Shown here one piece after another: positions 1-64,000 of a stretch of 64,000 nt of DNA (positions are counted from its first letter, which is position 1; each line of letters opens with the position of its first letter). The stretch comes from Halothiobacillus sp. (GTDB taxonomy: Bacteria > Pseudomonadota > Gammaproteobacteria > Halothiobacillales > Halothiobacillaceae), in assembly GCA_016278265.1 (NCBI GenBank), contig JADQCE010000002.1, forward strand, positions 372,001 to 436,000, in the 5' to 3' direction. The notes under the pieces were generated by a model. That model did not search any database. It saw only the letters and a list, made by a program, of their open reading frames with translations, and was not told the DNA's origin. Position numbers and translations under genes: made by a program.

Positions 1-788
1 GGCACCACGCGGGCGCGGGTGATAAAGGCCGCCTGACCGACGTCGTTGGTGTAACTCACGCCGTGGTAGGAGGGATCGGGCTCGATCAGCAGCGAGAAGC
101 GCTCCGGGTGCGCGGCCCAGTCGAAGTTGCCCGAGTCGACGATCACGCCGCCGAGTGTGGTGCCATGCCCGCCGATGTACTTGGTCGCCGAGTGGATGAC
201 GATGTCGGCGCCGTAATCGATCGGCTTGAGGAGAAAGGGCGTGCCGACGGTGTTGTCGACCATCAGCGGCAGGCCGTTGCGATGGGCGATGTCGGCCAGT
301 CGTTCGATGTCGGCGACGCTGCCCGAGGGATTGCCGATCGACTCGCAGTAGATCGCGCGGGTGCGTTTGTCGATCGCCGCCTCGATGCCGGCAAAGTCGT
401 CCTTGTCCTGCATCCGCACCTCGATGTCTTGGCGGGGCAGGGTGTGGGCGAACAGGTTGTAGGTGCCGCCGTAGAGCTCGCTGATCGAGATGATGTTGTC
501 GCCGGCCTGGGCGATGGTTTGGATCGCGTAGGTGATCGCGGCCATGCCGGTGGCCGTGGCCAAGGCCCCGATGCCGCCGTCGAGTGCCGCCATGCGCGCC
601 TCGAGCACCCCGCAGGTGGGGTTCATCATCCGCGAGTAGATATTCCCCTGGACCTTGAGGTCGAACAGGTCGGCCGCGTGCTGGGCGTTGTCGAAGCTGT
701 ACGAGGTGGTCTGGTGGATCGGCACGGCGACGGCGTGCTGGTCGTCCGGTTCGTAGCCGGCGTGCAGGGCGATGGTTTCGGGGCGCAT
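1..788 (-). CDS. metY: O-acetylhomoserine aminocarboxypropyltransferase (partial)
   Basis: PLP-dependent Cys/Met-metabolism enzyme that makes homocysteine (or methionine precursors) from O-acetylhomoserine and sulfide in the cytoplasm. About 262 N-terminal residues are visible; the C-terminus lies beyond the window edge. The N-terminus [17 protein letters not shown] is typical of the family, and the PLP-lysine motif [10 protein letters not shown] is present near the left edge. The start is set by a perfect AAGGAGG six bases upstream of the ATG. It shares direction with the genes to its right, but a gap of about 70 bases separates it from them. Distinction from cystathionine gamma-synthase rests on the MetY-like start and TTSYSF/NPT blocks. 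Confidence 0.93.
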
Positions 789-856
789 GCTGTCCTCCTT
801 GTTTTTCTGGAAAGAGTAGCCTCAAACACGCTCGATGTCTGTCCCGGCCGACTGGC

Positions 857-1564
857 TTAGTCGAGCAACAATTCCATCTGGGCGGCAAGCAGGCCGAGCA
901 ACGCCAGGATGATCGCCACGGCGATCGCGATGGGTTTCCGGGAGCGTCCCGAGTCCTTTCCCATGCCGATCTCCGCGAGGAGGTGGCGGATCTTCTTGCG
1001 CTTGTAGACACGGTTGAGCCAGGGGCTGACCGCGCGGATCGGGATGCCGGCGCGATCGCCCAGGCCGTCGATCATGACGAAATGTCCCGACGGGTGCCAG
1101 GCGAGGTTGTCCGGCGACAGGTCATTGATCAACACGTTCGATGCCAGCGCCCAGTCGGCGAATCGCTCCAGCGCCCGTTGTTCGTGCGGTCCGAAACGGC
1201 CGCCCTCGACTAGGTCGTGCAGGGTGGGCGCCAGCTCGCCGTTCTCATCCAGTACCGCTTCCACCAACAGGGCCGCCCCCATGTCCGTGTCGATCACGCC
1301 GAGGATGTTCTGCATGTGCGGGTAGGGCGCGAGTCGACCGGGTGCCAGCGCCCGCGAGGCGAGGTGCTCGATCATCTCGCGGGCAAACGCCCGGTGATGC
1401 CCGATGCGACGGCGCTTTTGGTAGAAGCGGTCGCGCTTGTCCCGGCGCTCGATAAAGCGCGGGTTGACCACCTTGACCAGCACGCGTGGGTCGTCGGGGT
1501 GGCGGAAGACGAGCTTCTGAACGGGGTTGAGGGCGGTGAGTTCAAGGGGAGAGATCAGGTCCAT
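857..1564 (-). CDS. YrbL-like protein (PhoP-network family)
   Basis: 235 aa. The body resembles the YrbL family, which is kinase-fold-like: it has a conserved region around HPDDPRVLVKVV, a catalytic-loop-like stretch LINDLSPDNLAW and MIDGLGDR. Unlike typical YrbL it ends in a hydrophobic segment (IAIAVAIILALLGLLAAQ, last 25 residues), which suggests C-terminal membrane anchoring. The ATG at 1564 is preferred because the family homology begins at once (MDLISPLELT). A longer in-frame start nine codons upstream is possible. The biochemical role is unknown in the family. The neighbours (metY, ldhA) give no clear hint. Confidence 0.75.
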   Translation of the reverse strand: MDLISPLELTALNPVQKLVFRHPDDPRVLVKVVNPRFIERRDKRDRFYQKRRRIGHHRAFAREMIEHLASRALAPGRLAPYPHMQNILGVIDTDMGAALLVEAVLDENGELAPTLHDLVEGGRFGPHEQRALERFADWALASNVLINDLSPDNLAWHPSGHFVMIDGLGDRAGIPIRAVSPWLNRVYKRKKIRHLLAEIGMGKDSGRSRKPIAIAVAIILALLGLLAAQMELLLD

Positions 1565-1629
1565 GGGCGCTGCCGAGAAGTAGGCGAGCAAGAAACAGCG
1601 GGTGATTGTAGCGTTCCGGCCATTACGGG

Positions 1630-2637
1630 TCAGTCGGCCTGTTCGTCGGTCGGGGTGATCTCGCGCTCGCAGGCCGTGCCCGTCTCGATGCAGGTGAGGT
1701 TCTCCAGGGTCTGCTTCGCGATCTGGGCCAGCGCCTCGCGCGTGAGGAAGGCCTGGTGCCCGGTAATCACCACGTTGCCGAACCCGAGTAGCCGGGCGAA
1801 CTGGTCATCGGTGAGCGGCTCGTCGCTGCGATCCTCCCAGAACAGAGGTCCCTCGTTCTCGTAGACATCGATGCCGAGTCCGCCGATCTGCCCGGATTTC
1901 AGCCCGTCGATGGCCGCCTGCGTGTCGATGACCGCACCGCGGCTGGTGTTGACGATCAGCACGCCAGGCTTGAGTTGTGCGACGGCCGCCGCGTCGATGA
2001 GATGGTGGCTGTCCTCGGTCAGCGGGCAGTGCAGGCTGATGATGTCCGAGCGCGTAAGCAGGTCCTCCAGCGGGACGTACTCGATGCCCATCGCGCGACA
2101 CTCGTCGTTGGGATAGGGGTCATGGGCGATGACCTTGGCGCCGAAGCCGCGGCTGAGGATGCGCGCGAACACCGTGCCGATGCGCCCGGTGCCGACCACG
2201 CCCACCGTCTTGTCGACCACGTCCATGCCGACCAGTCCGTGCAGGGCGTAGTTGCCCATGCGGACCTGCGAGACGGCGCGCGGCAGGTGCCGGTTGACGG
2301 CCTGCATGAGCGCCACGGCGTGTTCGGCTACCGCGTTGGGCGAGTAGGCGGGCACGTTTACCACCCGCAGGCCGGTCTCGGCGACCGCGGCGAAATCGAC
2401 GTGATTGCAGCCGGCACAGCGCAGGGCGAGTACCTCGGTACCGCCCTCGACCAGGGCGTGGATCACCCGGGCATTGAGGATGTCGTTGGCGAAGACGCAG
2501 ACGGCCGGATAGCCCTGGGCCAGATGGACGGTTTCTTCGCTCAGGCGCTGGTCGAAGTAGTCGATCTCATGCCCTTTCCGCTCAGCCTCGAAGGCATCAC
2601 GATCGTAGGGCTTGGTATGGAAGAAAGCGACTTTCAT
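1630..2637 (-). CDS. ldhA: D-lactate dehydrogenase (2-hydroxyacid dehydrogenase family)
   Basis: 335 aa cytoplasmic NAD-dependent enzyme that reduces pyruvate to D-lactate. It starts MKVAFFHTKPYDRDAF as fermentative LdhA does. The Rossmann motif GVVGTGRIGTVFARIL lies near residues 150-165. The catalytic Arg/Glu/His blocks NTSRGAVID, GLGIDVYENEG and TGHQAFLT are all visible. Reading upstream of 2637 stays open for 26 codons but has low-quality sequence, so the internal ATG is chosen. It lies in a leftward series between tmcA and the yrbL-like gene. Confidence 0.93.
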   Translation of the reverse strand: MKVAFFHTKPYDRDAFEAERKGHEIDYFDQRLSEETVHLAQGYPAVCVFANDILNARVIHALVEGGTEVLALRCAGCNHVDFAAVAETGLRVVNVPAYSPNAVAEHAVALMQAVNRHLPRAVSQVRMGNYALHGLVGMDVVDKTVGVVGTGRIGTVFARILSRGFGAKVIAHDPYPNDECRAMGIEYVPLEDLLTRSDIISLHCPLTEDSHHLIDAAAVAQLKPGVLIVNTSRGAVIDTQAAIDGLKSGQIGGLGIDVYENEGPLFWEDRSDEPLTDDQFARLLGFGNVVITGHQAFLTREALAQIAKQTLENLTCIETGTACEREITPTDEQAD

Positions 2638-2736
2638 AGCAGTGATGTCCCTGTCTGCATCGATGGAGTGGCGCCTTGGATTCGTCGCGCCGGATTGGTG
2701 CGTCGTCGGCGTCAAGCATAGCGCGCTGTTCCCACT

Positions 2737-4896
2737 CTAGCCTGCCAGTACCTCGAGGATCTTTCCGAGCAGCCTCCGGCATGCCTCATCGACTGCCCGG
2801 CGTCCGGTCAGCCCGAATCGGGTGGCCACTGCCGTGTCCTCGTGGAGCTGCAGGAAGCGAGCAGTCAGCAGAGCGCGATCATCCGAAGCGAGGGCCTCGA
2901 TTACCGCGGGATGGCCGAGCGCCGTCGGCAGGAAGCGGCGCAGTGGCCCAAGCGCGGCATCCAGGTGATGACGACGGTAGGCGCAGACTTCGATCTGCCG
3001 GCGTTCGACGTCATCGAGGGTGGGCATGTTAGCCGGCGGGGTGCTCGCCAGCAGCCCGGACAGTCGGGCGGGGTGGGTGTGGCGCAAGGGCCCGGCAGCA
3101 CGGTCCGCCACGGTCCCGACCAGACGACGCGTGGTATGTGTGACCGCTTCCTGCCCCGTCGGTGACAACCCCAATGCCATGACCATTGCCTCCTGCCCGG
3201 AGGCCGGGTCACGGTGCTGGCCGAGATGCAGGCCGGCGAGACCGCAGGCCCGCCAGAAGTCGGCCAGGTCGTCCTGTGCGCCGAAACTCACGCCGAGGAA
3301 ATCAAGGCCGTCGGCACGGGCCGTCTCGGCGATGGCTGCCACCAGCCGCCGGCCGAGACCGCGCCGACGGGTCGCCGGATGGACGGCAATCCGCTGGATC
3401 CGTCGGCCGGACAGCGTCGGCCAGTCGGCCTCGCCGGCGTGTGCCGCGAGGGTCTGCGGCAGCAGGTGGCCATGCAGGCGGCGTTCGCCGGCGAATACCG
3501 CCTCGGCAAGCGATTCGGGTAGGTTGCCTTCGTCCTGTACCACGGCGGTCGTTAGGATTCGGTCGTCTGCCTGGATTGCCCACAGGTGGGTGCCGGGTGC
3601 CTCGAGCAACTGGCGTAGATCGCGCGGCGTGGTGCGGTAATGGGCGCTGACCAGCAGACCGAACAGCTCGACGAGCCGAGGCTCGTCGGCGGCCAGTGCG
3701 TCGCGACCCAGCTGTCGCGGCGGGCCGGGGTCGAGGGGGCCCTCCGCCGGCAGGTTGGCCGGCTCGGCATCGAGAAGCAGCAGCCGGTTGATCAGGGTCT
3801 CGAGCGGGTCGTCCGCCGCCCAGCGTATCGGCGTGGTGAGCCGCTGGTGATGCACCGAGACCGCCTGTTCCTCGAGACGGGGCAGGAACCGCAGCGCGAA
3901 GCCGCGGCCGCTGCCCTCGTAACCGTGCTCGGTGGTGGCGAACACGCAGCGCGAGTGGCTCGCGAACAGGTCCTCGAGCAGGCCGGCTGGCAGGGCCGCC
4001 GCCTCGTCGACCAGCAACAGGCGTCCCGATGGGCGCTGCTCGATTAGTACATCTGGCGGTACGAACCGCAGGCTGTGGGCGCCGAGACGCAGCGTGCCAT
4101 CGGCATCGGTTTCGGTCCCGACGACCTCGGCGGCGCGCGCGAACACCGGCTCGATCGCCGCGCGCCGTGGCGCGGTGACCAGCACGTCGCCCAAGCCCAT
4201 CTGCAGGGCGCGAGCCGCGGCAATGCCCAGTGCCGAGCTCTTGCCGCGTCCCCGGTGCGAGCGCAGCACCAACGGTCGGCGCGGGCGGCCGTTGGCCACG
4301 GCAAGGATGCGCTCGACCGCTTCGGCCTGCTCGGGCGTGCGGCAGGGCGCGGCGGCGAGTGGCGGCTTGCCGGCATGCAAGGCGGGAAGCGGTGCCGGTG
4401 GTAGCGGCTGGCCCTCCGTCACACTCCACAACACGGGCTGTTCGGCCAAGAGGCGAATCAGGCGACGGACGTAGGCCGAGCCGGCATCCGCCGGGGTGAA
4501 CGGATAGGGCGTGATCCGGGCCAGTTCCGGGTCCTCCCGGTCGGGCCAGTCGGCCAGCGGTGGGACGAGCAGGATCAGGCAGCCGCCGGCACGGGGCAGG
4601 CCGGCGACCGCACCGAGGGCATCGGGGTCGAACCCCGACAGGGCGTTGAATACCACCCGGTCGTATTCCCCGCCCAGTGATTCGCGGGTGCGGCGAAAGC
4701 CGAGCGAGTGGGTTGTTGGCGGGGCATCGGGGCCCACCCAGAGCGTATCGGCGTCGACCTGCGCCTTTGCTGCGGTCAGTGCCCAGTCGCGCGAGCCGGC
4801 GAGCAGTACCGGCAGGCGATGGCCGGCGCGTTGCCAGGCGGGCAGGGCGGCGTCGAGCGTGTCGCGTAGGGTCAGGTCGGTCGGGTGCGCTAGCAT
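2737..4896 (-). CDS. tmcA: tRNA(Met) cytidine acetyltransferase
   Basis: 719 aa, ATP-dependent enzyme that puts N4-acetyl on the wobble cytidine (ac4C34) of elongator tRNA-Met. It has an N-terminal DUF1726-like part, then an RNA-helicase-like domain with Walker A SHRGRGKSSALG (about residue 215) and Walker B LLLVDEAAAL. A GNAT acetyltransferase domain follows with IQRIAVHPATRRRGLGRRLV (about residue 505), and then the tRNA-binding tail. Length is slightly above the E. coli protein. The gene is leftward with only 35 bases to pit, so shared transcription with that gene is possible. Confidence 0.95.
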   Translation of the reverse strand: MLAHPTDLTLRDTLDAALPAWQRAGHRLPVLLAGSRDWALTAAKAQVDADTLWVGPDAPPTTHSLGFRRTRESLGGEYDRVVFNALSGFDPDALGAVAGLPRAGGCLILLVPPLADWPDREDPELARITPYPFTPADAGSAYVRRLIRLLAEQPVLWSVTEGQPLPPAPLPALHAGKPPLAAAPCRTPEQAEAVERILAVANGRPRRPLVLRSHRGRGKSSALGIAAARALQMGLGDVLVTAPRRAAIEPVFARAAEVVGTETDADGTLRLGAHSLRFVPPDVLIEQRPSGRLLLVDEAAALPAGLLEDLFASHSRCVFATTEHGYEGSGRGFALRFLPRLEEQAVSVHHQRLTTPIRWAADDPLETLINRLLLLDAEPANLPAEGPLDPGPPRQLGRDALAADEPRLVELFGLLVSAHYRTTPRDLRQLLEAPGTHLWAIQADDRILTTAVVQDEGNLPESLAEAVFAGERRLHGHLLPQTLAAHAGEADWPTLSGRRIQRIAVHPATRRRGLGRRLVAAIAETARADGLDFLGVSFGAQDDLADFWRACGLAGLHLGQHRDPASGQEAMVMALGLSPTGQEAVTHTTRRLVGTVADRAAGPLRHTHPARLSGLLASTPPANMPTLDDVERRQIEVCAYRRHHLDAALGPLRRFLPTALGHPAVIEALASDDRALLTARFLQLHEDTAVATRFGLTGRRAVDEACRRLLGKILEVLAG

Positions 4897-4931
4897 GGAG
4901 GGATTCTAGGCTCCTTGGCCAGCGCTGGCGA

Positions 4932-6509
4932 TCACCCGCCGGCGAAGATGCCGCGGATCACGAAAAAGAACATCGCGGCCAGCAGCGCGGCGGCCGGCAC
5001 GGTGATCACCCAGGCGGCGACGACCTTGAGCACCAGGGAGCGCTTGACCAGTTCGCGCTTGTAGATCTTCTTCAGGCCCTTGCGTTGGCGCTTGCTGATG
5101 TGGGCCTCGCGACGCGTGTTCTTGTCCTTGAGCTCCTGGAGCATCAGCTTCTTGACCTTGAGCGGCGCGGCGCGGAAGCGCTCGAGGTATTCCTGCATGA
5201 CCTCGTCGTCGTCACTGTCCGGGTGCAGGTCGCGGACTTGTTGTTCGAGTCGGTCGTAATTCGACTTGAGGTACTCGCGCAGGAAACCCACCCCGAACAC
5301 CGCGCCGATGGTGACGTGGGTGGTGGAGACCGGCAGGCCCAGCTGCGAGGCGAGGATGACGGTCAGCGTGGCGGCCATCGCGATGCAGTAGGCCCGCATC
5401 GGATCGATGTCGGTAATCTCGTGACCGACGGTGTGAATCAGTTTCGGGCCGTAGAGGGCGAGACCCACCGCGAGGCCAAGTGCACCGATCAACATCACCC
5501 ACAGCGGGATGGCCGCCGTGGTGGCGGTGCCCGCCTGCGTGAGCGCATCGTTGATCGCGGCCAGCGGGCCGACCGCGTTGGCCACGTCGTTCGAGCCATG
5601 GGCAAAGCTCAGCAGGGCGGCGGCGAAGATCAGCGGCAGGACGAACAGGCGGTTGACGCTTGCCTTGTTGTTCTCCTGCATGCCGTCGGCCGCCCGGGCG
5701 ACGATGGGACGGACGATGAAGAATACGATCCCGGCGAGCACTAGGCCGATCAGCACAGCGCCCAGGAACGGGATCTCGATGATCTTTTTCAGGCCCTTGA
5801 CCACGAGATAAGTGCCGAAGGCCCAGGCCATCAGCGCGAGGAACCAGGGGACGCGTTTTTTCGCCGCATCGATCAGGTCGTCCTGATAGGTGATGCTCCG
5901 CTTGATCAGGTACAACAGAACGGCGGCGAGCAGACCGCCGAGCAGGGGCGAGATCACCCAGCTGGCCGCGATTTGTCCGACCGTGCCCCAGTTGGCGATG
6001 CCCCAGCCGGCCGCGGCGATACCGCCGCCCATCACCCCGCCGACGATCGAGTGGGTGGTCGAGACGGGTGCGCCCATCGCGGTGGCGAGGTTGAGCCAGA
6101 TCGCCGCGGCGAGCAGGGCGGCCATCATCAGCCAGACGAAGGTCATCGGGTCGCCGATGGCGGCCGGATCGATGATGCCGCCCTTGATGGTGCTGACCAC
6201 GTCGCCGCCCGCGATGATCGCGCCGGCGGCCTCGAAGATGGCGGCGATCACGATCGCCCCGCCCAGGGTCAGGGCCTTCGAGCCGACCGCCGGACCGACA
6301 TTGTTGGCGACATCGTTCGCACCGATGTTCATGGCCATGTAGGCACCGATCACCGCGGCGACCACCATCACGAGACTGACGTGCCCTTGGGTCATCCAGG
6401 TAAACAGCGCCACCCCGATGACGAATAGCAATGCCATGCCGAAGCGGAACAGCTCCTGGCGGGTGGAGCGGGAAACCTTGTCGAACGCGTCCATCTCGTT
6501 GAGGTCCAT
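4932..6509 (-). CDS. PiT-family inorganic phosphate transporter
   Basis: 525 aa inner-membrane low-affinity phosphate permease. The two signature repeats of the family are present: GANDVANNVGPAVGSKAL near residue 63 and SHGSNDVANAVGPLAA near residue 305, within about ten hydrophobic segments. A long charged loop (about residues 410-480, rich in Lys/Arg/Asp) precedes the last membrane helix. H+- or Na+-coupling cannot be decided from the sequence. The gene is divergent from recQ. Confidence 0.92.
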   Translation of the reverse strand: MDLNEMDAFDKVSRSTRQELFRFGMALLFVIGVALFTWMTQGHVSLVMVVAAVIGAYMAMNIGANDVANNVGPAVGSKALTLGGAIVIAAIFEAAGAIIAGGDVVSTIKGGIIDPAAIGDPMTFVWLMMAALLAAAIWLNLATAMGAPVSTTHSIVGGVMGGGIAAAGWGIANWGTVGQIAASWVISPLLGGLLAAVLLYLIKRSITYQDDLIDAAKKRVPWFLALMAWAFGTYLVVKGLKKIIEIPFLGAVLIGLVLAGIVFFIVRPIVARAADGMQENNKASVNRLFVLPLIFAAALLSFAHGSNDVANAVGPLAAINDALTQAGTATTAAIPLWVMLIGALGLAVGLALYGPKLIHTVGHEITDIDPMRAYCIAMAATLTVILASQLGLPVSTTHVTIGAVFGVGFLREYLKSNYDRLEQQVRDLHPDSDDDEVMQEYLERFRAAPLKVKKLMLQELKDKNTRREAHISKRQRKGLKKIYKRELVKRSLVLKVVAAWVITVPAAALLAAMFFFVIRGIFAGG

Positions 6510-6672
6510 GTCGAAATACGCCTGTCACAATGTCATGAAGGTCGCACGTTAGCGGACCTGCGCCATCTCGTCCATTTCCCGAGGGAAGCTCTGCATGGAT
6601 GTCGGTCTTGAGTGCGCGGACGATACGGTCGCGTGGTTTCCTTCCGCGGCCGGATCTGGCCCAATACCCGCC

Positions 6673-8478
<1,806 letters not shown>

Positions 8479-8567
8479 GCGACCTTCTTGAAGCAACCGG
8501 TTGAATTCACCGGCATTTGCCGAGATGATTGCTGGCTTGTCTTGAACCGTGACCAAGGGGCAAGTGC

Positions 8568-9317
8568 GTGTCAGCAGCAGACCAGCCCAAGCCCGCCAAC
8601 CCTACCCAACGAGGGGTGTTCCGCACGGCCGATCTGCCGCCGGAGGAGCGCAATGCCGCCTGGAACGCGATTGCCGGCCCGTTCTTCGATCACGTCGTGC
8701 CGCTTGAGGACAAGGCGATGGACGGCGAGATCCGCGCCGATCTGTTGGGTGACTGGGCGACTTGTCGCATTCGCTTCAACCCGCATTCCTACGCCCGCCG
8801 CCGGGCACGAAGTGCCGATGACGGGCTCGACTACTACTTCATCCAGCTCTATTGCCGGGGCGCGTTGCACGGCGAATGCGCTGGTCGGTCGGTTTCCCTG
8901 CGTCCCGGCGACATCCTGATTCTCGACGTGCGCGAAGCGCTCACCCTGAGGGCCTCGGCGGGCGAGATCATTACGCTCATCATTCCCCACGCGGATATCG
9001 ACCGACTACCGGCCGATCTGCACGGCCAGGTGCTGCTGCGCGAACGGGACTCGACGCGTCAGCTGGCGGCCCGTTTTGAGTCACTGGAGGCGCGGCTGTC
9101 GGAGACCGGCGCCGATGCGGCCCAGGCACTGCAATCGTCGATCCGCTCGGTGCTGATCGCGGCGATCGACGACGCCCTGAACGAGGTCGACCCGCCGCCC
9201 CGGCGCCGGTCATCCCGAGCGGTTCCCGAGCCGGCCTGCAAGGAGGTGGGTGCTGCCCCGACCTCCTTGCAGGCCATTCAGACGACCTTGCTCGGTTGGT
9301 CTAAGCGCGACGACTGA
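8568..9317 (+). CDS. AraC-type ligand-binding domain protein without HTH
   Basis: 249 aa beginning at GTG 8568, with AAGGGG upstream. Residues 35-150 match the AraC_binding_2 cupin-like sensor domain (DYYFIQLYCRGALHGE, then LRPGDILILDVRE). AraC regulators with this domain normally continue into a roughly 100-residue double-HTH domain. Here only about 95 unrelated Arg/Ala-rich residues follow, and the codons near the end form a 15-bp perfect inverted repeat (9233-9275). It is probably a decayed or truncated regulator, or a stand-alone sensor. No DNA-binding motif is visible. Confidence 0.7.
   Translation: MSAADQPKPANPTQRGVFRTADLPPEERNAAWNAIAGPFFDHVVPLEDKAMDGEIRADLLGDWATCRIRFNPHSYARRRARSADDGLDYYFIQLYCRGALHGECAGRSVSLRPGDILILDVREALTLRASAGEIITLIIPHADIDRLPADLHGQVLLRERDSTRQLAARFESLEARLSETGADAAQALQSSIRSVLIAAIDDALNEVDPPPRRRSSRAVPEPACKEVGAAPTSLQAIQTTLLGWSKRDD
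9233..9275. repeat. Long perfect inverted repeat inside the end of the AraC-like gene
   Basis: Arms GGCCTGCAAGGAGGT and ACCTCCTTGCAGGCC are 15 bp and perfectly complementary around a 13-base loop. Because it is palindromic it encodes a similar peptide on both strands. No T-run follows, so it is not a standard terminator. It resembles a REP-like or insertion-derived element marking where the HTH domain was lost. Confidence 0.8.
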
Positions 9318-9373
9318 CCCGTTGCCGGCGCGAGTCCGCCCTGGTGAGCGAGACGGGGTGGCTTGCGAAAAAG

Positions 9374-9389
9374 GTGTATAAATATACAG
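9374..9389 (+). promoter_or_regulatory. LexA (SOS) box of dnaE2
   Basis: GTGTATAAATATACAG differs from the CTGT-N8-ACAG LexA consensus at one base and has the usual AT-rich core. It ends seven bases before the dnaE2 ATG. A plausible promoter TTGCGA (9363-9368)-16 bp-TACAGT (9385-9390) overlaps it, so LexA binding would block transcription. No Shine-Dalgarno sequence lies between box and ATG. Confidence 0.85.
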
Positions 9390-9396
9390 TATCGGT

Positions 9397-12300
9397 ATGA
9401 ACGCCTATGCCGAGCTGTCCGCCCGTTCCAATTTCAGCTTTCTGACTGCCACGCCCGGCCCGGAGCGATTGGTGGAGACGGCCGCGGCGCGCGGTTATGT
9501 CGCCATCGCCATCTGCGACGAGTGCTCGCTGGCCGGGGTGGTGCGTGCCCAGCAAGGCTGGCGGGCGCTACCGGAGGGCGGGCGCCCGCAGCTGATCATC
9601 GGTACGCGGCTGGTGCTCGAGGAGGGCGACGAGCTGGTGTTGCTGGCAGCGACCCGGGCCGGTTATGCCGCGATCAGCCAGCTTGTTACCCGCGGGCGTC
9701 GGGCGGCGGCTAAGGGCGAGTACCGGCTTGGCCGGGGGGACGTGCTCGATGGGCTGAATGCCGGGGTGCGGGTGATCTGGCAGGTGCCGCCTGGTGGCAT
9801 GGCCTCGCCGGACTGGCTGCTCGCCGGTGGCATCCGTCCCTGGCTGGGCGTGGTGGCGTGGCTCGACGGGTTGGACGGGCGGCGGGCGGCCCATGCCCGG
9901 GCGCTGGCGGCGGCCCATGATCTGCCTGTTACCGCCCTGGGTGACACGTTGATGGCCGATCGGCAAGAAAAGCCGCTGCTGGACGTGGTCACGGCCCTGC
10001 GACATCGCGTGACCGTGATGGAGGCAGCCGATCGCCTGCCGTCCAATGCCGAGCGCCACCTGCGCCCGGTCGAGGCGCTCGCCGAGCTCTTCCCGGCCGA
10101 GTGGCACGCCGAGGCCGTGGCCCTGGCCGCCCAGTGCCGGTTCTCCTTGGACGAGCTGTCCTACGAGTACCCGCTGGACGATATCCCGCCGGGGGTGACC
10201 GGGGGCGAGCAGCTGCGCCGGCTGACCTTCGAGGGCGCGGCCGTGCGCTGGCCCGACGGCATCCCCGAGCGAGTGGTCGCCCAGGTCGAGCGTGAGCTCT
10301 CGATCATCCAGGAGATGGCCTTCGAGCCGTACTTTCTCACCGTGCACGACATCGTGCGCTTCGCCCGCTCGCGCGGCATTCTCTGTCAGGGGCGCGGCTC
10401 GGCGGCCAACTCGGCGGTGTGCTTCGCGCTCGGCATCACCGCGGTCAATCCGGCGGAATCCTCGATGCTGTTCGAGCGCTTCATCTCCAAGGAACGCGCC
10501 GAGCCGCCCGACATCGACGTCGACTTCGAACACCACCGCCGCGAGGAGGTGATGCAGTACATCTACCGCCGTTACGGCCGCGAGCGGGCTGCGCTGGCGG
10601 CGACGGTGATTCGCTACCGTCGCAAATCCGCGCTGCGCGATGCCGCCCGGGCGTTAGGGGTAGGCGAGGACGTCACCGAGCGCGTCAACGAGCAACTCGC
10701 CTGGTGGGACAAAGAGGTCAGCGACGAGAAGCTGGCGGCGGCCGGCGTCGACGGCAACCTGCGACAGATCCGCTGGTGGCTGGCGATCGCCCGCCAATTG
10801 ACCGGCATGCCGCGGCATCTCTCGCAGCACGTCGGCGGGTTCGTCATCGCCCGCGGCCAATTGGCCGACCTGGTGCCGGTGGAGAACGCCTCGATGGCCG
10901 ACCGCACGGTCATCCAGTGGGACAAGGACGACCTGGACGCCGTGGGCTTGATGAAGATTGACGTGCTGGCCCTGGGCATGCTCTCGGCAGTGCGCCGCGC
11001 CTTCGAACTGGTCAATCACCACCGCCCGCGCGAGCGCGACCTGGCATTGTGGTCGATTCCGCGCGAGGACCTGGCCACCTTCGAGATGATCAGTCGGGCG
11101 GACACCGTCGGCGTGTTCCAGATCGAGTCGCGGGCGCAGATGAGCATGCTGCCGCGTCTTCGGCCCCGCTGCTTCTACGATCTCGTGATCGAGATCGCCA
11201 TCGTTCGCCCCGGCCCGATCCAGGGCGAGATGGTCCACCCCTACCTCAAGCGCCGGCAGGGGCTCGAACCCGAGGAGTACCCCAACGAGGCGATCCGATG
11301 TGTGCTGGGTCGCACGCTGGGCGTGCCGATCTTCCAGGAGCAGGTGATCGAGCTGGCCATGGTGGCCGCCGGGTTTTCCGCCGGCGAGGCCGACCAGTTG
11401 CGCCGGGCACTGGGCGCCTGGCGCAAGCGCGGCACGCTGGAGGACTTTCGCAAGAAGCTATTCGACGGCATGACCGAGCGTGGCTTTGCCGCCGAATTCG
11501 CCGATCGCGTCTACCGGCAGATCCTCGGTTTCGGCGAGTACGGCTTTCCCGAATCGCACTCGGCCAGCTTCGCCGTGATCGCCTACGCCTCGGCCTGGCT
11601 CAAGTGCCACGAGCCGGTCGCCTTCTACTGCGCGCTGTTGAACAGCCAGCCGATGGGGTTCTATGGCCCGTCGCAGCTGGTGCAGGACGCCCGCCGCCAC
11701 GGCGTGGTGGTGCGTCCGCCCTGCGTGATGGCCAGTGACGGCGAGAGCACGCTCGAACCACTGGGAGAGAAGGGGGGTGCCGTCCAGACCCACGCCCTGC
11801 GCCTGGGATTGGGGCGCATTCACGGCCTTTCCGCCGCCGGCCTCGAGCGTCTGCTGGCCGCCCGGGACAAGGCGCCGTTCCGCGAGGTGGCCGATTGCGT
11901 GCGCCGGGCGCGTCTGGATGCCCGCGATCGCCGCGCGCTGGCCCATGCCGGTGCCTTTGCCGCGCTGGAGGGCAATCGATACGCGGCGCACTGGTCGGCG
12001 AGCGGTATCCCTGCGGACATGGATCTCGAGGCCGGCTTGCCGGCCGACCGAATGGTGGCCGAACCGTCCGTCGACCTGCCCGCGCCCAACCGGGCCGAGA
12101 CTGTCGTCGCCGACTACCAGCGACTGGGACTGTCGTTAAACGGCCACCCGCTGGGCCTGCTGCGCGAGCGGTTGCAGCGGCTGCGCCTGCGACGCAGCGA
12201 CGAGCTGGCGACCCGTCACGACGGTGCGCACACGCGCTACTGCGGCCTGGTGACCATGCGCCAGCGGCCCGGCACGGCCAAGGGCACGGTATTTCTCACG

Positions 12301-12507
12301 CTGGAAGACGAGGTCGGCACGGTCAACGTGATCGTCTGGCCGGATCGTGTCGCCGAATACCGGCAGGTGGTGGTCAATGCCCGCCTGCTGGAGGTGCGTG
12401 GTCAGTGGCAGCACCGCGATGGGGTCGCGCACCTGGTCGCCCGCATGCTGGTCGATCACAGCGACTGGTTGGGCGAGTTGCCCACCCGCTCGCGGGATTT
12501 TCATTAG
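9397..12507 (+). CDS. dnaE2: Error-prone DNA polymerase III alpha subunit DnaE2
   Basis: 1036 aa C-family polymerase for SOS-induced translesion synthesis. The start MNAYAELSARSNFSFL is family-typical. The PHP domain is followed by polymerase blocks with PDIDVDFEHHRREEVMQYIY, LSQHVGGFVIARG, GEYGFPESHSASFA and a C-terminal OB fold (GTVFLTLEDEVGTVNVIVWP). It is usually linked to imuA-imuB, but neither flanks it here, so partners must be encoded elsewhere. The LexA box ends seven bases before the start codon. Confidence 0.95.
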   Translation: MNAYAELSARSNFSFLTATPGPERLVETAAARGYVAIAICDECSLAGVVRAQQGWRALPEGGRPQLIIGTRLVLEEGDELVLLAATRAGYAAISQLVTRGRRAAAKGEYRLGRGDVLDGLNAGVRVIWQVPPGGMASPDWLLAGGIRPWLGVVAWLDGLDGRRAAHARALAAAHDLPVTALGDTLMADRQEKPLLDVVTALRHRVTVMEAADRLPSNAERHLRPVEALAELFPAEWHAEAVALAAQCRFSLDELSYEYPLDDIPPGVTGGEQLRRLTFEGAAVRWPDGIPERVVAQVERELSIIQEMAFEPYFLTVHDIVRFARSRGILCQGRGSAANSAVCFALGITAVNPAESSMLFERFISKERAEPPDIDVDFEHHRREEVMQYIYRRYGRERAALAATVIRYRRKSALRDAARALGVGEDVTERVNEQLAWWDKEVSDEKLAAAGVDGNLRQIRWWLAIARQLTGMPRHLSQHVGGFVIARGQLADLVPVENASMADRTVIQWDKDDLDAVGLMKIDVLALGMLSAVRRAFELVNHHRPRERDLALWSIPREDLATFEMISRADTVGVFQIESRAQMSMLPRLRPRCFYDLVIEIAIVRPGPIQGEMVHPYLKRRQGLEPEEYPNEAIRCVLGRTLGVPIFQEQVIELAMVAAGFSAGEADQLRRALGAWRKRGTLEDFRKKLFDGMTERGFAAEFADRVYRQILGFGEYGFPESHSASFAVIAYASAWLKCHEPVAFYCALLNSQPMGFYGPSQLVQDARRHGVVVRPPCVMASDGESTLEPLGEKGGAVQTHALRLGLGRIHGLSAAGLERLLAARDKAPFREVADCVRRARLDARDRRALAHAGAFAALEGNRYAAHWSASGIPADMDLEAGLPADRMVAEPSVDLPAPNRAETVVADYQRLGLSLNGHPLGLLRERLQRLRLRRSDELATRHDGAHTRYCGLVTMRQRPGTAKGTVFLTLEDEVGTVNVIVWPDRVAEYRQVVVNARLLEVRGQWQHRDGVAHLVARMLVDHSDWLGELPTRSRDFH

Positions 12508-12588
12508 GTTTCTGAGCTGGGATTGTGGCCCCTATCGCTGGCCAGCTGCGTTGTCATCAAATATACATGCGAACGGTAATGCGAAACG

Positions 12589-12617
12589 TTTGCATTGTCA
12601 TTGGGTGGCGCTATACT
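12589..12617 (+). promoter_or_regulatory. Promoter of candidate small RNA
   Basis: TTTGCA (12589-12594), 17-bp spacer, TATACT (12612-12617), close to the sigma70 consensus. No open reading frame with a ribosome binding site begins within the next 200 bases, whereas an intrinsic terminator follows at 12792. Confidence 0.6.
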
Positions 12618-12623
12618 GAGACC

Positions 12624-12833
12624 GTCAATTGAACGCGAAGGGGCCATCGAGTCAGCCAAACCCCATGTGCCCATCGATTCGAGCGATCCATGCTGATCCG
12701 GGGAACTTCCGAATTGCGTCCCGGTCAGAGACCGCGAGTCACGTTGCGATGCTTCTTCGTTTTCATCGACTCCTCCTGTGGTGAGTTTTGCGGGCAGGTC
12801 TGTTCCCACGGGGAGCGACCTGCCCATTTTTTT
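12624..12833 (+). ncRNA. Candidate small non-coding RNA
   Basis: Predicted transcript of about 210 nt between the promoter at 12589 and the terminator at 12792-12833. It contains small internal hairpins (for example GGTC-AGA-GACC) and no credible coding sequence. It does not match my memory of 6S RNA, tmRNA, RNase P RNA or CsrB-type RNAs. The call rests only on promoter, terminator and absence of an ORF. Confidence 0.35.
12792..12833 (+). terminator. Rho-independent terminator
   Basis: GGGCAGGTC and GACCTGCCC (9-bp stem, 16-base loop) followed by ATTTTTTT. Confidence 0.85.
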
Positions 12834-13058
12834 GTCTGTTGGAAAAACATCGCTGCCTCTGCAGCGTCCTGTTCGTGCCTTTCCACTCGGCCTCTCGTGG
12901 GGACGTTTGCGTTTGTCCAGAACGTCGGTCAAGGACGTTAGGGTGGGACGTTAGCCAGGACATCGTTTGCTGCGATATACGGATGGGCATGACCGGTGAG
13001 AGCGGGCTACACTCCGAAGTCGACGTCTACTGACTCGTCCACCAAAGGGGAGATAACA

Positions 13059-13982
13059 ATGAAACGCATGTTGAAACGTATTGCCACGGCGGCGCTCTGC
13101 CTGCCGCTGGTCGGTGGGATCGGCCTGGTCCAATCGGTTGCGCAGGCCGCCGACCGGGTCGAACTGGAGTACGACGACATGACCCTGGTCGGGTACATGG
13201 AAATGGCGGATGGCAGTTCGGTCGAGGACGGCGTGGTCCTGATGGTCCACGGCACGCTTGCCCACGGGCAGATGGATATCATGAGCAGCATGCAGGAATT
13301 GCTGCGTGATGCCGGCTACAACTCGCTGGCGATTAACCTGAGCCTGGGACAGGACGCCCGTGAGGGCATGTACGATGGTGACGACACTCACCGTCACAAG
13401 CACGAGGATGCGGTCGACGAGATCGCTGCCTGGGCCGAGTGGCTCAAGGGCGAGGGTGCCGAGCGGCTTGCCGTCATGGGGCACTCGCGCGGTGGTAACC
13501 AGGTGGCGCGCTATCTCGCCGATCAGGCCGATCCGATGGTCGAGAAGGCGGTCCTGCTGGCACCGCAGACCTGGTCGGAGGGTTACTACGCCAAGGACTT
13601 TAAGGAGAACTTCGGCACCGAGCTTGCCGCGCTACTGGAGAAGGCCGAGGCGTTGGTCGAGCAGGGCAAGGGTGACGAGATTATAGAAACGGATTTTCTC
13701 TACTTCACGGATACTCGTGTCGAGGCGGAAAGCGTGCTCAGCTACTACGCTGACGACCCGCGCATGGACACGCCCACGGTGCTGGGCGAGGTCTCTGTGC
13801 CGACGCTCGTGATCGTCGCCGGCGCGGACGAGACTGTCACCGATCTTGAAGAGAAGATGGCAGAGCGGGTCGAGGACGATCACATCGAGATGACGGTTGT
13901 CTCCGGGGCGGATCACATGTTCCGCGACCTGTTCCTCTACGACGCGGCCGATGCCGCAACCGACTTTATCGGCTGGCACTAA
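13059..13982 (+). CDS. Exported alpha/beta hydrolase
   Basis: 307 aa with an N-terminal signal peptide (MKRMLKRIATAALCLPL, cleavage probably after AQA). The alpha/beta-hydrolase fold follows, with oxyanion stretch VLMVHGTLAHG, nucleophile elbow GHSRGG (Ser near residue 148), an Asp in VIVAGADETV and a His in SGADHMF. This makes a full Ser-Asp-His triad. Probably a periplasmic esterase- or peptidase-like enzyme; the substrate is unknown. The start is set by AAAGGGGAG eight bases upstream. It is a single-gene unit ending in a strong terminator. Confidence 0.85.
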   Translation: MKRMLKRIATAALCLPLVGGIGLVQSVAQAADRVELEYDDMTLVGYMEMADGSSVEDGVVLMVHGTLAHGQMDIMSSMQELLRDAGYNSLAINLSLGQDAREGMYDGDDTHRHKHEDAVDEIAAWAEWLKGEGAERLAVMGHSRGGNQVARYLADQADPMVEKAVLLAPQTWSEGYYAKDFKENFGTELAALLEKAEALVEQGKGDEIIETDFLYFTDTRVEAESVLSYYADDPRMDTPTVLGEVSVPTLVIVAGADETVTDLEEKMAERVEDDHIEMTVVSGADHMFRDLFLYDAADAATDFIGWH

Positions 13983-14025
13983 GCCACGAGTCTCCTGGCC
14001 CGAATCGGTCGGCTGGGGATAGAGA

Positions 14026-14052
14026 GGCGGATCCACTCGGATCCGCCTTTTT
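14026..14052 (+). terminator. Rho-independent terminator after the hydrolase gene
   Basis: GGCGGATCC-ACTC-GGATCCGCC followed by TTTTT. Confidence 0.9.
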
Positions 14053-14169
14053 GCTTGGCTGACTGAAATGTCCGGTTCGGCCGTCGACACGGCCAGCAGG
14101 GCGCTGGTGAAGACGCTTCGCCTGGTGGTACCTTCCAATCAAAGACAACCACCACGCCCGGAGCGACCG

Positions 14170-15063
14170 ATGGACGAATCCTGCCCGATCCTGATTGCCA
14201 GTGACCTCTCCGATGCCAGCGAGGTGGCGGTGACCCGTGCGATGCAATTGGCCTCCCGCCGTTCCTGCCCTGTAACCGCATTGCATGTCATCCAGGAGGA
14301 GCCGTTGTGGTGGGTGGTCAAGAGTCGTGATCTTGACCCGGACGAGTTGCGCGCCGAGCTGCTCCGCGAGGCGCTTGCCGGGTTGAACTCGCAATTGCAG
14401 GCGGCGGCGGGGCGACTGGCGATCGACCCGCCCGAATCGAACGTGGAGGCCCGGCTGGGCAAGCCGGTCGCGGTGGCCAGCGAGATGGCGGAGTCCATTG
14501 ACGCACGCCTGATCGTGGTGGGCGCCCACGGCCGCCACGCGGTGCGCGACTGGTTCATTGGCACGACCGCGGAAAAGGTGGTGCGCGCCGGCAATGTGCC
14601 GGTACTGGTCTCTCGGGTGGAGCCGACCCATGGCTACCACAAGGTGACGGTGGCGGTGGACTTCTCCGAATCGAGCCGGGTGGCACTGCGAGCGGCGCTC
14701 GAGTGGGCGCCGTACGCGCAGTTCACCTTGGTGCATGCCTACGAGACGTGGTTCGAGAGTTATATCGATCCGGCCACCTACGAGCGTCTGCGCCAGGAAC
14801 AGGAAGAAGCGTTGTACGCGCGCCTGCGCGAATTCGCTCAGGAGTTGGGCGTGTGCAGCGATCACGAGGTCGACTACCGCATCATTGCCGGCCATCCCGG
14901 CACGGCCGTAGTCGAAGCGGCGGCCAAGGCCCATGCCGATCTCACCGTCTGCGGCACCCAGGGCGAGACCGGCTTGCGCCACCTGCTGCTTGGCAGCGTG
15001 GCCCAGCACATCCTGCGCGAGTCGAAGGGAGACGTGCTGACGGTACGTGATCACGGCGACTGA
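14170..15063 (+). CDS. Tandem universal stress protein (UspA family)
   Basis: 297 aa with two Usp domains (about residues 5-145 and 155-295), like E. coli UspE. The first has the ATP-loop-like VVGAHGRHAVRDWFIGTTAEKVVR and the second VCGTQGETGLRHLLLGSVAQHILR; both carry G-x2-G-x9-G(S/T) spacing. The ATG at 14170 begins directly at the first domain (PILIASDLSDAS), so the longer upstream reading is rejected. It is cytoplasmic, with a general stress role inferred from family. Confidence 0.9.
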   Translation: MDESCPILIASDLSDASEVAVTRAMQLASRRSCPVTALHVIQEEPLWWVVKSRDLDPDELRAELLREALAGLNSQLQAAAGRLAIDPPESNVEARLGKPVAVASEMAESIDARLIVVGAHGRHAVRDWFIGTTAEKVVRAGNVPVLVSRVEPTHGYHKVTVAVDFSESSRVALRAALEWAPYAQFTLVHAYETWFESYIDPATYERLRQEQEEALYARLREFAQELGVCSDHEVDYRIIAGHPGTAVVEAAAKAHADLTVCGTQGETGLRHLLLGSVAQHILRESKGDVLTVRDHGD

Positions 15064-15180
15064 CGACCATGCCGCATTACTAGGTTGGGCACTCGATCCA
15101 GTCGGACTTTTCTTTACAAAGGGCCGGTCGGGTGCTTGATTTGATCGACGCTAGTCGACCTGCCCAAGAGGAATTGCCCC

Positions 15181-16122
15181 ATGCTCATCTACAGTCATCC
15201 GGTGTGCTGGAAGCACGAGAACGAGAACGACGTCATGCTGCCGCACCCGGAGCGTCCCGAGCGCCTGGACGCGGTGATGGCGGCGATCGAGCGCTTCCCG
15301 GCCGAGCGATATACACGGGTCGAGGCGCCGCTGGGCGACAAGAGCGACTACGAACTGGCCCATGACCCGCGTTATGTCGAGGCGATCTTTAGCCAGGCAC
15401 CGACACCCGGTGATTTCCAGGCGTTGCGGGTCGACGGCGATACCTCGCTAAACGAGTACACGATCGAGGCCAGCCGGCGGGTGGTGGGCGCGGCCAAGGC
15501 GGCCATCGATGCCGTCCTGCCGGGGCCCGAGCGACGTGCCTTTCTTGCCACCCGTCCGCCCGGCCACCATGCCGGGCCCTGTCAGCCGCGCGGTTTCTGC
15601 GTGTTCAACAACGTCTCGATCGCGGCCTACTACGCCATCCGGCATCACGGGCTCGAGCGGGTGGCGATCGTCGATTTCGACGTCCATCACGGCGACGGCA
15701 CCGAGGAGATCGTCGCCAACAGCGACGCGGTGCGCTTTTTCTCGGTCTTCCAGCACCCGTACTACCCGTACTCGGGCATCCCGCCGATCGCCGACAACTG
15801 CTTCCCGATCGGCCTGCCCAACATGACCGATGGCAAGGCGTTCCGCAAAGGGGTGCGCGACTCGGTCTGGTTCGAGACGCTGCGCGATTTCCGCCCGCAA
15901 CTGCTGCTGTTCTCCGCCGGTTTCGACGCCCACAAGAATGACCCGCTGGGCGGCTGGATTCTCGAGGACGAGGACTTTGCCTGGATCACCCGCGAGGTGA
16001 TCGCCGCGGCGGGCGGGGACGACCTGCCGGTGGTGTCCTTGCTGGAGGGTGGTTACGACCTGGAGGGGCTGGAGGACTCGGTGCTCGCCCATCTCAAGGC
16101 CCTGGACGGGGATGCCGGCTAA
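15181..16122 (+). CDS. Histone deacetylase-family (AcuC/HdaH-like) deacetylase
   Basis: 313 aa zinc-dependent amidohydrolase. Catalytic motifs are intact: RPPGHHAGP (tandem His), DFDVHHGDGTE (zinc Asp/His) and SAGFDAHKNDPLGG (second zinc Asp), plus LEGGYD. Bacterial members deacetylate proteins, polyamines or small acetylated metabolites; the substrate here is unknown. GAGG precedes the ATG. Its stop overlaps the start of the downstream UDG-like gene, so the two are translationally coupled. Confidence 0.9.
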   Translation: MLIYSHPVCWKHENENDVMLPHPERPERLDAVMAAIERFPAERYTRVEAPLGDKSDYELAHDPRYVEAIFSQAPTPGDFQALRVDGDTSLNEYTIEASRRVVGAAKAAIDAVLPGPERRAFLATRPPGHHAGPCQPRGFCVFNNVSIAAYYAIRHHGLERVAIVDFDVHHGDGTEEIVANSDAVRFFSVFQHPYYPYSGIPPIADNCFPIGLPNMTDGKAFRKGVRDSVWFETLRDFRPQLLLFSAGFDAHKNDPLGGWILEDEDFAWITREVIAAAGGDDLPVVSLLEGGYDLEGLEDSVLAHLKALDGDAG

Positions 16123-16711
16123 GCCCATCGCACTCGAGCAACTCGAGGCCGAGATACGCACCTGCCGCCTGTGCGAGGCGGAATTGCCGCTCGGCCCGCG
16201 GCCGGTGTTCATCGCCCGCCGCGAGGCCCGCCTGCTGATCGCCGCCCAGGCGCCGGGACGACGGGTGCACGAGACCGGCCTGCCGTTCAATGACCCCAGC
16301 GGCGATCGGCTGCGCGACTGGCTCGGGATCGACCGCGAGACCTTCTATCACCACCCGGCCATCGCCATCGTGCCGATGGGCTTCTGCTTTCCCGGCACCG
16401 GCCGGGGCGGGGACCTGCCGCCGCGACCGGAATGCGCCCCGACCTGGCGTCGGCCGTTGCTCGAGGCGATGCCGCAGGTCGAGACCACGGTGGTCATCGG
16501 CCGTTACGCGCTGGGTTGGCACCTGGGGCTCAAGGGCGGCCAGCGCTTGACCGACCTGGTCGCCGACTGGCGGCGTCTGGCCCCGGCCCACTTCCCGCTG
16601 CCGCATCCCAGTCCGCGCAACAACCGTTGGCTTCGAAACAACCCCTGGTTCGAGGAGGAGGTGGTTCCCGCCTTGAGGATCCGGGTGGCGCGGTTGCTCG
16701 ACGCGGACTGA
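16112..16711 (+). CDS. Uracil-DNA glycosylase family protein
   Basis: 199 aa. It has a UDG-fold signature: an N-terminal CRLCEAELP cysteine pair, AQAPGRRVHETGLPFNDPSGDRLRDWLG (motif A region), VVIGRYALGWHL, and C-terminal motif B PLPHPSPRNN. This group is close to uncharacterised YqfB/UDG-family proteins rather than Ung. The ATG lies inside the end of the deacetylase gene (11-base overlap). It is convergent with the antiporter gene with a 7-base gap. Confidence 0.85.
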   Translation: MPAKPIALEQLEAEIRTCRLCEAELPLGPRPVFIARREARLLIAAQAPGRRVHETGLPFNDPSGDRLRDWLGIDRETFYHHPAIAIVPMGFCFPGTGRGGDLPPRPECAPTWRRPLLEAMPQVETTVVIGRYALGWHLGLKGGQRLTDLVADWRRLAPAHFPLPHPSPRNNRWLRNNPWFEEEVVPALRIRVARLLDAD

Positions 16712-16718
16712 CGCGAAC

Positions 16719-18440
16719 TCACTCGCGGAATTTCAGACCTACCTGGGTGATCGTCGGGCCGTCCATCTCGCGCACGGTCAGGCTGACGCGATCGAGATCG
16801 ACCGAATCACCCACGACCGGCGGGTTGCGCAACAACGACTTGATCGCCTCGTCGAGGGTCGCCTCCTGCAGTTCCTCGGGTGGGTGGATTCCGTAGACCT
16901 GGGCCAGATCGGCGATGCGCGCCCCGCCACGCAGCGAGAAGGCACCGAAGAAGGTCTGTTCGGCCAGATCGGCCTTCTTGCGTCGCTCGCCGGTGAAGAA
17001 GCGGTTGAGGTCGTTGATCATGTCCTCGGGAATGATCGTCAGCACGATGTCACCCGACTGGAAGCGAAAGCCCGTTTCCGGCTTGCGCAGGGCGAGATTG
17101 CGCACCACGCCCGCAACCATTACCGATTCGCCGAACGGCATGCGTTCGGGACCGGCGCCGTCGGCATCCGTGTGTTCGCCTACCACGAATTGCACCATCT
17201 CCAGCCGGGGCTCGATCGGCAGGTTCAGGTCCGCTCGCTGGCGCGGCTCGGCCAGCGGCGGCACCTCGACCTTGAGCAGGCGCGCGGCTAACGGCACCGT
17301 GCTGCCCTGGATCAAGAGCGAGGTGATCACCACCACGTAGGCGATCTCGAAGAAGCGCTCGGCATCGGGGATGCCGTAAATCATCGGGAACAGCGCCAGC
17401 ACGATCGGTACCGCGCCGCGCAGCCCCACCCAGGCAATGAAGGTGGTCTCGCGCCAGTTGAAATGAAACGGCCACAGCCCGATCCAGATGGCGATCGGTC
17501 GGGCCACCAGCAGCAGGGCGAACGCCAGGATCAGGGCCGGGACTATCTGGTCGAGCACCGCCGACGGGGTGACCAGCAGCCCCAGGATCAGGAACATGCC
17601 CGCCTGCGCCAGCCAGGCCAGCCCGTCCATGATGCGCAAAACGTGGAAGGTGCCGCGGTTTCTCGCCGTGCCGATCACCAGCCCCGTGAGATAGATGCCC
17701 AGAAAACCGCTGCCGCCCAGTTCGTTGATCAGCGCGAACGACAACAGCCCGCCGGAGGCGATCAACAGCGCGTAGAGTCCCTCGGCCAATTCGATCCGCC
17801 GCAGCACCTCGCGCAATAGAAAGCCGAAGGCCACGCCCAGCACGGCACCGATGCCGAATTGCTGGACCAGGAATACCAGGATCCACGGATCGAGCAGCGA
17901 CTGACCGGCCGAGATCACCTCGAGCAGGGTGATGGTGAGGAAGATCGCCATCGGGTCGTTGATGCCCGACTCGATTTCCAGTGTCGAGCCGACCCGTTCG
18001 TTCAGCCGGGTGCCGCTGCCCTTCAACAGCGAGAACACGGCCGCCGCGTCGGTCGAGCCGATGATCGCGCCCATCAACAGCCCGTAGTACCAGTTGAACC
18101 CCATCAGCCAGGTGGCCAGCGCCCCCATGGCCCCGGCGGTGATCATCACGCCGACGGTCGCCAGCGACAGGGCGGGCTTGAGGGCGACGCGGAAGGTGCG
18201 GATATGGGTGCGCAGGCCGCCGTCGAGCAGGATGATGGCCAGGGCGATGTTGCCGATCAGGAAGGCGGTCTGGAAATCGTCGAACTGCACGCCGCCGATG
18301 CCGTCCTGCCCGGCGAGCATGCCCACGCCGAGGAAGATCAGCAGCAGCGGAAAGCCGAAACGCGATGACGCCATGCCGGCGATGATGCTGGTGAACAGCA
18401 GCAGGGCGCCGAGCAAGATAAACGAGTTGGTCGCGTCCAT
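16719..18440 (-). CDS. CvrA/NhaP2-type cation/proton antiporter
   Basis: 573 aa inner-membrane CPA1 antiporter: about 12 transmembrane segments with the ion-site motif STDAAAVFSLL and GINDPMAIF, then cytoplasmic RCK_C-like (residues about 400-480) and CorC_HlyC-like domains. E. coli and Vibrio relatives exchange K+ (and Na+) for H+ and help volume and pH control. The start is the ATG at 18440 (MDATNSFILLGALLLF) because upstream residues lack hydrophobic or family character. Confidence 0.9.
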   Translation of the reverse strand: MDATNSFILLGALLLFTSIIAGMASSRFGFPLLLIFLGVGMLAGQDGIGGVQFDDFQTAFLIGNIALAIILLDGGLRTHIRTFRVALKPALSLATVGVMITAGAMGALATWLMGFNWYYGLLMGAIIGSTDAAAVFSLLKGSGTRLNERVGSTLEIESGINDPMAIFLTITLLEVISAGQSLLDPWILVFLVQQFGIGAVLGVAFGFLLREVLRRIELAEGLYALLIASGGLLSFALINELGGSGFLGIYLTGLVIGTARNRGTFHVLRIMDGLAWLAQAGMFLILGLLVTPSAVLDQIVPALILAFALLLVARPIAIWIGLWPFHFNWRETTFIAWVGLRGAVPIVLALFPMIYGIPDAERFFEIAYVVVITSLLIQGSTVPLAARLLKVEVPPLAEPRQRADLNLPIEPRLEMVQFVVGEHTDADGAGPERMPFGESVMVAGVVRNLALRKPETGFRFQSGDIVLTIIPEDMINDLNRFFTGERRKKADLAEQTFFGAFSLRGGARIADLAQVYGIHPPEELQEATLDEAIKSLLRNPPVVGDSVDLDRVSLTVREMDGPTITQVGLKFRE

Positions 18441-18675
18441 GGCTCTCGGGTCCGGCGTGGGTGGCGGTTCCTCAACTATACGCGAGGCCACGGGGCGAGC
18501 GGGCTTGCTGCCCACGGTCCATTCCGAGTCGAACGCCGAGGGATGGTCCGCACACGGCGTGTCGGGCCGACGTCCGATCCGCCGGGGATGAGACGTGATT
18601 GGCGCGAGTCACTCCCGGGAACGTGGCGCCCTGGCCAGTGTCAGCCCGGTCGTTGCCGGCCGGGTACCAGCGCAA

Positions 18676-18981
18676 TCAGGTCGCCGGGGCGAGGAAGGCA
18701 GGAGGCGTCTCGAGAAACGAGCGCATGGCCACCGGTACCGACTTGGGGGCGGACGGCAGGGGAAAGCGGGCATCGATTTCGCGCCGGACCGCGGCCTGTT
18801 CGGGTAGCAGCGGCAGGTGCCCACCGGCGAGCACCTCGACGGCATCGGACAGGCCCAATCGATCGAGGTGCTGGGTCGGTGCCTCGAGGAAGGTCTCCAG
18901 GTCGAGGCCGGTCGTCGACAGGCGACAGGCGCGGAAGATATTGGCCCAGAAATCGATCATTTCGTCACGGTAGGTCTGCAT
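18676..18981 (-). CDS. Hypothetical 101-aa protein under WYL-operator control
   Basis: I do not recognise the family. 101 aa, mainly helical, no membrane segment, Pro-rich tail; it begins MQTYRDEMIDFWANIFRACR. A GAGGAG ribosome site sits upstream. A consensus-quality promoter (TTGACA-17-TACTAT) reads into it and is overlapped by an 11-bp-arm palindrome. It is divergent from a WYL regulator, so it is likely the target of that regulator. Confidence 0.7.
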   Translation of the reverse strand: MQTYRDEMIDFWANIFRACRLSTTGLDLETFLEAPTQHLDRLGLSDAVEVLAGGHLPLLPEQAAVRREIDARFPLPSAPKSVPVAMRSFLETPPAFLAPAT

Positions 18982-19016
18982 GGCTGCGCTCCTCTGTTGA
19001 CCGCCTACAAACTAGG

Positions 19017-19050
19017 CATGTCCAGATAGTATGCACACAATCTGGACGTG
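19017..19050. promoter_or_regulatory. Palindromic operator between WYL regulator and orphan gene
   Basis: CATGTCCAGAT, 12-base spacer, ATCTGGACGTG (10 of 11 positions complementary). It spans the -10 and most of the spacer of the leftward promoter, so a bound dimer would repress that gene. The adjacent WYL protein is the natural candidate ligand-responsive binder. Confidence 0.75.
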
Positions 19051-19054
19051 TCAA
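19026..19054 (-). promoter_or_regulatory. Leftward promoter of the 101-aa gene
   Basis: On the minus strand: TTGACA (19054-19049), 17-bp spacer, TACTAT (19031-19026), an almost perfect sigma70 promoter. Confidence 0.75.
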
Positions 19055-19107
19055 CAAAGTCACGTAATTTTTATTGACATACCGTCGGCGGGTCGGAGAA
19101 TGGGCCT

Positions 19108-19983
19108 ATGAACCGCATTACCCCGACCACCATCGATGACCTGAAATGGGACCTGCGCCAGCGACTCAAGCTGCTCGAGTGCACCGTGCTGCTTAACGGC
19201 TGGGTACGCACCCAGGCGCTGACGGAGAGTTTCGGCATCAGCCGGGCGCAGGCTTCCAAGGACTTTGCCGTCTACCAGGCACTCGCCCCCGACAACCTCG
19301 TCTACAACCGTTCGCGGAAGGTCTACGAGCCCGGCGAGCGCTTCGCCGCGCTGTTGCTGTCGGGACGGACCTCCGAGTTGCTGGATGTGCTGGCGGCCGT
19401 GCCGGGAGAGAATCGGCCGGTGGTGGCGTTGGCCGCCGCCGGACCGAACGTGGAACTGTTGCGTCCGCTCGAGCGCGAACTGGATCTGGATATCCTGCGC
19501 GCGGTGTCGGCGGCGGCCAGCAACGGCCATCGGCTGCGGGTGGCGTACCAGTCGATGCGGCGGCCGAACGCACGCCGCATCGAGTTGTCGCCCCACACGC
19601 TGGTCTACAGCGGTTTTCGTTGGCACCTGCGGGCGTTCAGTCACGAGCACGAGGAGTACCGTGATTTCGTGCTCGCCCGCATGGGGAATGCCGAACCGCT
19701 GCCGGATCAGCCCGGCGCGCCGCGCGAGCAGGATGCCGACTGGTTCGAGGAGGTGACGGTGCGGGTCGGGGTGCACCCGGAGCTGCCGGCGACCCAGCAG
19801 GCGGTGATCGCCGCAGATTACGGCATGATCGATGGCGAGCGCCGTGTGACCGTGCGCCAGGCACTGTTGCCTTACCTGCTGCGGTTGATGCAGATCGAGC
19901 CTGAGCGGGAGCACCCGGACCCGGTGGTTCAGCAGATTCGCCTGCTTAATCCCGAGGTAGCGGCCAGAAACGGTTGGGACTGA
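19108..19983 (+). CDS. WYL-domain transcriptional regulator
   Basis: 291 aa. An N-terminal winged helix (residues about 10-75, LTESFGISRAQASKDFAVYQ) is followed by a WYL sensor domain (LRVAYQSMRRPNARRIELSPHTLVYSGFRWHLRAF), then a WCX-like C-terminal part. The layout is that of BrxR/CapW-type repressors, which often control defence or stress genes through inverted-repeat operators. Such an operator lies immediately upstream. A TTGACA (19074-19079) may serve its own promoter. The only nearby candidate target is the divergent 101-aa gene. Confidence 0.88.
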   Translation: MNRITPTTIDDLKWDLRQRLKLLECTVLLNGWVRTQALTESFGISRAQASKDFAVYQALAPDNLVYNRSRKVYEPGERFAALLLSGRTSELLDVLAAVPGENRPVVALAAAGPNVELLRPLERELDLDILRAVSAAASNGHRLRVAYQSMRRPNARRIELSPHTLVYSGFRWHLRAFSHEHEEYRDFVLARMGNAEPLPDQPGAPREQDADWFEEVTVRVGVHPELPATQQAVIAADYGMIDGERRVTVRQALLPYLLRLMQIEPEREHPDPVVQQIRLLNPEVAARNGWD

Positions 19984-19986
19984 CGT

Positions 19987-21366
19987 TCAAGTCGGTCCGA
20001 TCCTCTGGCAACGATTGTCCCCCTGAGACTGGGCGTGCTGAAGTGCTTCGAGGACGTGCCGGTAGGCTTCTTCGGAGGTCTGCCCGATCTCCAGGTCCGT
20101 CACGCCACAGGAGACCGTGATCTTCAGGCTGCTACCACCACGGCGCAGCCTGGTGCGTGTCATTCGCGTATGGATTCGGTCAGCCAGCTCGATGCCGACC
20201 GAGCCGTCCTGCTCGGCCAGGATTACGGCGAATCGTCCCGGGCCGATGCGTGCCAGGAAGTCGTTGTAGTGAATCTTGCGCGCGATCACCTGGACCATCA
20301 CGATCAATATCCTGTCGGCGGTTTCCTGGCCTTGCGACCGGATAAGCTCATCGAACTGGTCGATCTCGACGTATACCAGTGACTTGGGCGGTCGCTCCGG
20401 TGCGAGTCGCCCCAATTCCGCCTGCAGATGCTGTTCGAACGCGAAGGCGTTGGGGAGGGCGGTGAGCGGACAGCGATTGCGGTCACCGCACTGCTGCTTG
20501 AGCTTTGCCTCCTGCATCTGTGCCCGACGGATCACGGTGGTGAGGTAACCCCGCAAGCGCTGATTCTGGTTCTCGAACTCGGCCAGGCGCCCCCGCTCGG
20601 CCTCGTGAAATTCCCGCACCGACTCATGCAAGTGCTCGATCTGTGAACGGACGGTCTCCTTGAGGGCATTGATGTCCTCGGCGTGATCAATGTCCGATTT
20701 CAGGGCGTTTACCTGTTTGCCGAGCCGGCTGTCGAAGCGCTTCAGCTTGCCGCGCTGCTGCTCCGCCTCGCGCCCCTGGTTGAAGGCATCGTCCTCGATC
20801 CGCTGGACCGTGGTCTTGATCTCGTCGAGGAACTGGGCGAGTTCGGACTTTTCCTGCTCGATCATCTGTCGCATCTCGTTGATCAGAGCGACGGTTCGAT
20901 CGATCAGCAGGCTGGGGTTGGCATCGAACTGATGCTCGCGGATGCCGCCCAGCAGTCGTTGGCGGTGAGGCTCAAGGGGTTTGATCAGGGCGATTCCCTC
21001 GAGCAAGGGAGGGAGGAACTCGCGGACGAAGATCTTGCGCTGGTAGGCGGGTGATGCGGTTTCCGCGGCCGCATCCTCTTGCCTCGGAGATGGGTTTTCC
21101 AGCGTGCGCAAGCGCTCGGAGAGCTGATCGATGTCGCGCTGCATCTGGTCGAGCGGAAAGTCGGCATCCGTCTGTCGACGGGCATGACTGCGAATCCGGC
21201 GGCAGAGTGGCACCAGACTTGGGTAGGCCTCTTCAACCACGATGAGCGTTCGGCTCAGGGTCAGCTTGAACAGCTTGACCAGTTGCAGGTCGTGCTCTTC
21301 AAGACGGCTGAATTCCCGGAGCATGCGCTCGTAGCTCTTGCGGTAGAACTCTTCCGATTCTGGCAT
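19987..21366 (-). CDS. Degenerate GGDEF-domain protein
   Basis: 459 aa. The N-terminal 270 residues are helical with long coiled-coil stretches (ERLRTLEN, EQQRGKLKRFDSRLGKQ, HEAERGRLAEFENQNQRL). The C-terminal about 165 residues have the GGDEF fold (CPLTALPNAFAFEQHL, then LARIGPGRFAVIL, then TVSCGVTDL). The active-site loop reads IGPGRF instead of GG[DE]EF, so diguanylate cyclase activity is not expected. It may bind GTP or c-di-GMP or act as a scaffold. It is convergent with the WYL gene, 3 bases apart. Confidence 0.85.
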   Translation of the reverse strand: MPESEEFYRKSYERMLREFSRLEEHDLQLVKLFKLTLSRTLIVVEEAYPSLVPLCRRIRSHARRQTDADFPLDQMQRDIDQLSERLRTLENPSPRQEDAAAETASPAYQRKIFVREFLPPLLEGIALIKPLEPHRQRLLGGIREHQFDANPSLLIDRTVALINEMRQMIEQEKSELAQFLDEIKTTVQRIEDDAFNQGREAEQQRGKLKRFDSRLGKQVNALKSDIDHAEDINALKETVRSQIEHLHESVREFHEAERGRLAEFENQNQRLRGYLTTVIRRAQMQEAKLKQQCGDRNRCPLTALPNAFAFEQHLQAELGRLAPERPPKSLVYVEIDQFDELIRSQGQETADRILIVMVQVIARKIHYNDFLARIGPGRFAVILAEQDGSVGIELADRIHTRMTRTRLRRGGSSLKITVSCGVTDLEIGQTSEEAYRHVLEALQHAQSQGDNRCQRIGPT

Positions 21367-21603
21367 TCCCTGCTTCCCGATCTATTTCTTTTTCGCCCAG
21401 CATCAAACTACCCCAGTGTCATACTCGGGCAAAGAAGGAAGTGGCGCTTTGTGCTTGTATCAATCTCGATGACAAGTCGCACACCCGCTTGGCTCCCTTG
21501 GTCCATGGAGCGCATTGATGATGCGGGTGATGATGGTTTACCCACGCACCTCATTAACCAATAGGATGTCAATAACATATTGATTTATGAGGAGGTGTTC
21601 GTG

Positions 21604-21631
21604 TTGTAATCCCGGCGTTCCCGGCTATAAC
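21604..21631 (+). promoter_or_regulatory. Promoter of the GlcG/HbpS-like gene
   Basis: TTGTAA (21604-21609), 16-bp spacer, TATAAC (21626-21631), 37 bases before the start codon. It lies in the otherwise empty 301-base gap 21367-21667, in which I see nothing else. Confidence 0.5.
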
Positions 21632-21667
21632 AATGGGGTATGTCCACATAAAAAGGGGGAACCCGAG

Positions 21668-22168
21668 ATGAGCAAGGTACGCAATACGATTTTTGCCGGC
21701 ACGGCACTGATGATCACGGCCGCACCGCTGCACGCCGCTGAGGGCACGTTCGACACGCCGGCCTTGGTTCCCGAGGTGGCCGTGAAAGCCGTTGCAGCGG
21801 CCGTGGAGGCCTGTCGTGAGCAGAACGCCCAGGTCACCGCCGTGGTCGTGGGGCCGGACGGCACACCTCAGGCCCTCAAGCGCGACCGCTATGCCGGGCC
21901 GCACTCGGTGGAAACGGCCCAGAGCAAGGCGTGGACCGCGGTGAGCTTCCGCACCGATACCATCGAGCTGCACGGGACCAGCAAGCCCGGCGATGAAAGC
22001 TACGGCATCCAGCACCTCGCCGGCGTGACGATTCTCGGCGGTGGCAAGCAGATTACCTCCGACGGCCGTATCGTCGGCGGGATCGGGGTGTCCGGCTCGC
22101 CGAGCGGCAGCATCGACGACGAATGCGCCGCGGCCGGTATCGAGGCAATCCAGGACGATCTGCTCTGA
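21668..22168 (+). CDS. Exported GlcG/HbpS-family haem-binding-like protein
   Basis: 166 aa. The signal peptide MSKVRNTIFAGTALMITAAPLHAA (cleavage after HAA) is followed by a GlcG domain (VVVGPDGTPQALKRDRYAGPHSVETAQSKAWTAVSF, then GGIGVSGSPSGSIDDECAAAGIEAI). HbpS relatives bind haem outside the membrane or act in redox sensing; others are of unknown role. AAAGGGGGAA precedes the ATG at 21668. It is a single-gene unit closed by a terminator at 22235. Confidence 0.88.
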   Translation: MSKVRNTIFAGTALMITAAPLHAAEGTFDTPALVPEVAVKAVAAAVEACREQNAQVTAVVVGPDGTPQALKRDRYAGPHSVETAQSKAWTAVSFRTDTIELHGTSKPGDESYGIQHLAGVTILGGGKQITSDGRIVGGIGVSGSPSGSIDDECAAAGIEAIQDDLL

Positions 22169-22531
22169 GAGCGGCCAATCGTCATGACGCGCCGGTCCCG
22201 TCATGTCACCGCGGTGGCGTGACTCGAGAGCGATAACGCCCCTCTTCCGGGGCGTTTTTTGGTGCCTTTGCGGACAGGGACCAGGCTGTTTCCATCCCGG
22301 TCATTCGTCTTCGGTCCGTAATGCCCGCAGGTTGGAGAACGTGCGACTATCGCTTAGTGGAGTGGGATCTCCCAGCATGCTTTGCCGTGACGTGTAAGCC
22401 ACGTCGAGGAAGGGCAGGTGGTGGCAAGGACATCAACGGAAACCGGCTCGGTTTGGCGGGGAGGCTGTCGGGTGATCCCCCGTGTGTGAAGGAGAACTGC
22501 TTGAATCGCCTCAGGGCAAGGAGCCTGTTGC
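22169..22531. other. 363-base intergenic region before the ABC exporter operon
   Basis: Contains the terminator at 22235-22260 and a short palindrome GACGTG-TAAGC-CACGTC (22389-22405) that could be an operator for the downstream exporter genes. No gene-like reading frame or clear promoter was seen. Confidence 0.5.
22235..22260 (+). terminator. Rho-independent terminator after the GlcG-like gene
   Basis: AACGCCCC-TCTTCC-GGGGCGTT followed by TTTT. Confidence 0.9.
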
Positions 22532-23608
22532 ATGTCACCGATTCGTCGCCGCTGGTTGATCCGAATAATCGCCGTTTCCCTGGTGGTGGCCTTCCTTGGC
22601 TGGTGGGCCTGGCAGCAGTTAACCGTGGTGGACGAGTATCCCGGGCTGGCAAGTGGCAACGGGCGAATCGAGGCGGTGGAAATCGACATCGCGGCCAAGG
22701 TTCCCGGCCGGGTGGAATCGATCCTCGTCGATGAGGGCGAGTTCGTTACTACCGGTCAGCCGGTGGCCCGCATGGACACGCGCACGCTGGAGGCCGAGCT
22801 CCATCAGGCCGAGGCACGCCTGCGCCAGGCGAGCAGCGATGTGGTGACCGCCCGCAGCCAGGTGGCCCAGCGCGAGGCGGAAAAGGCCGCGGCCGAATCC
22901 CTGCTGGCACAGCGCCAGGCCGAGCTCGACATCGCCGAGAAGCGCCTGTCGCGCACCTCGCGGCTGGTGATTAGCGGGTCGGTTTCCCGGCAGGAGGTGG
23001 ACAACGACGAGGCGCGCGTGAAGGGAGCGGCCGCCGCGGTGAGCGCGGCGCGCGCTCAAATCGCCGCGGCCGAGGCGGCGACCGCCACCGCCCGGGCGCA
23101 GGTGGTCGGCACCGAGGAGGCCGTCGCCGCCGTCCGGGCAACCATCGAGCGCATCGAGGCCGATATCGCCGACAGCACCCTGTACGCCCCGCGGGACGGG
23201 CGCATCCAGTACCTGGTCGCCCAGCCGGGCGAGATCGTCGGCGCCGGCGGCCGGGTGTTGAACATGATCGATCTCAAGGACGTCTTCATGACCTTCTTTT
23301 TGCCCACCGATGTGGTCGGACGGATCGCCATTGGCGCCGAGGCAAGGCTGGTGATCGACGCCGCGCCGCAATACGTCATTCCCGCGCGCATCTCGTTCAT
23401 CAGCGACGTGGCGCAGTTCACCCCCAAGACGGTCGAGACTCGCGAGGAACGCCAGAAGCTGATGTTCCGCGTGCGTGCCCGCCTGCCGGTCGACCTGCTC
23501 GAGCGTTACATCGTGCAGGTCAAGACCGGCCTGCCGGGCGTGGCGTGGGTGCGCTATGACAACGAGCAGTCCTGGCCCGAGCATTTGGCGGTACGGGTGC
23601 CTGACTGA
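22532..23608 (+). CDS. HlyD-family periplasmic adaptor (YhiI-like)
   Basis: 358 aa. One N-terminal membrane anchor ([20 protein letters not shown]) is followed by a biotinyl/lipoyl half-motif ([26 protein letters not shown]), a long alpha-hairpin coiled coil (residues about 85-205, Ala/Glu/Arg-rich) and a beta-barrel ([23 protein letters not shown]). It would connect the ABC exporter encoded next to an outer-membrane channel such as TolC, which is not encoded here. It overlaps the next gene at ATGA. Confidence 0.92.
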
Positions 23609-26349
23609 TGGCCGATACCGCGCCGGTGGCCCGCCTGCGCGGGGTCGGACTGCGCTACGGGGAGACGGTCGCGCTCGACGGGATCGACCTCGATATCCCG
23701 GCCGGGCAGATGGTCGGGCTGATCGGCCCGGACGGCGTCGGCAAATCCAGTCTGCTGGCGCTGGTGGCCGGCGCCCGAATGATCCAGTCCGGTTCGATCG
23801 AAGTCCTCGGCGGCGATATCGGCCGGGCGCGCTTTCGTGGCCGGGTCAGCCCGCGCATCGCCTACATGCCGCAGGGCCTGGGTCGCAATCTCTACCCGAC
23901 CCTGTCGGTGTTCGAGAACGTCGATTTCTTCGGCGGGCTGTTCGGGCATGCCCCGGTCGAGCGCCGGCGACGCATCACCGAGTTGCTTGAGGCCACCGGC
24001 CTGGCCCCGTTTGCCGACCGACCGGTAGGCAAGCTGTCCGGCGGCATGAAGCAGAAGCTCGGCTTGTGCTGTGCGCTGATCCATTCGCCGGACCTGCTGA
24101 TCCTCGATGAGCCGACCACCGGCGTCGACCCGCTCTCGCGCCGCCAGTTCTGGCGCCTGATCGAACGGATCCGCGCCCAGCATGACGGCATGAGCGTACT
24201 GGTGGCCACCGCCTACATCGAAGAGGCCGAACGCTTCGACTGCCTAGTGGCGATGGATGCCGGCCGGGTGCTGGCGACGGGATCGCCTGAGGCCTTGCTG
24301 GAGCAGACGGGACGGGAGACGCTCGAGTCGGCCTTCATTTCGCTGCTGCCGGCAGGCGAACGCCACGAGCATCGCCCGGTCGACCACAGCGCGCATCCCG
24401 ACACGAAGACCGCTCCGGTCGCCATCGAGGCTCGGGGGCTGACCAAGCATTTCGGCACCTTCACCGCGGTGGAGGACGTCAGCTTTTCCATCCCCCGGGG
24501 CGAGATCTTCGGCTTCGTCGGTTCGAACGGTTGTGGCAAGACCACCACGATGAAGATGCTCACCGGCCTGCTGCCGGCAAGCGACGGCGAGGCCCGGCTG
24601 TTCGGCCACCGCCTCGACCCGCATGATCTCGCCACCCGCCACCGGGTCGGTTACATGACCCAGGGGTTTTCGCTCTATGGCGAGTTGACCGTCCGGCAGA
24701 ACCTCGAGCTGCATGCTCGGCTATTTGGACTGGCACGCGCGGCGGTCGGCGAGCGGGTGAAAGCCGTGGCCAGCCGCTTCGGCCTCGATCGGGTCATGGA
24801 CGCGCTTCCCAACGAACTGCCGCTGGGCGATCGCCAGCGCCTGTCGCTGGCCGTGGCCTTGGTGCACGAGCCGGAGATCCTGATCCTCGACGAGCCCACC
24901 TCGGGCGTCGATCCGATTGCCCGCGACGCGTTCTGGCGCACCCTGATTGAGCTGGCCCGCGACGAGCAGGTGACCATCTTCATCTCGACGCACTTCATGA
25001 ACGAGGCCGAGCGCTGCGACCGGCTCTCGCTGATGCATGCCGGGCGGGTGCTGGTCACCGGCACGCCCGAGGAGGTGGTCGCCTCCCGCGGGGCGGCGGA
25101 CCTCGAGGCGGCGTTCATCGACTACCTCGAGGCCGCCGCCGAGACCGACGAGTCGGCAATGCCGGGCACCGGTGAGGAGTCGGCGGAACTCGCGGGCGGT
25201 CGGCCGTCCACCCGCCGCGCTGCGTTCAGTGCCCGGCGCCTGGCCGCCTACGCGCACCGGGAAGGTCGCGAGCTTACGCGTGATCCGATCCGGCTGACGC
25301 TCGCCGCCCTGGGCACCCTGCTGCTCATGCTGGTGCTCGGCTACGGCATGAACATGGACGTCGATGACCTGACCTTCGCGGTGCTCGACCGCGACAGCAC
25401 CACGGTCAGCCGCGACTACGTCGCCGGGCTGTCGGGCTCGCGGTACTTCATTGAGCACCCGCCAGTAAGCGATTACGCGGAGCTCGACCGCCGCATGCGC
25501 TCGGGCGAACTGGGGTTGGTGATCGAGATCCCGCCGGGCTTTGCGCGCGACCTGGCGCGGGGCTCGCCGGTCGAGGTGGGGGCCTGGGTGGATGGCGCGA
25601 TGCCCACCCGCGCCGAGACCCTGGTCGGCTACGCCCAGGGCATGCACCAGCACTGGTTGGCCATGCGGGCGCGCGAGGCGGTGGGCGAGGCCGCCCTGGT
25701 CGGTCCGGCCTCGATCGAGCCACGCTTTCGCTACAACCCGGACGTGAAAAGCCTGCCAGCGATGGTGCCGGCGATGATCCCGTTGCTGCTGATGCTGATC
25801 CCCGCCATCCTGAGCGCCTTGTCGGTGGTGCGCGAGAAGGAGCTGGGGTCGATCGTGAACTTCTACGTCACCCCGGTCACGCGCCTGGAGTTCCTGCTCG
25901 GCAAGCAATTGCCCTACGTGGTGCTGGCGATGGGCAACTACCTGCTGCTGGTGGCGCTGGCGGTGATCGTCTTCGGCGTGCCGATCACCGGCAGCTTCCT
26001 TGCCCTGAGCCTGGCCGCGCTGTTGTACGTGTTCGCCTCGACGGCCCTGGGACTGCTGATCTCCACCTTCGTAAAGAGCCAGCTGGCGGCCATCTTCGGC
26101 ACGGCGATCCTCACCATGATTCCGTCGACGCAGTACTCGGGGCTGATCGACCCGGTCACCGCGCTCGAGGGGCTGGGCGCGGTGATCGGGCAGGTGTTCC
26201 CGGCGACGCACTTCGTCACCATCGCGCGCGGCACGTTCTCCAAGGCACTGGGCTTCGAGGATCTGGCTGGCTCGTTTTTGCCGCTGCTGCTGGCTGGCCC
26301 GGTGATGATCGCGATCGCCACCCTCTTGCTGAGAAAACAGGAGCGATAG
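23608..26349 (+). CDS. ABC exporter, two ATPase domains fused to ABC-2 permease (RbbA/YhiH type)
   Basis: 913 aa. The first nucleotide-binding domain has Walker [10 protein letters not shown] and signature [10 protein letters not shown]. The second has Walker [10 protein letters not shown], but its signature is changed to [14 protein letters not shown]-terminal ABC-2 permease of about six membrane segments begins near residue 565. With the HlyD-like protein before it and the ABC-2 protein after it, it matches the yhiI-rbbA-yhhJ type export cassette of unknown substrate (drug or lipid export is suggested for relatives). An earlier ribosome-associated ATPase role proposed for RbbA is not evident here. 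Confidence 0.92.
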
Positions 26350-26353
26350 GGGC

Positions 26354-27472
26354 ATGTGGCGCAATATCTGGTATTTGGGCCTGAAGGAATTTCGCAGCCT
26401 GTGGCGCGACACGATCATGCTGGTTCTGATCGTCTTTGCCTTCTCGCTCGCGATCTACACTGCCGCCACCGCCATGCCGGAGACGCTCAACAAGGCCCCG
26501 ATCGCGATCGTCGACGAGGACCGCTCGCCGCTGTCGATGCGCATTGCCGATGCCTTCTACCCGCCGTCGTTCCTGCCGCCGCGCCTGATTTCCGCCGTTG
26601 AGATGGACGAGCGCATGGATGCCGGCCTGGATACCTTCGCCCTGCATATCCCCTCCGGATTCCAGCGCGACGTGCTGGCCGGGCGTAGCCCGACCATCCA
26701 GCTGAACGTCGATGCCACCCGCATGAGCCAGGCCTTCGTCGGCAGCGGCTATATCCAGGCGATCGTGCAGGGGGAGATCGAGGCCTTTCTCGCCGCCGAT
26801 CGCGAGGTGAACACCCCGCCGGTCGAGCTGGTCTGGCGGGCCCGGTTCAACCCGGAGTTGCAGGCATCGTGGTTCGGTGCCGTCACGGAGCTGATCAACA
26901 ACATCACCATGCTCGCGATCGTGCTTACCGGCGCGGCGCTGCTACGCGAACGTGAGCACGGCACGGTCGAGCACCTGCTGGTCATGCCGGTCACACCCTT
27001 CGAGATCATGGCCAGCAAGGTATGGTCGATGACCGTGGTCGTGCTGGTGGCCGCGACGTTTTCCCTGACCATTGTCGTGCAGGGCCTGCTCGCCATCCCG
27101 ATCGAGGGATCGGTGATGCTGTTCTTGGCCGGCGCACTGTTGCACCTGTTCGCGACCACGTCGCTGGGGATCTTTCTCGCGACCATCGCCCGCTCGATGC
27201 CGCAGTTCGGGTTGCTGATCCTGATGGTGCTTTTGCCGCTGCAGATCCTTTCCGGCGGGATGACCCCGGCCGAGAGTCTCCCCGACTGGATACATCTGTT
27301 GATGCAGGCCGCGCCGACGTTGCACTTCGTCGCCATGGCGCAGGCCGTGCTTTTTCGCGGGGCGGGGTTCGAGATGGTCTGGCCGCAATTCGCCGCGCTG
27401 GCCGCGATCGGTGGCATCCTTTTCATGCTCTCGCTGGCGCGATTCCGGCGGATGCTGGCGGATCTCGGCTGA
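26354..27472 (+). CDS. ABC-2 type permease (YhhJ-like)
   Basis: 372 aa: one N-terminal helix, a periplasmic domain of about 150 residues, then five C-terminal helices (TELINNITMLAIVLTGAALLREREHGTVEHLLVMPVTP is the family signature). It is the second membrane half of the exporter, four bases after the ATPase-permease gene and so in the same operon. No terminator is visible; the next gene converges four bases away. Confidence 0.9.
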   Translation: MWRNIWYLGLKEFRSLWRDTIMLVLIVFAFSLAIYTAATAMPETLNKAPIAIVDEDRSPLSMRIADAFYPPSFLPPRLISAVEMDERMDAGLDTFALHIPSGFQRDVLAGRSPTIQLNVDATRMSQAFVGSGYIQAIVQGEIEAFLAADREVNTPPVELVWRARFNPELQASWFGAVTELINNITMLAIVLTGAALLREREHGTVEHLLVMPVTPFEIMASKVWSMTVVVLVAATFSLTIVVQGLLAIPIEGSVMLFLAGALLHLFATTSLGIFLATIARSMPQFGLLILMVLLPLQILSGGMTPAESLPDWIHLLMQAAPTLHFVAMAQAVLFRGAGFEMVWPQFAALAAIGGILFMLSLARFRRMLADLG

Positions 27473-27476
27473 GAGG

Positions 27477-28031
27477 CTAGACAGATCCGGCGGTCAGCTC
27501 GACGAGGCAGTGCCACACGCGCCGGCGCAGCACGGGGTGGCCCCGGTCGAGTCGGCGGATCAGGCTGACCTTCTCGGCGAGATAGGTAGGGGCAAACTCG
27601 GGGTCGTGGCGGGCGATCGACTGCACGTTGTGCAGCACATCGGCGTACTTGATCGTCTGGGCGCGCGGCTCGGCGCGGGCGACATGGTCGTGATCGATAC
27701 GCTTGCGGCTGGCGCGCTCGCCGTCGGCCCGGGTGGAAGGATTGGTCAGCGAGAGGACCATCCGCACCACCGAACGGGGCATCTCGCGCGCCAGGTCAGC
27801 GGCCGTCACCGGCGTGTCCTCGACCACGTCGTGGAGCAGGGCGGCGGCCAGCACCAGTGGATCGCTGTGAAACGGCGCGACCGTGAGGGCGACGGCGATC
27901 GGGTGCGAGACAAAGGGTTCGTGCGTGTAACGGCGCACCTGGCCGTCATGCGCCTCGGTCGCGATCGCCAGCGCGTGGCGCACCACGAGCGAGGGGTGAC
28001 GGGTGAGCGGGTTGGTGAAAGGCGTGGTCAT
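27477..28031 (-). CDS. HD-domain hydrolase, Mesh1/SpoT-HD-like
   Basis: 184 aa. An HD phosphohydrolase core resembles the (p)ppGpp hydrolase half of SpoT and stand-alone Mesh1/SAH proteins: HDGQVRRYTHEPFVSHPIAVA, AALLHDVVEDT (HD motif near residue 70) and TIKYADVLHNVQSI. No synthetase or TGS domain follows, so it would be hydrolase-only. The ATG at 28031 is chosen over an upstream one that lacks homology. Alarmone or NADPH hydrolysis is inferred from the family only. Confidence 0.83.
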   Translation of the reverse strand: MTTPFTNPLTRHPSLVVRHALAIATEAHDGQVRRYTHEPFVSHPIAVALTVAPFHSDPLVLAAALLHDVVEDTPVTAADLAREMPRSVVRMVLSLTNPSTRADGERASRKRIDHDHVARAEPRAQTIKYADVLHNVQSIARHDPEFAPTYLAEKVSLIRRLDRGHPVLRRRVWHCLVELTAGSV

Positions 28032-28237
28032 GGAGGCGCGGTTATCGTGGCGAGGCCTTGGTGCTGAATGGAGGCGGGGCCAAGTGTGCCCGGCCAATCA
28101 TCGACGCTCAAGTCGCCCCGTTGGGCCGCGAGACGGCACCGGGTCAATGCAACCTGCGCTTTGATGGATTGCGAGTCCCGGTGGTCGTATCGTGTGGGGT
28201 AGGCATATGCGCCCCCTCACAACCAGCGAGTGTTTTC

Positions 28238-28834
28238 ATGACTCTATCCCGTCGCCCGTATTCCCGCTTCCGGTCCGCCCTGCGTCGCCCGGTTGGCGCC
28301 CTGATCGTCGTCTTGGGCCTAAGTGCCCCTATCCTGACGATTGCCGCCGACACCGGCGGCTCGGCGATGGACCTCTACGACGAGGTGCGCTTTGTCGATC
28401 ACCTGGCCGACCTGCCGGCGGATCTGGCCTGGATGCAGAAGCACGACAAGCCGATGATGGTGTTCTTTCACGCAAGCTATTGCGGCTATTGCCAAAAGAT
28501 CGACGATGAATTCCTCATCCCCATGCGCCTCGACCCGGACTACCAGGGGCGCATGATCATCCGCCGGGTCCAGATCGATTCCGAGGATCGTTTCATTGGT
28601 GTCGACGGCAACTGGAAGGAGCCGGCGGCGTTTGCCGATGCGCTGGACGTGCGGGGCGTGCCCTATGTGCTGTTCTTCTCCCCCGAGGGCGAGCGGATCG
28701 GCGAGATCACCGGCGCCGCCCCGGCGTTCTACAACCACTATCTGGAACGCAATATCGACCGCGCTGAACGCTGCGCCAGGGACATGGGCCCCCCGGAATG
28801 CCGCGAGTTCATCGACCGGCCGGGCCTGAAATAG
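28238..28834 (+). CDS. Exported thioredoxin-like protein, copy A
   Basis: 198 aa. A signal peptide (about 38 residues, ending TIAA) precedes a thioredoxin fold with active site CGYC in HASYCGYCQKIDDEF and cis-Pro segment VRGVPYVLFFSPEG. It resembles SoxW/thioredoxin_7-type periplasmic thiol-disulfide proteins. After the fold come two further cysteines (AERCARDMGPPECREF) that are conserved in copy B at 45097, and which may form a structural disulfide. The two copies are nearly identical over the mature domain. Confidence 0.85.
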   Translation: MTLSRRPYSRFRSALRRPVGALIVVLGLSAPILTIAADTGGSAMDLYDEVRFVDHLADLPADLAWMQKHDKPMMVFFHASYCGYCQKIDDEFLIPMRLDPDYQGRMIIRRVQIDSEDRFIGVDGNWKEPAAFADALDVRGVPYVLFFSPEGERIGEITGAAPAFYNHYLERNIDRAERCARDMGPPECREFIDRPGLK

Positions 28835-28889
28835 GCGTCCGCTCCCGCACGTTGGACGCGCGAGTGCATCAGGTTCAGGACACGAAAAC

Positions 28890-28913
28890 GCCGCCCTTGT
28901 GAGGCGGCATTTC
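28890..28913 (+). terminator. Hairpin/terminator after thioredoxin-like copy A
   Basis: GCCGCC-CTTGTGA-GGCGGC then ATTT. Same loop class as hairpins at 35639, 45746 and 46134. The weak T-tract makes termination efficiency uncertain. Confidence 0.55.
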
Positions 28914-29039
28914 CGTTTGAGGGGGGCTTGCGTGGTTCGGCGTGGTGGCCACGGAGGATCGGGTTGAGCATCCCGCCGCTCGGCTGCCAGCGCAATTTGC
29001 GTCGACGCGGCACGGCCTCGTTCGTTCCATCGGCGCGAA

Positions 29040-29486
29040 TCAGAGTCGCGGCCCGCCGACCCTATTCTTGATCCGCTTGAGCAACGTCTGGCACTCCACG
29101 CTGACGATGCCCGCGCGGCCGTAAATCTGCCGTGACGCGAAGTCCAACAGCGAGTCGGACGAATCCGTCAGCGTGTGGACGTGCAGGCTTCTCATGTCAC
29201 TCATGATGTAGAGGCTGATCACCTCCGGTTGGTCGGCAAGCGCCTGTGCCACTTCCTCGATGGCGTCCGGCGAGGCCTTGATGTCGAGGAAGGCCGAAAC
29301 GGACTTGCCCAGCTTCTCCGGGTCGATCACCGCGGTGAATTGCTCGATCGAGCCGCCATCCAGCAATGCCTGCACCCGGTCACGGACATGGGCCCGCGTC
29401 ACGCCTAGCTGGCGGGCGATTTCGGCGTAGGCCAATCGCCCGTCCTTGATCAGCAGACCGATGATTTCGGTGTCCAGTCGATTCAC
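29040..29486 (-). CDS. Lrp/AsnC-family transcriptional regulator
   Basis: 148 aa. An N-terminal AsnC-type HTH (LDTEIIGLLIKDGRLAYAEIARQLGVTRAHVRDRVQALL) is followed by a RAM-like ligand/oligomerisation domain. The start is GTG at 29486, because GGGGGAG lies seven bases upstream and homology begins there (VNRLDTEI). It is divergent from the TRAP/gamma-glutamyltransferase operon, which suggests it responds to an amino acid or related compound handled by that operon. Confidence 0.88.
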   Translation of the reverse strand: MNRLDTEIIGLLIKDGRLAYAEIARQLGVTRAHVRDRVQALLDGGSIEQFTAVIDPEKLGKSVSAFLDIKASPDAIEEVAQALADQPEVISLYIMSDMRSLHVHTLTDSSDSLLDFASRQIYGRAGIVSVECQTLLKRIKNRVGGPRL

Positions 29487-29938
29487 AAGTGTCTCCCCCG
29501 GTATGTCTCGGCATTGGTTCTGCAGGTTTCCTGCCAGTGCCTGCCAGTGGCTTCGGCATCCTCGTGGTGGGGGAGAGGGGGCGTGCCGTGGGATTCTCGG
29601 CACCGCCGTGGTGCAAACGAGCACCATTACGCCGCACCAGGTGACAATCGGGGGCGGTGGAGTGGGAAAAGCAGGTGAGAGAGGCGCGAAGGGTCCAGTA
29701 CGGGCTGACATGTGATTCCGCGAGGGGCGAATACCTTACAAAGCGATACTCGGCCTGCGCCGTCGACGCGCCAGTGTGGTGCGTGAGGCGGCAACTGAGC
29801 CTGCACGACCATGTCGGTCAAGATGCTGAAATAACGATAAAAAAACAGGTTTCCTTGTTGCTGGCACGAAGCTCGCAATCCCTGGGGTGTCGCAGACGAA
29901 TGTAAACGCCTGCCTTTCATCCCACGGAGGAAGACCGT
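29487..29938. other. 452-base divergent regulatory region
   Basis: Lies between the Lrp-type gene and the TRAP operon. It contains a strong -24/-12 promoter candidate at 29862-29879 reading rightward. No gene is seen. Any enhancer-binding site for a sigma54 activator would be expected here; I could not define one. Confidence 0.55.
29862..29879 (+). promoter_or_regulatory. Sigma54 (-24/-12) promoter of the TRAP operon
   Basis: TGGCACGAAGCTCGCAA: GG (29864-29865) and GC (29876-29877) separated by exactly 10 bases, with the TGGCACG half perfect. Predicted start of transcription is about 29888, 50 bases before the DctP-like start codon. Confidence 0.7.
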
Positions 29939-31036
29939 ATGTCGATCAATCGCAGAAGCTTCATCAAATCCGGAATAGCCGCGCTCGGCGCGACCGCTGC
30001 CGCCTCGGCGCCGATGATTTCGCGCGCCGCCTCGGACAAGACCTTTGTCTGGAAGATGACCAACGCCTATCCGGCGGGGGCGCCGTTTTACTCCACCGGT
30101 CCGGGCAGCGCCGAGGACTTCTGTCGCATCGTCGAGGAAATGTCCGGCGGGCGCTTGAAGATCAAGCACTACGCGGCTGGTGAGTTGCTGCCGGCGATGG
30201 AGGGCTTCGATGCCTGTTCGAACGGCGTCGTCGAGATGAACTGGGCCAATGCCTATTACTGGGCGGGCAAGACGCCGGCGGCCCAGTTCTTCACCACCGT
30301 GCCGTTCGGCATGAATTTCCAGGGAATGACCGCCTGGCTCCAGCACGGTGAAGGCCAGAAGCTCTGGGACGAAGTCTACGAGCCGTTCAACGTGATCGGC
30401 ATGCCGGCGGGCAATACCGGTGTGCAGATGACCGGCTGGTTCCGTGATCCGATCGAGTCGGTCGAGGATTTCGACGGCCTGCGCATGCGCATCCCGGGCC
30501 TGGCCGGCAAGGTCTACGAGCAGCTCGGTGTCAGCGTGAAGCTGCTGCCGGGCGGCGAGATCTTCCCCGCATTGGAGCGCGGCGTGATCGATGCCGCCGA
30601 GTTCGTCGGCCCCTACCAGGATCGTCGTCTCGGTCTGCACATGGCCGCCAAGCACTACTACACCACCGGCTGGGCGGAGCCCTGCAACGTCACCGAGCTG
30701 CTGGTCAACAAGGATGCCTGGGCGGAGCTGCCCGAGGACCTGCAGGCCATCGTTCGCCACGCGGCCAGTGCCTGCAACGTGACCAGCCACACCTGGTCCG
30801 AGGCCAACAACGCCGATGCACTCACCGACCTGGTCGAGAATCACGGCGTCAAGCTCGGCACGCTCTCGCCGGAAATCGTCGCGCGTCTCAAGGAAGGCAC
30901 GGGCGATGCGCTCAGCGATCTGGCCGCCAAGGACCCCATGGCCAGGAAGGTCCACGACAGCTACTTCGCCTTCAAAAAGAAGCACGACCTGTGGCAGCGG
31001 CGCAGCGAGACCGTGCTGCAGACCGACCTGAGCTAA
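29939..31036 (+). CDS. TRAP transporter solute-binding protein (TakP-like)
   Basis: 365 aa periplasmic receptor. It has a Tat-type signal (MSINRRSFIKSGIAALG, twin Arg at positions 5-6) cleaved near SRAAS. The DctP/TakP fold follows, with GGEIFPALERGVIDAAEFVGPY, a signature of the 2-oxoacid/pyroglutamate subgroup, and RMRIPGLAG carrying the conserved ligand-carboxylate Arg. A sigma54 promoter lies upstream. It is first gene of an operon with small and large permeases and a gamma-glutamyltransferase. Confidence 0.92.
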   Translation: MSINRRSFIKSGIAALGATAAASAPMISRAASDKTFVWKMTNAYPAGAPFYSTGPGSAEDFCRIVEEMSGGRLKIKHYAAGELLPAMEGFDACSNGVVEMNWANAYYWAGKTPAAQFFTTVPFGMNFQGMTAWLQHGEGQKLWDEVYEPFNVIGMPAGNTGVQMTGWFRDPIESVEDFDGLRMRIPGLAGKVYEQLGVSVKLLPGGEIFPALERGVIDAAEFVGPYQDRRLGLHMAAKHYYTTGWAEPCNVTELLVNKDAWAELPEDLQAIVRHAASACNVTSHTWSEANNADALTDLVENHGVKLGTLSPEIVARLKEGTGDALSDLAAKDPMARKVHDSYFAFKKKHDLWQRRSETVLQTDLS

Positions 31037-31039
31037 GCC

Positions 31040-31627
31040 ATGAAGACGGCAATCGATGAACTGGCCCGGTCGCTCGATCGGGGGGTGGGTCTGATCGGAC
31101 GCCTGAGTGCCTGGCTCACCCTGGCCCTGGTGCTGCTGGTGGCCGGCAACGTCCTGTTCCGCTATGTCTTCCACGTCAGCTCGGTCGGGTTGCAGGAGCT
31201 TGAATGGCACCTGCTGGCTCTGGTCGCGATGCTCGGATCGGTCTACACCCTCCAGCAGGACGAGCACGTTCGCGTCGACGTCCTCTGGCCGCGCTACCCA
31301 CCCCGGCTGCGTCGCGCGTTCGGCGCACTGATCGCGGCGGTGATCATCGTGCCCATGGCGCTGTGGCTCGGCTGGCTCTCGGTCGATTACGTCACCAAGT
31401 CCTATGGCATGGGCGAGGGGTCGCCCGATCCGGGCGGCCTGTCGCACCGCTACCTGGTCAAGGCCGTGATCCCGATCGGCTTCTCGCTGATCGCCATCCA
31501 GGGGGTCGCTATCGCCCTGCGCGACGGCCTGGCCGTCTTCGCCCCCGACCCGGATGCCATGTTCGCCTCGGGTAAATCCTCCCCTTCGCCCGCGGCCCCG
31601 CCGGAACAGCCCGCGGCATCCCACTGA
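31040..31627 (+). CDS. TRAP transporter small permease (DctQ type)
   Basis: 195 aa with four membrane helices. The central signature VGLQELEWHLLALVAMLGSVYTLQQDEHVRVDV is typical of DctQ proteins. It bridges receptor and large permease in the inner membrane. It starts three bases after the receptor gene. The tail is Pro/Ser-rich and disordered. Confidence 0.9.
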   Translation: MKTAIDELARSLDRGVGLIGRLSAWLTLALVLLVAGNVLFRYVFHVSSVGLQELEWHLLALVAMLGSVYTLQQDEHVRVDVLWPRYPPRLRRAFGALIAAVIIVPMALWLGWLSVDYVTKSYGMGEGSPDPGGLSHRYLVKAVIPIGFSLIAIQGVAIALRDGLAVFAPDPDAMFASGKSSPSPAAPPEQPAASH

Positions 31628-31643
31628 TAGTGGAGACGGACCC

Positions 31644-32966
31644 ATGGATTCCTACAGCCTGGCGTTGATGATGATCGCGGGACTGCTGGTGCTCATATTC
31701 GCCGGTATCCCGGTGGCCTTTTCGATTGCCGCCGTCGGCATCGTGTTCGGGTTGATCGGCGTGGGCGACTTCATGTTCAACCTGTTGCCGGCACGCATCT
31801 TCGGCGTGATCACCAACTACACGCTGCTCGCCATCCCGCTGTTCGTGTTCATGGGGGTGCTGTTGGAGAAGTCCCGCATCGCCGAGAGCGCGATCGACGT
31901 GGTCGGCCACCTGGCCGGCGACCGCCCCGGCGGCATGGCGATCGCCATCATCGTCATCGGGGTGCTGATGGGCGCCTCGACCGGGATCGTCGGGGCGACG
32001 GTGGTGGCCGTCGGGTTGATCACGTTGCCCAAGCTGCTCGCCCGGGGATACCACCCCTCCCTGGCCAGCGGCACCATCTGCGCCTCGGGTACGCTTGGGC
32101 AGATCATCCCGCCGAGCCTGTTGATCATCTTGCTCGCCGACATCATGGGCGAGTCGGTGGGCGAGCTGTTTGCCGCGGCGATCGTGCCGTCCATGCTCTT
32201 GGCGGCGTTGTACGTGATTTACCTGATCGTTCTCGGCCGGCTGGTGCCGCATCACGCCCCGCCACTGCCCCAGGCCGAGCGGGACGCGATGGGGCGGGGC
32301 GAGCTTTGGCTCAAGGTAGTCAAGACGGTGGTCCCGCCGGTGTTGCTGGTCGTCGCCGTACTCGGATCGATCATCGGCGGGGTGGCCGCGCCCACGGAAG
32401 CGGCCTCCATCGGCGCGCTCGGGGCGATGGTGATCGTCGCGGCCATGGGGCGGCTGGACATGGCCACCCTCAAGCAGACCATGCGCGACACACTCAAGCT
32501 CACCGGCATGATCATGTTCGTGCTGATCGCCGCCCAGGCCTTCGCCCTGTCGTTCCGCCTGCTCGGGGGCGAGGAGATCATCGGCGACCTGTTCGACTGG
32601 GTGCCGGGCGGGACCATGGGCGCGATCCTGTTCATGCTCCTGATCCTGTTCATTCTCGGGTTCTTCCTCGAGTGGATCGAGATCTCGTATATCGTCCTGC
32701 CGCTGATGCTGCCCGTGTTCGCGGCCGCCGACGTCGACGTGATCTGGCTGGCCATGCTGGTGACCCTGGTGCTGCAGACCTCGTTTCTCACGCCGCCCTT
32801 CGGCTGGGCGCTGTTCTTTCTCAAGGGGGTGGCGCCGCCCGAGGTGCGCACGCGGGATCTCTACCTTGGCGTGCTGCCGTTCATCGGCCTGCAACTGGTC
32901 ACGCTGGCCATCGTGCTGATCTTCCCGAGCGTGGCCACGGGGTTGCCGCAGAGCATGGGCTGGTAA
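31644..32966 (+). CDS. TRAP transporter large permease (DctM type)
   Basis: 440 aa, about 12 membrane segments, the sodium- or proton-coupled transport subunit. Family blocks visible: GIPVAFSIAAVGIVFGL, AIPLFVFMGVLLEKS, GASTGIVGATVVAVG, ICASGTLGQIIPPS and LQTSFLTPPFGWALFFLKGVAP. The ATG at 31644 is preferred over an in-frame start inside the dctQ gene. It completes a DctPQM set. Confidence 0.92.
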   Translation: MDSYSLALMMIAGLLVLIFAGIPVAFSIAAVGIVFGLIGVGDFMFNLLPARIFGVITNYTLLAIPLFVFMGVLLEKSRIAESAIDVVGHLAGDRPGGMAIAIIVIGVLMGASTGIVGATVVAVGLITLPKLLARGYHPSLASGTICASGTLGQIIPPSLLIILLADIMGESVGELFAAAIVPSMLLAALYVIYLIVLGRLVPHHAPPLPQAERDAMGRGELWLKVVKTVVPPVLLVVAVLGSIIGGVAAPTEAASIGALGAMVIVAAMGRLDMATLKQTMRDTLKLTGMIMFVLIAAQAFALSFRLLGGEEIIGDLFDWVPGGTMGAILFMLLILFILGFFLEWIEISYIVLPLMLPVFAAADVDVIWLAMLVTLVLQTSFLTPPFGWALFFLKGVAPPEVRTRDLYLGVLPFIGLQLVTLAIVLIFPSVATGLPQSMGW

Positions 32967-33012
32967 GGTTTTTCCTGCGGGGAAGCACCTCGTGACCAAA
33001 CGGAGAACGTCG

Positions 33013-34602
33013 ATGATCAATACCCCACGCGCCCGCCGCGGCATGGTGGTCGCTCCGCACTCGCTCGCCTCCGAGGCGGGGCTGGCGGTCCTCCGTGACG
33101 GCGGCAACGCCATCGAGGCGGCTGTCGCCGTGGCCTCGACCTTGGCGGTGGTCTACCCGCACATGACCGGCATTGGCGGCGATGCCTTCTGGCTGGTCAA
33201 GCCTGCCGACGGGCCGGTGCGATACATCGGTGGTTGTGGCGCTGCCGGTGCCGACCGGGATGAATACGTCCGCCGCGGACGGGAGGCCATCCCCACGCGC
33301 GGGCCGGAGGCGGCCCTGACCGTGGCCGGTGCCGTGTCTTCGTGGGAGGCGGCGCTCGGGATCGCCCGGGAATGGGGCGGGGCGCTGTCGCTGGAGCGGC
33401 TGCTCGAGGAGGCCATCCACCACGCCGAAGCCGGTTACCCGGTCACGGCCAGTCAGTCGGCCGTGACCGAGGCCCGCCGAGAGGAACTCTCTTCGGTGCC
33501 CGGCTTTGCCGAGACCTTTCTTGAGGATCGAGAGCACCGGCGGGCGGGCGCGATCGAGACCCAGCCCCGCCTGGCCCGAACCCTGCGCCGGCTGGTCGAC
33601 AAAGGACTGGGCGACTTCTATCGGGGCGATCTGGCCCGCGCCATTGCCGAGGACCTCGAGCGGGTAGGTAGCCCGATCGGGCTCGAGGCGTTGGTGGCCC
33701 ACCAGGTCGAGGTGGGTGAGCCATTGGCTTGCCGGGTCGGCTCGGCGACGGTCTACAACAGTCGCCCGCCGACCCAGGGCGTGGTCTCGCTGATCATCCT
33801 CGCTCTGGCAGAGCGCCTCGGTGTGGCCGATTGGCCGGTGGACAGCCCCGAGGCGATCCACCGGCTGGTCGAGGCGACCAAGCAGGCCTTCCGCCTGCGG
33901 GATCAGCTGTTGACCGATCCCCGCGACATGACGACCCCGCCCGAGTCACTCCTTGATGCGGGCTTTCTCGATGGCCTGGTCCACGAGATCGACCTGGAGC
34001 GGGCGCTGCCCTGGGGTCAACCTGGTGAGCCGGGCGACACCACCTGGTTCGGGGTGGTCGACGGGCAGGGCAATGCCGTGTCGGTGATCCAGAGCATCTA
34101 CCACGAGTACGGCAGCGGCGTGGTGCTGCCCGAGACCGGCATCAACTGGCAGAATCGCGGGTTGGCCTTCTCCCTTGAATCGGATTCGCCGCGTGTGCTC
34201 AAGAGAGGACGGCGACCGTTTCACACGCTCAACCCGCCGCTGGCCTGTCTCGACGACGGCCGCACCCTGGTTTACGGCACGATGGGCGGGGACGGCCAGC
34301 CGCAGACGCAGGCGGCACTGTTCGCCCGGCACGTCTGGCAAGGCATCGAGCCTCAGGCGGCCGTCACCGCCCCTCGTTGGCTGCTGGGCCGGACCTGGGG
34401 TAATCCCTCCACCTCCTTGAAGCTGGAAGCCCGCTTTGATCCGACCATCGCCGCACGCTTGGCCGAGATGGGCCATGACGTGGAGATCGTTGCCGACTAC
34501 GACGAGATGATGGGGCACGCCGGCCTGATCGCGCGCTCACCGGACGGGGTGCTTGCCGGCGGCGTCGACCCGCGCGGCAACGGCAGTGTCGCCGGCTTCT
34601 GA
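33013..34602 (+). CDS. Gamma-glutamyltransferase-family hydrolase
   Basis: 529 aa Ntn-hydrolase. Conserved blocks: GMVVAPHSLASEAGLAVLRDGGNAIEAAVA, HMTGIGGDAFWLV, NSRPPTQGVVSLI, and the autoprocessing site GDTTWFGVVDGQGNAVS (nucleophile Thr near residue 343). No signal peptide is seen, so it is probably cytoplasmic, unlike classical periplasmic Ggt. It sits 46 bases after the TRAP genes, implying hydrolysis of a gamma-glutamyl or related amide compound imported by that transporter. Confidence 0.9.
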   Translation: MINTPRARRGMVVAPHSLASEAGLAVLRDGGNAIEAAVAVASTLAVVYPHMTGIGGDAFWLVKPADGPVRYIGGCGAAGADRDEYVRRGREAIPTRGPEAALTVAGAVSSWEAALGIAREWGGALSLERLLEEAIHHAEAGYPVTASQSAVTEARREELSSVPGFAETFLEDREHRRAGAIETQPRLARTLRRLVDKGLGDFYRGDLARAIAEDLERVGSPIGLEALVAHQVEVGEPLACRVGSATVYNSRPPTQGVVSLIILALAERLGVADWPVDSPEAIHRLVEATKQAFRLRDQLLTDPRDMTTPPESLLDAGFLDGLVHEIDLERALPWGQPGEPGDTTWFGVVDGQGNAVSVIQSIYHEYGSGVVLPETGINWQNRGLAFSLESDSPRVLKRGRRPFHTLNPPLACLDDGRTLVYGTMGGDGQPQTQAALFARHVWQGIEPQAAVTAPRWLLGRTWGNPSTSLKLEARFDPTIAARLAEMGHDVEIVADYDEMMGHAGLIARSPDGVLAGGVDPRGNGSVAGF

Positions 34603-34614
34603 TATCAATCCCTG

Positions 34615-34630
34615 GCGCGACAAGTCGCGC
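34615..34630. repeat. Short perfect palindrome between GGT and TSUP genes
   Basis: GCGCGAC-AA-GTCGCGC: 7-bp arms with a 2-base centre. It could be an operator or transcript hairpin; there is no T-run. Confidence 0.5.
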
Positions 34631-34658
34631 TTCAGCCCTTCTATTGACCACGGTTCCC

Positions 34659-35465
34659 ATGGAAAACTTGATTGTCCTGATCCCGCTGCTTCTCGTCTGC
34701 GGTGCCGCCGCCGGCCTGCTCGCCGGCCTGTTGGGCGTGGGTGGCGGCATCGTCATCGTGCCGATGCTCTACCACGTCTTCCTTCACGTCGGCGTCACAC
34801 CGGACGTGGTGATGCCGCTGGCGGTGGGCACCTCGCTGGCCACGATCGTGGTCACGGCCAGCATGTCCTCGCGCAGCCATCAGGCTCGAGGCAACGTCGA
34901 TGCCCCGTTGGTCAAACGCTGGATACCGGCGGTGCTGGCCGGCGTGGTGATTGGCACCTTGCTCGGGGCGGTGCTGCCGGGCGCGGTGCTGCGGGTGATC
35001 TTCGGAGGCTTCATGGTGGTGATTGCCACCCACATGCTGCTGACCGCCGGCCGCCCCGTCGCGCTGACCGATCACTTGCCTGGCCGGTGGGGCCAACGCG
35101 GGGCGGCGACCGGTATCGGCAGTCTCGCCTCGTTGCTGGGGATCGGCGGCGGCACGCTGGTGGTGCCGTTCCTCAATTTCTTCCGCTTTCCCATGCACCG
35201 GGCGGTCGGCTCGGCGGCGGTGGTTGGGCTGGTGGTCGCCGTGCCCGGGACCGTTGGCTACGTGATGACCGGCTGGGATCAGTCGGGGCTGCCACTGGGG
35301 TCGACCGGCTACGTGAACTGGCTGGCGTTTGGCCTGCTGGTGCCGATGACGATGCTGTTCGCCCCGCTGGGCGTGCGGTTGTGCCAGCGGCTGGACGTGG
35401 GCAGGTTGCGGCGGGCCTTCGCCGTCTTGTTGGTGGCGGTCGGGGTGAAGATGCTCTTCTTTTGA
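34659..35465 (+). CDS. TSUP (TauE/SafE) membrane exporter
   Basis: 268 aa, about eight helices. The TSUP repeats are seen as LLAGLLGVGGGIVIVPML and LASLLGIGGGTLVVPFLNFF. Relatives export sulfite, sulfoacetate or other organic anions. The start is ATG 34659; a TTG five codons earlier is possible. Its 3' end (RRAFAVLLVAVGVKMLFF) recurs as a remnant near 45893. Its proximity to the TRAP/GGT genes suggests co-transcription and removal of a sulfur product. Confidence 0.87.
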   Translation: MENLIVLIPLLLVCGAAAGLLAGLLGVGGGIVIVPMLYHVFLHVGVTPDVVMPLAVGTSLATIVVTASMSSRSHQARGNVDAPLVKRWIPAVLAGVVIGTLLGAVLPGAVLRVIFGGFMVVIATHMLLTAGRPVALTDHLPGRWGQRGAATGIGSLASLLGIGGGTLVVPFLNFFRFPMHRAVGSAAVVGLVVAVPGTVGYVMTGWDQSGLPLGSTGYVNWLAFGLLVPMTMLFAPLGVRLCQRLDVGRLRRAFAVLLVAVGVKMLFF

Positions 35466-35661
35466 CTTGCCAGCGGGGGAACGCGCCTCGTCGAGTCGAT
35501 GTGATCTTTGCCCGCGCGCTCGTCCCGCGCCCCCTTCCGACCGCCACATGCCTGTGAGTGACGGCACGTTTCTGCTCCCCCGTATGTAAGCATGTCGTCG
35601 AGCAGGGCATAAATGGATGCGTGTTCCGGAACGCAGAAAGGCCGCCCTTGCGAGGCGGCCT
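35415..35661. repeat. Segment duplicated at 45893-46156 (TSUP 3' end plus downstream)
   Basis: The last 50 bases of the TSUP gene plus about 200 bases of flank, ending in the hairpin GGCCGCC-CTTGCGA-GGCGGCC, align with 45893-46156. Shared landmarks include GGTGAAGATGCTC, TGCCTGTGAGTGACGG and GGAACGCAGAAAGGCCGCC. Confidence 0.8.
35639..35661 (+). terminator. Hairpin downstream of TSUP gene
   Basis: AGGCCGCC-CTTGCGA-GGCGGCCT, the same element as at 46134-46156. The T-tract is absent in this copy. Confidence 0.5.
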
Positions 35662-35908
35662 GTAGTGGCCAAGCGATCTTGGACAGTTCGTTGAGTGATT
35701 TCTCGGTCATCTAAAAAGAATCATGGGGCCGAGAGGGGTGGTCCCGCGACGATCCGGCCTGATCGCAGAACCTGGCCCCTGATTGACTCCTCCACTATTC
35801 CCCTGGGGTGCCCTGTCCAGACGGTGCGCGAATCGTCCAGGACTCTTGGCAAGGCGGAATACGCACATACGAAGGTTTGTCTATCGGGCCGCCGAATCGC
35901 CGTCGCAG

Positions 35909-35942
35909 GCCGAATGCGGCCAGATGCTTGGCCGCATTCGGC
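35909..35942. repeat. Perfect 13-bp inverted repeat
   Basis: GCCGAATGCGGCC, 8-base loop, GGCCGCATTCGGC. No T-run; perhaps a REP-type or RNA-stability hairpin between two convergent genes. Confidence 0.75.
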
Positions 35943-36067
35943 AGGTCCACCCATGGGTAGGTCGATTCATCGGCGAGGGCTTCCGGCCCCCCGGGGGGGG
36001 GAGCAGAACGTTTCACCTTCGCCTTGCCCGCGGACTGATGAAGAGTGGATGTTGAGCAGCGATTGGA

Positions 36068-39000
36068 TTACGCCGTCTTTCGGCTCGGTTCACCGGTGCG
36101 ATGACGGGTGCCGCCGAGGTCATCCAGGATGACGTACAGGGCTGGCAGAACAAGTAAGACGAGGACCGTGGCAACGAGCAGTCCGAACACGACGGCAATG
36201 GCCAACGGAATGATTGCCGTGGCTTGAGTCGATGTCTCCGCCAAAAGAGGTAAGAGGCCGGCGATCGTGGTCGAAGAGGTGATGAAGATCGCACGGGTTC
36301 GAGCGCGGCTGGCCTTGCCGGCGGCCGTGATGACATCCAGCCCGTCTTCGTCGCGATATTTCTTGATGAACTGCACCAGCAGGATGGCGTTGTTCACGAC
36401 GATCCCGGCGAGTGACGCGGCACCGACCAGCGACGGCATCGAGAGGTTGTATCCCATGAGGACATGCCCCCAGACCGCGCCGAGAAATGCGAGCGGAATG
36501 GCAAGCATGACGATGAGTGGCTCGACGTAACTTCGGAATTGAAAGGAAAGGATCAGGAAGACACCGATCAACCCGATCAACAATCCGCGCGCAATCGACC
36601 GACCTGTTTCGGCGGAGCGAGCCACTTGTCCTTCATAGCCAATGTCGAGTGACGGATATGCTGCTTTGAGGTCCGGGGCAAGGGTCGTTCGGATGTCGTC
36701 CACGATCGCCTGAGCGTTGTTCCGCGCGACGTCAACGTGGGCCGAGACCGTGACGGTTCGTTGGCCATCAATTCGAGTAATTCGTGCCCACTCGCGGGCG
36801 TCGACCACATCGACCAATTCGGTCAGCGGAACGGCATCGCCCGAGCGAGAGAGAATGACGCTCTGTTCCAGGAAGTCGATGCGGCTGCGTTCCGCGTCGA
36901 TCTGGCGCACGATCAGGTCGACTGGTTGATCGCCGATCTGCAGCGTCGTGAGTCGCTCGCCAAGCACGCCTGTTCGCAACTGGTCGGCGATCTCCTGGGC
37001 GGTGAATCCCAAAGCATAACTACCGGGGGCAAGGTGGAGTTGCCGTTGCGGTTTCCCGGGGCGTAGATCATCAATGATGTTGTAGACCCCGTCGTAGTCG
37101 GCCAAGGCGGTCTGGACGTCCAGGGAAGCCGCCTTCAATTCGTCGAGGTCGTCGCCCATCAGACGGATCTCGATCGGGATGCCCGCCGGACCGAAACCGG
37201 GTTCCTGGATGTTGAGGCGAACCAGGCCGTCGATCCGGGGCAAGGCCGCTTCCCAGGCACCCGTCAATTCGTCCAGGGTCGTGCCGCGTTTTTCCGCGGT
37301 CAGCAGGTCGACGGAGATGGTCGCGACGTGAGGCCCGACTTCGTTGGCGCTAGCATTCTGCCCGTAGCGAATCTGAATGGCTTCGACCAAGGGGTGGCCG
37401 CCCGGTTGTTCGTTCTCCCTATCTGCGCCGACTTGCCGGACGGTGTCCGCGACTTGTTTCGCAACCTCCTCGGTGCGCGAGAGAGGGGTCCCCTGTGGCA
37501 TCAGGATGCGTGCTTCAAGGACATCCCCATCGATGTCCGGCATCGCTTCCATCTTGACGTTACCACCGGCGATAAAGCCCACCGAGCCCAACAGTACGAT
37601 CAGGAGTCCAGCCGCGGTGAGGTAGCGAAAACGGATGGCGGTGTCGGCCACCCGGCCCACGCCTTCCCGGAATCGTTCGAATCCTCGGTGAAATCGGCCA
37701 TGCCAGCCGGTCTCGTCGGCAGGGTCCATGGTCAGGTCATGCCGTTCGGCGCTGTGCTTGAGGTGATGCGGCAGGATCCAGAACGCCTCGACCAGACTGG
37801 CGGCAAGGGCCGCGATCAGAACCACGGGGAGCACCTCCAGCACCGCCCCGAGTTCGCCGGCGAGGAACGACAGCGGGGCGAACACGGCGACCGTGGTCAA
37901 AAACGAGGACATCACCCCCGGCAGGATCTCCCGTGCCCCGATGCTTACCGCATCGAGGGTGCTGGACTGGCGTTTGAGCTGTTCGACGATGTGATCGGTC
38001 AGCACCACCGAGTCATCCATTACGATGCCTACCGCCATCAGCAGCGCCACGAGCGTGATCATGTTCAGCGACAGGCCGAACAGGCTCATGGCGAAGAACG
38101 CACCGGCGAAGGCGACAGGCAGCCCCAGCACCGCCCAGACGGCCAGTCGCGGGCGGAAGAACAGGCTCATCACCAGCGTGACCAGAACAAGGCCCGCGAT
38201 GCCATTCTTCACCAGCATCTGCAGCCGATCCTCGACGATCGAGGTCATATCCTGGGTGATCGTCAGGGCAACCGAGTCGCCCCGCGAGGCCTGTTCCTCG
38301 GCCATGAATGCCCTGAGGCCGGCCATCACGTCGAGGGCGTCCTCCGATTGGCTCTTGAAGACCTCCAGCACCACGGCTCGCTGATCGTCGTAGTCGATGC
38401 GCTCTTCCGGGCGTTCGTAGCGTTCGCTGATTGCCGCGATCTCGCCGAGCGTGATCTCCGCCCCCGAATCCGAGCGCAGGACGGGTAGCGAAGCCAGTGC
38501 GTCGACGTTCCGTCGTTGGTCGACGAAACGAAGCTGGATTTCCTGACGATCCCCTTCGATGGTGCCGATCGGTAGGTCGAGGTTTTGCTGACGTATGACG
38601 TTGGCGATGTCTCGTACGGTCAGCCCGTATTGCCGGAGTTCGTCGCGGGAGAGCCGGATCTCCCAGCGGCGATCGGAGAGTCCCGCGAGCCTGACGTCGC
38701 TCACCCCTTCGATTCGGCGCAGACGATCTTCCAGCGACCGGGCGTAGCTCTCAAGGTGAGGGAGGCTGGTGTCGGCGCGGACGGCCAATGCGGCGACAAG
38801 GTCGTTTCGGTGCAGCTCGCGGATAACCGGGGGGCGAGCCTGTTCGGGGAAATCGATGATCGCGTCGATCTCGGTGCGAATGTCATCGAGGAAGCGGCCC
38901 GTCTCGCCGCCGGGTTCCATCTTGGCGACGGCATCGGCCAGGTTGTCCTGGGCGTGACAGGTGAACTCCTCGAGGTTTGCCACCCCGGCCAGCGCGTCGC

Positions 39001-39196
39001 CTAGTCGCAGACAGATGTTTTCCTCGACATCGGTAGCCGTGGCTCCCCGGTATTCCACCGAGATCGCCGCCTCGACCGGCTGGTAGTCGGGAAAGGTTTC
39101 CCGGATGAGCTGTGGCGCACTGAACGCGCCGACGGCCAGAAACAAGATCAGCAACAGGTTGGCGGCCGTCGGATGGCCGGCGAACCACCGAATCAT
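36068..39196 (-). CDS. RND-family efflux permease
   Basis: 1042 aa inner-membrane proton-driven pump of the AcrB/MdtBC class: 12 helices, two large periplasmic loops, TM4 proton-relay aspartates in MAVGIVMDDSVVLTDH, and repeat halves with PLIVMLAIPLAFLGAVWGH and LVGAASLAGIVVNNAILLVQF. It forms a complex with the MFP encoded by the overlapping upstream gene; no outer-membrane factor is present nearby. Transcribed leftward from the TetR-controlled divergent promoter region at about 40.65 kb. Confidence 0.93.
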   Translation of the reverse strand: MIRWFAGHPTAANLLLILFLAVGAFSAPQLIRETFPDYQPVEAAISVEYRGATATDVEENICLRLGDALAGVANLEEFTCHAQDNLADAVAKMEPGGETGRFLDDIRTEIDAIIDFPEQARPPVIRELHRNDLVAALAVRADTSLPHLESYARSLEDRLRRIEGVSDVRLAGLSDRRWEIRLSRDELRQYGLTVRDIANVIRQQNLDLPIGTIEGDRQEIQLRFVDQRRNVDALASLPVLRSDSGAEITLGEIAAISERYERPEERIDYDDQRAVVLEVFKSQSEDALDVMAGLRAFMAEEQASRGDSVALTITQDMTSIVEDRLQMLVKNGIAGLVLVTLVMSLFFRPRLAVWAVLGLPVAFAGAFFAMSLFGLSLNMITLVALLMAVGIVMDDSVVLTDHIVEQLKRQSSTLDAVSIGAREILPGVMSSFLTTVAVFAPLSFLAGELGAVLEVLPVVLIAALAASLVEAFWILPHHLKHSAERHDLTMDPADETGWHGRFHRGFERFREGVGRVADTAIRFRYLTAAGLLIVLLGSVGFIAGGNVKMEAMPDIDGDVLEARILMPQGTPLSRTEEVAKQVADTVRQVGADRENEQPGGHPLVEAIQIRYGQNASANEVGPHVATISVDLLTAEKRGTTLDELTGAWEAALPRIDGLVRLNIQEPGFGPAGIPIEIRLMGDDLDELKAASLDVQTALADYDGVYNIIDDLRPGKPQRQLHLAPGSYALGFTAQEIADQLRTGVLGERLTTLQIGDQPVDLIVRQIDAERSRIDFLEQSVILSRSGDAVPLTELVDVVDAREWARITRIDGQRTVTVSAHVDVARNNAQAIVDDIRTTLAPDLKAAYPSLDIGYEGQVARSAETGRSIARGLLIGLIGVFLILSFQFRSYVEPLIVMLAIPLAFLGAVWGHVLMGYNLSMPSLVGAASLAGIVVNNAILLVQFIKKYRDEDGLDVITAAGKASRARTRAIFITSSTTIAGLLPLLAETSTQATAIIPLAIAVVFGLLVATVLVLLVLPALYVILDDLGGTRHRTGEPSRKTA

Positions 39197-40548
39197 GTGG
39201 CCTCTCCGGTGACCCGGTCGATCAGGGCGTCCTGTGCGTCAACATCATGGCGTGGCCGCAACCCCATCCCGTTGATCGCCGGAATGGGGTCGTCGATGAT
39301 TACCCGCTCGCCGGGCTTCAGGCCCGCCTCCACGATGACCCAGCCGTTTTGTGGCCGGGATGTTTGGACGTCGCGCCGTTCCAGTCGGTCGTGTTCGTCG
39401 ACGAGATAGACCTGGCCCTGGTGGACCGCCTCGACCGGGACAACCAGTCGCGGTTCGCTGGCCGTGACCGTGAATCGTCCCTCGACAAACGTCCCGGGAA
39501 CGAGAGCGGGTCGTCGGGGCGGTTGAGCGTTCCGATAGGGCTGGTCGATGGCCGTGATGACCTGCAGTGTGCGAGTCGCCGGATCCAGCCCTTCGGCCAC
39601 CCGGGCGATCCGGGCATCCCAGCTTGCCCTTTCTTCCGAACCGGTAAGGATCCGGACATTGATGCCCGAGAGTGCCTTGGTCGAGGGGACCGGGCCGTCG
39701 AGTGTCAGGGCATCCTCCCCCAGCCCGGCGACAAGGTCTCGCATGTGGGCAAACGAGATCTGGATGGGGGCTTCGGCTACCTGGATGCCATCGGCAACGA
39801 AAAGACGTTGTCCACGCGTTACCTGTTGGCCGGCCTCGACCTCAACCTGTCCGATCCGCATATCGAAGGGAGCGGTGATGCGGGTGTCGTCGAGGTCTTC
39901 CTGGGCCAGTTTCCGGCGGACTTCCGCCTGTTCCTGTCGAGCTGCCAGGCGATCGAGCTTGACGGGGATCTGGGCGAGTTGGTTCGCCAGGGTTTGCGTG
40001 GACTGGCGTTGCTGGATCGTCGCGCGTCGCTGCGCATCCCGTTGGTTCGCCGAGAGCATGTCGCGGTCGGCCAGTGATTCGGCGCGTGACAGCTCCCGCT
40101 CGGCCAATGCCAGCCGCTGGCGCTCCAGTTCGTGAAGGGCTTCGGTGTTCTCTTGTTCCTGCAGTAGTTCTCGGCGCTCGGCCTCCATGCCCCTCAGATC
40201 GGCGTTTGCTTGCTCAAGCGCCAGCTCGTACCGGCTGGGGTCTAGGACCAGCAGTTCGGTACCGGCTTCGATGAATTCGCCGTTCTCCAGCCCCGCGTGA
40301 CGGTTCACCACTCGGCCGGACACGTTGGCCACGGCTGCCCAGGGGCGGGCGGACTGGACGGTGCCAAAGCCGCTTGCCTGCAGCGTCGGTCGGATCGGAG
40401 TGGCTTCGATGAACCGCACGGCCGCTTGCTGGATGGCCTCGTCGCTTTCGGGCGGGCCCTGTCGGGTCGCGATGAATGTCGCGAGGATGATGCCGCCGAT
40501 GAGAAGGCCGCCGAATACGGTCAATGCGCGGGTGAGGCGTGTCGCCAT
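39193..40548 (-). CDS. RND periplasmic adaptor (membrane-fusion protein)
   Basis: 451 aa. An N-terminal anchor (RALTVFGGLLIGGIILATF) is followed by a lipoyl half-motif (VSGRVVNRHAGLENGEFIEAGTELLVLD), a long coiled-coil hairpin (residues about 115-210), the second lipoyl half (ITAPFDMRIGQVEVEAGQQVTRGQ) and a beta-barrel/MP domain. The ATG at 40548 is preceded by AAAGGGA. It overlaps the pump gene by four bases and is divergent from the TetR gene. Confidence 0.92.
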   Translation of the reverse strand: MATRLTRALTVFGGLLIGGIILATFIATRQGPPESDEAIQQAAVRFIEATPIRPTLQASGFGTVQSARPWAAVANVSGRVVNRHAGLENGEFIEAGTELLVLDPSRYELALEQANADLRGMEAERRELLQEQENTEALHELERQRLALAERELSRAESLADRDMLSANQRDAQRRATIQQRQSTQTLANQLAQIPVKLDRLAARQEQAEVRRKLAQEDLDDTRITAPFDMRIGQVEVEAGQQVTRGQRLFVADGIQVAEAPIQISFAHMRDLVAGLGEDALTLDGPVPSTKALSGINVRILTGSEERASWDARIARVAEGLDPATRTLQVITAIDQPYRNAQPPRRPALVPGTFVEGRFTVTASEPRLVVPVEAVHQGQVYLVDEHDRLERRDVQTSRPQNGWVIVEAGLKPGERVIIDDPIPAINGMGLRPRHDVDAQDALIDRVTGEAT

Positions 40549-40612
40549 GGGAAGTCCCTTTGAGCGTGACGAGCGGTGGCGACCAACGAGGTGCCAGTCC
40601 AAAAGTGATCGG

Positions 40613-40685
40613 TTGCTATCTTCTCCTGTCGCCCCCGTCTCTTGTCAAGCGTTGACATGCGACCGTTCATGCCAAAAGATAGCAA
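40613..40685. promoter_or_regulatory. Nested concentric palindromes in the tetR/RND divergent promoter
   Basis: The inner palindrome TGTCAA-GCG-TTGACA (40643-40657) supplies TTGACA -35 hexamers to both directions. Outer arms TTGCTATCTT (40613-40622) and AAGATAGCAA (40676-40685) are perfectly complementary and centred within one base of the inner dyad. This is the natural operator region for the TetR-type repressor. Confidence 0.7.
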
Positions 40686-40711
40686 ACAATTACTTTCTTG
40701 GAGATCGAGCA

Positions 40712-41341
40712 TTGTCATCATCCAACGAACATGAGCCGGTTCGTTCTCGCCAGTATCTGCCTTCCGAGGAGAGGCGGGATGAGACGGCGCGGGCCGTCGT
40801 TGATCTTGCGGGTGAGCAAAATCCCAACGGGATCAGCACCAAGGCGATCGCCGAGAAGATGGGAGTGACCCAGGGTGCCCTGTTCCGTCATTTCCCGAAC
40901 AAGGAGGCGATCTTCGCCGGGGTGATCCAGTGGGTGGCTCGTCGTCTCATGAAGCGAATCGACGCTGCCATTCAGGACATCGACTCACCGATCGCGAAGC
41001 TCGAGGCCATGTTCCACGCGCATGTCGGGTTCGTCACCGATCATCCGGGCGTGCCGCGGATGGTGTTCGGTGAACTACAGCACCACGGGGATCGCTTGCC
41101 GAAGCGCATGGTGCGGGAGTTGGTTGGCCGTTACACCGACAAGGTTGCCGGACTTCTCCGTGACGGCCAGCAAGCCGATGAGGTCGACGCGACCGTGGAT
41201 GTCGAGGCGGCCGCAAGCCTGTTCATCGGAACGATCCAGGGCCTCGTGATGCAGTCGCTGATCGTTGGCGACCCAGTCCTTGTGCGAGAGCGGGCCCCGG
41301 GGGCGTTTGCCATTTACCGGCGTGGAATCGAACCGCAATAA
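40712..41341 (+). CDS. TetR-family repressor of the RND pump
   Basis: 209 aa. The N-terminal HTH (ISTKAIAEKMGVTQGALFRHFPNKEAIFAGVI) is followed by a helical ligand-binding domain. It starts at TTG 40712, chosen because GGAG lies eight bases upstream and the divergent promoter occupies the sequence before it; the open frame reaches back to 40325 through the MFP gene. Likely represses itself and the divergent adaptor-pump operon. Confidence 0.88.
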   Translation: MSSSNEHEPVRSRQYLPSEERRDETARAVVDLAGEQNPNGISTKAIAEKMGVTQGALFRHFPNKEAIFAGVIQWVARRLMKRIDAAIQDIDSPIAKLEAMFHAHVGFVTDHPGVPRMVFGELQHHGDRLPKRMVRELVGRYTDKVAGLLRDGQQADEVDATVDVEAAASLFIGTIQGLVMQSLIVGDPVLVRERAPGAFAIYRRGIEPQ

Positions 41342-41373
41342 CGGGTCACTTTTTCAACAGGAGAGAATCCATC

Positions 41374-41829
41374 ATGAACATGTCGAATCGCTTTGGTGCG
41401 TGGGTAGCGATCCTGGCGCTTGGCGGGGCAGGAGCGGCCAGCGGTGTGCTGGCTGATGAAGGCGGCGCCCCGCACGAGTTCCACGAGATCATGGAGGACC
41501 TGGGAGATCACATGGTGGGTATCACCGAGGGGATTACCCACGAGGATTGGATTCGGGTGGCCGAACACGCCGAAGCGGTCGCGAATCATCCACGTCCACC
41601 CATGACCGAACGCGTTCGCATCATGGCGTTTGCCGGAACGGAAGTGGCGCAATTCAAGAAATACGACAACGAGGTGCATGAGGCGGCGGCCACCTTGGCA
41701 GACGAGGCCGCCGGTGGTGATGGCTCGGCGATCATCACGGCTTTCGGTCGTCTTCAAAATGGTTGCCTTGATTGCCATACCACGTTCCGTTCGGCCTACC
41801 GGGAGCACTTCCTTTCTGCCGCGGACTAA
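41374..41829 (+). CDS. Cytochrome c'
   Basis: 151 aa periplasmic haem protein. A signal peptide (ends VLADE) precedes the four-helix-bundle cytochrome-c' domain with the C-terminal haem motif CLDCH in LQNGCLDCHTTFRSAYREHF, about 15 residues from the end as usual. It binds NO (and CO) at five-coordinate haem and protects against nitrosative stress. GGAGAG precedes the ATG. It is next to norR and hmp, so it is part of an NO-defence cluster; its last four bases overlap the end of norR. Confidence 0.92.
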   Translation: MNMSNRFGAWVAILALGGAGAASGVLADEGGAPHEFHEIMEDLGDHMVGITEGITHEDWIRVAEHAEAVANHPRPPMTERVRIMAFAGTEVAQFKKYDNEVHEAAATLADEAAGGDGSAIITAFGRLQNGCLDCHTTFRSAYREHFLSAAD

Positions 41830-43418
41830 CGGATCTCGTGGGGCTGTTTGTGCCTCCCGGGTGTCTTGATTCCGAGACGTGCTGCCATTCGGTGTAGGTT
41901 TCCGGGATCCATCTCCAGTCGACGAGCCGTGGCTGCCCAGTTGCCGCCCTCGGCAGCCAGTGCCCGACGGATCATGTCCTGCTGGAACAGGGCGGTGGCC
42001 TCACGCAGGCTTCCTCGTGGCGCAGGCGCCGCCGTTTCCTCCCGGTTGGGCGACTTCTCCACATGCCGCGTCGCTCCCTCTCGGGCAAGATCAAGATGTT
42101 CGCTCCGTATCGGGACGATCCCCTTGCGTCGCTCGTCGGGCGAATGGAAGTCGGCATCCCCCAGTGCCCGTAGTGAGGCACGGGCGATGACATGCTCCAG
42201 TTCTCGGATGTTTCCCGGCCAACCCGATTGCAGCAGGAATCGCTCGGCATCCATTTCCAGCCTGAGATTGGCCACCCCGAGCCGTACGCGGTTCTCTTCC
42301 AGGAAGTGTCCGGCGAGAAGGGGAATGTCCTCGACGCGCTTTCGTAGGGGCGGGACATGAAGCGGGAAGACGCCCAGCCGGTGGTAGAGGTCCTCGCGAA
42401 AACGTCCGGCTTTCACCTCGCTGGTCAGATCACGGTTGGTGACCGCCACCACGCGGACATCCACGGGCTGAGAGCGCTCGTGGCCCAGCGGCTGGATTTC
42501 ACCCTCCTGCAGGGCCCTGAGCAGCTTTGGCTGAAGCGAGAGGGGCAATTCGCCGATTTCGTCGAGCATCAGGGTCCCCCCGTCGGCCATGGCGAAGTGG
42601 CCCCGGTGGTCGCTGACCGCGCCCGAGAACGCGCCGCGACGATGGCCGAACAGGGCGCTCTCGATAAGGTTTTCCGGCAAAGCGGCGCAATTGACGTGAA
42701 CCAGCGGTCCCTTGCGCCGTCGCGATCGTTCGTGGAGCGTGCGAACGACGTGTTCCTTTCCTACCCCGGTCTCGCCGGTGAGCAGGACATTCATTTCCGT
42801 GGGCGCAACCAGGTCGATGGACTTCATCAGGTCGCGCATGACCGGACTGGCCCACTCGTTCAGCAGCGGCTGATGATGGTTGTCGTCCAGTACCTCGCTG
42901 AGTATCGAACGGGTGGCGTTCAGTCGTTTGGCGAGGCGAAGACAGGTCGCCAGGAGTTCCGCCGCTGCCCGAAGCTCGTTCTCGTTGAGCTGGTCGAGAT
43001 CGCCGGGGCGCAATGCATCCAGCGTCAGGATGCCCGTCAGCTCGCCCTTGTCTCGCAGGGCGACACCCACGCAGTCGTGAACGTGCGTCAGCTCGTCGTC
43101 GAGCAGCCCGTCGAATGGGTCGGGGAGATCGGTATCGGGCGGAAAACGGCAGACGGACGGATGCGCGGCGATGGCCGCCAGGCGGGGTGCATCGGCCAGG
43201 GAAAACTCGCGCCCCCTGACTTCGTCACCGAGTCCCAGCACGGCAACCGGGCGGAGAACGTTGCCATCCATGACCAACAGGGCGCTGGCGTCGGCCGGGT
43301 AGTCGCCGACCAAGGCCTGCAGTACCGCCTGCCAGTACTGGGTAAGCGTTTCGTCGTCGTTCCCCTCGGCCAGCTGGGTGAGCAATTCACGTAAGGAATG
43401 CAGGAATCCGGTCATCAT
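41826..43418 (-). CDS. norR: NorR-type NO-responsive sigma54 activator
   Basis: 530 aa. An N-terminal GAF domain (residues 1-170, site of the NO-sensing iron in NorR) is followed by an AAA+ domain with Walker A GETGVGKE and Walker B GGTLMLDEIGE, and a C-terminal Fis-type HTH (NWAATARRLEMDPGNLHRMAARLG). The sigma54-contact loop reads GAFSGA instead of GAFTGA. It is divergent from hmp; three NorR boxes and a -24/-12 promoter lie between them, and the first box starts six bases upstream of the norR start, suggesting autoregulation. Confidence 0.93.
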   Translation of the reverse strand: MMTGFLHSLRELLTQLAEGNDDETLTQYWQAVLQALVGDYPADASALLVMDGNVLRPVAVLGLGDEVRGREFSLADAPRLAAIAAHPSVCRFPPDTDLPDPFDGLLDDELTHVHDCVGVALRDKGELTGILTLDALRPGDLDQLNENELRAAAELLATCLRLAKRLNATRSILSEVLDDNHHQPLLNEWASPVMRDLMKSIDLVAPTEMNVLLTGETGVGKEHVVRTLHERSRRRKGPLVHVNCAALPENLIESALFGHRRGAFSGAVSDHRGHFAMADGGTLMLDEIGELPLSLQPKLLRALQEGEIQPLGHERSQPVDVRVVAVTNRDLTSEVKAGRFREDLYHRLGVFPLHVPPLRKRVEDIPLLAGHFLEENRVRLGVANLRLEMDAERFLLQSGWPGNIRELEHVIARASLRALGDADFHSPDERRKGIVPIRSEHLDLAREGATRHVEKSPNREETAAPAPRGSLREATALFQQDMIRRALAAEGGNWAATARRLEMDPGNLHRMAARLGIKTPGRHKQPHEIR

Positions 43419-43423
43419 GCGGT

Positions 43424-43479
43424 GTACTTATAACAATGATGTTGTCTGATGAACAGCGATTGGCCGTTGTCATAAGGAC
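43424..43479. promoter_or_regulatory. Three NorR enhancer boxes (GT-N7-AC)
   Basis: GTACTTATAAC (43424-43434), GTCTGATGAAC (43444-43454) and GTCATAAGGAC (43469-43479) each match the GT-N7-AC NorR core, spaced 20 and 25 bases. They lie 90-145 bases upstream of the hmp -24/-12 promoter, as expected for an enhancer-bound NorR hexamer. Confidence 0.8.
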
Positions 43480-43568
43480 ATTGATGCCCCTGTCTCATGC
43501 TCAGGGCTTCCTGGCCGGAGAGCGGTATGGCGGGCATTGCCGGGGTTGATTGGTCATCCGGCCTGCAT

Positions 43569-43585
43569 CGGCATGGCCCTTGCTC
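43569..43585 (+). promoter_or_regulatory. Sigma54 promoter of hmp
   Basis: CGGCATGGCCCTTGCTC: GG (43570-43571) and GC (43582-43583) separated by 10 bases, with a consensus TTGCT -12 half. Start of transcription is expected near 43595, 34 bases before the hmp ATG. Confidence 0.75.
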
Positions 43586-43628
43586 AATCAGTGGGTCCTT
43601 ATCCACCACCCACCGAGAAACCGATAGC

Positions 43629-44801
43629 ATGATGACAAAAGACCAGGAACACCTGATCGAGGCGACGGCCCCGCTCGTCGCGGAACACATCGAGGCGATC
43701 ACCCAGCGGTTCTATCCCCTGATGTTCGATCGCTATCCTGACGTCAAGCCCCTGTTCAACGAGACCAACCAGAAAAGCGGCCAGCAGCCACGCGCCTTGG
43801 CGGCGGCCGTTGTGGCGTATGTCCAGATGCGGGGTAACCCGGAGATGGTCCGCGACAAGATGGCCGTGGCGGTAAGCAAGCATATCTCCCTTGGCATCCG
43901 TGCCGACCAGTATCCGATCGTCGGGGAGTGCCTGATCGCCGCGGTGGCGGACGTGTTGGGCGAGGCGGTGACCCCCGAGATCGCCGAGGCGTGGACGGCG
44001 CTCTACTGGGAGCTCGCCGAGCTGTTGATCGAAATGGAGGACGTGCGCTACGCGGCATTTGAACATCTGCCGGGCGGCTGGCGCGGAGCGCGTCGCTTCC
44101 GGATCGCCTCTACGCAGCAGGAAAGCGCGGTCATCCGTTCCTTTTTGCTCGAGCCCGAGGATGGCGGCGCGGTCGCGGACTTCGAGCCCGGCCAGTTCAT
44201 CGGTGTGCGTCTGACCATCGACAATGAGCCCCTGTACCGGCATTACAGCCTCTCCGATGCACCCAACGGTCGTGCCTATCGTATTTCCGTCAAGCGCGAT
44301 CCGGAAGGTCGTGCCAGCCGACACCTCCACGACACGATGCAGGTTGGCGATACGCTGGACCTGTTGCCGCCGTCGGGTGATCTCACCCTGGAGGCGGGGC
44401 ATGAGCCGCTGTTGCTGGTCAGCGGTGGCGTGGGTCAGACACCGATGCTCCCACTCGCACGGCAGGCATTGGCGGAAGGACGTCGAGTCGTCTACCTGCA
44501 CGCCGCCCTCGATGCCGATCATCATGCGTTCGCCGACGAGATCGCCGCGCTGCGCCAGCGACATCCCGAACAGATGCACGCGGTCTCGATCTACGAAAAC
44601 GGAAGTGGCGCTGATCATGTCGGTCGCATCGATCGCGACCTGTTGGCCCGCTACCTTCCCGACGACGAAGCGCGCTGCTATTTCGTCGGCCCGGGGCCGT
44701 TCATGACCGTGGTCGATGCCGCGCTGGAGCAGCTGGGTGTGCCTGAGGACCGGCGTCATTACGAGTATTTTGGTCCGTCACAGCCACTGAACGCCGCATA
44801 A
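43629..44801 (+). CDS. hmp: Flavohaemoglobin (NO dioxygenase)
   Basis: 390 aa. The globin domain (residues 1-140, proximal His in VSKHISLGI) is followed by a ferredoxin-reductase FAD domain (YRHYSLSDAPN) and an NAD domain (LLVSGGVGQTPMLPL; YFVGPGPFM). It converts NO and O2 to nitrate with NAD(P)H in the cytoplasm. It starts at ATG 43629, or at the adjacent ATG 43632. A sigma54 promoter with NorR boxes upstream means induction by NO; a terminator follows at 44856. Confidence 0.95.
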   Translation: MMTKDQEHLIEATAPLVAEHIEAITQRFYPLMFDRYPDVKPLFNETNQKSGQQPRALAAAVVAYVQMRGNPEMVRDKMAVAVSKHISLGIRADQYPIVGECLIAAVADVLGEAVTPEIAEAWTALYWELAELLIEMEDVRYAAFEHLPGGWRGARRFRIASTQQESAVIRSFLLEPEDGGAVADFEPGQFIGVRLTIDNEPLYRHYSLSDAPNGRAYRISVKRDPEGRASRHLHDTMQVGDTLDLLPPSGDLTLEAGHEPLLLVSGGVGQTPMLPLARQALAEGRRVVYLHAALDADHHAFADEIAALRQRHPEQMHAVSIYENGSGADHVGRIDRDLLARYLPDDEARCYFVGPGPFMTVVDAALEQLGVPEDRRHYEYFGPSQPLNAA

Positions 44802-44855
44802 CCGGCCAGGCTTGGCTGCTCGCCGACCGCGCTCGATGAGTGACGGGTGTTTTCG

Positions 44856-44883
44856 GCCGTCCCGGCTATTTGGGGCGGCTTTT
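44856..44883 (+). terminator. Rho-independent terminator after hmp
   Basis: GCCGTCCC and GGGGCGGC (8 pairs including one G-U, 8-base loop) followed by TTTT. Confidence 0.75.
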
Positions 44884-45096
44884 GTCGTGCTGGACGAGCC
44901 GTGGGCGCACCCCTCGGGATGACGGCATGTGCCACGGGACGCCGCAAGTGTGCCCGCTGAATTATCCACGCTCATGCCGTTGATCCGCGCGCCCGCCCGG
45001 AATGCACTAATGAGGCGCCACGATGGATTGCGTGGCCGGGTGGTCGTATCGTGGGTGACAGGTATATACGCCCAATCACAATCAGCGAGTGTCGCC

Positions 45097-45693
45097 ATGA
45101 CCGTATCTAGCCGCCTGCCCTTTTGTTTCCTGCCCGTCTTGAGCCGCCCGCTGGGGGCGCTGCTACTGGCCTTCGGTCTGGGTGCGGCCACCCCGGCGAT
45201 TGCTGCCGATGCCGATGACTCGAGGATGGCCATCTACGACGACGTCCGTTTCGTCGATCACCTGGCCGACTTGCCGGCGGATCTGGCCTGGATGCAGGAG
45301 CACGACAAGCCGATGATGCTGTTCTTTCACGCCAGCTACTGCGGCTACTGCCAGCAGATCGACGACGAATTCCTGATCCCTATGCGCCTTGACCCGGACT
45401 ACCAGGGACGCATGATCATCCGCCGGGTCCAGATCGATTCCGACGACCGCTTCATCGGAGTCGACGGAAACTGGAAGGTGCCGGCGGCGTTTGCCGATGA
45501 ACTCGACGTGCGCGGCGTGCCCTACGTGCTGTTCTTCTCCCCTGACGGCGAGCGGATCGGCGAGATCACCGGCGCCGCCCCGGCGTTCTACAACCACTAT
45601 CTGGAACGCAATATCGATCGCGCCGAACGCTGCGCCAAGGACATGAGTCCGGCCGAATGCCGCGAGTTTATCGACCGGCCGGGCCTAAAATAG
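45097..45693 (+). CDS. Exported thioredoxin-like protein, copy B
   Basis: 198 aa paralogue of the protein at 28238. It has a signal peptide of about 38 residues, active-site CGYC in HASYCGYCQQIDDEF, cis-Pro VRGVPYVLFFSPDG and the same C-terminal cysteine pair (AERCAKDMSPAECREF). Signal peptides differ much more than mature domains. Both copies are intact, implying both are kept under selection. The role in periplasmic thiol chemistry is inferred only. Confidence 0.85.
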   Translation: MTVSSRLPFCFLPVLSRPLGALLLAFGLGAATPAIAADADDSRMAIYDDVRFVDHLADLPADLAWMQEHDKPMMLFFHASYCGYCQQIDDEFLIPMRLDPDYQGRMIIRRVQIDSDDRFIGVDGNWKVPAAFADELDVRGVPYVLFFSPDGERIGEITGAAPAFYNHYLERNIDRAERCAKDMSPAECREFIDRPGLK

Positions 45694-45745
45694 GCGCCCG
45701 CTCCCGCGCGCTGGACGCGCGAGTGCATCAAGTTCAGGATAGTGA

Positions 45746-45770
45746 AACGCCGCCCTTGTGAGGCGGCGTT
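45746..45770 (+). terminator. Hairpin after thioredoxin-like copy B
   Basis: AACGCCGCC-CTTGTGA-GGCGGCGTT, 9-bp arms, followed by CCCGTTT. It is a counterpart of 28890-28913. Confidence 0.5.
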
Positions 45771-45892
45771 CCCGTTTGAGGGGCTTGCGTGGCTTGGTGT
45801 CGTGGCCACGTAGGATCGGGTTGAGCATCCCGCTGCTCGGCAGCCAGCGCGATTCGGTCGAAGCGGCACTGCCCCGTTCGTTCCATCGGCGT

Positions 45893-45943
45893 GCCTTCGC
45901 CGTGCTGTTGGTGACGGTCGGGGTGAAGATGCTCGTCTTTTGA
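45893..45943 (+). pseudogene. 3'-terminal remnant of a TSUP gene
   Basis: Encodes RRAFAVLLVTVGVKMLVF then stop, matching the last 18 residues of the TSUP protein at 34659-35465 (RRAFAVLLVAVGVKMLFF). Nothing of the rest of the gene is present; the preceding sequence belongs to the thioredoxin-gene flank. Confidence 0.8.
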
Positions 45944-46133
45944 CCCGCCAGCAGGGGGGAGGCGCGGGTCGCGTCAATGAGGTCGTTGCCGGCGCTCTTG
46001 TCCCCGCGGCCCGTTGGCTCGGCAGGGTCGTCCTCGGCGACCAGTTGCCTGTGAGTGACGGAAGCGCCCTGGTCATGTCGGTGGAGCCTGTCGCCGAGTG
46101 GGGTCATGAATGGCTACGGCCCGGAACGCAGAA

Positions 46134-46156
46134 AGGCCGCCCTTGCGAGGCGGCCT
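46134..46156. terminator. Terminator hairpin beside the tRNA-Pro remnant
   Basis: AGGCCGCC-CTTGCGA-GGCGGCCT followed by TTCT on the plus strand and by TTTCTG on the minus strand. It could act in either direction, including as terminator of the original leftward tRNA-Pro gene. Confidence 0.6.
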
Positions 46157-46172
46157 TTCTGTCTGAATCGAT

Positions 46173-46223
46173 TGGTCGGAGTGGAGGGATTCGAACCCCC
46201 GACCACCTGCCCCCCAGGCAGGT
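46173..46223 (-). other. Prophage attachment site: 3' half of tRNA-Pro(GGG)
   Basis: On the minus strand the sequence from the anticodon stem (CCTGCCT-GGG-GGGCAGG) through the T-arm GGTTCGAATCC-type loop to TCCGACCA is an intact tRNA-Pro 3' half with encoded CCA. The expected 5' half (D-arm and acceptor strand) is absent; the sequence beyond 46223 is unrelated. This is the att core left when a phage integrates into the 3' end of a tRNA gene. The complete tRNA should lie at the other prophage end, beyond 64000. Confidence 0.85.
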
Positions 46224-46273
46224 CAACGGGTTGGCGGTTTCGCTTTTTTATTCAACACCTTGCGCCGATCTGA

Positions 46274-46346
46274 CTTCTACAAAAAACGGCCGTAAACCGT
46301 TGATTTTTTCTCTATTGTAGAAGGTTCTAGCGGGCTCCTGTAGAAG
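46274..46346. repeat. Putative integrase arm-binding sites
   Basis: CTTCTACAA (46274-46282) is inverted relative to TTGTAGAAG (46315-46323), and TGTAGAAG recurs in direct orientation at 46339-46346. They sit 50-120 bases from the att core in a locally AT-rich stretch, where tyrosine-integrase arm sites are expected. Confidence 0.5.
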
Positions 46347-46635
46347 ATTGTCCAGCCTCGGCTTCGCGGCGTAGGCGGACGGCTTGCTCCAGAAGGAGGA
46401 ATCCTGCTGGGCTCGGCCCACCGTCCTGTTGGTCGGCTATTTCTGCCGCTTTCTCCATGGTTTCTGACGCCACCAGCTTGTCGCGGCGGCGTAGCATTTC
46501 GCCGGCGAGCATCGTCATTCCCATGCAGTGCACCTGCACCGACATCAGATCATCGCGTTGCTGCTTCAGATCGGCGGCCCGCTTCTCAAGCCGCGCAATC
46601 ACGGTGGCGCTGTCTGTATTGGTCGTGTCGCTCAT
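46327..46635 (-). CDS. Small coiled-coil phage protein
   Basis: 102 aa, unknown function. The N-terminal half is a coiled coil (IARLEKRAADLKQQRDDL). The C-terminal tail RLRREAEAG is shared with the protein encoded at 49185, and the two genes share a 23-bp identical stretch there. It is directly downstream of int in the same direction and closest to the att site. Confidence 0.7.
   Translation of the reverse strand: MSDTTNTDSATVIARLEKRAADLKQQRDDLMSVQVHCMGMTMLAGEMLRRRDKLVASETMEKAAEIADQQDGGPSPAGFLLLEQAVRLRREAEAGQSSTGAR
46356..46378. repeat. 23-bp repeat (identical to 49199-49221)
   Basis: Identical 23-base stretch beginning CCTCGGCTTCGCGGCG, encoding the common C-terminus RRLRREAE in two left-arm genes. 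Confidence 0.85.
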
Positions 46636-46639
46636 TCCA

Positions 46640-47665
46640 TTACCCGTCCTGTGCTTTTTTCCTCGGAGCCACCGGCATCACCCGGATCGCTTTCCGGCTG
46701 CGCAGGTAGGCTTCTGTCTGCTTGCGTGTAGTATGGCCCAGCAACGCCTGCGGGTCATGCCCCTGGTCGTCGGCATCGGTCGCCGCCTTGGCTCGCAGGT
46801 CGTGGAACGTGAACCGCTCGCGCAAGACTTCCTCGCGGATCGCCCGGCGCTGTAGCCTCTGCCACCAAGCCTTAAATCCGTTGGTCGTGTACGCCTTGCC
46901 GTCGCGCCGGCGGATCAGCGTCAGTCCGAACACCTCACGCGAGGCCTTGAGCCGGCGGATCACGTCGGATAGCTCGGGCGTGATCTCCATCACCTGCCGC
47001 TGACCCGTCTTGCCCTGGCGCAAAACCAGGCCGTCGTCGGTGACTTGGCTCTGCGTGAGTTGGATCAGGTCGCCTAATCGAATCCCGGTCGCGTATGCCA
47101 GATCCATCACCGCCTGCCCATGCTCGTCGGCCAGCGCCTTGACGGCGATGAACTCCGCATCGCTGACGTACCGGTCGCGGGATTCCTCTTTGTTGCGCTC
47201 GACGCCGATGCAGGGGTTTCGGCTCGCCATGCCGATCCGCATCGCCTTTGTGTAGGCGACCGACAGCGTGCCGATCTGCCGGTTCGCGGAGACTGGCGAC
47301 TTGTGCGCCTCGAGGAATTGCGCTACATGCTGTGGCTGGACGGCATCGGGCCGCATGTGGCCGAATGCCTTTTCCAGCACGTCGATGTGGGCGCTCCGGT
47401 CTTTCTGCGTTCTTTCTGCAAGTGCAGAAAGGTGCTTCACCCGGTAGTAGTGCAGCATGGCCGCCACGGTATCGCCACGGCTCGGCTCACGGCGCTCGGA
47501 CTCGATGCGCGCCCACTTCATCTTCGCCTCGGGCAACGAACTGCCAAGCGGCTCCCAGTGCCGGCGGCCGTCGGCGTCGTGGTTGTGGACGTAGTAATAG
47601 GCGCGGCCCTTCTGCTGCATTCGCGGCGGAAGGTGCAGACCTTTGGTGCGGCGTCGTGGTGCCAT
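46640..47665 (-). CDS. int: Phage integrase (tyrosine recombinase)
   Basis: 341 aa. An N-terminal arm-binding part and SAM-like core-binding domain precede the catalytic domain, with Arg in YATGIRLGDLIQL, Lys in RQGKTGQRQ, HxxR in FHDLRAKAATDA, His in LLGHTTRKQ and Tyr in TEAYLRS. All catalytic residues are present. It would recombine attP with the 3' end of tRNA-Pro; the att core lies about 400 bases away. The excisionase candidate is the DUF4224 gene two genes upstream. Confidence 0.95.
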   Translation of the reverse strand: MAPRRRTKGLHLPPRMQQKGRAYYYVHNHDADGRRHWEPLGSSLPEAKMKWARIESERREPSRGDTVAAMLHYYRVKHLSALAERTQKDRSAHIDVLEKAFGHMRPDAVQPQHVAQFLEAHKSPVSANRQIGTLSVAYTKAMRIGMASRNPCIGVERNKEESRDRYVSDAEFIAVKALADEHGQAVMDLAYATGIRLGDLIQLTQSQVTDDGLVLRQGKTGQRQVMEITPELSDVIRRLKASREVFGLTLIRRRDGKAYTTNGFKAWWQRLQRRAIREEVLRERFTFHDLRAKAATDADDQGHDPQALLGHTTRKQTEAYLRSRKAIRVMPVAPRKKAQDG

Positions 47666-47669
47666 GGTT

Positions 47670-47939
47670 TCAGTCCGCTATTGGGCGGTAGGCGTTGATG
47701 TCTAGTGGATGACCTGAAGTTGTGAACCCACCAGCCGGCTGTTCAAAGTTCAGGTAGGTGTTTCCATTGCGGGTGCGAATGTCCATCCGGGAGCCATCAG
47801 GCAGCGGGAGTTTTTCGCTATTCCACGGAATCCACCCGTATGAGTCGGATTCGACGATGCGCCAGTCCGCGCCGTGCTTCTTGACGCCATCAGGCACAAC
47901 CCGATGCTCTTTCGTCCGCTTGTTAATCGCATAAATCAT
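47670..47939 (-). CDS. Hypothetical phage protein
   Basis: 89 aa, family not recognised. It begins MIYAINKRTKEHRVVPDG and contains aromatic-rich, mostly beta-like segments and no membrane helix. The ATG at 47939 is chosen since upstream sequence is the DUF4224 gene. It lies between the excisionase-like gene and int in the leftward operon. Confidence 0.7.
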   Translation of the reverse strand: MIYAINKRTKEHRVVPDGVKKHGADWRIVESDSYGWIPWNSEKLPLPDGSRMDIRTRNGNTYLNFEQPAGGFTTSGHPLDINAYRPIAD

Positions 47940-47946
47940 TGTCACC

Positions 47947-48153
47947 TCACGCACTGATATGTCTAAGGTTAGGCTCGTCGGCCTTCGGTGCCGAGTCGCT
48001 GGTGAATGCCAGCTCGAACTCCTTGCGCATAACTGACGGCCGACCCCAGCGGTCGACGGCGTACTTGATGCCGTAGGAATTGAGCCAGGCTTTTTGCTTG
48101 GAGATGTGAGCATAGCCGCTCGCCTCTCGCAATTCGTTCTGTGTCAGAAACAT
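47947..48153 (-). CDS. DUF4224 protein, possible excisionase/directionality factor
   Basis: 68 aa. MFLTQNELREASGYAHISKQKAWLNSYGIKYAVDRWGRPSV fits the DUF4224 pattern: a small winged-helix-like domain often found next to phage integrases. The position just upstream of int supports an excision or integrase-control role, which is inferred. Confidence 0.75.
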   Translation of the reverse strand: MFLTQNELREASGYAHISKQKAWLNSYGIKYAVDRWGRPSVMRKEFELAFTSDSAPKADEPNLRHISA

Positions 48154-48163
48154 GCGGCCTCCG

Positions 48164-48307
48164 TCAGTTCCGGCAGTCGTCGGTGGATTCGTGCTCGTCA
48201 CTCTCGCTGTTGCCACGCTCCTGCATCCACACGCCGACGATCACGCCGGCGATGGCGACCAGGCACAGGGCTGCGGTGACGAGTAGGGCGATGGTTTCGG
48301 GGGTCAT
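48164..48307 (-). CDS. Small phage membrane protein (47 aa)
   Basis: MTPETIALLVTAALCLVAIAG starts a single helix followed by an acidic tail rich in Glu/Asp/Ser. The start overlaps the stop of the preceding gene (ATGA), which supports reality. Function unknown. Confidence 0.65.
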   Translation of the reverse strand: MTPETIALLVTAALCLVAIAGVIVGVWMQERGNSESDEHESTDDCRN

Positions 48308-48585
48308 TGGTCGCGGTCCTCCGGGCGAACCTGCTTGGCTCCAACAAACATGCGAACAGGTGGCGGCTCAGGCGGCGGTGGCTGATTGTCGTTGTCGACA
48401 CGTTTGCCCTCGCGCCGATCACGGAATTTGCGCAGGTCTTTAAGCAGGCGATCCTTTTCCTTGATGCGCGCAACCTCAATGCGTAGCCGAGTGTTTTCCG
48501 CGATCTGTCTGGACAGGAGCACCATGAACATGAGCGCCCCGGCAGAAATTACGATCACCGCTGACAGGAATTCGCACTCCATCAC
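48304..48585 (-). CDS. Phage membrane/coiled-coil protein
   Basis: 93 aa. An N-terminal helix (FLSAVIVISAGALMFMVLLS) is followed by a charged coiled coil (RLRIEVARIKEKDRLLKDLRKFRD) and a Pro-rich tail. Spanin- or exclusion-like architecture, but the location in the early left arm argues against lysis. Function unknown. Overlaps both neighbours by four bases. Confidence 0.7.
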   Translation of the reverse strand: MMECEFLSAVIVISAGALMFMVLLSRQIAENTRLRIEVARIKEKDRLLKDLRKFRDRREGKRVDNDNQPPPPEPPPVRMFVGAKQVRPEDRDQ

Positions 48586-48794
48586 TCCACCCCCTCGGCT
48601 TCTCGCGTAAATGCAGGCGACCCGTCATCGGAAACCATGTGTTCCGGCACTTCGTCACGTAGGCAATACGGGGTTTGCTCACGGCTTATCGCCCCACAAC
48701 AGGGACACCCAGCGTTACCCGAGCAATACGGCTTCTGCACAAAACCATCTGCACACACACGGGAATCGGCGCGGTAGGATTTGCAAGGCTTCAT
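48582..48794 (-). CDS. Cysteine-rich small phage protein
   Basis: 70 aa with eight cysteines in CKSYRADSRVC, CSGNAGCPCC and YCLRD, likely a zinc-binding fold. The start ATG 48794 is preceded by a GAGGGGGG ribosome site that doubles as the end of the upstream gene. It ends in the recurring REAEG tail. Function unknown. Confidence 0.7.
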   Translation of the reverse strand: MKPCKSYRADSRVCADGFVQKPYCSGNAGCPCCGAISREQTPYCLRDEVPEHMVSDDGSPAFTREAEGVE

Positions 48795-49063
48795 GATCCA
48801 CCCCCCTCGGCTTCGCACTTGGCTGCACGCGGCGGCTCGATCTCCGGCCCAAGAGGGAGGGCACCCTCCTCCGGGTAGTCGGTCAGGTAAGCGGCATGTT
48901 GGTAGTAGCGATTCTTGGCCCCCTCAACCTCGTCCCTGAATGGGATGGTCGGGCGCTCCACGATGGTGTACTCGGACTCCATCAGCTCATCGTCATCGTG
49001 CGTAACTTCCATCCCGGCGAATTCGGCCAGTTCTTTGATCTGATGCGCGGTCAAAGTCAGCAT
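48791..49063 (-). CDS. Hypothetical phage protein
   Basis: 90 aa, starts MLTLTAHQIKELAEFAG, acidic middle, tail CEAEGGGS that belongs to the recurring linker class. No recognised domain. Its start lies within the end of the 43-aa gene upstream. Function unknown. Confidence 0.7.
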   Translation of the reverse strand: MLTLTAHQIKELAEFAGMEVTHDDDELMESEYTIVERPTIPFRDEVEGAKNRYYQHAAYLTDYPEEGALPLGPEIEPPRAAKCEAEGGGS

Positions 49064-49188
49064 GGGAAATCCTCCCCGTATCGTTTCTTCCAGCGTCGGC
49101 AGCGCGAGCGGCCAGCAATCCAATCTCCAACGAACAGAGCGGCTAGCAGCGCCAGCCCTGCCAGCGAAAACACGTCCACGCCGCTCAT
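49057..49188 (-). CDS. Small phage membrane protein (43 aa)
   Basis: MSGVDVFSLAGLALLAALFVG begins with one membrane helix, followed by a strongly basic tail (RSRCRRWKKR). It overlaps both neighbouring genes (ATGA-type at 49185-49188; 7 bases at 49057-49063), a spacing typical of real genes in this arm. Function unknown. Confidence 0.65.
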   Translation of the reverse strand: MSGVDVFSLAGLALLAALFVGDWIAGRSRCRRWKKRYGEDFPC

Positions 49189-49622
49189 GACTCACCTTCC
49201 TCGGCTTCGCGGCGTAGGCGGTCGGCCCGCTCTCCAAGTTCAAAGGCGACTGAATCGCACCCAGCGGCCAAATCGTGATCTCCGTCACAGCCCCGCTCCT
49301 CAAACTCTTCCTTGCGGCGATCTGCGATCGCCTTGGCTTCGGCAAGCGCATCTGCCGCCACCAGCAGGTCGCGGTGGGCTAGTATTCCGCCGTATCCGTT
49401 GAGTGACTTCTCAACCGCGACCAGCGTTGACTGGCCGATGTGGCCGGCGTGGCGTTCAGCAGCTTGTTCTCCCAGCTCCCGCTCAAGCTCGGCGATGCGC
49501 TCCGCGTCGGCCTCGATGCGGTCGGCGGCTTCCCGTGCAAGTTGCACAAGCTGTCGCTGGCTGATCGGGTCATCTGGATGGTGCGGCGCTCTCAGTCCGC
49601 CGATAAGCATTACGTCGCTCAT
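49185..49622 (-). CDS. Coiled-coil phage protein
   Basis: 145 aa, mainly helical (ADRIEADAERIAELERELGEQAAE), no recognised domain. The C-terminus RLRREAEEGES is shared with the protein at 46327. Function unknown. Confidence 0.7.
   Translation of the reverse strand: MSDVMLIGGLRAPHHPDDPISQRQLVQLAREAADRIEADAERIAELERELGEQAAERHAGHIGQSTLVAVEKSLNGYGGILAHRDLLVAADALAEAKAIADRRKEEFEERGCDGDHDLAAGCDSVAFELGERADRLRREAEEGES
49199..49221. repeat. 23-bp repeat (identical to 46356-46378)
   Basis: Second copy of the 23-base stretch, at the same position relative to the stop codon region of its gene. Shorter versions of its first 12 bases recur at 48593-48606 and 48803-48816. Confidence 0.85.
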
Positions 49623-49984
49623 GCTGCCTCCGTGAGTCGGTAATCGTTCGCGGATCCTTGATACCCGGGGTCGCGCGGGTTCTCCGCGCCGTAGAAAACC
49701 TCGCCTTCCTCGACCTCGCCGGTGCTGACCATGCGGTAGAGGTGGCCCTTGAGCTTGTCCGTGTCGCCGGGGTAGGCGCGTAGCGTCATGTAGAGGTCAC
49801 CCCATGTGCGCGGGCCGTCTGCCAGCTCACGACGGATGGCGGCGAACATGGCCGGGTTATACGGGTGCCAGGTGGTGTACTTGGCTCCGAGTCCGTCGAT
49901 CACCGGATAGCCTTCGCTCCGAGTCATGGGACGATGGGTGCGCTGCGGGGCGCGCGGTTCGGTTAGGAGGTCGAGTTGGGTCAT
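49619..49984 (-). CDS. Phage protein with winged-helix-like region
   Basis: 121 aa. The central part MFAAIRRELADGPRTWGDLYMTLRAYPGDTDKLKGHLYRMVSTGEVEEGEVFY reads like a small wHTH, with turn and wing residues. No confident family. Overlaps the next gene at its stop. Possible DNA-binding role in the early arm. Confidence 0.65.
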   Translation of the reverse strand: MTQLDLLTEPRAPQRTHRPMTRSEGYPVIDGLGAKYTTWHPYNPAMFAAIRRELADGPRTWGDLYMTLRAYPGDTDKLKGHLYRMVSTGEVEEGEVFYGAENPRDPGYQGSANDYRLTEAA

Positions 49985-49989
49985 GACGA

Positions 49990-50316
49990 TCAGTCCTCGA
50001 TCTTGAGCGCCTTGAACGCAATCTTCCGCAGGTCGCTCAGGTGCTCGTCCTTCGACTGCACCACGTCTTGCCGTCGCGCTTCTGAGCTTGGCCGAAGCCC
50101 TGCCATGTAGAGTTCATCCATGAGCTGTTGCGCTGCCTCACGGCTAACCATGGCTGTCGGCTCAATGCGCTCTGCCTCGTTCTGCTCGGTCATTACGATC
50201 GGCTGACCGACAGCGACTTTCCCCGGCGATCCTTTCGCGTAGACGTGGAGAACGAACGGCTGGCTTGGCGCAAACACATCTCGAGAGATGCTGAAATTGA
50301 GATCAGGTCGCACCAT
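49990..50316 (-). CDS. Hypothetical phage protein
   Basis: 108 aa, unknown. ATG at 50316 overlaps the stop of ssb (TGATG) and has GGGAGG upstream, so it is translationally coupled to ssb. A beta-rich N-terminal half is followed by a helical C-terminal half; no recognised motif. Confidence 0.7.
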   Translation of the reverse strand: MVRPDLNFSISRDVFAPSQPFVLHVYAKGSPGKVAVGQPIVMTEQNEAERIEPTAMVSREAAQQLMDELYMAGLRPSSEARRQDVVQSKDEHLSDLRKIAFKALKIED

Positions 50317-50786
50317 CACGCACACCTCCCGTCCACGGCGGCGAACGGAATATCATCGGAGCCGAAATCGCCGCCGCCATTGCCATACGCCTGCCCGGTC
50401 GCTGGCGGCGGCGCCATCCCACCGGCTGCCTGCTGGCTTTGCTGTGAGGGCGGTTGCTGGCGGGGCTGTTGGCGGTCGTCGCCGCCGATCAGGTCCAGCT
50501 CGTTGACGCTCAGGGCGATCTTGAATCCCTGGCTGCCGTCGCGCTTGTCGAACACCTTGTCCTCGATGGGGCCGGAGACGGCGACCTGCTTGCCCTTGGT
50601 CAGGTACTGGATCAGGCCGGACTCGGCGCGCTTGCCGAAGATGGCGCAGTCGATCCACATGGCGCGCTTGTTGTCGCCGTAGCCCACGTCGACGGCGAGG
50701 GGGAAGCTGGCTACGGTGGTTCCGTTGGGGGTTGCTCGCGTTTCTGCATCGCTGCCGAGGCGGCCGATGGCGGTGAATTGGTTCAT
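50316..50786 (-). CDS. ssb: Phage single-stranded DNA-binding protein
   Basis: 156 aa. An N-terminal OB fold (MNQFTAIGRLGSDAETRATPNGTTVASFPLAVD; WIDCAIFGKRAE) is followed by a Gln/Pro/Gly-rich linker and the acidic tip-like stretch DFGSDDIPF, which is the partner-binding motif but is followed here by AAVDGRCA rather than ending the protein. Works with the RecT/YqaJ pair encoded just upstream. Confidence 0.93.
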   Translation of the reverse strand: MNQFTAIGRLGSDAETRATPNGTTVASFPLAVDVGYGDNKRAMWIDCAIFGKRAESGLIQYLTKGKQVAVSGPIEDKVFDKRDGSQGFKIALSVNELDLIGGDDRQQPRQQPPSQQSQQAAGGMAPPPATGQAYGNGGGDFGSDDIPFAAVDGRCA

Positions 50787-51043
50787 GCCCGCACCTCGCT
50801 CTGTTGGCTTTCCATCTCATCGGCGGCATTCGGGAACACCGGCTCATCGGTGATTTTCAGGACGCGCATATTCCAGAAGTGCGTACTTCGCAGCTCGGGC
50901 AATATCTTCTTGAGACGATCCCTCGCGTCGTCCACTGACTCGGCGATGATCTCGGCGTGGGCTTTTCCCTCCCAATTCGTGTAGTAGTACGGGTCACGTC
51001 GGTCGGCGACGTACACGATGTGGAACTTGGTCATGACATTCAT
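50783..51043 (-). CDS. Hypothetical phage protein
   Basis: 86 aa between recT and ssb, overlapping both. Begins MNVMTKFHIVYVADRRDPYYY; two aromatic-rich beta strands then a helix with DDARDRLKKILPEL. GGGGAGG upstream supports the first ATG. Function unknown, but the position implies a link to recombination or replication. Confidence 0.7.
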   Translation of the reverse strand: MNVMTKFHIVYVADRRDPYYYTNWEGKAHAEIIAESVDDARDRLKKILPELRSTHFWNMRVLKITDEPVFPNAADEMESQQSEVRA

Positions 51044-51900
51044 GCCCGCACCTCCCCGGTCTCGCGGTCGACGTTGTCGAGCATGCCGGGCTGGTCACCG
51101 CCCTGGTCCTCGATCGGTTCCGGCGCGACGATCTCGCCCTCGAGCACGTCGCTGTAGTCCGGCTCCTGCTGCTCGTCGATCTGGCTGGCGGTCGCCAGTT
51201 CGATGGAGACGGGCAGGTACTTGAACAGGCGGCGAAGGGCGGTCTTGCGGCCCATCTCGACGTAGTGATCTTTCCAGGGGCCAAACTTGCCCTTGGTCTG
51301 TGTGCTGTCGCGGATGGCGTCGACGTCCGCCTTGCCCATCACCTCGAAGGCGTGGCCCCCGCCGACCAGCTTGGCGACGGCGTAGAAGTGGGTGATCTCG
51401 CCACGGTGGCCTGATGCCGGGCGGTGCTCGAGTCGTTCCTCGAGGCCATAGGCGAAGTCGAACTCGTCGTGCTCACGCACTTCGTGGGCGGCGATGCTGA
51501 CGATCTGGCCGGAGCGGCGGGCGAGGTCGATCAGGCCCTTGTAGCCCATGATCACCTGCACCTCGGTGGTGCCCTGCTTGCGATTCTCGAACGGGATCAG
51601 GTAGGCGTGGCCGAGCGGCGTGTTGGGTTCGAGGCCAAGCTGCGCGCACTGGACGACGGCGCTCATCAGGCTCTCGATCCGGCAGTTCATCAGCTTCGGG
51701 GTGGTGCGCATGGCGCCCAGGGCGATCTTGAGCATGCGATCGGTGCTGACGTGCTTGGGCAGCACGGCGGCCATCGATCCCTTCTGGCTCTCGAAGAACT
51801 GCTTGACGGTGCCGATGCCGGCATCCTTGGCGACCTGCCGGCTGGCCGTTGCCAGTTCGCGGTTGGACATCTTGTTCTTGAGCTGTGCGGTTGCACTCAT
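51040..51900 (-). CDS. recT: RecT-family single-strand annealing protein
   Basis: 286 aa. RecT signature: LKIALGAMRTTPKLMNCRIESLMSAVVQCAQLGLEPNTPLGHAYLIPF, VIMGYKGLIDLARRSGQI and KTALRRLFKYLPVS. It anneals single strands produced by the partner exonuclease. The acidic C-terminus is variable. ATG 51900 has family sequence from the start. The phage carries the RecE/T-type rather than the lambda Red-beta module. Confidence 0.94.
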   Translation of the reverse strand: MSATAQLKNKMSNRELATASRQVAKDAGIGTVKQFFESQKGSMAAVLPKHVSTDRMLKIALGAMRTTPKLMNCRIESLMSAVVQCAQLGLEPNTPLGHAYLIPFENRKQGTTEVQVIMGYKGLIDLARRSGQIVSIAAHEVREHDEFDFAYGLEERLEHRPASGHRGEITHFYAVAKLVGGGHAFEVMGKADVDAIRDSTQTKGKFGPWKDHYVEMGRKTALRRLFKYLPVSIELATASQIDEQQEPDYSDVLEGEIVAPEPIEDQGGDQPGMLDNVDRETGEVRA

Positions 51901-51910
51901 TGGTCGGTCC

Positions 51911-52870
51911 TCATGCCAGGCGCAGCACACGTGCGCCGGGTTTATCAGTGGTGTGTTTTTCGATCAGTGATTGGTCGGCGCCGGCGTCATTCGCCACGGC
52001 CTGCCAGTCGGTCTTGCGGCTGGGCTTGTTGGCCCGGTAGGTGAGCAGGCGCTCGCCGTTGTGGGTGACGATCTCGGCGTCCTCGAGGCGCGGGATCAGG
52101 CGGTCGCGCAGGTCTTTCTCGCGCTGGCCGAGGTTCTTGATCTCGTTTTTGACGTACCCCAGTTCGCTCGCGATGCGCGCCAGTTCCTCGTCGGCCTCGA
52201 TCTCGCGGCCCTGCTGGTGCTCTGCCCAGCGCTGGCGGGCCTCTGCCTCGCTCTGCGGATCTGGCGGGATGCCGTCCTGCACGCGCTGCCAGAACGCGGC
52301 GGCCTCGGTGAGCAGGATGTCGATCAGCTCGTCGTCACGCGGGATGCGGTAGACGCGGAAGTCCTGCCCGCCGATCAGCACGGCCAGATCGGTGCGCGCG
52401 GTGTCGGTGATGGCCATGTACCACTGGCACTGCACCAGGTACGGCTGCGGCACGTAGTCACTGCCCGGCTCGCCCCACTGCTGCGCGGCGAAACCGTTGG
52501 CCGTCTTGCACTCGAGGATGCGATCGGTGCCCAGGAGCTTCACGCCGTTCCACCGGGCGCGCTTGCCGTCTCGCACCACGGCGCGGTCGATGTTGGCAAT
52601 GGCGAAGTCGTGGCTCGGGTGGCGCATCATGGTGTTCACGCGCTGGACCGTCCGGCCCTCTCGGCGGGCGTACTCGTCGGCGACCACGTCCTCGAGCACG
52701 GTGCCCCAATAGGCCGGCTCGCTCTGGCCGTCATCGAGATCCGTCTCGCCACGCTTGTCGCGGTACAGGTCGAGCGCGGTCTTGAACTTGTTGAGCCCGA
52801 GGATCGCGCTCACGTCCGACCCGCCGATTCCCGTCCGGCGTTGCTCGAGCCATTGCTGTCGTTCGTTCAT
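51911..52870 (-). CDS. YqaJ-family viral exonuclease (RecT partner)
   Basis: 319 aa. Phage lambda-exonuclease/YqaJ fold: WLEQRRTGIGGSDVSAILGLNKF at the N-terminus, AYWGTVLEDVVADEYARREG, then catalytic DRILECKTANGF (Glu-x-Lys) and QCQWYMAITD. The C-terminal about 100 residues are a coiled extension. It would resect double-strand ends 5'-3' and hand the strand to RecT. Confidence 0.92.
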   Translation of the reverse strand: MNERQQWLEQRRTGIGGSDVSAILGLNKFKTALDLYRDKRGETDLDDGQSEPAYWGTVLEDVVADEYARREGRTVQRVNTMMRHPSHDFAIANIDRAVVRDGKRARWNGVKLLGTDRILECKTANGFAAQQWGEPGSDYVPQPYLVQCQWYMAITDTARTDLAVLIGGQDFRVYRIPRDDELIDILLTEAAAFWQRVQDGIPPDPQSEAEARQRWAEHQQGREIEADEELARIASELGYVKNEIKNLGQREKDLRDRLIPRLEDAEIVTHNGERLLTYRANKPSRKTDWQAVANDAGADQSLIEKHTTDKPGARVLRLA

Positions 52871-53034
52871 TCGTCCTCATCCTCCTGGCAGTTCTCGAAC
52901 CCCGGGTGATCCGGGTCCATGCAGTGGGGGTGCGCCATCAGTGCGCGCTGGTGCCGGCGCTGGTGGATCGACTCCGCGCGCAGCTCGGCGATGTCGTCCT
53001 CGTCCAGTTCCACGATGTCGGTGTTGGCAAACAT
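52867..53034 (-). CDS. Small acidic phage protein (55 aa)
   Basis: Begins MFANTDIVELDEDDIAELRAES. Very acidic ends flank a His-rich centre (HQRRHQRALMAHPHC). The start overlaps the preceding stop by one base (53034) and its stop overlaps the exonuclease start. Function unknown. Confidence 0.65.
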   Translation of the reverse strand: MFANTDIVELDEDDIAELRAESIHQRRHQRALMAHPHCMDPDHPGFENCQEDEDE

Positions 53035-53351
53035 CAGGCTGTCTCGGTCTCGAGACGCTGCTCGACGAGACGGACGTACCCGGCAATGTCGTGCCACGAA
53101 TCGGCATAGGCCGGATCGCCGTTGAGTATTCGCCCGACCTTGTGGGCCAGCATTTCGAGCGACTCGCGCATGTCGTCGTCGAGGCTTGCCCAGTTCCGCG
53201 AATCCTCCATCGCCCGCTTGATCGCCTGGGTGATCCGGGCGTGCTCGTCGAAGCTGCCGTATCGATTTCCGCGTTCCGCCAGGGTGGCGTCGACGCTGGT
53301 CTGTCCGTTGCCGTGCATGTCGGTCATCTCCTGTGGTGCTATTACGCTCAC
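53034..53351 (-). CDS. DUF6378-like phage protein
   Basis: 105 aa with ERGNRYGSFDEHARITQAIKRAM then ESLEMLAHKVGRILNGDPAYADSWHDIAGYV, the pattern of DUF6378 proteins common in proteobacterial phages. Molecular role unknown; resembles small nucleotide-metabolism (MazG-like all-alpha) folds only superficially. Overlaps neighbours. Confidence 0.75.
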   Translation of the reverse strand: MSVIAPQEMTDMHGNGQTSVDATLAERGNRYGSFDEHARITQAIKRAMEDSRNWASLDDDMRESLEMLAHKVGRILNGDPAYADSWHDIAGYVRLVEQRLETETA

Positions 53352-54106
53352 GCCGCCTCCTTACCCGTCACCCGATCCAGCACCTCGCTCAGCGCGGCGC
53401 CGATGTCGTCGGAGACCATCGGGACCAGGCGGCGCAGGGCGGTGACTCGGTTGTCGTTTTCGGGGAGGGGGGCGATGCCGGTCTGGCTATCCGTCTCCAT
53501 GCGGCCGATGCAGCGCCAAATCTTGGCGAGGGCATCGCGGGCGATGTATGCATCGCTGCTATCGCCGTCGATCGGCGATGGGTGCTGCGCCTGTTCGACG
53601 ATAGGCAGGTGTTCGTCGCTCAGGTCGACAGCGCTGTCTTCACCCACCTCAGCCCCGTAGTGCGCGCCGTCGTTGCCGTTCTGGCCGATCGCGTCGGCGC
53701 GATCCTCGTCGAACCGCTCGTCATCCTTCCGGCGCTTGACCTCAACCTCGATCTCCTTGGTTGCCCAAGCGGTCGAGGTGTTGATGATCGCGCCGCCGTT
53801 GAGGCTGGTTTTCTTGCTGGTCACCTCGCCGGCCTCGCGCAGGGCCTTGAGCGCGGTGCTGACCGAGCCTTGAGACAGGCCGGTCGCCTTGGATAGCTCG
53901 ACGCCGGTCTGCGGGCCGTTGTGGTCGAGCTGCGACAGGACCATCCGGGCGTTCTGCGACAGGGGTGGCGTTTCTTTCTGCATCGCTTGCTTCTCTTTCT
54001 GCACCGGCTTCGGCCGCATCTCGCGCCCAGGCGGGACCACCGGGCCGTGGTGCTTGGTCATGGGTGGAGTCGCCGGGCGTGCCTGGCGGGCTTCGAGGTC
54101 GCTCAT
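53348..54106 (-). CDS. Phage protein with MarR/ROK-type winged helix
   Basis: 252 aa. Residues 48-105 form a wHTH (LSQNARMVLSQLDHNGPQTGVELSKATGLSQGSVSTALKALREAGEV) with a wing (TSKKTSLNGGAIINT). The rest is acidic with no known domain. Could regulate the left arm or act in DNA processing. Several alternative ATGs near the N-terminus leave the exact start uncertain. Confidence 0.72.
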   Translation of the reverse strand: MSDLEARQARPATPPMTKHHGPVVPPGREMRPKPVQKEKQAMQKETPPLSQNARMVLSQLDHNGPQTGVELSKATGLSQGSVSTALKALREAGEVTSKKTSLNGGAIINTSTAWATKEIEVEVKRRKDDERFDEDRADAIGQNGNDGAHYGAEVGEDSAVDLSDEHLPIVEQAQHPSPIDGDSSDAYIARDALAKIWRCIGRMETDSQTGIAPLPENDNRVTALRRLVPMVSDDIGAALSEVLDRVTGKEAA

Positions 54107-54375
54107 GCCGGCACCTCCTTAATTTCATACCCAGCCAGGCCGAGTGCGTCTGCATGGCTGAGCGTCCCTTTCACGCTTCCGTCCATCTCCGAGTACGACT
54201 TCGGGTTGCCGTCCTTGTCTGAGGGGAACAGGTAGGTCTCGATGGCCAGCCCAGACACCCGAGCCGCGCTCGCGATCACGTACTCCTCGCCATCTAGCGG
54301 CGGGTCCAGGCGGTAGAGAGAAGCGTGGCCGTTCCACCCGGACAGATCCTTGATCTTCACTGCCGTATCGCTCAT
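54103..54375 (-). CDS. Hypothetical phage protein
   Basis: 90 aa. WNGHASLYRLDPPLDGEEYVIASA and TYLFPSDKDGNPKSYSEMDGSVKGTL resemble short phage proteins that report on protein-level attributes, but no family is certain. Overlaps both neighbours by four bases. Confidence 0.65.
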   Translation of the reverse strand: MSDTAVKIKDLSGWNGHASLYRLDPPLDGEEYVIASAARVSGLAIETYLFPSDKDGNPKSYSEMDGSVKGTLSHADALGLAGYEIKEVPA

Positions 54376-54590
54376 GCCACACCCCGCTCGAGCTTGTTGA
54401 ACTGATCCCAGCGGTGGTGAAGCTGGGCGGTGCTCGGCTTTGGTCCGTCGCGCTCGACGTTCCGGCCGCCGAGGTACTTGTCCCCCATCGCCTCACGCGC
54501 TGCCGCCAGCCGGCGGTCGATCTCGCTGGTCTTGCTGGTGCGCTGAACTGCCATCTGGCGGCGCTGGCGCTTCTTGAGTAGTCCGAACAT
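54372..54590 (-). CDS. Small basic phage protein
   Basis: 72 aa, strongly basic N-terminus (MFGLLKKRQRRQMAVQR), no recognised domain. AGGAGGAC precedes the ATG. It is the first gene after the 376-base structured gap, so its transcript probably carries that structured leader. Confidence 0.65.
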   Translation of the reverse strand: MFGLLKKRQRRQMAVQRTSKTSEIDRRLAAAREAMGDKYLGGRNVERDGPKPSTAQLHHRWDQFNKLERGVA

Positions 54591-54966
54591 CTGTCGTCCT
54601 CCTGGTTGTTTGTCCCATCAGGGAGCGCTCGATGCAGGCAAGCGCTCTCGGATGGGGATGCGGTGGCCGGATTCGAACTCGGCCCCGTCCGTGGCAGCGT
54701 TGCGCGCGACTACTGCCGTGGCTGCTCTCGCCAGAGAGCTTCACCGCATCGGTGGAGTGGTCTCGCCATCTAGTGGCTCCCCGTCGTGGCTACTTGATTC
54801 GCTGATGAGGCGTTCAAACTACTCCCCGATGAGGGGCAACTAACGGCTGCCAGTCGAGCCCGTTACGTGGGCTAGGCGGTCGGGTCACCGGTGATGAAGG
54901 ATCGCCGTAGCGAGGGAGTCCGGCCCCGGCTGCGGCGGTTATTAGCCCCACCGTCCGCTGGGGTGG
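54591..54966. other. 376-base structured non-coding gap in the left arm
   Basis: The only large gap among the tightly packed leftward genes. No credible ORF. It contains a tRNA-like fold at 54657-54750 and a hairpin GAGCGCT-N11-AGCGCTC (54623-54647) just before the next gene. It is transcribed from PL if readthrough occurs. Confidence 0.6.
54657..54750 (-). ncRNA. tRNA-like structured element (degenerate)
   Basis: On the minus strand GATGCGGTG pairs perfectly with CACCGCATC (9 bp, ends of a 94-base unit). Next comes a D-arm-like hairpin GCTCTC-TGGC-GAGAGC, and near the 3' end a T-arm-like GGCCG/CGGCC stem enclosing GTTCGAATC. The anticodon region has no clean 7-base loop with U33, and no CCA is encoded. 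It therefore looks like a degenerate or mimic tRNA rather than a functional one. Confidence 0.35.
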
Positions 54967-55242
54967 TTACTTGTCGCCACGGCTGGCGAGTTCCGTCTCG
55001 ATCATTTGTCGGGCTTTGCTCAGGTGGTTCATCGCTTCAACCAGGCTCCGGTCGGTTTGCGCCGACGGCTGGATCTCGCTGAGTCGCTGCATGGCGACTT
55101 GGGCGATGTTGGCTGACGAGTGCTGTTCGTGTTCGTTGCTCATGTCTTCCTCCGGCTTGGAGATTGCCGCCAGTGCGCGGCGGCCTTGTTTGTCGAGGGC
55201 GGCTTTGCCGGATGCGTTCCAGTGGTCGGTGTGGGTGGTCAT
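54967..55242 (-). CDS. First gene of the PL operon, hypothetical
   Basis: 91 aa, no recognised domain; C-terminal helical part (IAQVAMQRLSEIQPSAQTDRSLVEAMNHLSKARQMIETEL). A second in-frame ATG at codon 34 has a better ribosome site (GGAGGAAG), so a 58-aa product is possible. It sits where lambda places N, but no Arg-rich antiterminator motif is seen. Confidence 0.65.
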   Translation of the reverse strand: MTTHTDHWNASGKAALDKQGRRALAAISKPEEDMSNEHEQHSSANIAQVAMQRLSEIQPSAQTDRSLVEAMNHLSKARQMIETELASRGDK

Positions 55243-55281
55243 GGGTTGCCTCGTGGTGCTGTGTTTTGTGGCGATGGGTGA

Positions 55282-55310
55282 ACAATAAACGCCACGTGTA
55301 CCTGTGTCAA
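55282..55310 (-). promoter_or_regulatory. Early leftward promoter PL
   Basis: On the minus strand: TTGACA (55310-55305), 17-bp spacer, TATTGT (55287-55282). One operator fills the spacer and another covers the -35, so repressor binding would shut it off. It drives all genes from 55242 down to the att site. Confidence 0.85.
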
Positions 55311-55321
55311 CACCGTGTGTA
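55286..55321. promoter_or_regulatory. Left operator: two 15-bp repressor sites
   Basis: TAAACGCCACGTGTA (55286-55300) and TCAACACCGTGTGTA (55307-55321), 21 bp apart, i.e. two helical turns. Both end in the GTGTA half-site shared with the best right operator (56731-56745) and share core RCC. Confidence 0.8.
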
Positions 55322-55331
55322 GTTTCAAGAC

Positions 55332-55357
55332 AAAAAAAGCCCCGCGCTTGGCGGGGC
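55332..55357 (-). terminator. Terminator of the cI operon
   Basis: On the minus strand GCCCCGC-CAAGC-GCGGGGC followed by TTTTTTT. It separates the cI-linked gene from PL transcription. Confidence 0.9.
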
Positions 55358-55383
55358 CGGGTGTCGAACCGTAATGTGTTTGC

Positions 55384-55962
55384 CTACTGAATGGACGCCA
55401 TGTCGCCCCTGAAAGGGATAAAGCAACCGCCCGGTTTGCGCATCACGAACCGGATGACAACCTCTTCCCCATCAATCAGGTCATAGCCTTCGTCTGGGTC
55501 GGATAGCTCAACGTCGAGGTCGGACATGCCTAGCGCACCGGCATCAATATCGACTTCTCCGTTGTCCGACGAGACCACTGTTCCAGGCCAAGTCATCCAG
55601 TGGTCCTGGTATCGAGCCCGGAATATGTCGGCGCGCTTCTCGTCGCTGTAATCGCTCCCGCACCCAACCTCGTCATCCACTTCGTCGAATCCAGCGCTGC
55701 TCGTTGGCAAAGTGGTGGCGTCGGCTCCATCATCAGAGAACAAAGAGGCGGCAGCGATCACAAATACAACCACCATAAGGATCGAGGCAACCGCTTGGGT
55801 GATCGGGCCAGATTCGCGTTTTCCAGCGGGGCTAGACTTCGCGCGTAACGCCTTCTCGTAAATCACCCCGCAGTTCGGGCACTGTTCGGGTGGGGTGGTC
55901 TGGTCGTCTTCGGCCGTTCGCTCGTACCCGCATTTCGGGCAGAGCTTCCTCGTCGCGTTCAT
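55384..55962 (-). CDS. Zinc-ribbon, membrane-anchored, OB-fold-like protein in rex position
   Basis: 192 aa. An N-terminal zinc ribbon (CPKCGYERTAEDDQTTPPEQCPNCG) is followed by one membrane helix (ITQAVASILMVVVFVIAAASLF, about residues 58-80) and an acidic C-terminal domain (YQDHWMTWPGTVVSSDNGEVDIDAG) resembling exported OB-fold (tRNA_anti-like) modules. It starts 34 bases after cI and is closed by its own terminator, so it should be made from PRM in lysogens. That makes it a candidate superinfection-exclusion or lysogenic-conversion gene; no direct homologue is recognised. Confidence 0.78.
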   Translation of the reverse strand: MNATRKLCPKCGYERTAEDDQTTPPEQCPNCGVIYEKALRAKSSPAGKRESGPITQAVASILMVVVFVIAAASLFSDDGADATTLPTSSAGFDEVDDEVGCGSDYSDEKRADIFRARYQDHWMTWPGTVVSSDNGEVDIDAGALGMSDLDVELSDPDEGYDLIDGEEVVIRFVMRKPGGCFIPFRGDMASIQ

Positions 55963-55996
55963 GGCGCCTCCTTGGCATCTTGTCGATACAGTCAAA

Positions 55997-56662
55997 CTAG
56001 CACAGCACGATCTCTGCCCGCCGGACCACGCCGATGATGTTGTACCCGTCATCAAGCCGCAGCGTCGGGTACTGGCTGTTCTCCGGCTTCAACAGCCACA
56101 CGCCGGCGTCCTTTACCAGGCGCTTGAACGTGGTCTCGCCTTCCTGGTTCTTGGCGATCACGTAGCTGCCATTCTCATAGGGCATGTCCGGCTCGACGAT
56201 GATCTGCATCCCGGGCTGGAACTTCGGGGACATGCTGTCGCCCTCGATCCGTAGGGCGTAGGTGTGTTCGCGGATCGGTGCCGATGTTGGCACCCACTCA
56301 TCGGCCACTCCTGGTTGGAACAAATCAATCGCCTCCTGCGCGCTTCCTGCTTGCACCCACGAGATGAGCGGCACCTTGCCCTTGATCTCAGGTCCGTCTG
56401 ACACGTTGGCGTCTACCTTGGGCTCGATTGAAGCAAGGCTTGCGTCCATCTTCCCGGAAAACCGTTTCGGACCTTCTCCCGTCAGGAGCCAATCGGTGGA
56501 AACGCCCAGCGCTTTGGCGACGCGATGCGCCTCACCTTCTGGGAGACCCCTCTGCCTCCAGTTGTATAAGCGCTGGTCGTTCGTGTCGAGCTCCCTTGCG
56601 AGCTTTGCCCAGCTCCATCCGAGTTCGTCGAGGACCTGCTTTGTGCGTTCTATTGGCTCCAT
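55997..56662 (-). CDS. CI-type repressor (XRE HTH plus S24 peptidase)
   Basis: 221 aa. The N-terminal HTH (WSWAKLARELDTNDQRLYNWRQRGLPEGEAHRVAKALG) is followed by a LexA/CI S24 domain with cleavage site Ala-Gly in WVQAGSAQ, catalytic Ser in EGDSMSPKF and Lys in VIAKNQEGETTFKRL. It should self-cleave with RecA*, making the prophage SOS-inducible. No Shine-Dalgarno precedes ATG 56662 and the PRM -10 is only eight bases away, so the message is probably leaderless, as lambda cI is. Confidence 0.93.
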   Translation of the reverse strand: MEPIERTKQVLDELGWSWAKLARELDTNDQRLYNWRQRGLPEGEAHRVAKALGVSTDWLLTGEGPKRFSGKMDASLASIEPKVDANVSDGPEIKGKVPLISWVQAGSAQEAIDLFQPGVADEWVPTSAPIREHTYALRIEGDSMSPKFQPGMQIIVEPDMPYENGSYVIAKNQEGETTFKRLVKDAGVWLLKPENSQYPTLRLDDGYNIIGVVRRAEIVLC

Positions 56663-56745
56663 ACACGCATTGTTTACTGCCGGAGCTGTGCCCGCAATGA
56701 ACGCCGCGTGGAGACGGTTGTTGACTGAACTACACGCCATGTGTA
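56662..56745. promoter_or_regulatory. Right operator: three 15-bp repressor sites
   Basis: TACACGCATTGTTTA (56662-56676), TGAACGCCGCGTGGA (56698-56712) and TACACGCCATGTGTA (56731-56745, a perfect 5-N5-5 palindrome). The third lies in the PR spacer. The first overlaps the PRM -10 and the cI start. The middle one abuts the expected PRM -35, where bound CI could activate. Confidence 0.75.
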
Positions 56746-56749
56746 CCTT
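56721..56749 (+). promoter_or_regulatory. Early rightward promoter PR
   Basis: TTGACT (56721-56726), 17-bp spacer, TACCTT (56744-56749). Transcription would begin at or within a base of the cro ATG (56757), implying a leaderless cro message. Confidence 0.6.
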
Positions 56750-56756
56750 TATCGTC

Positions 56757-57029
56757 ATGAACGCAATCTCTCGAGCAATAAGCGTTGCTGGCGGGCCTAC
56801 CGCACTGGCGAGTCGGATCACTGAACTCGAGCCGGACATGCAGGCCAGTCCGCAGCTAGTAATCAACTGGCGTGCGCGTGGACAGGTGTCGCAAGGGTTC
56901 GCCATTGCGGTTTCCCGAGCCACCGGCTGGAAAGTCACGCCCCACAGCTTGCGCCCGGACATCTATCGGCACCCGGAAGACGGCCTGCCGGCAGAACTCC
57001 GCGGCCTGCCCCAGGAGGCCTCCGCGTGA
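56757..57029 (+). CDS. Cro-like protein (YdaS family)
   Basis: 90 aa. YdaS/Cro-type HTH: ISVAGGPTALASRITELEPDMQASPQLVINWRARGQVSQGFAIAVSRATG. It is divergent from cI across the operator region, so it is the expected Cro. No ribosome binding site is seen before ATG 56757. The stop codon lies inside the hairpin of the following terminator. Confidence 0.85.
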   Translation: MNAISRAISVAGGPTALASRITELEPDMQASPQLVINWRARGQVSQGFAIAVSRATGWKVTPHSLRPDIYRHPEDGLPAELRGLPQEASA

Positions 57030-57044
57030 GCGCCTCCTTTTTTT
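57014..57044 (+). terminator. Terminator at the end of cro (tR1-like)
   Basis: GGAGGC and GCCTCC (57014-57019, 57032-57037) followed by TTTTTTT. Position after cro mirrors lambda tR1, implying control of delayed early genes by antitermination or readthrough. Confidence 0.8.
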
Positions 57045-57100
57045 GTAGCTCCACGAGGGCATACCTATCCATCCCTCGACCACGGATCACGAGGTAAGCA

Positions 57101-57589
57101 GTGAAAGAGATAGCGCTCACGAAGGGCTATGTGGCCATCGTCGATGACGAGGATTTCGATCTGGTCAAGGGGCTGACCTGGTGCTGCTCGCTGTCCGGCC
57201 TGACGCTGAACTATCCATACGCGATTACGACCGTCGAATGCCGCCGCGTGCGGATGCACCGCCTTATCGCTGGCCTTGAGCCGGGAGACAAGAGGGTCGT
57301 TGACCACATCAATGGGGACACCCTGGATAACCGGCGGAAGAACCTTCGGATCGTCACAAGCCAGCAGAACTCATGGAACAGCAGGGCCCCGAGAGGGAGA
57401 AAGAAGGATTCCAGGTTCAAGGGCGTACAGAAAGCCAGGAACAAGTGGCGCGCCACGATCTGGCAGAACGGGCGCAAATACCACCTTGGCGTATTCCACT
57501 CAGAGCGCGCGGCAGCCCTTGCTTACAAGAGGGCCGCTAGGAAGCTGCGTGGCGAATACGCGCACCCGGCAATGGAGGTCGAATCATGA
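57101..57589 (+). CDS. HNH endonuclease with AP2 domain
   Basis: 162 aa. The HNH core HRLIAGLEPGDKRVVDHINGDTLDNRRKNLRIVTSQQN is followed by an AP2-like DNA-binding domain (SRFKGVQKARNKWRATIWQNGRKYHLGVFHSERAAALAYKRAARKL). This architecture is typical of free-standing homing endonucleases moving between phages. It sits between the cro terminator and the CII-like gene, a likely insertion. Confidence 0.9.
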   Translation: MKEIALTKGYVAIVDDEDFDLVKGLTWCCSLSGLTLNYPYAITTVECRRVRMHRLIAGLEPGDKRVVDHINGDTLDNRRKNLRIVTSQQNSWNSRAPRGRKKDSRFKGVQKARNKWRATIWQNGRKYHLGVFHSERAAALAYKRAARKLRGEYAHPAMEVES

Positions 57590-57972
57590 GACAGGACCAG
57601 ATTCCGCTGTGGGTCGAGTCGTTCAGCGAGGCGTTGAAGGCTGTCGTGTTCGCGTGTGGCGGGCCGAAGCGGGTTGCCTCGACGCTGTGGCCGAGCAAGA
57701 AGCCTGAGCGTGCGGCGCTCGATCTCAACCACTGCCTGGACGATGGCCGGGCGGAGAAATTATCGCTCGAGGAGATCGTGCTGTTGATCCAGATGGGGCG
57801 CGAGCGCGGCGTCCACACGCCGATGGATTTTCTGTGCTCCGCGGCCAACTACCAGGAGCCGCAGCCGGTCGATCCGGAGGACGAGCGGGCCCGTTTGCAG
57901 CGCGAGTTCATCGAGGCGAAGAACGATTTCGCTTCGCTGCTCAAGAAGATGGAGCGACATGAGAATGGCTGA
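57586..57972 (+). CDS. CII-like phage regulatory protein
   Basis: 128 aa. The region VVFACGGPKRVASTLWPSKKPERAALDLNHCLDDGRAEKLSLEEIVLLIQMGRE has the layout of phage CII/CP76-type regulators (helical HTH, KLSLEE motif), and the position after cro agrees. A coiled C-terminus may oligomerise. Starts within the end of the endonuclease gene. Confidence 0.6.
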   Translation: MRQDQIPLWVESFSEALKAVVFACGGPKRVASTLWPSKKPERAALDLNHCLDDGRAEKLSLEEIVLLIQMGRERGVHTPMDFLCSAANYQEPQPVDPEDERARLQREFIEAKNDFASLLKKMERHENG

Positions 57973-58204
57973 GTTGCGCTTCTCGGTAGATGACACAGCA
58001 GCTCTCGACGCCCTGCGGGAGATCGACCGCCTTTCTGGCAACCAGCCGGACCTGATCGACCGAGTTCGGGAGCGGTTTCCAGAACCGGCCGCGATGTTCC
58101 GTATATACAGCCGGTACGACGGTGCGGGGAGGGTTATCGTCCGGTTCGGCGCCTCCAACGAGTTGATCGACTTCATCGTCGAGTCGCGGGGGCGGAAGTC
58201 CTGA
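57959..58204 (+). CDS. Hypothetical phage protein
   Basis: 81 aa. Begins MRMAELRFSVDDTAALDALREID; no recognised family. Overlaps the CII-like gene by 14 bases and the RusA gene by one. Function unknown. Confidence 0.65.
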   Translation: MRMAELRFSVDDTAALDALREIDRLSGNQPDLIDRVRERFPEPAAMFRIYSRYDGAGRVIVRFGASNELIDFIVESRGRKS

Positions 58205-58635
58205 TGCGTTGCTCGGTCGAGGTGATCTGGCCACCGGCGGTTTGCTCACCGAACGCTCGCGGGCATTGGGCCAAGAAGGCCACGGCGGCGCGCAAGTATC
58301 GCCAGGTGTGCCGGTTGCGCACGGCAACGGCGATCTTCGAGGAAGGGATCACACCGGCCGACCTGCAGCAGGCCGCCGACGAGCACGGGCACCTTGACCT
58401 GTGGATCGAGTATTTCCCGCCGGATCGCCGTCACCGTGACGACGACAACCTGATCGCCGCGTTCAAGAGCGGGCGTGACGGCATCGCCGACGCGATCGGG
58501 GTCGACGACACCCATTTTCGAATTCACCCGTGGGTTCACCGGGACCAGCCGCGCAAGGGCGGGGCGGTGCTGGTGACGATAACGGCCAGGCAGACGGCAG
58601 CCATTGCGATGGTGATGCCGGATCTCGGGGAGTGA
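58204..58635 (+). CDS. RusA-family Holliday junction resolvase
   Basis: 143 aa. RusA features: PPAVCSPNARGHWAKKATAARKYR near the N-terminus and catalytic acidic cluster DRRHRDDDNLIAAFKSGRDGIADAIGVDDTHF. It resolves branched intermediates before packaging. Located between early regulatory and replication genes. Confidence 0.85.
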   Translation: MRCSVEVIWPPAVCSPNARGHWAKKATAARKYRQVCRLRTATAIFEEGITPADLQQAADEHGHLDLWIEYFPPDRRHRDDDNLIAAFKSGRDGIADAIGVDDTHFRIHPWVHRDQPRKGGAVLVTITARQTAAIAMVMPDLGE

Positions 58636-58674
58636 TGCGCGATGTCTGCGGCGCGTGAACAGCAGACGCAGAAA

Positions 58675-58713
58675 AGCCCGGCTCAAGCGGTGCGGTCAAC
58701 ACCTCGCCGGGCT
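58675..58713 (+). promoter_or_regulatory. Leader hairpin before the Rha-type antirepressor
   Basis: AGCCCGGC (58675-58682) pairs with GCCGGGCT (58706-58713) 27 bases upstream of ATG 58741. This argues that 58636-58740 is a leader rather than coding sequence, although an in-frame ATG exists at 58642. Confidence 0.45.
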
Positions 58714-58740
58714 CATCCATCAACTGATGAGGTGATTGTT

Positions 58741-59445
58741 ATGCAAGACCTATCGATTGTCAATTCGGGCGAGCTGACCATGAGCAGCCGCGAGATCGCG
58801 AGCCTGACAGGTAAGCGTCATGGCGACGTGATCCGCGATATTCGCACCATGCTCGAGCAGATGGGGGATGACGCAGATTTGCGTCATGTCTCCGAGCAGC
58901 AGGACCAGCGTGGTTACACGTCCGAGTTCCTTCTCGACCGCTATCACACCGAGGTGCTGGTGACTGGCTACGACGTGAAGCGCCGGGCCGCGGTAATTCG
59001 TCGCTGGTTCGACCTTGAGACAGGGGCCGCCACGCCGACGTACCAGATCCCGCAGACGATGGCCGAGGCCCTACGCCTTGCCGCCGACCAGGCAGAGCGG
59101 ATCGAGCAGCAGGAGCGCGAGCTGGAGCAGGCCCGCCCGGCGGTCGAGTTCACCAACCGCGTGATTGAGTCCGACGAGACCATCCGGATCGGCGAGGTGG
59201 CCAAGATCATCGGCACCGGGCAGAACCGCCTGTTCAAGTTCCTCCGCCAGCACGGGTTCCTCACCCGCCGCAACGAGCCGTACCAGAGCAAGATCGACGC
59301 CGGGCTGATGGACGTGAAGCTGTCCAAGCAGTTCGAGCACCCGCGTGCCGGCCTGACCCGGTCGATCACCCCGCTGGTCACCGGCAAGGGCCTGGCGAGG
59401 ATTCAGCGGCTGTGGGCCGAGGAGCATGCAGGGGAGGTGGCTTGA
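58741..59445 (+). CDS. Rha/KilAC phage antirepressor-type regulator
   Basis: 234 aa. The N-terminal Rha domain (VNSGELTMSSREIASLTGKRHGDVIRDIRTMLEQ; SEFLLDRYHTEVLVTGYDVKRRAAVIRRW) and C-terminal KilAC/ANT domain (RIGEVAKIIGTGQNRLFKFLRQHGFLTRRNEPYQ) are joined by a coiled linker. Such proteins bind DNA or repressors to change the lysis-lysogeny decision. GAGGTGA precedes the chosen ATG. Confidence 0.87.
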   Translation: MQDLSIVNSGELTMSSREIASLTGKRHGDVIRDIRTMLEQMGDDADLRHVSEQQDQRGYTSEFLLDRYHTEVLVTGYDVKRRAAVIRRWFDLETGAATPTYQIPQTMAEALRLAADQAERIEQQERELEQARPAVEFTNRVIESDETIRIGEVAKIIGTGQNRLFKFLRQHGFLTRRNEPYQSKIDAGLMDVKLSKQFEHPRAGLTRSITPLVTGKGLARIQRLWAEEHAGEVA

Positions 59446-59774
59446 TGACCAACGCGCATCTTTCTACAGGAGAGCGACTCGGACTGAATCCTGACGAGCA
59501 CGTCTTGATGTTCGAGGCCACCCATTGCGATCAATGCGGAGAAGAGAACTACGGCTTCCGGGCTGGATGCCGGTGCATGCCGATGGATGACTTGGAAAAG
59601 CTGGCTGGCTACACGGTCACTTATGGGTTCATGACTTGCCACCAGGGGCATGACAAGTTCGTGAGCCTTTCCGAGATCAAGGGGCTCGTCGATAAGGGCG
59701 AGGCAGTCCGCATGCACGATAGCGGCGAACTGGTCGATACGAGCTGGTTTGAAGATTCAGAGGAGGCTTCCTGA
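59445..59774 (+). CDS. Cysteine-containing hypothetical phage protein
   Basis: 109 aa. CDQCGEENYGFRAGCRC suggests a zinc-binding knuckle; the rest lacks known domains. ATG 59445 overlaps the previous stop, and its stop overlaps the replication gene start. Function unknown. Confidence 0.65.
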   Translation: MTNAHLSTGERLGLNPDEHVLMFEATHCDQCGEENYGFRAGCRCMPMDDLEKLAGYTVTYGFMTCHQGHDKFVSLSEIKGLVDKGEAVRMHDSGELVDTSWFEDSEEAS

Positions 59775-60649
59775 TGCCAAGGATCCGCAGCATCAAGCCG
59801 GAGTTCTGGACGTCTGCACAGGTCCTCGAGTGTTCGGCGAATGCCCGTTTGCTGTTCGTCGGCATGTGGAATTTCTGCGATGACGCCGGTCGGCACCCGG
59901 ATTCGGTCAAACAGCTCAAGGCGGAGATTTTCCCGGCCGACGAGATGACGTTGGCCGAGATCGAGGAACTGGTCGACGAGCTTTCGACGAACGATCTAAT
60001 CATGCGTTATGTGGTTGATGGGAAAGGCTTCATTCAGGTCAAGGGCTGGCATCACCAGAAGATCGACCGCCCGCAGGAACCCAAGTACCCGGAGCCTATC
60101 GACGACCATTCGACGAACGTTCGACGATCATTCGTCCCTGATAGGAAGGGAGAGGATAGGAGAGGAGAGGATGGGATAGGAGTGGATCAGGGCGCGCGGC
60201 AAGCGCACGCCGCACACTCCGCCGAGCATCCGCCCGGTGACCTCGCCGAGCCGGAAACACAGCCGGACGACAAGCCGGCCAAGCAGAAGCGGGCCAGGGC
60301 ACTCAAGCCCGCCGACCTCGTCGCTGACCTGCCGGGCCTGACCACCGAGGTTGCCCACGACTACCTCGACCACCGCCGAGCGAAGGGCAGCCGCCTGACG
60401 CCGACCGCCTGGAAGCAGATCGCCGCCGAGGTGGCCCAGTGCCACGACTCGCCCGACGAGTGCCTAGCCGAGGCCATGGCTGCCGGGTGGCAAGGCTTCA
60501 AGGCCGAGTGGTACGCCAAGCGCAAACGAGGGGACGGCGGGCCGCCAGGCCGACGCCAGCCCGTCACGATCGACTCAGGCTCCGGCCGACCTGACTCCGG
60601 CGCTGGGTGGGTGCCGCCCGAGCTGCGAGCAGCGGGAGGTGCGCAATGA
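59774..60649 (+). CDS. Phage replication initiator (O-like)
   Basis: 291 aa. The N-terminus MPRIRSIKPEFWTSAQVLECSANARLLFVGMWNFCDDAGRHPDSVKQLKAEIFP is a conserved phage replication wHTH domain. The middle is low complexity and encoded by tandem repeats (60100-60184). A basic C-terminal domain may recruit a helicase. The repeats inside the gene parallel lambda ori inside O. Confidence 0.78.
   Translation: MPRIRSIKPEFWTSAQVLECSANARLLFVGMWNFCDDAGRHPDSVKQLKAEIFPADEMTLAEIEELVDELSTNDLIMRYVVDGKGFIQVKGWHHQKIDRPQEPKYPEPIDDHSTNVRRSFVPDRKGEDRRGEDGIGVDQGARQAHAAHSAEHPPGDLAEPETQPDDKPAKQKRARALKPADLVADLPGLTTEVAHDYLDHRRAKGSRLTPTAWKQIAAEVAQCHDSPDECLAEAMAAGWQGFKAEWYAKRKRGDGGPPGRRQPVTIDSGSGRPDSGAGWVPPELRAAGGAQ
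60100..60184 (+). repeat. Tandem iterons inside the O-like gene: candidate phage origin
   Basis: Three 11-bp direct repeats CGACGACCATT, CGACGAACGTT, CGACGATCATT (60100-60132). A few bases later come three 15-bp purine-only or nearly purine-only repeats GATAGGAAGGGAGAG, GATAGGAGAGGAGAG, GATGGGATAGGAGTG (60140-60184), encoding the peptide repeat DRKGE-DRRGE-DGIGV. Confidence 0.7.
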
Positions 60650-61311
60650 ACACCAACGATTTTCAGCAGTTCCGCGAGCTGATCGACGGCGTCTACGACT
60701 TCTACAACCGGCGGCCGAACGACTTTCACCGCGATGTTTGGTGGCAGGCGATGCAGGCCTACGACTACGCCGCGGTGGCCGATGCGATGAACCGCCACCT
60801 GATGAACCCGGACACGGGCCAGTTCCTGCCGAAGCCGGCGGACATCGTGAAGATGATCCGGGGCACGACGACCGACTCGGCGCTGGTGGCCTGGGCGAAG
60901 GTCGAGGAGTCGATCCGCAAGGTCGGGCCCTACGACTCGGTCGCGTTCGATGACCCGCTGATCAACCGGGTGATTCAGGACATGGGCGGCTGGATCAAGC
61001 TGTGTGAGGTCTCCGGCGACGAGCTGCCGTTCAAGCGCAACGAGTTCGCCAACCGGTACCGCGGCTATGCCTCGCGTTCCGAGGTGCCGGACTACCCCCG
61101 GGCATTGCCGGGCATTGCCGAGCACCAGAACGTGCAGGCCGACCTGCCGGTTCAGCCGCCGAAGCTGATCGGCAACCAGGAGCGGGCGCAGCGAGTGCTC
61201 GAGGGCGGAAGTGATCGCAAGGGCCTCGAGGTCGGCACGGCCGGCAAGTCTGCCATGCGCCTGCTGGGGCATCGGCCGGATGACGACGAGGCAGAGGAGG
61301 GTGCGGCGTGA
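60646..61311 (+). CDS. DUF6475-like replication-associated protein (P-position)
   Basis: 221 aa. The N-terminal helical domain FRELIDGVYDFYNRRPNDFHRDVWWQAMQAYDYAAVADAMNRHLMNPDTGQFLPKPADIVKMI matches the DUF6475 pattern found next to phage replication genes. Immediately after the O-like gene (ATGA overlap), so it is a candidate helicase loader; no AAA+ motif is visible. Confidence 0.7.
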   Translation: MNTNDFQQFRELIDGVYDFYNRRPNDFHRDVWWQAMQAYDYAAVADAMNRHLMNPDTGQFLPKPADIVKMIRGTTTDSALVAWAKVEESIRKVGPYDSVAFDDPLINRVIQDMGGWIKLCEVSGDELPFKRNEFANRYRGYASRSEVPDYPRALPGIAEHQNVQADLPVQPPKLIGNQERAQRVLEGGSDRKGLEVGTAGKSAMRLLGHRPDDDEAEEGAA

Positions 61312-61808
61312 GCGGCATGGGATCACACCAATCAGCGCGAATGCTCAAGGACGAGTGGCTTACCCCGCCGGAGATCATGGCGTCGCTCGGTGAGTTTGAC
61401 CTAGATCCGTGCGCGCCGATCAAGCGGCCGTGGCCGACGGCCCGGCACCATCTGACGATCGAGGATAACGGGCTGTCATTCGACTGGCACGGCCGTGTCT
61501 GGCTCAACCCGCCCTATGGGCGAGAGACGGGACGGTGGCTGTCGAAGCTGGCCGATCACGGAACCGGCACGGCGCTGATATTTGCCCGAACCGAAACGGC
61601 CATGTTCTGCGATCTGGTTTGGGGCCGGGCGACCGCGATCCTGTTTCTCGCTGGCCGTCTGCATTTTCACCACGTCGATGGTCGCCGTGCTCGAGCGAAC
61701 AGCGGGGCGCCGTCCTGCCTGGTCGCGTACGGGCCGCGGGATGCAGAAATCCTCTACCACTGCGATCTCCGCGGCCATTACGTGGAGAACTGGGAGGGTG
61801 CGGCATGA
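61308..61808 (+). CDS. Phage DNA N6-adenine methyltransferase (Dam-like)
   Basis: 166 aa. It has catalytic NPPY in VWLNPPYGRETG, preceded by EWLTPPEIMASLGEFDLDPCAP, the signature of the phage Dam/PF05869 family. It may protect phage DNA from host restriction; the target site is unknown. No cognate nuclease is adjacent. Confidence 0.9.
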   Translation: MSGMGSHQSARMLKDEWLTPPEIMASLGEFDLDPCAPIKRPWPTARHHLTIEDNGLSFDWHGRVWLNPPYGRETGRWLSKLADHGTGTALIFARTETAMFCDLVWGRATAILFLAGRLHFHHVDGRRARANSGAPSCLVAYGPRDAEILYHCDLRGHYVENWEGAA

Positions 61809-62587
61809 CCAGCATCCACAAGACCATGGCTCTGCCGAGGAACCTGCGCGACTACATCCGCGACCGGGATGCGGTTGTCTCCGAGCTGGAAACGGTGCAT
61901 GCCGGGCTGCGTCGGGCAAATCGCCTGATGGAGGCCGTCGAGCGTTGCGGGCTCCATGGGCACGCCATGCCTCGCAACAGCCTCGAGGAATCCATCCGGG
62001 AGGTTGATCGCACGTTCTGGCGTGCTGCGTTCAACGTCACCGGCTTCCTCGACGTGATGGATGCGACCGAGAAGGATGAGTTCTTCAAGTCGATGCAGGG
62101 CGACAACGTCCCGCCGTTCGGCGAGGAGGCAATCCGCTCGACGTTCGTCGACCTGATGGGGCGCAAGGACGAGATGTTTCGCCGCGGGGTGGTCCGCGTG
62201 TTCCAGCGCCTGTCGGGCAAGTACCACAGCCACAGCGCGTTCCGGGTGCAGCGCAAGATGATCCTCGGGATGTTCTGCCGGCCGAACTTCGTCAACGGCG
62301 CCCAGGAGGTGAATGCCTACGCCTTCGGGGCCATGAGCCCGTCCGAGATGACCAACGACATCGACCGCGTGCTGTGCGCCCTCGAGGACAAGCCGCACAA
62401 GCCACGGGCGCTCGAGTCGGCGATGAACGCGGCATGGAAGGAGGGCGAGGTGTTCGACGATGGCCGGCTCAAGGCCCGGGCGTTCAAGAACCAGAACGTG
62501 CACCTGGAGCTGCGGGCGGATCTGGTCGACGGGATCAACCGGATCATCGCCGAGCACTACGGGGCGCAGATCGGGGCGGAGTCGTGA
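61805..62587 (+). CDS. DUF4942 protein
   Basis: 260 aa. The DUF4942 pattern is seen in FWRAAFNVTGFLDVMDATEKDEFFKSM, FRRGVVRVFQRLSGKYHSHSAFRV and RADLVDGINRIIAEHYG. This family is widespread in phages and mobile elements, often beside methyltransferases; its biochemical role is unknown. Overlaps the Dam-like gene by four bases, suggesting a functional pair. Confidence 0.8.
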   Translation: MTSIHKTMALPRNLRDYIRDRDAVVSELETVHAGLRRANRLMEAVERCGLHGHAMPRNSLEESIREVDRTFWRAAFNVTGFLDVMDATEKDEFFKSMQGDNVPPFGEEAIRSTFVDLMGRKDEMFRRGVVRVFQRLSGKYHSHSAFRVQRKMILGMFCRPNFVNGAQEVNAYAFGAMSPSEMTNDIDRVLCALEDKPHKPRALESAMNAAWKEGEVFDDGRLKARAFKNQNVHLELRADLVDGINRIIAEHYGAQIGAES

Positions 62588-62769
62588 CCGATGCCTGGTA
62601 CCCCGGCCAACCAAACGCAATCGACAACCGCCGAAGGCAAGACGCCGAGCGAATCGCACGGATGTACGGTCGAGAGGCACGACGGGATGCGTTGCGGGAT
62701 GTGCCACGACACGACCGGCCGCACGTGGAACGGATGGTGATCGAGATTTTCGAGAGGAGAACGACGTGA
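62584..62769 (+). CDS. Small basic phage protein, GTG start
   Basis: 61 aa from GTG 62584 (GTGA overlap with the previous stop, GGGGCGGAG upstream). Arg/Asp-rich: NRRRQDAERIARMYGREARRDALRDVPRHD. No recognised domain. Function unknown. Confidence 0.6.
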   Translation: MTDAWYPGQPNAIDNRRRQDAERIARMYGREARRDALRDVPRHDRPHVERMVIEIFERRTT

Positions 62770-63152
62770 TCAAGAAACTGATTATCGATGCCGCGATGTG
62801 GGCCCTGCTGGTGGCCGGATTCTTCATGCAGGTTCCGTATCTGGAAGCCCTCGCGCCGTTCGTATTCTGGTGCCTTTCCCTTCTGCTTTTGTTCGTTGGG
62901 TTCTCGTTTTCGTTCATGCCGGAGCACGCGTTGCGTCTAATGACGCTGAAATCTCCGCCTGGTCGGTCCGTCATCCTCTGGCGGATTTCGACGGCGGCCA
63001 AGATCGGCGCGATTGCCTCGATCGGACATTACTGGCTCGCCGGGGTGATGTTGTTCGGCTGGGTGATGGTGATGGCCGGCGCGGACCGTGTGACTGAAGT
63101 TCGCGCTGCCGGTGGCTCAGGTGCCGGTGAGCGGGAGGAGGGGAACGTATGA
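62766..63152 (+). CDS. Phage membrane protein
   Basis: 128 aa from GTG 62766 (overlaps the previous stop). Three to four predicted membrane helices (MWALLVAGFFMQVPYLEAL, FVFWCLSLLLLFVGFSFSF, ASIGHYWLAGVMLFGWVMVMAG). It could be a holin or an exclusion protein; there is no neighbouring endolysin, so holin is unproven. Confidence 0.65.
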   Translation: MIKKLIIDAAMWALLVAGFFMQVPYLEALAPFVFWCLSLLLLFVGFSFSFMPEHALRLMTLKSPPGRSVILWRISTAAKIGAIASIGHYWLAGVMLFGWVMVMAGADRVTEVRAAGGSGAGEREEGNV

Positions 63153-63298
63153 CCATCCGACAACGACAGATCGTCGTCACGACCTACGCGCTCACCATAG
63201 CCGCCAACCTGGTCGGGATTGTGACGCTGGGCAGTTATCGCCCCGACTGGGATTGGGGCTATGCGTTCCGTTCGATGATGCGGGAGATGAAGCGATGA
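63149..63298 (+). CDS. Small phage membrane protein (49 aa)
   Basis: MTIRQRQIVVTTYALTIAAN begins a one-helix protein. GGGAGGAGGGG precedes ATG 63149, and both ends overlap neighbours by four bases (63149-63152 and 63295-63298). Function unknown. Confidence 0.65.
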   Translation: MTIRQRQIVVTTYALTIAANLVGIVTLGSYRPDWDWGYAFRSMMREMKR

Positions 63299-63693
63299 CA
63301 GAGCTGACCACGCAGCAAGAGGCATTCGCCCGGAGTGTGGCCGAGGGCAAGAGCCAGGCGGAGGCCTATCGGGATGCCTACCCGAAGGCGCGAAAGTGGA
63401 AGGCGAGCAGCGTCTACAGCCAGGCAAGCCGGATGCTGGACCGGCCCAAGATTGCCGCAAGGGTTGAATCGATCAAGGGGGAACTCGCCAAACGCAGCCT
63501 GTGGAGCCGAGAGCAGTCCGTGGACGCGCTCAAGGGAATCATCGCGGCCACTGACAAGGGAAGCGACGTTGTAGCCGCTGTGCGCGAGCTGAACGCGATG
63601 CACGGATTCAACGCGCCGAGCAAGCATGAGATCGCTGGCGCTGGCGGCGGCCCGGTGCGCGTCATCTGGGAGGAAGACGGTAAGGATGGCTGA
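63295..63693 (+). CDS. Terminase small subunit
   Basis: 132 aa. Terminase_2-type HTH at the N-terminus (LTTQQEAFARSVAEGKSQAEAYRDAYPKARKWKASSVYSQASRMLDRPKIAARV). It recognises the packaging site on phage DNA and hands it to the large subunit encoded next. Overlaps that gene by eight bases. Confidence 0.9.
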   Translation: MTELTTQQEAFARSVAEGKSQAEAYRDAYPKARKWKASSVYSQASRMLDRPKIAARVESIKGELAKRSLWSREQSVDALKGIIAATDKGSDVVAAVRELNAMHGFNAPSKHEIAGAGGGPVRVIWEEDGKDG

Positions 63694-64000
63694 TGTCCGC
63701 CTGCCAGGATGGGCCAAGCCCTACGCCAAGCCGTCGCGCTACAAGGTGGCGCACGGCGGGCGCGGCTCGGGCAAGTCGTGGGCGTTCGCTCGGCTGATCC
63801 TGCTCAAGGTGGCGGCGTCGAACAGGCCAATCCGGGTGCTTTGCGCTCGTGAACTGCAGGTGTCGATCCGTGATTCGGTCCACCGGCTGCTGGCCGACCA
63901 GATCGAGACGATGGGCCTGTCCGGCCAGTTCGAGGTGGGCGAGAGCTTCATCCGCTGCGCGAACGGCTCGGAGTTCCTGTTCAAGGGGCTTCGGCACAAC
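63686..64000 (+). CDS. Terminase large subunit (partial, PBSX-type)
   Basis: The first 105 aa before the window ends. Walker A is HGGRGSGKSWAFARLILL near residue 25, followed by RVLCARELQVSIRDSVHRLLADQIE, typical of the PBSX/Terminase_3 ATPase. It marks the start of the late packaging and structural module outside the window. Confidence 0.92.
   Translation, partial: MADVRLPGWAKPYAKPSRYKVAHGGRGSGKSWAFARLILLKVAASNRPIRVLCARELQVSIRDSVHRLLADQIETMGLSGQFEVGESFIRCANGSEFLFKGLRHN

Follow-up and report, generated by a model that had tools for sequence, protein, structure and literature searches.

Control of flavohaemoglobin genes by NorR-type activators is already on record. The accessible part of Rodionov et al. 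(2005; PMC1274295) gives candidate NorR sites and sigma-54 promoters before hmp in V. cholerae, Pseudomonas spp., Polaromonas sp. and B. fungorum, and also describes hmp of P. stutzeri, whose promoter region combines three NorR boxes, placed at -192, -173 and -148 (spacing 19 and 25), with a sigma-54 promoter. The accessible part of Gardner (2012; PMC3820574) places P. aeruginosa fhp under the control of RpoN and FhpR in response to NO. The 64-kb stretch of DNA analysed here (the window) contains a locus that shares with FhpR-fhp of P. aeruginosa and with NorR-hmp of V. cholerae, Polaromonas and B. fungorum, as these are described in the accessible parts of the two papers, a NorR-type activator, a flavohaemoglobin target, GT-N7-AC sites and a sigma-54 promoter. 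It differs from them in its host lineage, Guyparkeria (an inferred label for the window's genus), and in belonging to a NorR clade in which the E276-R310 pair has been replaced. The P. stutzeri promoter is like that of the window in its three NorR sites and sigma-54 promoter but also has a DNR site, and no norR had turned up in as much of the P. stutzeri genome as was sequenced by then (PMC1274295, same part); the window's intergenic region (43419-43628) has no DNR-type site with up to 2 mismatches and no NsrR-type site with up to 3.

In layout the locus resembles E. coli norR-norVW, which likewise has divergent genes, three boxes beside norR and a -24/-12 promoter; the accessible part of PMC2941729 terms the sites upstream of norVW essential. 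The E. coli norR-norV boxes (NC_000913) lie 13, 34 and 58 from norR, with TGGCACGCAATCTGCA downstream of them. An earlier note on this DNA had likened its architecture to that of norVW, and the likeness is borne out, in that boxes and -24/-12 element lie between norR and hmp with a box spacing of 20 and 25 (21 and 24 in E. coli). The two differ in target, which is the NO reductase norVW in E. coli and hmp in the window, in the distance from box 3 to the promoter (~66 bp in E. coli and ~100 bp in the window), and in the activator, where E. coli NorR has R81, E276 and R310 and the window NorR has A81, A276 and P310.

The earlier note had regarded the driving of hmp as a departure. That arrangement is already in print (PMC1274295 and PMC3820574, in the parts accessible), and it is frequent in the genomes searched here: one search gave matches in 57 of 398 genomes, residues and neighbours being taken from the best of these. 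Among the matches listed, 36 loci (L082-L092 and L146-L170) fall outside the clade of the window NorR; hmp is within ~1.5 kb of norR in 21 of them and norV in six. The norR-hmp pair is the commonest arrangement among the listed outside loci and no exception. NorR boxes before hmp are not new, and the regulatory reading holds in its main lines.

Genes, sites and predicted control of hmp

The norR and hmp genes are divergent, and the boxes and promoter lie between them (Table 1). The norR product scores 614.1 bits against the NCBIfam NorR model NF003451 (curated cut-off 476) and 219.9 bits against Pfam Sigma54_activat, with HTH_8 and GAF marginally below their cut-offs, and 235 of its residues are identical to E. 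coli NorR in an alignment. Hmp, read from 43632, scores 443.4 bits against NF009805 (cut-off 432), and its Pfam Globin, FAD_binding_6 and NAD_binding_1 matches are all above cut-off. RpoN is encoded in the genome (a single match, 230.1 bits). The GT-N7-AC boxes that had been placed at 43424, 43444 and 43469 match at exactly those coordinates, and the GG-N10-GC promoter is present at 43569, where CGGCATGGCCCTTGC begins, a -24/-12 element that agrees with the consensus at 8 of 10 positions. Box 1 does not touch the norR start, as had been claimed, because norR begins at 43418, leaving a gap of 5 bp. Genes, sites, their conservation (below) and the presence of RpoN are all direct observations.

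Table 1. Features of the norR-hmp locus and the adjoining gene (window coordinates)
Feature	Position	Strand or direction	Remarks
Putative cytochrome c' gene	41374-41829	converges on norR	PF01322, CXXCH
norR	41826-43418	-	530 aa; GAF, AAA+ with GAFSGA loop, Fis-type HTH
NorR box 1	43424-43434		GTACTTATAAC; kept in 5/5 Guyparkeria
NorR box 2	43444-43454		GTCTGATGAAC; kept in 5/5 Guyparkeria
NorR box 3	43469-43479		GTCATAAGGAC; kept in 5/5 Guyparkeria
Sigma-54 -24/-12 promoter	43569-43584	+	CGGCATGGCCCTTGCT; core invariant in 5/5 Guyparkeria
hmp, flavohaemoglobin (NO dioxygenase)	43629-44801	+	390 aa; start 43629 or 43632

Motif counts by themselves say little about the boxes. The window contains 161 GT-N7-AC matches where 172 are expected, one three-box cluster within 60 bp where shuffled windows have a mean of 0.65, and one such cluster with a promoter of at least 8/10 at a suitable distance, of which there were 2 in 100 shuffled windows; genome-wide, the spaced box triple occurs twice and the control counts are 2 and 1. 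By motif alone the three boxes are no better than chance, and conservation was therefore used as evidence.

Five Guyparkeria loci were compared as follows: that of the window, that of its closest relative among them (G003), and those of G005, G009 and G010. All 12 box-core (GT/AC) bases and all 8 promoter-core bases are invariant in the five, where 64 of 210 intergenic columns are invariant overall. The hypergeometric probabilities, which ignore relatedness, are 3e-7 for the box core and 5e-5 for the promoter core, and 2e-6 and 2e-4, again ignoring relatedness, when the near relative G003 is left out; the window and G003 alone give only 0.02 and 0.07. Measured from norR, the boxes lie at offsets of 6, 26 and 50/51 in all five loci and the promoter at 147-151. 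This conservation, together with their place between divergent norR and hmp, makes the boxes convincing as candidate NorR sites.

The locus is very probably a standard divergent norR-hmp unit in which NO-activated NorR on the three boxes would drive hmp from the sigma-54 promoter. For NO binding, activation, catalysis and autoregulation we infer from the family, as follows: NorR would occupy the three GT-N7-AC enhancer sites beside its own start codon, NO would bind the iron of its GAF domain and so lift the repression of the AAA+ ring, and the freed ring would remodel sigma-54 RNA polymerase at the 43569 promoter and turn hmp on, whose product would oxidise NO to nitrate. The relief of GAF repression by NO and the opening of the sigma-54 promoter are carried over to this locus from the E. 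coli NorR work (PMC2941729, accessible part). Against this reading stand the near-chance motif counts, the longer distance from box 3 to the promoter, and, as described below, the absence of a perfect third box in 19 of 21 Halomonadaceae loci and the alanine at position 81 of NorR.

The same boxes would probably dampen norR too, and autoregulation through box 1 is plausible. In three loci a -10-like hexamer that could serve norR stands 8 nt ahead of its start and is overlapped by box 1, TATAAG in the window and G003 and TAGAAT in G010; with box 1 over these hexamers NorR would sit on its own promoter. This much of the earlier suggestion of autoregulation stands. The rest of the evidence does not favour it, since the best -10-like hexamers found by script in G005 and G009 are not at box 1 and a sigma-70 promoter scan of the window returned no match.

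A search for the same boxes elsewhere in the genome had also been proposed. A consensus built from boxes 2 and 3 gave 94 and 101 matches in the window's own genome (controls 107 and 110), and the sigma-54 scan gave 42 (controls 16 and 10); these scans are too unspecific to name more NorR targets.

The iron centre and sigma-54-contact surface of NorR

Residues were compared, in E. coli numbering, between 29 rows of the window's clade (Guyparkeria and Halomonadaceae) and 35 other readable NorRs; L087 and L164 were excluded from the counts because their frames are misread, and G009 is readable to position 274. Positions 75, 96, 99, 111, 113 and 131 are as in E. coli in all 64 readable rows, the 29 of the clade and the 35 others alike. 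Of these, D96 and D131 are residues that we take to belong to the NorR GAF iron centre. The accessible part of PMC2941729 ties R75, Y98, D99, H111 and C113 to the GAF non-haem iron centre. The iron-centre residues tested in the window NorR equal those of E. coli except for phenylalanine at Y98, a change present in 27 of 29 clade rows, where 34 of 35 others have tyrosine; the disrupting change named in that part of the paper is Y98L, not Y98F.

The sigma-54-contact loop of the window NorR is GAFSGA, a conservative variant of GAFTGA and not the exact motif. Its serine is present in all 29 clade rows and in 12 of 35 others, and GAFSGA is in print, in the text accessible, for other sigma-54 activators. 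Other differences lie in and around the sigma-54-contact surface. G189W, R271H and K274H are found in 29 of 29 clade rows, where the 35 others all have G, R, and K or R, respectively; V260R is found in 28 of 29 (R in 1 of 35 others), and E276A, R310 to P or A, A297P and A342E are found in 28 of 28, where the others have E in 34, R in 33, P in 1 and A in 35 of 35 rows. In the Guyparkeria/Halomonadaceae clade the E276-R310 pair is thus replaced as a set with its neighbours on the predicted sigma-54-contact surface. The PspF equivalents of the two residues (E97-R131) pair to coordinate the sigma-54-contact loops, according to the accessible part of PMC2941729. E276 and R310 are not always lost together, because of the two outside rows without R310, L091 also lacks E276 and L092 keeps it.

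Arginine at position 81 is found in a single row of the 29 in the clade, where Guyparkeria/Halomonadaceae NorR has alanine, and in 9 of the 35 others. The remaining 26 outside NorRs have A, S, E, Q, G, N, H or L there, so that NorRs do not in general require R81. Among the matches listed, R81 is found in all seven norV-linked copies read (E. coli and six loci) but in only one of the 21 copies that are linked to hmp and lie outside the clade, a pattern that perhaps reflects ancestry because the norV-linked rows are close to one another (norV 82-96% identical to that of E. coli). We tentatively suggest, as a possibility that these alignments raise more than establish, that the window NorR belongs to a clade that rebuilt the surface by which the protein is held off. 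Because the E276-R310 pair was lost with its neighbouring residues, GAF would need some contact not based on R81 to restrain the AAA+ ring, and because R81 is a minority feature the E. coli off-switch model may not apply to hmp-type NorRs. The accessible part of PMC2941729 contains no discussion of these natural NorR variants, and a literature search returned no paper uniting 'Halomonas', 'NorR' and 'flavohemoglobin'.

The same residues raise the question of whether NO control is tight. R81A is reported to render E. coli NorR constitutive, and E276 is listed with the positions at which a substitution frees the protein from repression (PMC2941729, accessible part). The window NorR has A81, A276 and P310, and with alanine in place of the E. 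coli R81 its control by NO is not certain to be tight. NorR might then be largely constitutive or differently gated, the altered sigma-54-contact surface and A81 weakening GAF repression so that hmp is raised and NO only modulates it. We consider this unlikely, given that R81 is missing from 26 of the 35 outside NorRs, that the six iron-centre positions above are unchanged, and that a loop bypass variant is again repressed when position 81 is L, V, I or F (same part of PMC2941729; alanine is not among these).

Relatives and neighbouring genes

Using thresholds of E <= 1e-120 for norR and E <= 1e-40 for hmp, norR is present in 5 of 27 genomes of the family, all of the window's genus, and the same five carry hmp, so that neither gene occurs without the other at these thresholds; norR adjoins hmp in all five. 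The pair is therefore present in 5 of 11 same-genus genomes (the window's included) and 0 of 16 others in the family. Of the six same-genus genomes that lack the pair, three are more than 98% complete and three are 64 to 94% complete. Joint presence and absence of this kind points to the two genes having been gained together or lost repeatedly. Horizontal transfer of norR-hmp, possibly from Halomonadaceae, was considered in view of this patchiness and of a NorR tree, made by a quick method and with flagged long branches, that joins Guyparkeria with Halomonadaceae. NorR and Hmp histories may differ, because at locus L156 hmp is 67% identical to that of the window but the NorR beside it only about 50%. 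L156 is from the same family as G296, whose NorR falls in the clade of the window NorR.

Among the NorRs found outside the genus, those of Halomonadaceae, in another order, are the nearest. In all 22 named Halomonadaceae loci hmp is divergent from norR. Their intergenic regions were aligned for 21 of the 22, L031 being omitted as near-identical to L030. Each of the 21 has a -24/-12 match of at least 9/10 (the best-scoring match of L043 is off the aligned place), and 20 have boxes 2 and 3 spaced 23-24 bp, the remaining one (L023) having one perfect box. Only L043 and L044, 2 of the 21, have a perfect third box ~20-21 bp beyond these, so the three-box form, general in the Guyparkeria loci, is not general in these relatives. 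L024, L026 and L029 have extra box matches at other spacings.

By eye, the Halomonadaceae regions also contain, with variation, an imperfect palindrome resembling TGYGGCAGnCTGYCGCA between the NorR boxes and the promoter. It lies ~29-40 bp upstream of the -24 element in, for example, L036 (where it is perfect), L025 and L032, and is weaker in L035, L040, L043 and L044. A different palindrome may occur in G005, G009 and G010; in the window it is weak or absent. When the Halomonadaceae palindrome was searched in 12 genomes, hits were below controls in nine and above them in G398 (17 vs 6), G003 (21 vs 17) and G005 (14 vs 13).

On its other side norR meets the putative cytochrome c' gene, the 3' ends of the two overlapping by 4 bp. 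The product has a CXXCH motif (CLDCH) and matches PF01322 at 35.4 bits (cut-off 26.5), the match covering only residues 90-139 in the C-terminal part; its closest solved structure is the cytochrome c' 1bbh (E 8e-4), it has no NCBIfam match, and a six-coordinate c-556 type may be its class instead. The earlier note had joined this gene to norR and hmp in an NO-defence island, in which it would be a co-regulated NO-binding partner. The convergent overlap, the PF01322 match and the adjacency preserved in G003 speak for this. We nevertheless find it quite improbable: a TetR-family gene (start taken as 40715) precedes it by 32 bp, the region upstream (40540-41373) has no sigma-54 match of at least 8/10 and no tight NorR box group (GT-N7-AC at 41065, 41130 and 41183 is scattered inside the TetR gene), the Pfam match is partial, and the gene is beside norR in G003 only, being absent from the available flanks of G005 and of 22/22 Halomonadaceae loci. 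The contigs of G009 and G010 end inside norR and are uninformative on this point. The pair to retain is norR-hmp, without cytochrome c'.

Two other parts of the window may be mentioned. An RND-type pump (assigned by eye) and an HlyD-type gene at 36068-41341 adjoin the TetR gene that precedes cytochrome c', and these genes are also together in G003. The segment 46327-50325, with an integrase-like ORF at 46640-47665 (- strand, by eye) and many short ORFs, has the look of an integrated element. A tRNA search of the whole window with ARAGORN was negative.

Significance for NorR-hmp systems

That the boxes are chance GT-N7-AC matches and some other regulator controls hmp from a sigma-70 promoter would agree with the near-chance motif counts, box clusters and genome-wide spaced triples, but is hardly credible when 12 core bases stand at fixed offsets in 5/5 Guyparkeria loci, the region has no sigma-70 promoter match or DNR- or NsrR-type site, and norR is beside hmp in 5/5 hmp-bearing genomes of the family. 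The regulatory region, read as a NorR-controlled hmp promoter, adds one genus to the known NorR-hmp pattern, and the protein comparison offers a definite way to test whether the model of R81-based repression, worked out on E. coli NorR, applies to the many NorRs beside flavohaemoglobin genes.
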